Of a stretch of DNA of 27,624 nucleotides, positions 1 through 27,624 are shown one piece after another. This DNA is from a virus. The stretch covers positions 1 through 27,624 of the IMG/VR virus record IMGVR_UViG_3300023109_000101; one strand, written 5' to 3'. The notes under the pieces were generated by a model that was not told where the DNA came from, searched no databases, and worked only from the letters and a program-made list of their open reading frames with translations. The stretch's first letter is position 1. Each line of letters begins with the position of its first letter. The position numbers were made by a program, and so were the translations under genes.

Positions 1-3000
1 TACCAGTATTCACCTTTCTTACCTTGTATGTTTTGAGATTTTAAATACTCATCAAGCTTTTTAGCTTCAGGAACTAACTTGCCATTTTTACTTTTACCAA
101 CTTGAACTCTAACTGCACCACTAGAAGTAAATGCTCCAGCTAAAATATCATTAGGTGTTAATCCATATTTTTTTACAGCCTCAAGAAAAGCTTCTTGTAT
201 TTCAGCTCTTTTTTCGTCATTTACACTAGCACTATCTAAACCTAAAAGATCTAATACTTGATTAATATTTCGAGCTACAGATACATCTTCTAATATACTA
301 GTTTGTTTAGGTGTAAGACTGAATTTAGCACCAGCTCTAATTCTTTTTGGTTTACTAGGTATGGCATCTTCAACCATACGGTTTCTAATACTAGTATTAA
401 ATAAACCCCGTATAGTCTGACCGACTCTGTCTCTGTATATAGGCTTAACAGGTTTTTCCCTAACAAGATTTAAATAATCTTTTAGCGTACCTGTTAGCTC
501 ACCATCTGTGTACAGAGCATTCATTACGTTATTAGGTATAAACGTAGCTTTACCAAAGTCATCTTTAGTTTTTGGTAATCTAGCAAAGTCGCTAGTAGCA
601 TTATCTATTAAGTATTGCTTTACACGTGTTAAACCTTCACTATCTTTCTTAGAGTAATTACGTTTTTTATCATATATAGTTTCTGGATTTACACCAAACA
701 TTTTACCATATATCTCTGCAACAGTAACTGGTATGTTTTTAGTTTGACCAAACCTTGTAACCTCTTGACCTTCAAACGCTTTATTAGTAGCATCTGATAT
801 TTGTTTTTCAGCTTCAGCTTTACTCTTTACACCTAAGTTACTTAAAGCTGTATCACTAAATCTAGTTGTTTCAGTAGGTTTTTTAGGACCTTTAGCTTCT
901 TCAGTAACTTCTACTGTAGCTTCTTCAGCTACAACGCCTTTAGCTTCTGTAACGTCAGCTGTAAACTCTTGACCTAAAACTCTATTAGAAGCTTCAATAG
1001 CTCTAGCTGGTAGAAACTTATTTATGTAAGCCGCTAATGGTACACCTGAATTAGGATCATACTCATTAATTAAATCTATTATACCACGCTTACCTGTTTC
1101 TATTTCGTCTGTAAGTAGTTGTCTATCAAAATTAGGCGCTTCAGCTCTACGCTGAACTAATCTAGATGTTATAGGTTTAAATTGTTCTATAATGTCAAAA
1201 GCACCAGCTACACCTTGCTGGTTATATATGTCTTGAACACGCTGCGAAGATTGCTCTTGAGGTGTTAATGAAGCTGCTGCTCTAAGATCTACGTCTTCAG
1301 CTACTTCTATTTTACCTTCTTGTATTTGTTGTACGTCTGTAACACTTAAAGTACCTTCTTTTAGTTTAGTTCCTAACGATGTAAGAAACTCTACTACATC
1401 TGTTTCACCTGTTAAATTAAAACTTGTTTGATTATCTGTAGCTTTTTTAATAGAGTTGTTTATACCAAAATTTAAAAAGCTTAGTAATCCTTTATTCTGT
1501 TCAGCTTCTAAGTCTAATCTACCTGAAGATACTTCTTCTAAGAAATTAGTTAAAACTTCATCTGCATCTTGACCTCTTGTTCTACGCTTTATTCTTCTAT
1601 AAGCAGATGGGTTTGACTTTTCAAGATAATTCATTACTGTCTTTGATAGACCGTCAAAGTCTTTAGGATTAGAACTTAATCCTTCTGTAAATAACGTATG
1701 GCCAATCTCATGTATATTTGTACCTGTTTTACCATTAGCTATAGCATTTTCTTTCACTACAACTATATCGTATGTAGTTTTACCTGTCTCAGTATTACGC
1801 AATGATAAGTTAACACCATTAGCAGAACCAGATTTTACGTTTTTAGTAAACTGCGCTAATTGTTTTTTAGCATCTTCTTCTGTAAGTCCACTGTTTGGGT
1901 CTGCAAGTCTAGCATCTAGCATATCGCTGAATGCATCTATAGCTTCTGCTTTAGTTTCAGCTACAACAGAATTTTGATCAACACCAGCTTTACTTAACAC
2001 TTCATTTGCTTTTAAACTTTGCTCTATGTTTGCATCAAATGTATCTATCTGCCAAAGCTTTTCAGCTTTTTGTTTTAATTGTAAGTTTGTAAACTCTCCA
2101 CCTTCTTTTTCAAGTTCAAGCTTAGCTCTGTCAATATATTTATTACGCTCTGCTTTAGGTAGTAAGTCTATGTTAATCTTGTAGTCTTTTCTAAACTCAT
2201 TACGAGCTAATTGTTCAAATTCAAACTTAGCGTGTAGCCCTGCTAATATAGGTTTTTTTTGTGCGTCACTTAGCTTATTGCTTTCGAGTATTTGTTTAGC
2301 TTCAATTCTCAATAGCTCTTGCCTTTGTGTTGCTCTTGCGTATAAATCAAAGCCTTCAGTAGTTAAATTAGCTACAACTTTTTCTTCTACTTGTTTTATT
2401 ATTTCGTTGTTAGCATCGTTTAACTCTGCTACTTTTTGCTGTATTATTTTATATTCTTTAGTTCTTTTATCTAGATTTAAACCTATATCGTTTAACTCCA
2501 CCATTTCATCTAGATTCTTTCTATAGCCTTCAAAGCTATTATAGTCAGATAAGTTTGACAAAACCATACCTTTAACAACAGGTACAGAGTTTAAACCAGT
2601 ACCTATAAACATACCATCAAAAGCACCTTGAGGAACATTGTCAAATATACTTACGCCTTCTTTACCTCTAGCTATATCAATACTGTTCTGTACAAGAACG
2701 GTTCCACCTTCTGAAATAGGTTCAACAATAGCACCATCAACACCAGCTCTTATGTATTGTTTTTTAAAATGGTTTTTAAAACCTTGTTTAGTCAAAGCTC
2801 TTTTACCTATTATATCAGCTACATCAAACCCTCTTTTTAAAGCAAAAAATGTAGGTGCAAAACCTAATCCAACTTCTGCAGAAGCAAATCCTAAAGCAAC
2901 AGCTGCTTTATGATGTGTAGATTGATCTGTACCAAGTAACTCTTCTTCTTCATCTAATAATCTTCGTTGATCATCATATGAGCTAGCGCCAATACCTATC

Positions 3001-4628
3001 ATACCTGGGTACATACCAGAAGCTAACATTGTAAATGTACCAGCTTGCCCTACTGTTTGCTGTAAAGCATACTCGCCAAAATTTTCCAAGCTGTTAAAAG
3101 CGTCATCAAAAGCAACATCATCTTTGTACTTTTTTCTGTACATGTCTTCTGCTTTTTCAACAATATCAGTAGTAAAGTCTGTAATAGCATATGGATTTAT
3201 AGGCGACGTATTTCTTATTACGGTTTCTATAACATCTTCGTCAACACCAAACAGTTTGTTTAAAGCTATCTCATGAAAGTCGGTAGCTATTCTAGTAATA
3301 CCACCTGCTAGCTTATAAGGTATAGAACCCATTTGAAGTTGTATATTGGCGCCGGCTTTTTGTAATGTACTGTAATTCTTTTTCAAGAATTCTAATTCAA
3401 CTTCAGCTTCGTTTAGCTCTACAGGTATTTCGTTTATTTCTTTTTCTAAACCAGCCAGTGTACTACTTACCTCTTGATTTTCTTTGACTAGATCTTTATA
3501 TAAATTGAAAGTTGCTTTTGGAACTTCTTTACCTGTAGACAGCACAACTGTCTCAGCGTTTCCAACAGCTTCTTTGTATTTATTTACGAGGTTATTATAC
3601 AAGTCAACACTAGCTTGCGTAGGTAAGTTTTCTGGATCACCTAATTCATTTATTCTCTGCAGATATACATCAGCGTTTTTAGCGCTATTTAATCCACTTA
3701 AATCAAACTCATAATCAGGATCATCAAATCTAGCTGATATGTTTATTAAGTTTACGCTATTGGGGCTATCTTTATATTTGTTAAATATAGTTTGATACTG
3801 ATCAGTTGCTCCTGTAAGTTTCTTATCTAACTTTATATACTCGTCAACTTTGTAAGGTACAAGTTTTTCCCTTTCTTCGTTTGGTATTGAATCTAAATAC
3901 TCTGTAGACTTCCTTTTTTTAACGTCATATCTGTATTTATTTTTTATATTTCTTTCAGCAAGCTTGCGTATTTGCTCATTACTAGGCTCTTCAACACCCT
4001 GTTCCACTAGCATTTCTTTAGCGTCGAATAGCTCTTGCTCATGTGGTTGCACTGTGTCCATTAAGTTACCTGCTTCATCATAGTCAGGTCTATACGTTAA
4101 ATCAAACTCTTCTACATACTCACCAGTTGTAGGGTTTTTCCAACGAGGATCAAATACAGTTTTTATTAGATTTTCGTTTGTTTCAGGATCATACGGTTGT
4201 AGTTCTCTGCCAACACCTTTAGGTGTAAAATCTATAGGGTTATTTAAAAAATCATTATCAAGTTGATTAAAAGCCATCGCCTCTTCATAATCTTGCTCAG
4301 ACTTTAAATCCGTTTTTGGCTGTCTAGCTTTTAATTCTTTTTTTCTAGTTTGAGCTCTACTACTACGCTTTGGTTGTGATTCCGAAGAAATGTCTACCGA
4401 TTCTAATTCCATACTCTCGGATGCTTGCTCCGGTACTGGTGCTACAGCCGCATCCGTTTCCACAGCACCGTTTGTCTTTCCCTCGTTAGGGTCAGTTTGT
4501 ATTTCCACTGTATCTTCTACAGTCTCTAAACCAAATTTATTAACATACTCATCTACTGACAAACCTTTATCGTCTGCAGCTTGCGTAACTTGGTCTAAGT
4601 TGTAATCAAAACCTTTGTATTTAAACAT
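1..4628 (-). CDS. Giant internal virion (ejection) protein, C-terminus cut by window edge
   Basis: The frame opens at ATG 4628 and has no stop down to base 1, so at least 1542 residues are present and the C-terminus is missing. It follows two other putative internal proteins, the position held by gp16 in T7-like phages, so I infer a capsid-internal protein ejected with the DNA. The N-terminus (MFKYKGFDYNLDQV, then an acidic linker) is followed by long charged helical stretches. Gly/Ala-rich hydrophobic segments lie near residues 529-550 and 574-594, possibly membrane-inserting. A zincin motif HEIGH is at residues 973-977 (nt 1698-1712), with candidate third ligands in DEVLTNFLEE (about 1023-1032). 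Residues about 1140-1215 resemble sigma-70 region 2, and 1300-1322 look like a helix-turn-helix. The mosaic resembles the polyvalent proteins described in phages. The ORF is certain; the domain functions are inferred. Confidence 0.8.
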   Translation of the reverse strand, partial: MFKYKGFDYNLDQVTQAADDKGLSVDEYVNKFGLETVEDTVEIQTDPNEGKTNGAVETDAAVAPVPEQASESMELESVDISSESQPKRSSRAQTRKKELKARQPKTDLKSEQDYEEAMAFNQLDNDFLNNPIDFTPKGVGRELQPYDPETNENLIKTVFDPRWKNPTTGEYVEEFDLTYRPDYDEAGNLMDTVQPHEQELFDAKEMLVEQGVEEPSNEQIRKLAERNIKNKYRYDVKKRKSTEYLDSIPNEEREKLVPYKVDEYIKLDKKLTGATDQYQTIFNKYKDSPNSVNLINISARFDDPDYEFDLSGLNSAKNADVYLQRINELGDPENLPTQASVDLYNNLVNKYKEAVGNAETVVLSTGKEVPKATFNLYKDLVKENQEVSSTLAGLEKEINEIPVELNEAEVELEFLKKNYSTLQKAGANIQLQMGSIPYKLAGGITRIATDFHEIALNKLFGVDEDVIETVIRNTSPINPYAITDFTTDIVEKAEDMYRKKYKDDVAFDDAFNSLENFGEYALQQTVGQAGTFTMLASGMYPGMIGIGASSYDDQRRLLDEEEELLGTDQSTHHKAAVALGFASAEVGLGFAPTFFALKRGFDVADIIGKRALTKQGFKNHFKKQYIRAGVDGAIVEPISEGGTVLVQNSIDIARGKEGVSIFDNVPQGAFDGMFIGTGLNSVPVVKGMVLSNLSDYNSFEGYRKNLDEMVELNDIGLNLDKRTKEYKIIQQKVAELNDANNEIIKQVEEKVVANLTTEGFDLYARATQRQELLRIEAKQILESNKLSDAQKKPILAGLHAKFEFEQLARNEFRKDYKINIDLLPKAERNKYIDRAKLELEKEGGEFTNLQLKQKAEKLWQIDTFDANIEQSLKANEVLSKAGVDQNSVVAETKAEAIDAFSDMLDARLADPNSGLTEEDAKKQLAQFTKNVKSGSANGVNLSLRNTETGKTTYDIVVVKENAIANGKTGTNIHEIGHTLFTEGLSSNPKDFDGLSKTVMNYLEKSNPSAYRRIKRRTRGQDADEVLTNFLEEVSSGRLDLEAEQNKGLLSFLNFGINNSIKKATDNQTSFNLTGETDVVEFLTSLGTKLKEGTLSVTDVQQIQEGKIEVAEDVDLRAAASLTPQEQSSQRVQDIYNQQGVAGAFDIIEQFKPITSRLVQRRAEAPNFDRQLLTDEIETGKRGIIDLINEYDPNSGVPLAAYINKFLPARAIEASNRVLGQEFTADVTEAKGVVAEEATVEVTEEAKGPKKPTETTRFSDTALSNLGVKSKAEAEKQISDATNKAFEGQEVTRFGQTKNIPVTVAEIYGKMFGVNPETIYDKKRNYSKKDSEGLTRVKQYLIDNATSDFARLPKTKDDFGKATFIPNNVMNALYTDGELTGTLKDYLNLVREKPVKPIYRDRVGQTIRGLFNTSIRNRMVEDAIPSKPKRIRAGAKFSLTPKQTSILEDVSVARNINQVLDLLGLDSASVNDEKRAEIQEAFLEAVKKYGLTPNDILAGAFTSSGAVRVQVGKSKNGKLVPEAKKLDEYLKSQNIQGKKGEYW
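1000..1210 (-). other. Sigma-70 region 2-like segment within the giant protein
   Basis: Translated residues of about 1140-1210 read AFDIIEQFKPITSRLVQRR, a short insert, then EIETGKRGIIDLINEYDP, NSGVPLAAYINKF and LPARAIEAS. By eye this follows the sigma-70 region 2 pattern: an N-terminal helix, then LIxEGxxGLxxAVxKFDPxxGxxFxxYAxxxIxxAIxxA. Shared positions include the IxxGxxGI core, the YDPxxG turn, the aromatic in AAY and the following AIxA helix. No alignment was computed. The aromatic-rich promoter-melting and -10 reading positions of housekeeping sigma factors are poorly kept. Confidence 0.4.
1675..1715 (-). other. Zincin metalloprotease motif (HEIGH) in the giant protein
   Basis: Codons at 1712-1698 read His-Glu-Ile-Gly-His in frame with the giant ORF, within the context TNIHEIGHTLFTEG. 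HExxH is the zinc-binding and catalytic signature of zincin peptidases. The context fits the family, with a hydrophobic residue before the motif and a hydrophobic helix after it. About 46 residues downstream, DEVLTNFLEE provides acidic residues (E1024, E1031, E1032) that could act as the third zinc ligand. Whether the domain is active is unknown. Confidence 0.55.
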
Positions 4629-4637
4629 AATTTAATT

Positions 4638-6224
4638 TTATGGTAAATTAGGTACGTTAATTATTTCTACATTTGCAGTAGGTTTAAAGCTAGTACCTGT
4701 TTCTAAAAATTTTAAAGCGGCTTTAACTTCGCCGTCTGTAGCACTATCAAATATAGTTACAGATCTATCAGTTCCTTCTACAGATTTAGTTAGTTTTCTA
4801 GTACCTTCTCCACCAACAGTTTCAACTTTAGATACATTGACATTGTATGGAGGTCTAGACACTAACTTTTCTAAAACATTTAAATTTAAAACACCTCTAC
4901 CTGGTTCTTGCGAAGGTCCTTCAGCAAATGCAGAGCTAATGTCTAATTCTTCTATATTTTCTATAGCAGCTTTATCTTGCGTTTGTTTTTCAGTAGCTTT
5001 CTTTTCTGTAGCTGTTTGCTCTACAATACCATCGTATTCAGCTTCGTCAAATACAAATTCTTTTGGCGGAGGAACTAATCCACGTACGTAAGAAAGCGTG
5101 CTATCTTGAAATTTAGTTTGATCATTTACGCTAAATGGACTACCGTTTTCGTTAGCAGCATCAGCATCTGGAATCATTTCATAATTAAACACGTTGTTAC
5201 TTATAGCGTTTATTCTACTTACATCTGGACTTGTAGTAAATGGCTTTACTAAATTATCTTCTACAGATTTTTTATATCTATCGACAAGAGCTGTTTCGTT
5301 ATAATTATACTGAACATAAACCTTACCTGCTTTTCTTGTTATTTTTTCTGGACTTGAGGTATCATAAAAATTAAGATCATTAACTTGTCCATTTTTACCA
5401 ACTAAGTTTACCCCGTTTGGATTGTCATCAGTCTTAGCACCGAGTATTTCAACGCTTGTTGTTTTAATATCTGGTATTCTGCCTGGATCGGACTGTAAAA
5501 AATTTAAAGGATCTACAACTATACCTCCAAACTCTTCATCTTCTGTAAATAAATTTTTATTTTGTTGTATTTCTTTACTGTTAAGAACCATAGACAAACC
5601 TTTTTCATCGCTGTCTTTGTCCCATATCAAGCTTGAAGAGCTATCAGCTGAAGAACCTCCATAAGCAGACATACCAAACCAGTATTGGTTATTCTGCTTT
5701 CCAGCACCAGAAAGTGCTATACCACCTGGTTTCCCGTTGTTCGATGCTAAAGAATCTTCACCGTAGGTTTTAATGGCGTCTGGAGTTTCTTTAATGACTT
5801 GCGTCAACTTACCATAAGCTAAATTAGTTTTAAATATATTGTTTTCAGATATCTTAGCATTTTCTGAATCATTATTTCTTTTATACATAGCAAGTAAAGT
5901 TTCTTGCTCTTCTAAATAATCTATCATTTCAGTACCTACTCTAGCAAACTCTTCATTTTGAGCTAAGCCATGCTCGCCTAATGATTTAGAATACTGTTCT
6001 CTTTTAGTAGTTGCGTTTTTGTTTATACCATTCAACATTTTTTTTATAGCTGCGTTCTCTGCGCTGACAGCCTGGTTCTGTCTTTCTATAAAATTAGCAG
6101 TAATGTTACCTACATTAGATATTGTCTGAGATATGATAGCACCAGTCTTAGTATCTACAGGAGTCACAGGATTTTCATAAGCTCCAGAGCGGGTATAATT
6201 TCTTGAAAATTTTGGTAGTGCCAT
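4638..6224 (-). CDS. Putative internal virion protein (528 aa), middle ejection gene
   Basis: This 528-aa protein starts at an ATG behind an A-rich leader and ends 9 nt before the giant gene. The N-terminal third (residues about 25-170) is rich in Asn, Gln, Lys, Glu and Ala and looks helical. The middle has a Gly/Ser-rich stretch (YGGSSADSSSS near residue 200), and the C-terminal part is more mixed. There is no signal peptide, membrane segment or catalytic motif that I recognise. It lies between a small Gln/Ala-rich protein and the giant protein, the slot of gp15 in T7-like phages, so I infer an internal capsid or ejected protein. An alternative is a tail-needle or other structural protein. 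The function is inferred from position only. Confidence 0.65.
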   Translation of the reverse strand: MALPKFSRNYTRSGAYENPVTPVDTKTGAIISQTISNVGNITANFIERQNQAVSAENAAIKKMLNGINKNATTKREQYSKSLGEHGLAQNEEFARVGTEMIDYLEEQETLLAMYKRNNDSENAKISENNIFKTNLAYGKLTQVIKETPDAIKTYGEDSLASNNGKPGGIALSGAGKQNNQYWFGMSAYGGSSADSSSSLIWDKDSDEKGLSMVLNSKEIQQNKNLFTEDEEFGGIVVDPLNFLQSDPGRIPDIKTTSVEILGAKTDDNPNGVNLVGKNGQVNDLNFYDTSSPEKITRKAGKVYVQYNYNETALVDRYKKSVEDNLVKPFTTSPDVSRINAISNNVFNYEMIPDADAANENGSPFSVNDQTKFQDSTLSYVRGLVPPPKEFVFDEAEYDGIVEQTATEKKATEKQTQDKAAIENIEELDISSAFAEGPSQEPGRGVLNLNVLEKLVSRPPYNVNVSKVETVGGEGTRKLTKSVEGTDRSVTIFDSATDGEVKAALKFLETGTSFKPTANVEIINVPNLP

Positions 6225-6233
6225 TTATTTTTT

Positions 6234-6328
6234 TTATTTAAACAACGGATTTGTAACTTTAAATTCTTCCGTTAATTGTGAACTTGTATATGTGGGTGTA
6301 GGTTTTACAGAATTTTTTCCTACCTCTA
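6234..6328 (-). other. -1 frame extension ORF (31 codons) of the 238-aa gene
   Basis: In the -1 frame after the slippery site, the codons from 6329 to 6237 read IEVGKNSVKPTPTYTSS then QLTEEFKVTNPLFK and stop at TAA 6236-6234, 9 nt before the next start. The segment has no ATG, GTG or TTG in a sensible place to start on its own. Its composition is ordinary phage protein and it fills the only sizeable gap in the ejection block. It is best read as a C-terminal tail added by frameshifting. The alternative is a single-base error in the 0 frame that truncates a longer protein. Confidence 0.55.
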
Positions 6329-6335
6329 TTTTCCC
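6298..6335 (-). promoter_or_regulatory. Candidate -1 programmed frameshift site: slippery heptamer plus stem-loop
   Basis: On the minus strand 6335-6329 reads G GGA AAA in the 0 frame, followed at once by TAG (6328-6326). It fits the X XXY YYZ rule exactly, so both tRNAs can re-pair after slipping back by one. Five nucleotides after the heptamer, GTAGG (6323-6319) can pair with CCTAC (6302-6298) around a 16-nt A/U-rich loop. The spacing suits a stimulatory stem, although the stem is short. Confidence 0.5.
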
Positions 6336-7042
6336 ACCGCAGAAGATGCTATATTACCAACAGCACTTATACCTGCACCTATAGCAGCTGCGCCGTCAGC
6401 TCTAGCCTGCATTTCAGCTTGTTGTTGACCAGTTATTTGAGTTTGTAATCTATTTAGATTTTCTGTTTCTCTACGTTCTGTCTCGCCATAAACAAATTCT
6501 TTACCTAATACATCTGTCTCTTGCATTCTAGCAGCTTCGCCCATTGAAGAGCTTTGAACTCGCTGAGCTTCTGATAGTTTTTGTTGTTGTAAAAACTGTT
6601 CGCCTTGCGCTGCAAGTTTTTGATTTTGTGCCTGTTGTTGTTCTATGCTTGCAGAAACTCCTCGTTTACTTTGTAAAGCGGCTTGCGCTAGAGCAGTAGC
6701 TCCGCCAGCGCTAGCACCGGTAGCAGCCAAAGTATCTAACGTGTTTGCTAGAGCTATATCAGCTTCTTCTGCTTGAAATTCAGCAGCTTGCGTAGCAACA
6801 CCCACATTAGCGTAAGCATTAGATAACAAACCAGTGTTATCTACAATCATATCAGCTAAACTAGTTACATCAGCATAAGGATTTATCACATCTTGTCTAG
6901 ACTCTTCAGCCGCTTTAAATTCTGCTTGTAAAGCTTTTTTTTCTTTAGCGGCTCTTCTCTCTGCTTTTTTTGCATTACTCGCGCCAAATACAGCTCCACC
7001 TATACTTACCGCGGCACCAACACCTGCTGCTATAAAACTCAT
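6326..7042 (-). CDS. Putative internal virion protein (238 aa), likely extended by -1 frameshift
   Basis: The protein begins with a hydrophobic Gly/Ala segment (FIAAGVGAAVSIGGAVFGAS, residues 3-22), then a Lys/Arg/Ala/Glu helix, a long Gln/Ala-rich helical body (residues about 80-215), and ends with a second Gly/Ala hydrophobic stretch (AAIGAGISAVGNIASSAVG). Small proteins with glycine-rich hydrophobic ends next to two larger helical proteins are typical of podovirus ejection sets such as T7 gp14 and P22 gp7. I infer that it inserts into or helps form the conduit through the host envelope. It starts 2 nt after the cupin gene. The 0-frame stop (TAG 6328-6326) directly follows the slippery heptamer GGGAAAA, and the -1 frame continues for 31 codons. 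A 269-residue form is therefore likely. Confidence 0.7.
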   Translation of the reverse strand: MSFIAAGVGAAVSIGGAVFGASNAKKAERRAAKEKKALQAEFKAAEESRQDVINPYADVTSLADMIVDNTGLLSNAYANVGVATQAAEFQAEEADIALANTLDTLAATGASAGGATALAQAALQSKRGVSASIEQQQAQNQKLAAQGEQFLQQQKLSEAQRVQSSSMGEAARMQETDVLGKEFVYGETERRETENLNRLQTQITGQQQAEMQARADGAAAIGAGISAVGNIASSAVGK

Positions 7043-7044
7043 AA

Positions 7045-7482
7045 TTATTTAGTTTTTTCTTTAAATTTTTCTATATCAAAAGATACTATTTCTTTTTCTA
7101 ATTTTTCTATATCTTTAGTGTTTGAAGGATTCTTATGTACATTTACAAATATAGAATCTTCTAAAGCATATATAAATCTTTTTGAACCAGGTTGCGATAA
7201 TGTATAGCAAGGAGCTATATGCTCTATTTTTTCGCCATTGTTATTTATTAAAACCCTTCCTTTCATTAAAAACCAAGCATGCAAATGGTTATGGATAGCT
7301 CCAACAACTATTTGTCCTTGCTTCATTTCCATTTGTCTAATATATATTTGATCTGCAAATAAATGTTTAATAGGTATCTCTGGTATATTAGCAATGCTTT
7401 TACCATCACCAACACCAATATCACTATTAACAATTATATCTTGTATTTCGTCTACAGATAAATTTATATTTTTTAATTTCAT
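7045..7482 (-). CDS. Small cupin-fold phage protein
   Basis: The 145-aa protein shows a cupin barrel pattern. Residues 56-80 hold the first motif with a His cluster (HNHLHAWFLMKG, H64, H66, H68). Residues 90-116 hold the second, APCYTLSQPGSKRFIYAL then EDSIFVNVH, ending in H116. The canonical Glu of motif 1 is not obvious. Small cupins with a similar PGxKRxxYAxED motif recur next to tail-fibre or tail genes in many phages. That is from memory of the family pattern, and their role is unsettled. A metal-binding structural domain at the tail is as plausible as an enzyme. It lies between a tail protein (5 nt upstream) and the first ejection gene (2 nt downstream) and is presumably co-transcribed with late genes. 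Confidence 0.7.
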   Translation of the reverse strand: MKLKNINLSVDEIQDIIVNSDIGVGDGKSIANIPEIPIKHLFADQIYIRQMEMKQGQIVVGAIHNHLHAWFLMKGRVLINNNGEKIEHIAPCYTLSQPGSKRFIYALEDSIFVNVHKNPSNTKDIEKLEKEIVSFDIEKFKEKTK

Positions 7483-7487
7483 TTTAT

Positions 7488-8912
7488 TTAATAACTTGAT
7501 TCTACGTAATTAGAAGAAACAGCAAATAATTCTTTTTTACCGTTAGGATCTGTGGTTGAATCAGTAGATAATTTTACCGTAACTAAATAACCTTTAATAC
7601 CAGAAACACTTTCACCGTATAAAACTTCTTGTGGTTGCGGCTGGCTATTGTTTTTTATAGCAGACATGTACTTGTTTTCTTTTCTATTAAAACCGTATCG
7701 CTGTATAAAGTAACCACCTGATATTGTTAAAGAATCCCAAGAAGAATCTAAAGGAGTAACTATAGTAGAACCGTTTATTACGTATTGACCTTCTTCATAA
7801 CTAGCTATAGGTATAGCTGAATCTGCAAAAGCTGTAGGATTACCTGAAACCGTATCAAATTCAGTAGCGTCAGAAACAATACTTTCTACTTTCCAACCGT
7901 TAGTACCTTCGTAATTAATAGTGCTAAAGTTTTTTGACATTGAAACTTTAGGGTTAAATATTAAAGTTACTGTAGCTGGTTGTGATATTCCATAAAAATT
8001 ATTATAACTACCAATATAATGTTGGTATATTTTGCTACCATTAGTAGTATAAAAATTATTTTTTAAACTAAATATTTGGCTAGGCTTATAGTTATAAAAA
8101 CTAATCCAACCTTGGGGTCTTTCGTCATATGCCAAAGTTTTATAATTACTATCGGTAGTTGGGTTTAATTCCCAAGGTTGAAAGGAAGTTACATAACTTT
8201 TAGCGTGTATATCCCAGCCACCTTTTATAGTTCCTATCTGACCACTGCCACCATCTAAATTATTAAGCTCATCTCTAAAAAAATCACGCATACCGTAAGA
8301 AGATATCTCAGTAATGCCATCTTGTGACAATCTTAACACAGCATTTCTTTTTCTATCAGTAAAATATTTTCTATAACCATAAACAGCAAAGCTACCAGGA
8401 TCTTGACTTATACCATACTTACCAGCGTAAGGTACTATTTGGCCTATAACCATAGCCCCTGAGGTTGTAATAGCAGAACCTTCAGCAGAATAAATCGCGT
8501 CTTTGTCTATTAAAGCTCTACTAACTTTATCTTCTTGAAATATAGTTAGGTTAGTATTTTCAGCATACAACTTTTGTATAGACCCGTTCTGTGGATCTAA
8601 ACTCCTACTAATATCTTCACCTGCTGGAAAAACATTTGTATCATTTACACCTGTTCTAGAGTTAAATATACCAGAATAAATAAGAGAATTAAATCTTATA
8701 GAACCTGTATTGTTTTCAGAAACAAGATAAGCTCTTGGTCCAAAACCTACAGACACACCGTTAAATCTACCTTTAATTCTAGACTCTTCTATTATCCAGT
8801 TTCTAGACGGGGTTGATGTTGACGGCTTGTATGCTGGTACATCTGTTGTGCCTTCAACAGTCTTTCTTAGTAAGAAGGAATTAAAATATTTAACTTCTAT
8901 TGTAGCAGACAT
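7488..8912 (-). CDS. Tail structural protein (474 aa), beta-rich
   Basis: This is a 474-aa beta-rich protein with many Gly, Asn, Ser and Tyr residues. A conserved-looking core spans residues about 39-145: WIIEESRIKGRFNG, NSLIYSGIFNSRTG, NGSIQKLYAENTNL and DKVSRALIDKDAIYSAEG. It continues with a segment containing YGYRKYFTDRKRNAVLRLSQDG near residue 190, which is reminiscent of a propeller blade. I associate this pattern with a large tail protein seen in crAss-like and other marine Bacteroidota podophages, where it accompanies the 'MNKDLD' tail protein encoded here at 9732-13166. Assignment as a tail-tube or 'muzzle'-type component is inference. The start at ATG 8912 is set by the MSATIEVKYF reading and lies directly behind an (AT)6 tract. 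Confidence 0.6.
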   Translation of the reverse strand: MSATIEVKYFNSFLLRKTVEGTTDVPAYKPSTSTPSRNWIIEESRIKGRFNGVSVGFGPRAYLVSENNTGSIRFNSLIYSGIFNSRTGVNDTNVFPAGEDISRSLDPQNGSIQKLYAENTNLTIFQEDKVSRALIDKDAIYSAEGSAITTSGAMVIGQIVPYAGKYGISQDPGSFAVYGYRKYFTDRKRNAVLRLSQDGITEISSYGMRDFFRDELNNLDGGSGQIGTIKGGWDIHAKSYVTSFQPWELNPTTDSNYKTLAYDERPQGWISFYNYKPSQIFSLKNNFYTTNGSKIYQHYIGSYNNFYGISQPATVTLIFNPKVSMSKNFSTINYEGTNGWKVESIVSDATEFDTVSGNPTAFADSAIPIASYEEGQYVINGSTIVTPLDSSWDSLTISGGYFIQRYGFNRKENKYMSAIKNNSQPQPQEVLYGESVSGIKGYLVTVKLSTDSTTDPNGKKELFAVSSNYVESSY

Positions 8913-8922
8913 ATATATATAT
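8911..8922 (-). repeat. (AT)6 dinucleotide tract abutting a start codon
   Basis: Twelve bases of perfect AT repeat end in the ATG of the 474-aa tail gene. A purine-rich AGGTGA lies just upstream on the minus strand. The tract is short, and A/T-only leaders are usual here, so it may mean nothing. Confidence 0.6.
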
Positions 8923-8947
8923 TCACCTATTTATTTATATTTTAACC

Positions 8948-9721
8948 TTATTGTGCAACACGCCATATTTGAAGGTAGCAACCATTTTCATGATGATCTA
9001 CAGCTAGTTTATTATTAGCAGGTGTAAAAAGGCTTCCTGGAACAACAGCTAAAGTAATATCAACACCATCGTTGCTAATACCATTGTTACAAGTAGCAGA
9101 GAGCATAGTGTTTAATATAGTATGATCTCCATTAACAGTGCTAACAGACATATCATAGCCATTCATCCCGAACTGTTCGTAATATCCTTTTAAAGCACCG
9201 TTAAATTTTAAAGAAGCCGACTTGTTACCATTAATGTTAAGTTGACCAGTTTGCCCGGGTGTAGTTGGAGTTTCTGGAATCCAACCAACTCCAGGTTGTT
9301 TTAAAGTAACACCGGTTACTACGCCACCAGATACAGTCACGTCAAAAGTAGCGTTGGTAGAATTACCACCAATAGAAGTCATATTTTGACCATTCCAAGC
9401 GTTTTGTTCTAAAGCAACGTCTGTATGCTGACCATTAGGTATACTAGTACCTACACTGCTAATAACCCAAGGACTATTACCATTAGGAGACATTATAGAA
9501 TCTTGTCCAAAATAATCTGAATTATAATATTGTGTCCGCATAAAATCAAAACTAAGAGATGTTGCGTTGTCTGCATATATTCTTCCTGCAAAAATTAAAA
9601 CAGGCTGGTAATTGCTAGTCACTATTGTTCTTACGTCTTGAGCACTAATAGCCTTGGTAGCATTGTCTGCTAATAAATCTTCTAGCTCGTATTGAAATTT
9701 AATATCTGTTGTTGAACTCAT
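8948..9721 (-). CDS. Putative tail appendage/fibre protein (257 aa)
   Basis: The 257-aa protein has a short helical N-terminus (residues about 8-36, FQYELEDLLADNATKAISAQ then DVRTIV). The rest is beta-rich, with many Gly, Asn, Thr and Ser residues and a repeated-turn style (VSGGVVTGVTLKQPGVGW near residue 130-147). It ends in LQIWRVAQ. A short adaptor-like N-terminus followed by a Gly/Thr-rich beta body fits a small fibre, spike or capsid/tail decoration protein. It sits between two large tail genes. I do not recognise a specific family and see no enzymatic motif. The C-terminal part, with HHENGCYL, might be the exposed end. Confidence 0.5.
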   Translation of the reverse strand: MSSTTDIKFQYELEDLLADNATKAISAQDVRTIVTSNYQPVLIFAGRIYADNATSLSFDFMRTQYYNSDYFGQDSIMSPNGNSPWVISSVGTSIPNGQHTDVALEQNAWNGQNMTSIGGNSTNATFDVTVSGGVVTGVTLKQPGVGWIPETPTTPGQTGQLNINGNKSASLKFNGALKGYYEQFGMNGYDMSVSTVNGDHTILNTMLSATCNNGISNDGVDITLAVVPGSLFTPANNKLAVDHHENGCYLQIWRVAQ

Positions 9722-9731
9722 TTTTTTTGTT

Positions 9732-12700
9732 TTATATATCGAATGCTGTTGAGAAAGCGTCTGAAAATTCTCCTGGTTCTACCAATAAATCTATTGATCT
9801 TGTATCTGTTGCCCCGCCGGCGTCTGTTAAATTTATAACTATAGTTAAATCACTCCAAAAAGCTCCAACAAACTTGCTTAAAGCACCTGTGCTTCTATCT
9901 ATTTGTATAGTAACAGAATCAGAAGTTCCATTGCCTCTTGTTATTAAAAGCGTTGCGAAGTTGTTACCTGACGGATTATTGTTAACTGTAAAAGTATAAC
10001 CATCTGCTGTTATTGCAGCTTGAGTATCTGTAAATCCCCAAGTTAAATTTAAAGTATTTTTACTTGTATTAAAACTACCATTTTTACCCAGTACAGTACC
10101 TGTGAAAATAGGCATTGTAGAGTATTGAGGTGTTATTAAATCATAAGTTTCTATAGTAGGATTTATATTACTTAAAGCGCCCGAGGTTTGAAGATTAGCA
10201 AATGGAGATTTTATATCTAAAGATATACCATCGCTAACTGTAGTTGGGTTTATTAAATTAAACGTAGCTGTTGTATCACCAGGTTGCCCACCAGCTGTAA
10301 CAACATCTATAATACCTATTGACGTAACACCGTTAAATACCTCCATGCCTGGAAAAATACCGTTGCTAGCAGTGCCATCTACTAAATTATCTACTACAAT
10401 GGTTGTAGAATTACTAACATTACCATTAACATCTGCCGTAGCATCATCTTCTTTATTTCTAACTTTCATACTGAAAGTGTACGACTCTATTGTTGATGCG
10501 TTAGGTCCAAAATAAAAACCATGAGGTGGGCTTAGTGGTACTGGATTTATTTTAATTCTATAACGATCATCACCTTGGGTTTGATCTAATTCTAATGTAA
10601 ATTCGCTAGTCCTATTATTTCCACCACCATCTGAAACCGTAAGGTTTGTTATTTCAGAAGCGTCTATTTCAATAGCAGAAGAATCTATAGGTTTAAAAGA
10701 AGCGGTAACATACCTAGAGTCTTCCGCGCCAGTATTTGTACCTGTACCGCTTGGGTCTTGATTTTCACGTTGTAAATAACCTAAAGACGTAAACCCGACT
10801 GGTGAATCACCACCGCCTTGAGCTATAAGCGTGTTTAAATCAGATATTAAACCAGTTGTAGATGTTTCATAATATATATCTATATTAGATACAAATGGAT
10901 CTGTTTCAAAAACTGTTAATTGAAAATCATTATTATTATTATACTCGACACCTAAAGTTTTTGGAGTTGCTAATTTTGCTACAAAAGGATTTGTTTCAGC
11001 TTGAAAAATAGCTTCATTATTTGCACTAACACCCATGTCTTTTAGTGTAGACAATGTTGTAACAGTGTTGTTTGTATTTCCAGGAAAACTTTGAATGTTA
11101 TAAGTTCCAGGGTTATGAGTTCCGGCTTCATCTACCAAACAGTATAAAAGTGTATCACTTCTAAATTGATTTTGATTACCACTAGCATCGAGAAGTTCTT
11201 TAGGTACTTTATTTAAACTGTCAGATATTAGAGTTGTAAATGCAACCCCAGTATCTGCAGACGCACTATCAATTTGACCTTTAACAATACCTGGAGTATA
11301 AACATTATAATACTCTTGCTCTGTTTGTTTTACAACAATCTTATAGCTATACCAACCTAAAGGATTTGTAGAACTGTATAAACCTGGTTGTCCAGTTGGC
11401 GTTGAATTTCCATATTGTAAAGGACTAAACACGCTTGTTATAGGATCGTTAAACTGTAGCTTTATAGAATTACCTACATCACTTAAAACATCGCCAATAG
11501 TATTGTTATCTCTATAAGGAAAATAAAATGTAGAAGCTCCAAAAGAATTATTTAAATCATTAGAAGCTGTATTGCTGCCAACACTAGACAGTATAACATC
11601 AGATTGCCTTCCATATCTGTCCATAAGAACGACACCAACCTGGTAATTCCTATTTCTTTTTAGTGTACTTTCTGGATATTCTTTATCTATACCGGTTCCT
11701 ACAGAACCTTCTATTTTTTCACTAGCTGTTACCTGATAGTTTAATTTACTAGGCGCAGTATATTTATCTACGTAATTACCATATATAATTCTATTACCTG
11801 AAACCTCTTGCGATAAGGCCTTAACCGGCGTTTTATCATAAACTCTATTAGCTTCTGAAGAAGGTAAAGTTAGTATAGGTTTTCTTGATTGATACTTATA
11901 ATTGTAAAATGTATCATTTGAATGATTAGTTTCTATGTCTTCTAAAGAAATAGTATCTAATACATACAAAGCAAGACTATCAGATTCTTGATAAATAACA
12001 TCTATTTCTGTTATTTTAAAATCAGAATTTAAATTAGCGCCAGTAACCGAGTCTGGAAAATTTATAATTAATTCCATGAAGTTTACTTTGTTTTTCATAA
12101 AAGCAACCTCACCACTAGTGTAAGAAGCCTCTTCGTCGCCAACTAAAAATCTACCATCTTGCTGTGGTATAAAAGCTGTTTGCGTAAATGGAGCTATTAT
12201 AGAATATTCATTATCTTCAAATTTAAATCTATAACTAAACTTAACAAATTTGTCTTGTAAAAAAACCGGATCACCAGCGTAGTGATTTATAAAATCTGGA
12301 TTTGGAGAAGTAACAATAACGTCATTAGCCTCTATAGGTGTTGTTACGCCTACAGGAGTGCTTGTGTTTAATTGAGTATCTGTACTACCACCAGCTACAG
12401 TTGTGTTAGCTGGTATTTTATCTTCATTTGGAGGTTGCAATGTTATTACGTCTCCTTGTGAAAAACTTCTATATACAGTGTTGATTGGTATTGAGCTAGC
12501 GTTACTAACAGCCGCTGTTGCATACGCTTCAGCTCCGTCTATAGTAGATGCTGACACAACATCCTTCATTGTACCAGTGTAAACACCGTTATCTTCTGTG
12601 ACTAAATCTATAGATTTATAAGGCGCATATTTAGCTACTGATATAGTATCTTCTGTAGAATAATAAGAACTATCGTTTAGTGCCTTGTCTATATTTATTT

Positions 12701-13166
12701 TTCTAGGTTGATTCCTGTTATCAGTCCAAAACAATAAACCTTCTAAAATATTAACACCATAAATAGGATGTGTAGTTGAAAAATTTAAAAATTTTCCAGT
12801 GACAAGAGTTTGAAAAGTATTAGCGTTATTTTTAACGTCTAAACAAACTATAAAAGATACACTGTTAGTACCTTGTTGGTTATTTGTTAAATTAGTTGGA
12901 GAAGTATCAGTATAGCTTGTTAAGAATAAATATATTTTTTCATTTACTTCATCTACACCATAGCCTATAGTAGTAGGGCTAAAACCTGATGTGGCGGTAG
13001 CTATAAGCGTGTTACCTAAAACATTTTCTAGTGCGCCTACGTCACTATCCTCTGATTCTGAAACAGCTATATTAAAAGCGTTTCTGTACTGATTATTTGG
13101 AACTAATCTAGAGTCTAAATCTTTATTCATTTTAGACGCTAGAAAACTATTCTTTACTTCAGCCAT
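9732..13166 (-). CDS. Large tail protein with 'MNKDLD' N-terminus (1144 aa), crAss-like muzzle type
   Basis: This is the longest complete gene in the window at 1144 aa. The N-terminus has the pattern SKMNKDLDSRLVPNNQYRNA and then SDVGALENVLGN (residues 11-52). I associate this with a widespread tail structural protein of crAss-like and marine podophages, related to the P22-type tail stabilisation or 'muzzle' proteins. The body is beta-rich with blade-like repeats such as YGVDEVNEKIYLFLTS and GVNILEGLLFWTDNRNQPRK (residues about 68-160). The last 350 residues look like Ig-like or fibronectin-like domains (Gly/Thr/Asn-rich, ending in TRSIDLLVEPGEF). It follows the neck genes and precedes the small appendage gene, as expected for a tail-end protein. 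The exact structural role is inferred. Confidence 0.65.
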   Translation of the reverse strand: MAEVKNSFLASKMNKDLDSRLVPNNQYRNAFNIAVSESEDSDVGALENVLGNTLIATATSGFSPTTIGYGVDEVNEKIYLFLTSYTDTSPTNLTNNQQGTNSVSFIVCLDVKNNANTFQTLVTGKFLNFSTTHPIYGVNILEGLLFWTDNRNQPRKINIDKALNDSSYYSTEDTISVAKYAPYKSIDLVTEDNGVYTGTMKDVVSASTIDGAEAYATAAVSNASSIPINTVYRSFSQGDVITLQPPNEDKIPANTTVAGGSTDTQLNTSTPVGVTTPIEANDVIVTSPNPDFINHYAGDPVFLQDKFVKFSYRFKFEDNEYSIIAPFTQTAFIPQQDGRFLVGDEEASYTSGEVAFMKNKVNFMELIINFPDSVTGANLNSDFKITEIDVIYQESDSLALYVLDTISLEDIETNHSNDTFYNYKYQSRKPILTLPSSEANRVYDKTPVKALSQEVSGNRIIYGNYVDKYTAPSKLNYQVTASEKIEGSVGTGIDKEYPESTLKRNRNYQVGVVLMDRYGRQSDVILSSVGSNTASNDLNNSFGASTFYFPYRDNNTIGDVLSDVGNSIKLQFNDPITSVFSPLQYGNSTPTGQPGLYSSTNPLGWYSYKIVVKQTEQEYYNVYTPGIVKGQIDSASADTGVAFTTLISDSLNKVPKELLDASGNQNQFRSDTLLYCLVDEAGTHNPGTYNIQSFPGNTNNTVTTLSTLKDMGVSANNEAIFQAETNPFVAKLATPKTLGVEYNNNNDFQLTVFETDPFVSNIDIYYETSTTGLISDLNTLIAQGGGDSPVGFTSLGYLQRENQDPSGTGTNTGAEDSRYVTASFKPIDSSAIEIDASEITNLTVSDGGGNNRTSEFTLELDQTQGDDRYRIKINPVPLSPPHGFYFGPNASTIESYTFSMKVRNKEDDATADVNGNVSNSTTIVVDNLVDGTASNGIFPGMEVFNGVTSIGIIDVVTAGGQPGDTTATFNLINPTTVSDGISLDIKSPFANLQTSGALSNINPTIETYDLITPQYSTMPIFTGTVLGKNGSFNTSKNTLNLTWGFTDTQAAITADGYTFTVNNNPSGNNFATLLITRGNGTSDSVTIQIDRSTGALSKFVGAFWSDLTIVINLTDAGGATDTRSIDLLVEPGEFSDAFSTAFDI

Positions 13167-13172
13167 TTAATT

Positions 13173-14387
13173 TTAGTGTTTAATCCATTTAGATTTGCCT
13201 CGTGTAACCTGTACTATTTCGTTAAGCTTGGTGTTTGATAAACGTATTTTAGCATTTCTAAGTTTAGCGCTACGTTCTTTCTTTAAACGTTGAATTACAT
13301 ATTCGTTTTGATTTATTCTAGAAGCTAATATAGCATGCGATACGTGAGCGTAGATAGCTTCTTCTGCCATTTTAGGTATCTTAGTATCTTCATTAGTTGC
13401 AAGACCATCAGAGATGTATTCTAATACAACTATTCTATCTACTAGATTAGCAGAAAAAGAAAACTTATTGTATCTTTCGTCTATATTGAAGTAGCCATTA
13501 GCATTAGCAAACTGCGGATCTAACCCAAATAACTGGCCGTAGCCAAACTCTGGATAGCCATAGTAATATTCCCAGCCTAATATAGTATCGTTAAGTAAGT
13601 CTTGATTGTTTGCGTTTTTAAAGAAGTTGTTTTTCCAGCGATCGTTTGTTATAGAAGTTGTTTCAACGCTATTACCAAAATCATCTTGAATAGGAACTCC
13701 TTGATTATCATCTGCAAAAACACCTGTGGGTTTAGTAGTGAGCATATCCCCTGGCATTATAACGTGTTTAACGCCTGAGTTATCTATCCAATATAAATTA
13801 ACATAGTTAACATAATCTTGAGGTATTGGTATGCTTAAGTTGTGAGGCACAGTAACCTCTAGTTTGTTTACGCTTTTTAAAGTATCATAGCTAAACTCTT
13901 GAAGTCCACGTTTAACGTGAAACACTACGTCAGTTCTTTTAACACTTGGTATAAGTTTACCATCACCTACATAAGCTACTAAAAAGTTATTCACGACATC
14001 ATCTAAAGATATATAACTATATGAACCATAGTTTTTTTCTACAGTATCACCATAGGCTTTTTCTTGAAATGTACTAGCGTAATTACCACCGTCTAATTTT
14101 TTAAGTTGAACAACTATATATAGTAAATCAGCTGGGGCTATATCAAATGTAATAGTGTTACTATTTACGGTATAACCAGAAACAACCTCAGACCAAGTTC
14201 CAGGAATAGCATTAGTGCTAGTATATATTTTAAAATTATTTAAAGCATAGTTTACATTAGTATTACTTGCCGATCCAAATACTAAATCAGTGTTAAACGT
14301 TGTAGTAAAGCTTTTGTTAGATCCATTGCCCTGAAAACCTTGCGCGCCTTCGTAATACTGTCTATTGTTTTCTTTTAATAGTCCCAT
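13173..14387 (-). CDS. Neck/ring protein, paralogue B2 (404 aa)
   Basis: Residues about 125-180 (SYISLDDVVNNFLVAYVG, GKLIPSVKRTDVVFHVKRG, LQEFSYDTLKS) closely match the 193-aa protein B1 encoded at 15107-15688. The C-terminal helices match too (IPKMAEEAIYAHVSHAILASR against IPKLAEEALYSCMIYSILANR). B2 differs by a beta-rich N-terminal extension of about 125 residues, a large insertion rich in Tyr, Phe and Asn around residues 215-310, and a basic tail ending KSKWIKH. The four genes here resemble the ring proteins stacked below the portal in crAss-like phages. I infer a head-tail connector role, with B2 probably more distal or peripheral because of its added domains. Confidence 0.65.
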   Translation of the reverse strand: MGLLKENNRQYYEGAQGFQGNGSNKSFTTTFNTDLVFGSASNTNVNYALNNFKIYTSTNAIPGTWSEVVSGYTVNSNTITFDIAPADLLYIVVQLKKLDGGNYASTFQEKAYGDTVEKNYGSYSYISLDDVVNNFLVAYVGDGKLIPSVKRTDVVFHVKRGLQEFSYDTLKSVNKLEVTVPHNLSIPIPQDYVNYVNLYWIDNSGVKHVIMPGDMLTTKPTGVFADDNQGVPIQDDFGNSVETTSITNDRWKNNFFKNANNQDLLNDTILGWEYYYGYPEFGYGQLFGLDPQFANANGYFNIDERYNKFSFSANLVDRIVVLEYISDGLATNEDTKIPKMAEEAIYAHVSHAILASRINQNEYVIQRLKKERSAKLRNAKIRLSNTKLNEIVQVTRGKSKWIKH

Positions 14388-14390
14388 TTA

Positions 14391-15095
14391 TTAACTTCTT
14401 TCATTTACGTTTTCAGCTTGAACGGCTTGATTAGCGGCTTGTACTATTTGTGGATCTCTTATAACTATACCAGCATATGCTAATATTCTAAGCACAACTT
14501 CAGTTTGTTCTGTTTCGTCTATTTCAAAATCAGTGCTATTGTTAGGAGAGTGTACCAAAACCTGTGTGGTTATGTCTTTGGTAAAACCCCATACAACATC
14601 ATCTGGTCTTCTTATATAATCTAAATTAACGCTAGTTATGCTGGTTGGGTTAGATAATATTTTATTGTCTTGAAAAAGATATACAGGGTAATTTTCGTTA
14701 GGTAAAGTAAGATCTGATTTTAAAACGTTGTAGTAAGCGTTTCTTTGAAGTCTTTGTAATTCAATTTCATAACCCGCGGCAGCACCTACAGTACCGTCAT
14801 AAGTTACAGTTCCTAATCTATAAACGTCACTACCTATGTCTGTGTCTCTATTAACAGTTTTTCTTCTTCTAAATAAAGACATTTTTTCATCTATACCATC
14901 AGTCCTATCAGCGTAATCCATATCATTTTGAGGAACTCTACTAGATTGATTTAAGTCCTCAAAATATTTTTTAAATATTTCTAATTGAACCTGTGTAGCT
15001 GTTTTATTAAACTCATCAGGCGTCATATAACCGCGCTGCTCTTTGTTTAATATAAGCAACACAGTTTGATACACGTTGTTTACGTTAATCGCCAT
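14391..15095 (-). CDS. Neck/ring protein, paralogue A2 (234 aa)
   Basis: The 234-aa protein begins MAINVNNVYQTVLLILNKEQ and is clearly homologous along its length to A1 at 15695-16384. Both share MAINVNxVY, then RGxxTPxEFNKxATQxQxEIF, YFxxLNQ, YADR and DEKxSLF within the first 80 residues. Later they share a YPVYxxxxxxI stretch and a C-terminal helical part starting at DFEIDETEQTEVVLRILAYAG. It alternates with the B-type genes (order A1-B1-A2-B2), 11 nt after B1 and 3 nt before B2. A head-tail adaptor in a ring below the portal is the best guess, by analogy with crAss-like neck proteins and from its position between capsid and tail genes. Confidence 0.7.
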   Translation of the reverse strand: MAINVNNVYQTVLLILNKEQRGYMTPDEFNKTATQVQLEIFKKYFEDLNQSSRVPQNDMDYADRTDGIDEKMSLFRRRKTVNRDTDIGSDVYRLGTVTYDGTVGAAAGYEIELQRLQRNAYYNVLKSDLTLPNENYPVYLFQDNKILSNPTSITSVNLDYIRRPDDVVWGFTKDITTQVLVHSPNNSTDFEIDETEQTEVVLRILAYAGIVIRDPQIVQAANQAVQAENVNERS

Positions 15096-15106
15096 GCTAT
15101 TTTATT

Positions 15107-15688
15107 TTAGTCGAAGTTAGTAAAGACTAGTCTTGATTTAGCTTTGTCTAGCTTGTCGGTTTTTTCTATAAGTAATCTTTGTAAAACGTCTGGTCTTGTA
15201 TTCTCTCTATTAGCAAGTATAGAATATATCATGCAAGAGTATAAAGCTTCTTCTGCTAATTTAGGTATAGCAGCTGACTCATCTGTAGTAAGAGCGTTAG
15301 AGAGATATGTTAAAGTTGCATCACCTGAATCACCATATGTTATTGTTTTATTTATATAGTTTATATAATATTGACCAGTGCTTGGAGAAGGTGAAGAAGT
15401 ATCTTCAAGAGGAAATGTTGTACTACCAATTTTGATACTAGCTGATATAACAGCTACAAAATCAGCCGGCAAATCAACAGCAATTCCGGATGTTACAGTT
15501 GTAGGACCTTCAGTAAATTGACTTTTTAAAGTTTCATAAGCAAACTCCTGTAAGCATCTACGAGCATGGAATATAACCTCAGTTCTTACAGCGTCTGGTA
15601 TTAATTTACCAGGTCCTGTGTATGATATTAAAAAGTTGTTTATAATATCATTAAGCGATATAAAAGCGTTTGATATAGTTGTTGCCAT
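15107..15688 (-). CDS. Neck/ring protein, paralogue B1 (193 aa)
   Basis: This is the short, minimal version of the B family: an N-terminal helical hairpin (ISLNDIINNFLISYTG, GKLIPDAVRTEVIFHARRC, LQEFAYETLKS, residues about 10-60), a beta middle (residues 65-125), and two C-terminal helices ending AKSRLVFTNFD. The helix-beta-helix layout and length are typical of small head-tail connector proteins, such as tail-tubular A or gp6-type adaptors. This is fold-level inference. It follows A1 after 6 nt and precedes A2 after 11 nt, all one presumed operon. It shares about half or more of the residues with B2 over the N-terminal 50 positions by eye. Confidence 0.65.
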   Translation of the reverse strand: MATTISNAFISLNDIINNFLISYTGPGKLIPDAVRTEVIFHARRCLQEFAYETLKSQFTEGPTTVTSGIAVDLPADFVAVISASIKIGSTTFPLEDTSSPSPSTGQYYINYINKTITYGDSGDATLTYLSNALTTDESAAIPKLAEEALYSCMIYSILANRENTRPDVLQRLLIEKTDKLDKAKSRLVFTNFD

Positions 15689-15694
15689 GATTTA

Positions 15695-16384
15695 TTATTT
15701 TTGTCCGTCTACGTCTATTTGTTGCTCTTTGCTAGCTGCTAATTGTAAAGCTAATTGATCTCTACTCATTACACCTGCATAACCTAATATTTTATCTATT
15801 AAAAGAGGTTGGTCTGATTTATGTATTTCAAATTGAGTTGAAGCTTGTTCGTTGTAGATATAATTACCAAGCTCTGTATCGATAGTAAAGCCCCATTTAA
15901 CGTCAGCTGGAAACTTTAAAAAGTTTAAAGTAACACTACCAGTTAATGGGTTAGGATATAATTCTATCTCGCCGGCCTCGTATGTGTATACCGGATAAAA
16001 TTCTGTAGGTTTTGTAAGCGGTGATATGTTTGTTGTGTATACTTCGTATTTTTGTATTCTTTGAACTTCTCTATTATTGTATACAACAGTGCCTAGTTCT
16101 TGAACTTGCACGGGTACAGATACTTTATTAGCATTAATACTTACAGTCGCGGATGTTTTAAACAAAGATATTTTTTCGTCTAATAACGCATATCTATCAG
16201 CATACGCTAGACTAGTCTGAGGTTGTCTTAACAGTTGATTAAGCTCGTCAAAGTACTCTGTGAATATTTCTTGCTGTGCTTGTGTAGCAATTTTATTAAA
16301 CTCAGCAGGTGTAAGTACACCTCTTTTTTCTTGTTGCAATACCACGAGCACGGCTTTGTATACCTGATTTACGTTTATAGCCAT
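15695..16384 (-). CDS. Neck/ring protein, paralogue A1 (229 aa)
   Basis: The 229-aa protein starts MAINVNQVYKAVLVVLQQEK behind an A/T-only leader. It is the first of the A1-B1-A2-B2 set and is homologous to A2 (234 aa). The first 80 residues look helical (AEFNKIATQAQQEIFTEYFD, ELNQLLRQ). The middle is beta-rich with VYTYEAGEIELYPNP (residues about 135-150), and the C-terminus returns to helices (LIDKILGYAGVMSRDQLALQ). It comes after the capsid gene and an unknown 256-aa gene and before the large tail protein, the interval where neck proteins are encoded in crAss-like phages. The role as a portal-proximal ring or adaptor protein is inferred. Confidence 0.7.
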   Translation of the reverse strand: MAINVNQVYKAVLVVLQQEKRGVLTPAEFNKIATQAQQEIFTEYFDELNQLLRQPQTSLAYADRYALLDEKISLFKTSATVSINANKVSVPVQVQELGTVVYNNREVQRIQKYEVYTTNISPLTKPTEFYPVYTYEAGEIELYPNPLTGSVTLNFLKFPADVKWGFTIDTELGNYIYNEQASTQFEIHKSDQPLLIDKILGYAGVMSRDQLALQLAASKEQQIDVDGQK

Positions 16385-16415
16385 TTTTAATTATTTATTT
16401 TTGTTGGGCGTATTA

Positions 16416-16433
16416 GGCCCGAGTGAACGGGCC
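16416..16433 (-). other. GC-only intergenic hairpin before A1
   Basis: On the minus strand GGCCCG (16433-16428) pairs with CGGGCC (16421-16416) around a 6-base loop. It is a pure G/C stem in the 67-nt gap between the 256-aa gene and A1. No T-run follows it, so it is not a classical intrinsic terminator. An RNA-processing or stability element, or a leaky terminator, is possible. Confidence 0.5.
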
Positions 16434-16451
16434 CTATACTATTGTTACATG

Positions 16452-17222
16452 TTATTTTAACTTTTTCTCGATAGATTTGAAAACTTCTACGCCTTCATCT
16501 GTCTTAAAGAAAGCTGCCATAGCAGAGTAAGGATTTTCTTCAAATGGAACACTCATAAGCTTCTTACCATTTGATGCCCAAGTAAATGAACGTTGGTCTT
16601 GAGCTAGCTTTATAATCTTAGCTTCAGTAGCTAATATTGCAAAGTTTCTAAGCTGAACGTTTTCATCTTTAGCTAACTCTAAAAACAAAACTGGGTTTTG
16701 TCTAGCGAAAATAAGCGAATCTCTTTTTAATTCTTTAGAAGACATTGTGCTAACTTTGCTACCAACTTCAACTCTCATTATAGCTTCTAGATGTTCTACC
16801 TCCATACCTCTAGCTGCATTGAGAGCGTCAATTTGCAACTCCATCATATCAAGCTCATTTTTAGCTTCAATTTTAGAGTCAAACTCTTTGTATCTTTTGT
16901 TTCTCATAGGGTGATACAAAGATAAAAGCTTTTGTAAAGCTTGCTGGTTTTTACGAACTACTAACGCACCATCTTTAAAAAGTATAGTGCCTAAAGTTGC
17001 TTCTCCATTTTGCTCATCTTTAAATGGACTGTTCATGTTTGTAGCAAACCTAAGTTCTCTTGTTGTTTGATTTGATTCGTCGTACCATAATAAAGGTTTT
17101 TTTGCACTGTGTTTAGATGGTATTCTAAATGTTAGTGGTTTATATTGACCTGTTACAAAATACGTTCTATCTTTAATTTCCCAACCTTTTTCTACGCTTG
17201 GGACTTCTTTTTCTTTTGACAT
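16452..17222 (-). CDS. Unknown head-associated protein (256 aa)
   Basis: I do not recognise this 256-aa protein. The N-terminal 95 residues look beta-rich (TYFVTGQYKPLTFRIPSKH, LGTILFKDGALVVRK). From residue 100 on it appears helical and charged (EAKNELDMMELQIDALNAARG, MEVEHLEAIMRVEVG, VQLRNFAILATEAKIIKLAQ). It ends with a Lys-rich helix. It has no signal peptide, membrane segment or catalytic motif. It lies alone between two hairpins, after the major capsid gene and before the neck genes, so a minor capsid, head-completion or assembly protein is plausible. The 5' leader is A/T only (ATTATATTATATT before the ATG) with no Shine-Dalgarno sequence. Confidence 0.6.
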   Translation of the reverse strand: MSKEKEVPSVEKGWEIKDRTYFVTGQYKPLTFRIPSKHSAKKPLLWYDESNQTTRELRFATNMNSPFKDEQNGEATLGTILFKDGALVVRKNQQALQKLLSLYHPMRNKRYKEFDSKIEAKNELDMMELQIDALNAARGMEVEHLEAIMRVEVGSKVSTMSSKELKRDSLIFARQNPVLFLELAKDENVQLRNFAILATEAKIIKLAQDQRSFTWASNGKKLMSVPFEENPYSAMAAFFKTDEGVEVFKSIEKKLK

Positions 17223-17255
17223 AATATAATATAATAAAATTGATAAGGGTAATAA

Positions 17256-17282
17256 TTACCCCCGTCGGTAAGACGAGGGTAA
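17256..17282 (-). terminator. Strong hairpin after the major capsid gene
   Basis: On the minus strand TTACCCTCGTC (17282-17272) pairs with GACGGGGGTAA (17266-17256) around a 5-nt loop, giving 11 bp including one G-U pair. The G-U pair forms only in the minus-strand transcript; the other strand would have a C-A mismatch there. That supports an RNA element made with the late genes. No proper U-tract follows (TTATTACCC), so it may be a weak terminator or a 3' stabiliser protecting capsid mRNA. Confidence 0.6.
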
Positions 17283-17300
17283 ATACTACATAACTAATTA

Positions 17301-18761
17301 CTACTTAGTAAACAATACAAAGTTGTTAGCACCTTGCACACATAAACATCTTTCAGATAGGAAGTTTACTTCCATCGCGTCAAGATCAGATGTGTAAGCA
17401 CCGCCAACAGATCCAGTCAACCAAGACTTCATACGACGATCGTCAGTCTGCGACGCTCTATATCGTACGTGTAAGAATGGACGACGTATGTTACTACCAA
17501 GAACTTGATCGTATACAGTTGATGTACCAGCTGGAATCAAAACTCCATCAATAGCACTTATACCGTATCCTCCAGCTCCGTTATCAATAGCACCACGAGT
17601 AGAAGCATCATTTAGATATTTCCAGTCAGTCTTATAGAAATCGTAAGAACCTCTACGGAAACCGCTAAAACCTAAGTTTAACGCCATATCTTCAGAGTTT
17701 TCAAACAAACCATAAGCAGTACCGCCATTACCACCATCAGAAATTCCAGCGAGCATATCGTCAAATCCTAGCGCAGTTTCGCGATTTAAGAAAAGCATGT
17801 TTTCTTCAATAGCTCCTTGAGTATCTAGGTTTCTAAGAATGTCATCAAACGAACCAAGTTGGCCAGTTCCTGCATTGTAACCAGCTTCTACGTTACCACG
17901 GTCTTTAATAGCAGCAAACAAACCTTGCGTACCTTTAAACTTTGCAGTTTCAGCAGCAGAACCAGTAGCAGCTTTTTCACCTTCAACTACGCTCATTTCA
18001 AGATAATCTTCGAAACGTAAGCGGGTTTCAGATTCAGCTTTTAGATACCATAGATATCCTCCAGTTCCATCTTCAGTAGCAACTTCAACCCAACCAATCT
18101 GAGCAGTGTCAGAACCAGAAACAACATATTTGCTTCGAATAATAATTGGTGAATTAGAAAATTGAGTAAAAGAAGGATCTACACTTACATAACCACTAGT
18201 ATTAGCGGCTGAGTAATTTGGTGTAGAAGAACCTTTGTCGTATTCAGAACCGTATACAAACATTTTTACGCCAGTTCCAGCTAGACTAGATGTATCTGCA
18301 GCTGTATAAGGAGCTACTGTTACAACAGCACCAACACCTACCGTACCGATATCAGAACCAGTTACTACAGCTTTTAGCTCAGCACCTAGCTTATCAATAA
18401 GTACAACTGTAGAATTTACAGAAATAACATTGTTTACTCCGGCTTGAAGAGGAATAGTAATAGCATTAGCACCATCATTAGTACAGTCGTCGTATGCGAT
18501 GTGTAAACGGTTTTGTTCAGACCAGATAACCTGATCAGAACTCATAGGCATTTCAGCTCCTACCATACGTAAGAAACCAGATAACGTGCGGTTTCCATAG
18601 CGCTCTACTTCTTGTTCGTAGATCTCAGGTAGATACTGTTGTGCGAATGTATCAGAATCGCCAGCGCCAGATCCTCCGTTAAACGAAAGGAAGTTAGTAT
18701 CTAGCAATTGTTGTGATTGACTTGGGACAATACTCCCAAATAAAGGACTTATAGTAGCCAT
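17301..18761 (-). CDS. Major capsid protein
   Basis: This 486-aa protein follows portal and scaffold genes, the standard place for the capsid gene. It begins MATISPLFGSIVPSQSQQLL, has a charged helix YLPEIYEQEVERYGNRTLSG (residues about 44-63), a motif RLRFEDYLEMSVVEGEK around residue 255, and ends CLCVQGANNFVLFTK. Length and pattern resemble the HK97-fold capsid proteins of crAss-like phages; this is recalled, not computed. Base composition is richer in G+C than most neighbours, as expected for a highly expressed gene. It has an A/T-only leader and is followed by a strong hairpin, consistent with extra mRNA control. A beta-rich Gly/Thr/Ser region at residues 95-190 may be an inserted surface domain. 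Confidence 0.8.
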   Translation of the reverse strand: MATISPLFGSIVPSQSQQLLDTNFLSFNGGSGAGDSDTFAQQYLPEIYEQEVERYGNRTLSGFLRMVGAEMPMSSDQVIWSEQNRLHIAYDDCTNDGANAITIPLQAGVNNVISVNSTVVLIDKLGAELKAVVTGSDIGTVGVGAVVTVAPYTAADTSSLAGTGVKMFVYGSEYDKGSSTPNYSAANTSGYVSVDPSFTQFSNSPIIIRSKYVVSGSDTAQIGWVEVATEDGTGGYLWYLKAESETRLRFEDYLEMSVVEGEKAATGSAAETAKFKGTQGLFAAIKDRGNVEAGYNAGTGQLGSFDDILRNLDTQGAIEENMLFLNRETALGFDDMLAGISDGGNGGTAYGLFENSEDMALNLGFSGFRRGSYDFYKTDWKYLNDASTRGAIDNGAGGYGISAIDGVLIPAGTSTVYDQVLGSNIRRPFLHVRYRASQTDDRRMKSWLTGSVGGAYTSDLDAMEVNFLSERCLCVQGANNFVLFTK

Positions 18762-18772
18762 AATTATTTATT

Positions 18773-19963
18773 TTATTTTTTGATTGTTATTTTTTTGATT
18801 TTCAATTTTGAAGAATCAACACCGCTCATTGCTTTAACTTTAATCCCATTAACAAATACTTCACCAGCAGCTGTTTGACGAGGCTCAGTCGAAATGTTTT
18901 TCGATTTAGCCATAACATCTTTAACAGCGTCAGCTTTTCCTTGCTCATAAAAATGTTGAGCTATAGTATCAGCGTTTCGCGCAGCGTATAAAGCCTTGTG
19001 GTAGCCTTTAGCATCTTGTATTTCTCCTTTGTCATTTAAGAACGTCTTAATAAAATTTGAAATATTAGATTGTTGCTCTACTACCTGTGATGGATTTTTA
19101 ACACCATATCTAAACTTTTTGTTACTTACATTGAAATCAAAACCTTTGAAATCATCGTTTAATAACTGTTCAGTTTTTTGTTTAAAAACCTCATGCTTAG
19201 CTAAATTAGCTTGTTGTTCTTCATTGTATCGGTTGAAAAAGTCTAATGCTTTTTGTTGCTCTTGGGTTACGCCCGGTCTCAACTTGATCTCGTCGTAATA
19301 TTTACCTTTTAAGCCTTCAAGAAAGTCTTTAGCTTTTGCAGCCTCCTCTTTGAACGCAATTTTCTTTTTGCGTATATCTTTTGGTTCATCTATATCTTCG
19401 TCATAATCAAAGTCTTCTAGTAAAAGACTTACATCTTCAGAATCTAAGTGTGGTTTAGTTTGTTTATAATATTCACTAATTAAAGTTTTACTATCAACGT
19501 TGGTATAATCTGCATTAAGCCTAACATAGTCTTGTACAGTTCCACCAGTTTCTTCCATAAAAGTAACTAGCTTGTCAATATTTTCTGGTAGTTGTTTTTG
19601 CTCTACAACTGGTTGTTGTATTTGTTCTTTAACAACTTCTTGCTCTTCTTCAGTATCTTCAATTACAGTTAAAGGAGATTCTACTCCTTCGTCGGTGGCC
19701 CGTATTTCTTCAGCCACTTCCTTGCTGTCGCTACTGTATTTGGACTCTTCGATAATAGCATCGCTATCATCTGTCTCTTGTGTTTGAACGGCATCTTCGC
19801 TTTTTATTTCTACTTTAGTAACCTCAGGAATTACCTCTACTTGAGATTCAATACCTTCTTTAGGTATTTCAATTTTAGTTACTTCGTTTTTTTTACCTAA
19901 GTTTTTAGGTTTAGTAGGAGTCTTCATTTTAAATTCTCCTTCTTGTCTTACTTCTGTTGACAT
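18773..19963 (-). CDS. Scaffold protein, acidic (396 aa; likely start 12 codons further in)
   Basis: It lies between portal and major capsid genes and has the expected composition of a scaffold. There is a very acidic, disordered N-terminal 140 residues rich in Glu, Val and Gln, then helices (NIDKLVTFMEETGGTVQDYV near residue 150, a Lys/Glu-rich region near 200-270) and a basic C-terminus (KLKIKKITIKK). A basic C-terminal tail commonly binds the inner capsid surface. Two starts are possible. The outer ATG (19963) has an A/T-only leader. The inner ATG at 19927 (residue 13, MKTPTKPKN) is preceded by AAGGAG with 8-nt spacing, the best Shine-Dalgarno I see in the window. The inner start is therefore attractive. 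Confidence 0.75.
   Translation of the reverse strand: MSTEVRQEGEFKMKTPTKPKNLGKKNEVTKIEIPKEGIESQVEVIPEVTKVEIKSEDAVQTQETDDSDAIIEESKYSSDSKEVAEEIRATDEGVESPLTVIEDTEEEQEVVKEQIQQPVVEQKQLPENIDKLVTFMEETGGTVQDYVRLNADYTNVDSKTLISEYYKQTKPHLDSEDVSLLLEDFDYDEDIDEPKDIRKKKIAFKEEAAKAKDFLEGLKGKYYDEIKLRPGVTQEQQKALDFFNRYNEEQQANLAKHEVFKQKTEQLLNDDFKGFDFNVSNKKFRYGVKNPSQVVEQQSNISNFIKTFLNDKGEIQDAKGYHKALYAARNADTIAQHFYEQGKADAVKDVMAKSKNISTEPRQTAAGEVFVNGIKVKAMSGVDSSKLKIKKITIKK
19936..19941 (-). promoter_or_regulatory. Shine-Dalgarno AAGGAG that may set the scaffold start
   Basis: Minus-strand AAGGAG lies 8 nt before the internal ATG at 19927 and inside the codons of the longer form. Most starts in the window have A/T-only leaders without such a site, so it stands out. 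It could mark the true start or allow two forms. It could also be chance, because the codons for QEGE produce it. Confidence 0.4.
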
Positions 19964-19996
19964 AATATAATAGTATAAAATTAAAGGATTTTATTT

Positions 19997-22414
19997 TCAA
20001 CGAGGTTCAAACTGTTCAAGTCCAAATCCTCCTAGTGAGTCAAATCCAGATGACTCAAAGTTTTTAGGTAGTTCATCGTTTTGACGCTGCGCAATCATTT
20101 CTGATTGTTGTGTACCTATAATTCTAGCACGTTCGTCTTTGCGATCTTCTATTTTATCTTCTTTTTCTTTTTGAGCTTCTACTTCTAATCTAGCTAACTG
20201 CATGTCGTATTGAAACTTTTGCTCCATTAACTGACGTTTTATTTGAGCTTCCATTTCCATTTTCTGTATATCAAATTGAGACTTACCTTGTTCAAGTTGT
20301 AATTTGCTTTCAGTTAAAGCTTGTTGCTTTTGAACTTCAGCCATGGCAGCTTTTTCGGCTGACTGTGAGTTGGCTTGGGCTTGAGCTTGTATATTCATTA
20401 TATTAGCTCTTTGTTTTTCTTGATCTCTTATTTTTTGCCTATACTTTAAAAATTGATTAGCTAGTTTTAAATTTTGTATTTCTCTAATATCAATAGCATC
20501 AGATAATTCTATTGATTGATTTTGCAAAGCTATCTGTATATTTTGTTCTAGTTTATTTTTTTCCTCTTCTTCAGGTTCTAATTCTAAGAATATACCAAAC
20601 TCATGCATGGATAGGTTTTCAATTTCCTCTAAAGTAGCTACATTAAAACTGTTTATAGATTTCAACAAAGCGTTTTTAGTAAGCGGAAAAGCCATCATAT
20701 CAGCTAATCTAAGACTTATGTTTTCACAAGCACGTATTGTTAAATACATAAGCGACTGAAGTATATGTTTTGTAGCTGTATTAGAAGCAGCCGCTGCTAG
20801 CTTTTGTAAACCAACCAATGAATCTTTATCGGGTTTACTGCCATCTCTAGCTTCGTTAAGCCCGGTTACATCACGTATCATTTGTAAATAATACTGATAC
20901 GTTTGCACTAATGATTGTATTTTTTGTATACCAGAAGATGTCTGAAGTTCTTGTATTGGTACTTTACCTCTATTTGGATCACCATCTTGAGTTAAACTTC
21001 TACCTACAATACTACCAGTTTGGAAATACATGTTTAACGCTTCTTGCGGATTATAGTTAGTACCATTACCAAGATCAACTTCTGCTAAGCCATCTACATC
21101 TACAAAAACGCCATCGGGTACCATACGTGCTAGCACTTGTTGTATTTTTAAATGTGTTAGCTGTATCATATCGGCAAACCCTATACATTTAGAAACTAAA
21201 CTATCTATTCTACCTTTATACATTCTAGGTGAACTTATAGAATAATTCATTCCAACCTTAGTCTGATCGCTAAAAGGTCTAGTCATATTTTCAGATAACT
21301 CCCACTGAAGCATTTTTTCATGACCTAGTATTTTAGCCCCGCTATACAAAACTTCTATAGCCCGATGCACTCTTTCAAAGTTATCATTTTCAGGCGGTTC
21401 AAAAGTATCTGGTTTTTCTAAAGCTTTTTCAAGACCTTGCTCTGTTTGTTTTATTTTAAAAACTTGATTTTGATACGTTTTATATTCAAAAAATAAAACC
21501 TGTACTTTATTATATTGATCATCTTGACCGTAATAATTTCTAGTATAGTTAGAGTTACCAGGATATTTTTGTATTTCCTCTAATTCTGAATCTGTTAAAT
21601 AAGGAAACTGTTTTTTAATTTCTTCTAAGCTAATACTTTTAACTTCACCAACGTAATATATATCTTCAAAGTTAGGATCTTCAGTATATGAATAAACTAA
21701 ATTAGCAGGATCTACATACTCAACAGTAATACCATTTGCTAAATTAAAATTTGTTTTAACAGCAGATATACCTAAAACAACTAGATCGTAAGCTAAACGC
21801 TTTTTAACTTCTTCGTATTTGTTATAATCTAAAACGTTATTAATAGCTTCCTCTTCCGCTATTTCTATACTTTGTTTATAATTTAACTGAAGATACAAAT
21901 CAAGCTCTTCAACATTATCAGGTAGTTTAGAAACGTCATCGCTAGCACTAAGATCTCTACCTAGTAAACCACCTAGTTCTTCTATTTTTTCTTTTTGCCT
22001 AATATCTCTTAAAGCTCTATTAGCAAAATTAGTTCTTTTTTTAATAGCGTAAGGATCAGACGCAAATGATTTTATTTCATAACCCTTATCAGTCATACCA
22101 TTAACAACAATATCTACAAACTTAGATAAAACAGCTACTGGTTTCCAGTCTAAATTTAAATAAGATAAATCACCGTTAATAGATAATTCATCTTTGTATT
22201 TAGCGACTGACTGTTCGCCTCTAGCGTACAACCTTAATCTGTGGAAATCTTGCCAATTGTTACCAAAACGACCACCAGCTCCTAAGCCACGATCACCTCT
22301 GAACCATTCATTTTCAATGGCTCTACCAACTTGATAACCGTAGTCTAAAGTATTCTTTTCTGCGTCTGGTACCACCTGACTTGGAAACGAACTATTAACA
22401 TTAGTGTAAATCAT
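19997..22414 (-). CDS. Portal protein
   Basis: This 805-aa protein directly follows the terminase gene (TAG then ATG with no gap). The N-terminal part has DFHRLRLYARGEQSVAKYKD (residues about 55-75) and SYLNLDWKPVAVLSKFVDIV (84-103), a signature I associate with portal proteins of crAss-like phages. The middle contains the wing and stem region. The C-terminal 170 residues (about 630-780) form a long Gln/Ala/Lys/Glu helix (QQALTESKLQLEQGKSQFDI, QLMEQKFQYDMQLARLEVEA), fitting the barrel or crown seen in P22-like portals. The length agrees with large podovirus portals. It forms the dodecameric vertex ring through which DNA enters and leaves and to which terminase and neck proteins dock. Confidence 0.85.
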   Translation of the reverse strand: MIYTNVNSSFPSQVVPDAEKNTLDYGYQVGRAIENEWFRGDRGLGAGGRFGNNWQDFHRLRLYARGEQSVAKYKDELSINGDLSYLNLDWKPVAVLSKFVDIVVNGMTDKGYEIKSFASDPYAIKKRTNFANRALRDIRQKEKIEELGGLLGRDLSASDDVSKLPDNVEELDLYLQLNYKQSIEIAEEEAINNVLDYNKYEEVKKRLAYDLVVLGISAVKTNFNLANGITVEYVDPANLVYSYTEDPNFEDIYYVGEVKSISLEEIKKQFPYLTDSELEEIQKYPGNSNYTRNYYGQDDQYNKVQVLFFEYKTYQNQVFKIKQTEQGLEKALEKPDTFEPPENDNFERVHRAIEVLYSGAKILGHEKMLQWELSENMTRPFSDQTKVGMNYSISSPRMYKGRIDSLVSKCIGFADMIQLTHLKIQQVLARMVPDGVFVDVDGLAEVDLGNGTNYNPQEALNMYFQTGSIVGRSLTQDGDPNRGKVPIQELQTSSGIQKIQSLVQTYQYYLQMIRDVTGLNEARDGSKPDKDSLVGLQKLAAAASNTATKHILQSLMYLTIRACENISLRLADMMAFPLTKNALLKSINSFNVATLEEIENLSMHEFGIFLELEPEEEEKNKLEQNIQIALQNQSIELSDAIDIREIQNLKLANQFLKYRQKIRDQEKQRANIMNIQAQAQANSQSAEKAAMAEVQKQQALTESKLQLEQGKSQFDIQKMEMEAQIKRQLMEQKFQYDMQLARLEVEAQKEKEDKIEDRKDERARIIGTQQSEMIAQRQNDELPKNFESSGFDSLGGFGLEQFEPR

Positions 22415-24640
22415 CTATTTTATTATTTTTGATGTATGACCTGTATTGTCGTATTTGCCGAAGCTTAAACTAACTGGATCTTTTTTTACTAATTGAACTG
22501 GAGTATATTTATTTTTATTACAAGCCATTATAGCTAATCCTGAGCTTATCGTTGCATCAAACTTAGTTCTATTGTTTATATTGAACTTAGCCCAATCCTC
22601 TAGTGTTCTTTGAAAATACATATCTCCATATTCATTTTCTTTTAAACCTACATAATCTTCTATGTAAGATTCAATAGCGGCAGCGTGTGCTTGCTTAATA
22701 TCTTCTGATGAGTTAGGTATTCCACCTATCTCTCTTTCTGTAACCGAAAGCTTGTTGTAAAGTTTATCAGGTCTATTTATAGAAAACCTCCTATAACCTC
22801 TACGCTTTAAATAGTACAGTAATCTTGGTTTGTTATTCTCTGCTAGTATAGGCATACCATAAAAATGTAATGCCATAAGTACATCTTCAAAGAATATTTC
22901 TGCTGTTGGTGGTCTTGATATATATTCTAAGAAAAACATATTAAACGGAGCGTCTTCCATGCTGAACTTAGTTAGACCGTGTAAAGATCCTTTGGATCCC
23001 TGCTTATCTACAGTTCCTGATATATCATAAGAGTCACAACCAAAAGCACCGATATGTTCATTGCCAGGATATTTAACTCCATTTTTTATTATTACACGAT
23101 TCTGCAGATTTGCAGGTGGAATCCAAGAAACAAGAAATCTACCATTTTTTTCAGGATAAAAACCAACTGTAGTATCTTTAATACCATTAGCCCATTGAAA
23201 GTTACCTTGTGTAACTAAAACTTTATTTTTAACATCTTCATTGTAATCTATCTGTTCATATAATTTAGTTAGATTAAATAAAGATAATTTTGCTTCATCT
23301 CTAAACGCGTGCTTTTCTGTTCTTGGAAACTGACGGTAATATTCGTTTAAACCGTCCTGATCATCTTTAAGACCATCAACTTCATTTTCCCAATGTTCTA
23401 TAACACCTGTTGTTATTAATTCACCCTGTGGGTCTTTAACCGCGTCTTTTGGCGTTCCGAATACAGGTAGTCCATAAGCATCAATGAATCCTTCGTAGTT
23501 CCATTCCATAGGTATGAACAAAGAATATAATCCTGAGCTAGTCTGTCCATTGCGGTTTCTCTTTGTAACGTCTGAAGCATAGTATAATTTTTTAAAGTTT
23601 TCACCACCCTTATCTAAAGCGTTACTTGTAGATCCCATTAAACATTTACCTACAATTTTACTACCTAACCTTAATGTCGTCTTCGTGACTCGCCAGTTGT
23701 TGAGGATGTTGTCTGGCCTTTCCCATTTGCCCGATTCGTCGTGTACAAGGAGCTTGAGCTTTTCACCATCGTACGAGTTGTCCCCTGTGTTCTTCCAGTC
23801 GATAGTGGTGTCGAGACCGTCGATCTCCTGTGGTGCTTCACCTTGATCAAGTTTTTTTCTGGTAAGCTTCGACGCTGGCACTCTGTAGGCGAGCTCTGTT
23901 TTTGGACGGTCCATACCGTCTTGTATTGGCTTGAAGAAGAATGGGTAGTTAAGGGATATTGGGACAACCTTATCGGTAAACATTTTTTTAGCGTCAGCCC
24001 CGGACTTGGACAATATTCCGAACCGTGAATCAGATGATATTGTTGCCATGTTAACAGTTTCGCCTGATGCCATGAATGAAAAACCAGAGCGTCTGTTCTT
24101 AAGGTAGGCCATTCCATAACAACGCTGGTCGGCTTTGCACGCTTCCCAGAATATAAAGAAAAGCCTATTTGACTCTCTGTAATCGGCTGCGCCAACATCA
24201 ATTTTACTCCACTGCAAGTACATGTAATGAGTGCCAGTGATATAAGTAGGAACACCCTTGTTGTAGAACCAGAAACCTTCATCACGTCTTTTAAACTCTG
24301 TATCAATATAATCATACCATTGCTCTTTAAAGTTAGATGGGTAACGCTCCCAATCAAATACACTTTTTATTTTAGATAAAGCTTTAGGGTATTCTTCTTT
24401 AACCCACACTTGCTCTTCTGTTTTCTTAGAAGAACTGTAAATGTTTTCCGGTAACAATGGTAGTGCTATTCTTAAGTTTTGTATTTCAATAATATCACCT
24501 ATAGTACCATCTTTACTTATAATTATAATGTCGTTTTCAACATCATAACCATACTCCCATTTTTTATACCTATTATTTTTTTTAATAATATTAGGCTTTA
24601 TATGGTCTTTTATTACTTTAACTAAAGATTGCTCGTACAT
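22415..24640 (-). CDS. terL: Terminase large subunit
   Basis: The 741-aa packaging motor shows an ATPase half with a degenerate Walker A-like loop YLKNRRSGFS (residues 179-188), Walker B LKLLVHDESG (295-304, D301 E302) and a coupling motif MGSTSN (335-340). The C-terminal RNase H-like nuclease has acidic candidates at D536 (FGCDSYD), E585/D586 (FFEDVLMAL) and D695 (KFDATISSGLA). The loop lacks the usual GKS/T lysine; basic residues earlier in the loop may substitute, as in some T4-like and crAss-like terminases. It overlaps the upstream small gene by 1 nt (TAATG). Bases about 23680-24050, coding for residues about 195-320, are near 50% GC, much richer than the flanks, and yield long spurious ORFs in other frames. 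Confidence 0.85.
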   Translation of the reverse strand: MYEQSLVKVIKDHIKPNIIKKNNRYKKWEYGYDVENDIIIISKDGTIGDIIEIQNLRIALPLLPENIYSSSKKTEEQVWVKEEYPKALSKIKSVFDWERYPSNFKEQWYDYIDTEFKRRDEGFWFYNKGVPTYITGTHYMYLQWSKIDVGAADYRESNRLFFIFWEACKADQRCYGMAYLKNRRSGFSFMASGETVNMATISSDSRFGILSKSGADAKKMFTDKVVPISLNYPFFFKPIQDGMDRPKTELAYRVPASKLTRKKLDQGEAPQEIDGLDTTIDWKNTGDNSYDGEKLKLLVHDESGKWERPDNILNNWRVTKTTLRLGSKIVGKCLMGSTSNALDKGGENFKKLYYASDVTKRNRNGQTSSGLYSLFIPMEWNYEGFIDAYGLPVFGTPKDAVKDPQGELITTGVIEHWENEVDGLKDDQDGLNEYYRQFPRTEKHAFRDEAKLSLFNLTKLYEQIDYNEDVKNKVLVTQGNFQWANGIKDTTVGFYPEKNGRFLVSWIPPANLQNRVIIKNGVKYPGNEHIGAFGCDSYDISGTVDKQGSKGSLHGLTKFSMEDAPFNMFFLEYISRPPTAEIFFEDVLMALHFYGMPILAENNKPRLLYYLKRRGYRRFSINRPDKLYNKLSVTEREIGGIPNSSEDIKQAHAAAIESYIEDYVGLKENEYGDMYFQRTLEDWAKFNINNRTKFDATISSGLAIMACNKNKYTPVQLVKKDPVSLSFGKYDNTGHTSKIIK
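23680..24050. other. GC-rich patch inside terL
   Basis: Counting 60-base lines gives 52% at 23701-23760, 52% at 23761-23820 and 48% at 23821-23880. A sample line in the same gene (22501-22560) gives 30%, and the edges (23641-23700, 24001-24060) give about 38-40%. The patch codes for the section between Walker A and the coupling motif. It also explains the long overlapping frames here, which I regard as shadows. Confidence 0.6.
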
Positions 24641-24915
24641 TACCTTGATCTACCCTCAGCAAAACCTTTAAAACTTTTTTCTTTAGTTTCTCCAGGTTTA
24701 TCTTCAAGCATATTTTTTTCTTCGTCTATTCTAGATAGTATTTCAAAAGCATCGAATATAGCTAGCTTTTTAGTAGCAGCTGCATTCTTAAGTCTATCTG
24801 CAGAAACATCATCTTCAGTATTAGTGATGATCTTTTCCTCAGCTACCTTAATAAGCTCGTTAACTGCTTTTTGCCCAGCTCGGATTATATTCCTTCTCGT
24901 TTCCTTTGAACTCAT
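24640..24915 (-). CDS. Probable terminase small subunit (91 aa)
   Basis: It lies immediately upstream of terL with a 1-nt TAATG overlap, the usual place for terS. The 91-aa product is basic at the N-terminus (MSSKETRRNIIRAGQKAVNE) and helical throughout, with DRLKNAAATKKLAIFDAFEI at residues about 40-60. This is compatible with a DNA-recognising N-terminal part and an oligomerising helix. It is shorter than typical small terminases (about 140-190 aa), and no clear helix-turn-helix can be called, so identification rests on position. Its first 56 nt overlap the end of the GroES-like gene in another frame. No later ATG would leave a reasonable protein, so I keep this start. Confidence 0.5.
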   Translation of the reverse strand: MSSKETRRNIIRAGQKAVNELIKVAEEKIITNTEDDVSADRLKNAAATKKLAIFDAFEILSRIDEEKNMLEDKPGETKEKSFKGFAEGRSR

Positions 24916-25465
24916 ACTTAACTAAAATATCATTTGATTGCATACAATATAGTCTTTGTTTATCTATAATAAACTCAAACTCTCTATTAGATTTAAAACC
25001 AACCAAGTCACCTTCGTTGATACCTAGTGACGTTAAAGTTTTATTTCCTATTTTTACTACACCCTTATTTTTTTGTTCTGGCTCTTGCGACCATTTATCG
25101 TTATTTTCAATTGGTATAATAAAACAATGTTCACCTACTGATAACCATTTAACCATACGTTTATAAAGATATATTTGATCGTACTGACAAAGGTATTTAT
25201 TATCACCAAATGTTTTACTGCTGTCTACTTCTTTGCCGGCTTGATTGTAATATCTTCTAAATACATTATGGTGTATAATAACTTCATCACCTTCTTGTAT
25301 TGGTGTTGTAAAGGCAGTAGGTACTGTAAGCACTGTTGCTTTTCTATTTATTAACTTAAAGTTTTCTATACTAGAATTAACTACAAGCTTGTTACCATCT
25401 ATATCAACTTCATTGCTATACCTGTTTCCTTCTGGCATAACTATAAAATCAAAAACGCTTTTCAT
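24860..25465 (-). CDS. Protein with two GroES-like barrels (co-chaperonin-like)
   Basis: The 201-aa protein reads as two tandem GroES-type domains. The second is clearer: residues 111-187 contain CFIIPIE, NKGVVKIGN, INEGDLVGFKSN and the ending LYCMQSNDILVKYE. These track GroES elements (an initial beta strand, the KVGD turn, and the final strand before DILAxVE). The first half shows the same order, with residues 55-102 holding IQEGDEVIIHHNVFRRYYN and then YLCQYDQIYLYKR. GroES caps GroEL, and phages such as T4 (gp31) supply their own cap to fold the capsid protein. The gene lies just upstream of the terminase and head genes, compatible with that role. No clear GGI mobile loop is visible, so binding to GroEL is unproven. 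Confidence 0.5.
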   Translation of the reverse strand: MKSVFDFIVMPEGNRYSNEVDIDGNKLVVNSSIENFKLINRKATVLTVPTAFTTPIQEGDEVIIHHNVFRRYYNQAGKEVDSSKTFGDNKYLCQYDQIYLYKRMVKWLSVGEHCFIIPIENNDKWSQEPEQKNKGVVKIGNKTLTSLGINEGDLVGFKSNREFEFIIDKQRLYCMQSNDILVKYEFKGNEKEYNPSWAKSS

Positions 25466-25692
25466 TAATATTCTAAATCATATTCAACAGATATAGCCAT
25501 GTTAGAATTAAACTTCTTCCATGGCAATACCTCGTTGTTTTTCTTTATGAATATGTTATAAGAAGCGTCAGGTTCTTCGAACATTATATGAGAGATCTCA
25601 TGTCCACCATACACCTGTTGACCTACAGCATAGTGCATAGCTTCGTTCTTGTAATCAGAACCAATACTAATTTTCCTTATAACAGTACTCAT
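25465..25692 (-). CDS. Small conserved-looking protein of unknown function (75 aa)
   Basis: The 75-aa protein (MSTVIRKISIGSDYKNEAMH, then VGQQVYGGHEISHIMFEE and a final beta part SYNIFIKKNNEVLPWKKF) looks like a small mixed alpha/beta or beta fold. It overlaps by 1 nt with both neighbours (TAATG at each junction), showing tight translational coupling with the coiled-coil gene upstream and the GroES-like gene downstream. I have an impression of similar short proteins at this place in other marine Bacteroidota phages but cannot name a family. There is no membrane segment or signal peptide. Confidence 0.6.
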   Translation of the reverse strand: MSTVIRKISIGSDYKNEAMHYAVGQQVYGGHEISHIMFEEPDASYNIFIKKNNEVLPWKKFNSNMAISVEYDLEY

Positions 25693-25961
25693 TAATCCTC
25701 TCCTTTTACAACTGAAAGTTCTTTAGCATCTTCAGATTCAACCTCTTCATAACTACCGTCTTCAAGGTTAATACTAATAGATCCGTATTTATCTTCTAGT
25801 TGCTTTTTGGTTTCTTCAATACCTTCATTAACCCCAGCGATCTTATGCAGCAAAGCGTGCTTGTTAGTTTCTAATTGACCGATTTGATTGATGATACCAC
25901 CTAGTTCTGTTTGTTGTTCTTTAATAGTTTTAAGCTCTTCAGCTGTAATCATGTTTGACAT
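25692..25961 (-). CDS. Small coiled-coil protein (89 aa)
   Basis: Residues about 5-60 form a continuous charged helix with a heptad feel (ITAEELKTIKEQQTELGGII, NQIGQLETNKHALLHKIAGV, NEGIEETKKQLEDKYG). They are followed by a short acidic tail (GSYEEVESEDAKEL). This predicts an oligomeric coiled coil. It lies between the holin-like gene (23 nt upstream) and the 75-aa gene (1-nt overlap). Candidates include a lysis accessory protein or an assembly factor, and the sequence does not decide between them. Confidence 0.65.
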   Translation of the reverse strand: MSNMITAEELKTIKEQQTELGGIINQIGQLETNKHALLHKIAGVNEGIEETKKQLEDKYGSISINLEDGSYEEVESEDAKELSVVKGED

Positions 25962-25984
25962 TTGATTTGATTTAATTGTTTAAC

Positions 25985-26383
25985 TTACTTATTATCACTT
26001 GATTTCTTTGATTTTTCCCAAGTTCTACCTACGAAGTATGCGCCGTATACTGTTATTAATAGTGATTGAAAAATTGGGATATAATCTTCTGCTACTACAA
26101 ATCCACCTACGTTACCATCAGCAAAAGCTAGAATAGTAAATATAGATGTAAGATACACAAGTACAAGTGGCCGAATATTTTTAGATAAAAATGAATCTGA
26201 TTGCATATCCATTTTCCATCTTTCAGTAACTTGCGCTTGTGCGTCTTGATCTGCTTTTTCTAATAACTCTTGAATCTTTTGCTTAGCAGCTAATCTTTCC
26301 TCATCTGTAGTTGTGAGCTTGTCGATTACATTACCTACGTCTTTAATTATACCGCCTGATAAAAGACTTAAAAGTTTTTTCAT
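25985..26383 (-). CDS. Holin-like membrane protein (GTA_holin_3TM type)
   Basis: The 132-aa protein has an N-terminal amphipathic or hydrophobic segment (MKKLLSLLSGGIIKDVGNVI), a charged helix (residues 25-58), the motif MDMQSDSFLSKNIRPL (58-73), a membrane segment VLVYLTSIFTILAFA (74-88), a second segment YIPIFQSLLITVYGAYFVG (101-119), and a Lys-rich tail. The DxxSDxxxSxxxRPL pattern before the first membrane segment is characteristic of the three-TM holins of the gene-transfer-agent family (PF11351), recalled. A holin would form the inner-membrane lesion timing lysis. No endolysin gene is recognisable in this window. It starts directly after the stop of the 189-aa gene. Confidence 0.7.
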   Translation of the reverse strand: MKKLLSLLSGGIIKDVGNVIDKLTTTDEERLAAKQKIQELLEKADQDAQAQVTERWKMDMQSDSFLSKNIRPLVLVYLTSIFTILAFADGNVGGFVVAEDYIPIFQSLLITVYGAYFVGRTWEKSKKSSDNK

Positions 26384-26953
26384 TTAGCTTTTTTTAAAAG
26401 GATTATATGATCTATTAAACTCACCTCTTGCGTCACCTAGTTGTGCGTTTCGTATATTTTGAGAAATATATTCACTGCCTTTAACAGGATCACTTTTAGA
26501 AAGTGATTTTAATTGTTGCGTGTTTAGTTTATCCTTTCTCCTTCCACCTAACAAAGCGTTTCTAACAGTCTGGTCTGAGTTAGCATACCCAGTATACGTT
26601 CCTTTACCAGCATCTATGCCTTCTAAAGTCTGCACAGCTCTATCAACTATATCTTGACTTTTAAAGAATTTTTTAGACGGAGCTTCTTCGTCATATTGAC
26701 CTTTTCCACCGCCCTCACTAGTAAGGTCATAAGGCCGAGAATCATCAGTAAAACCTTGAGATGGATCTGGCCCTGGATCCATAAATGGTTGTGGTGCTCG
26801 AGATGTTCCTGATCTTTCATCTATTTGTTTAGCTGGTGATCCAGCTTCCATGTGCATAGCAGAACCTTCCATCATTAATCCTGATGGTTTACCTTTTTTA
26901 TCGTACATCTTAATACAAGATGATTTCTTCATAGGGGATTTTTTATACGGCAT
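26384..26953 (-). CDS. Basic, largely disordered protein of unknown function (189 aa)
   Basis: The 189-aa protein begins with a basic Met-rich segment (MPYKKSPMKKSSCIKMYDKK then GLMMEGSAMHMEAG), continues with a Pro/Gly/Asp-rich low-complexity region (residues about 40-95, PQPFMDPGPDPSQG), and ends in a helical and basic part (TQQLKSLSKSDPVKG, YNPFKKS). No enzymatic motif, signal peptide or membrane segment is seen. It ends immediately before the holin-like start (TAAATG) and begins 5 nt after the exported-protein gene. Composition suggests a small virion-associated or nucleic-acid-binding protein, but this is a guess. Confidence 0.6.
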   Translation of the reverse strand: MPYKKSPMKKSSCIKMYDKKGKPSGLMMEGSAMHMEAGSPAKQIDERSGTSRAPQPFMDPGPDPSQGFTDDSRPYDLTSEGGGKGQYDEEAPSKKFFKSQDIVDRAVQTLEGIDAGKGTYTGYANSDQTVRNALLGGRRKDKLNTQQLKSLSKSDPVKGSEYISQNIRNAQLGDARGEFNRSYNPFKKS

Positions 26954-26958
26954 TTTAA

Positions 26959-27330
26959 TTATTTTTTTAGTTTATCTTTTAAATTTACTTTGTATCTAGT
27001 AAGATGTATGGTTTTATTTAAATCACCACTAAACTTACAGATTAAATTATTTTTGTCTTTTAATTTATATTTTACTTTTACAAGGTAACCATTAGCTGGA
27101 TTAAACAAGCGTGTTACAAATGTTTTTTTGTTTCTTTTAATTATCTCTTCATGTATTGTATTATCAGTACTTGGACTGTAGTTGACAACTTCTGATACAC
27201 CATAACTACCAGTGTAGATCATTGTGATGTATTTGGAAGTTTTACTTTGCCACCAGCCACTAAAATCGTCTTGGCTATACGTTGATACTGAAATTAAAAT
27301 AAATGATAGTACTAAAAATAAATTTTTCAT
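26959..27330 (-). CDS. Predicted exported small protein (123 aa)
   Basis: The first 20 residues form a classical signal peptide (MKNLFLVLSFILISVSTYSQ) with a cleavage site expected near residues 19-20. The TYSQ-type end is common in Flavobacteria. The mature domain (residues 21-123) is beta-rich with DDFSGWWQSKTSKYITMIYT at its start and NLICKFSGDLNKTIHLTRYK near the end, reminiscent of a small lipocalin-like or host-derived barrel. No Cys lipobox is present, so a soluble periplasmic or secreted product is likely. In a lytic phage such a protein could act in envelope interference, such as superinfection exclusion or host envelope modification. That is speculation. An inverted repeat overlaps its start. 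Confidence 0.6.
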   Translation of the reverse strand: MKNLFLVLSFILISVSTYSQDDFSGWWQSKTSKYITMIYTGSYGVSEVVNYSPSTDNTIHEEIIKRNKKTFVTRLFNPANGYLVKVKYKLKDKNNLICKFSGDLNKTIHLTRYKVNLKDKLKK

Positions 27331-27361
27331 AATATTAGATTAGATTGTTATACTAATATTA
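27330..27361 (-). repeat. 9-bp inverted repeat at the start of the exported-protein gene
   Basis: On the forward strand TAATATTAG (27330-27338) and CTAATATTA (27353-27361) are perfect inverted copies 14 bp apart, in the gap before the 123-aa gene and touching its ATG. In RNA this would be an all-weak-pair stem near the start codon; as DNA it could be an operator. It is A/T rich in an A/T-rich genome, so chance is a real possibility. Confidence 0.4.
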
Positions 27362-27365
27362 TTAC

Positions 27366-27624
27366 TTATTTTTTACGTTTTATAGGTGTTTCTACTACAT
27401 ATTTAGCGCCTGGAAAATTATAATCGTAACCAGGGTGCATAACCTTAGTGTAGCCTCTATCGTCTGTGCCTAACACTTTAAAGTCAACTCCTTTCATTGT
27501 TATCTTGCCACCTAGTATCTTATTAGTTGACTTGTTAACATCAGGGCTGTTTCTTAAATATCCTTTCTTAGATGGCTTCATTTTGATTTGCTGTAAGCTT
27601 CTTTTTCCCAAGGTAAATTTTTCG
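27366..27624 (-). CDS. Small conserved-looking phage protein, 5' end uncertain or cut by window edge
   Basis: The frame is open to the right edge of the window, so the start is unknown. The nearest ATG is at 27581 (MKPSKKGYLRNSPDVNKSTN, a 71-aa product), but the upstream codons also read plausibly (EKFTLGKRSLQQIK). The body contains KKGYLRNSPDVN, GGKITMKGVDFKVLGTDDRG and YDYNFPGAKYVVETPI, then a Lys-rich end (PIKRKK). I have a vague impression that similar short proteins occur in other Bacteroidota phages, but I cannot name the family. Compact beta content and a basic tail suggest a small virion or assembly protein. Confidence 0.55.
   Translation of the reverse strand, partial: EKFTLGKRSLQQIKMKPSKKGYLRNSPDVNKSTNKILGGKITMKGVDFKVLGTDDRGYTKVMHPGYDYNFPGAKYVVETPIKRKK

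Follow-up and report, generated by a model that had tools for sequence, protein, structure and literature searches.

The gene for a probable small virion protein (238 aa) of a crass-related phage ends in a slippery heptamer, G GGA AAA, directly before a UAG stop codon, and comparison with related sequences makes it highly probable that programmed −1 ribosomal frameshifting at this site adds 31 residues to part of the product. The window analysed here is a stretch of 27,624 nt (IMG/VR record IMGVR_UViG_3300023109_000101), with the site and its neighbouring genes on the minus strand. The gene (6326..7042), assigned by its reading frame, homologues, hhalign and AlphaFold2, ends GCG GTG GGA AAA TAG, so that the heptamer at 6335..6329 stands in the correct frame and touches the stop codon at 6328..6326. 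The −1 frame is then open for 31 codons plus a TAA at 6236..6234 (IEVGKNSVKPTPTYTSSQLTEEFKVTNPLFK; 6234..6329; homologous −1 tails are found elsewhere) and is separated by 9 nt from the ATG, at 6224, of the next gene (528 aa; 4638..6224). The shifted product would measure 269 aa, with ...SSAVGKIEVGK as the predicted 0/−1 junction and NSVKPTPTYTSSQLTEEFK as the tail peptide. The tail fills most of a gap of 101 nt, compared with ca. 13 nt normally found in this gene family, and has no usable start codon of its own (a single TTG lies three codons from its end), so standard ORF calling misses it. The gene end, heptamer, open −1 frame and start-less filling of the gap had all been proposed in a first-pass annotation and are present in the sequence as it described them.

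Taken by itself, the window makes a modest, suggestive case for frameshifting, and it is the comparison of homologues that decides. An open frame of 31 codons remains in 7.7% of Markov-simulated sequences of the gap's composition. Read in the −1 frame, the gap has a codon score of +5.9 bits, the two remaining forward frames scoring −14.9 and −8.9; of the simulated open frames, 5% do as well, and one reverse-strand frame of the same gap does better (+10.5). The stem that had been noticed beyond the heptamer exists as a possible weak pairing of GTAGG (6323..6319) with CCTAC (6302..6298), a 5-bp stem with a 16-nt loop at 6298..6323 that begins 5 nt after the heptamer, but as a stimulator it lacks statistical support because the region folds no better than shuffled sequences (z −0.25, +1.10 and −0.07).

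The window belongs to the crass-related phages. Its TerL is 63% identical to that of MW202828 and 46% identical to those of the Flavobacterium elemo phages, its portal and MCP fall into PHROG families, and its genes run in the order TerL, portal, MCP, ring proteins, muzzle, a 145-aa protein, the 238-aa protein and the 528-aa protein. This context is fixed by a muzzle-type protein (crAss_MUZ_C; 7488..8912, minus strand; Pfam PF25729, E 2.5e-8, above its cut-off), and the 238-aa gene thus lies after the muzzle and before a large cargo gene, with the 145-aa gene in between. In phi-crAss001, the cargo proteins C1 and C2 (gp45 and gp46) are encoded right after the muzzle (PMC10172136). TerL, MCP and synteny led to the isolates, and a subsequent profile comparison with hhalign connected the gene family, as remote homologues, to proteins of phi38:1, phi18:3, elemo and Panino (probability 98.2, E 4.5e-14). 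Of these, gp120 of the Cellulophaga phage phi18:3 is annotated as a virion protein from MS/MS proteomics. The AlphaFold2 model of the 238-aa protein is all-helical (pLDDT 72.7, pTM 0.39) and, among viral folds, comes closest to a protein named "internal virion protein" (E 1.5e-3). A search of the phages collection with the 238-aa protein, L109 and L119 (related loci are given here as L numbers) returned no match, and the PDB held neither a significant sequence match nor a fold match at E 0.001 or better. The T7_gp14 family (PF24072) was hit by 3 of 23 members with a best E of 0.006, below the cut-off, and not by the window protein itself. Homology to a protein detected by mass spectrometry and the place after the muzzle support a virion protein of the cargo class, whereas its ejection into the host, as named in the first-pass annotation, is something we infer. 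The phages that carry this gene family are uncultivated, mostly aquatic and crass-related, and the host is inferred to be a member of the Bacteroidetes, the label (or that of a Bacteroidetes lineage) borne by five of eight bacterial or archaeal genome contigs with relatives. We note separately that a gene pair for ring proteins is duplicated in tandem at positions 13173-16384 of the window (234 aa and 229 aa, 43% identical; 404 aa and 193 aa, sharing two segments at 47-48%), while the annotated relatives Panino and elemo apparently have one such pair.

Two close relatives show how differently this gene can end. L001 is 98.9% identical to the window over 8.7 kb and elsewhere unrelated except for a 0.6-kb stretch at 91%; it represents a different population with an identical site, which excludes an assembly error private to the window, and since its tail is identical, too, this closest relative says nothing about selection. 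L002, at ca. 96% DNA identity and syntenic on both flanks, lacks the tail, and the last 20 nt of the gene together with the tail are swapped for a different in-frame end of 21 residues. The absence of the tail despite this identity marks it as a cassette that has been gained and lost many times. Judged from the sequences at hand, the frameshift site is absent from most close homologues: no other combination of heptamer and tail was seen among the first 64, and a 51-aa query fusing the 0-frame end to the tail found L001 as sole relative.

A wider census revealed the same arrangement in many loci. From more than 500 relatives in IMG/VR, we took the best 80 per search and obtained 202 distinct gene ends, of which 196 were compared once duplicates and a single mis-called end had been taken out. 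Distances to the next start are bimodally distributed among the 202, nearly all lying below 45 nt and about 30 above 50 nt. An open −1 frame fills the gap in 26 of 196 gene ends (gaps of 59-126 nt, one of 327), and in three gene ends of the census it is the +1 frame that does so. An in-frame X XXY YYZ heptamer lies no more than four codons from the stop in 24 of the 26 ends with a −1 tail compared with 6 of 170 without one (p = 5e-23, in counts that treat the loci as independent, which they are not fully), and G GGA AAN accounts for 20 of 26 against 0 of 170. The stop itself is TAG in 19 of the 26 and in 13 of the other 170 (p 1e-12), an excess that could reflect weak termination or the demand of the −1 codons. 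With L156, L279 and L321, the −1 loci come to 29 distinct ones including the window, and 27 of these have a canonical heptamer at or within two codons of the stop, the exceptions being L087 and L153; conservation of heptamer and extension among homologues, which the first-pass annotation had put forward as a check, thus bears out its reading. As a control, 603 other gene ends on the same contigs yielded two with both heptamer and filled gap, one of them being L279, which is a member of the gene family itself. A heptamer alone stands near the stop in 85 of these 603 ends and is therefore less rare, so that the signal resides in the combination of heptamer and filled gap. Two candidates were set aside: L196, classed automatically as a tail locus, had a mis-called gene end and was removed, and L027 (+1, 16 codons) is probably a chance case.

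The geometry of these gene ends suggests that the shifted form is an addition to a complete protein. At tail loci, the 0-frame product extends 43.5 residues beyond a conserved arginine, compared with a mode of 41-46 in the rest, and its usual family length indicates that it is complete; the shifted product extends a median of 76 residues beyond the same arginine. The raw gap at tail loci has a median of 111.5 nt, but from the shifted stop to the next ATG the median is 12 nt (always 5-31 nt), as compared with 13 nt for tail-less ends (p 0.77). Between related tails, substitutions fall on −1 codon positions 1, 2 and 3 in the proportion 93/87/134 (p 3.5e-4, with the amino-acid alignment biasing toward this result).

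The tails themselves are shared among loci whose slip sites differ. Two alignment-based scans added further tail loci. L069, which was found through its downstream protein, reads ATG GGA AAT CAA GGG TAG and continues in a −1 tail, GKSRVGNNTVNPVSTLTPKGVQT, that can be aligned to GKIEVGKNSVKPTPTYT of the window; a scan with the L069 protein then added L106, L119, L109, L104 and L135, with L106 showing GGGAAAT TAG and a tail ..SVSPTSTYTSSQLADTFKVTNPLFQ. A degenerate DNA scan of IMG/VR for FKVTNPLF gave eight stretches, among which are five real carriers of the tail (the window with L001, L106, L153, L156 and L157), each out of frame with the upstream gene; L156 has the site T TTG GGG TAA and L157 has A AAG GGC TAA. 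In all, tails homologous to that of the window occur in the −1 frame of L106, L153, L156, L157, L221, L251, L321 and L069, and L321 is an independent Bacteroidetes MAG contig with GGGAAAT TAG and the tail LEATSSVSPTSTRTYTRSELMDIFGGAEVKL. The letters of the heptamer vary from locus to locus (GGGAAAA/T/C/G, AAAAAAG, TTTGGGG, AAAGGGC) while its position is kept, and tails such as TYTSSQL..FKVTNPLF are common to loci with different heptamers and to distant branches of the protein tree. Tails in the +1 frame follow GCC TTT GGG TAA C in L176, L182 and L259, and the peptide VSTLTPQGYSF is read in the +1 frame in L176 and in the −1 frame in L070, a tail type that L182 has in +1 as well. With regard to fused frames, IMG/VR contained no in-frame carrier of the FKVTNPLF or TLTPQGYSF tails and no fused version was found in the gene family, whereas cultured relatives do carry in-frame tails.

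We have weighed four other accounts of these observations. The main functional rival to an isoform with a docking tail is translational coupling, in which shifted ribosomes would stop 9 nt upstream of the 528-aa gene, re-initiate on it and set its dose, so that the peptide would hardly matter. The constant 5-31 nt between shifted stop and next ATG and the existence of several tail groups without shared sequence speak for it, but the conservation of the FKVTNPLF and TLTPQGYSF peptides across distant branches and the in-frame tails with similar ends in elemo and Panino indicate that the peptide does seem to matter, and we regard coupling as unlikely. That the tail is a decaying remnant, formerly in frame and now untranslated, would agree with its frequent gain and loss (at least 20 changes in 200 rows) and with the wide differences between groups; a remnant would not, however, keep a slippery heptamer at its junction (24/26 versus 6/170), an open −1 frame, the usual spacing to the following gene or peptides that resemble one another although their heptamers are unrelated, and this explanation is very improbable. 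Slightly less credible again is transcriptional slippage, or a +1 or −2 shift, as the route to the tail: the +1 tails at TTT GGG TAA C in L176/L182 and L259, one with the −1 peptide of L070, speak for it, but 26 loci are −1, 24 of these with two-tRNA heptamers, and the A run of the window comprises only four A, too short for the usual polymerase slippage. An assembly error or one-base deletion, whereby the tail would properly be in frame and the window would have lost a base, can practically be dismissed even though adding a single base to the A run would join the two frames and single-contig frameshifts do occur in the collection (L035, L063), given the same site in L001 and the MAG contig L321, the same arrangement with different heptamers in 29 loci, the lack of in-frame FKVTNPLF or TLTPQGYSF carriers in IMG/VR and a 0-frame product of ordinary length.

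Programmed −1 frameshifting fits these data better, and the persistence of the arrangement in ca. 30 related phages makes the slip signal look real. Most ribosomes would terminate at the UAG and release the 238-aa protein, while a minority, with the heptamer in their P and A sites, would slip back by one base and add 31 residues to give the 269-aa isoform. The most likely event is a tandem slippage in both sites, from GGA AAA to GGG AAA, that would compete with termination at the UAG and probably be aided by a pause at the stop codon. No stimulatory RNA structure emerged across the 26 tail loci (mean z −0.09 ± 0.22), nor did any upstream Shine-Dalgarno-like element consistent across the tail sites; such stimulators are common at −1 sites but not required of all. 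In most loci the stop codon adjoins the slip site, and UAG is in excess, which suggests slow termination rather than RNA structure as the source of the pause. The related G_GGA_AAG is highly shift-prone in E. coli (PMC5009743), and if lambda, with its GGGAAAG, and T7/T3 (both as cited in PMC9965538) are taken as a guide, between a few and about ten percent of ribosomes may shift. A fixed ratio of the two forms, as the first-pass annotation foresaw, is expected. The long form would then enter the virion in low copy, where its tail would dock it to the portal, the tail barrel, the next cargo protein or a similar partner.

The tails are often gained and lost. On a tree of 200 proteins, the state changes between tail and no tail at least 20 times, and in the sister pairs that we inspected, the entire gene end is replaced; none of these pairs is set apart by a mere indel joining the two frames. 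In-frame ends are found in phi38:1 gp099, phi18:3 gp120, elemo gp20 and Panino CDS0072 of the cultured relatives, and some are tail-like, with TTPLFQ in elemo and SVTPTSTQMNSAF..VINPL in Panino (E 0.003 to the L106 tail). This turnover matches a published view in which recombination places exchangeable C-terminal extensions either in frame or out of it and frameshifting comes to their rescue afterwards (PMC5009743). We tentatively propose, as an idea with real but less than even prospects, that slippery site, weak stop (mostly UAG) and tail form a cassette at the gene end which phages swap by recombination and decode in −1, +1 or in frame, and that this cargo or ejection protein would routinely come in two forms, of which the long one would be present in few copies and have a docking tail matched to another part of the virion.

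Other gene ends of the collection have features of their own. Where the frameshift is missing, many homologues instead end in an in-frame domain (SDRRLKKNIKLIG...GVMSDEIP...VDYSKIDVEFKQI) that resembles the S74 chaperone; such ends were seen in L006, L017, L025, L043, L048, L101, L143, L173, L212, L215, L277 and L280. S74 is an intramolecular chaperone of tail spikes, and a domain of this kind would here sit on a small virion protein; the Pfam S74 matches are weak (E 0.02-0.07). The homologue at L033:6001-7146 has a C-terminal domain of the intein type, Hint/Vint-like, whose match to Pfam Vint (E 5e-6) falls slightly short of the cut-off. In L035 and L063, the gene is broken by a frameshift in its middle, with no slippery heptamer seen, and these are probably assembly or sequencing errors.

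Known cases of frameshifting in phages concern tail chaperones and capsid or tail-tube proteins. Lambda G/GT are tail assembly chaperones that are absent from virions, unlike the probable small virion protein of short-tailed crass-related phages studied here, whose gene has its slip site right against the stop codon and an exchangeable tail of 16-44 aa; the gene order of the window also lacks the G/GT-type position at the major tail protein and tape measure of a long-tailed phage. In T7 gene 10A/10B, T3 and the kuravirus YF01, a structural protein of a short-tailed phage bears a −1 extension, in YF01 at a GGGAAAG near the natural stop of the major capsid gene (PMC9965538), though all three extend this shell protein and not a protein in the cargo (ejection) position. 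The Listeria phages PSA, A118 and A500 likewise reach C-terminal extensions by −1, by +1 or in frame depending on the phage, and the PSA tail gene shifts next to its stop (PMC5009743), but they do so in other capsid or tail proteins, at proline CCC shift sites and with unrelated extensions. With crassvirus C1/C2 (gp45 and gp46 of phi-crAss001) and T7 gp14, the 238-aa protein shares a position after the muzzle and before a large cargo protein, an all-helical make-up and a hydrophobic N-terminus; it differs from them in that it has no significant PDB sequence match and that T7_gp14 stays below the cut-off. No report of frameshifting in crass-like phages or in ejection proteins was found in the literature searched, which comprised papers open without subscription. 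The shift signal is textbook, and that literature gave no precedent for its use on this gene family, where it comes with tails that can be exchanged and with shifts in either direction.

In Bacteroidetes, little is known about ribosome slippage next to a stop codon, and the ca. 30 natural sites described here, with their varied heptamers and a +1 variant, provide a series for testing how bacterial ribosomes slip beside a stop. For the crass-related phages, a conserved frameshift signal in the cargo slot suggests that injected or channel proteins, too, may be made in two forms at a controlled ratio.
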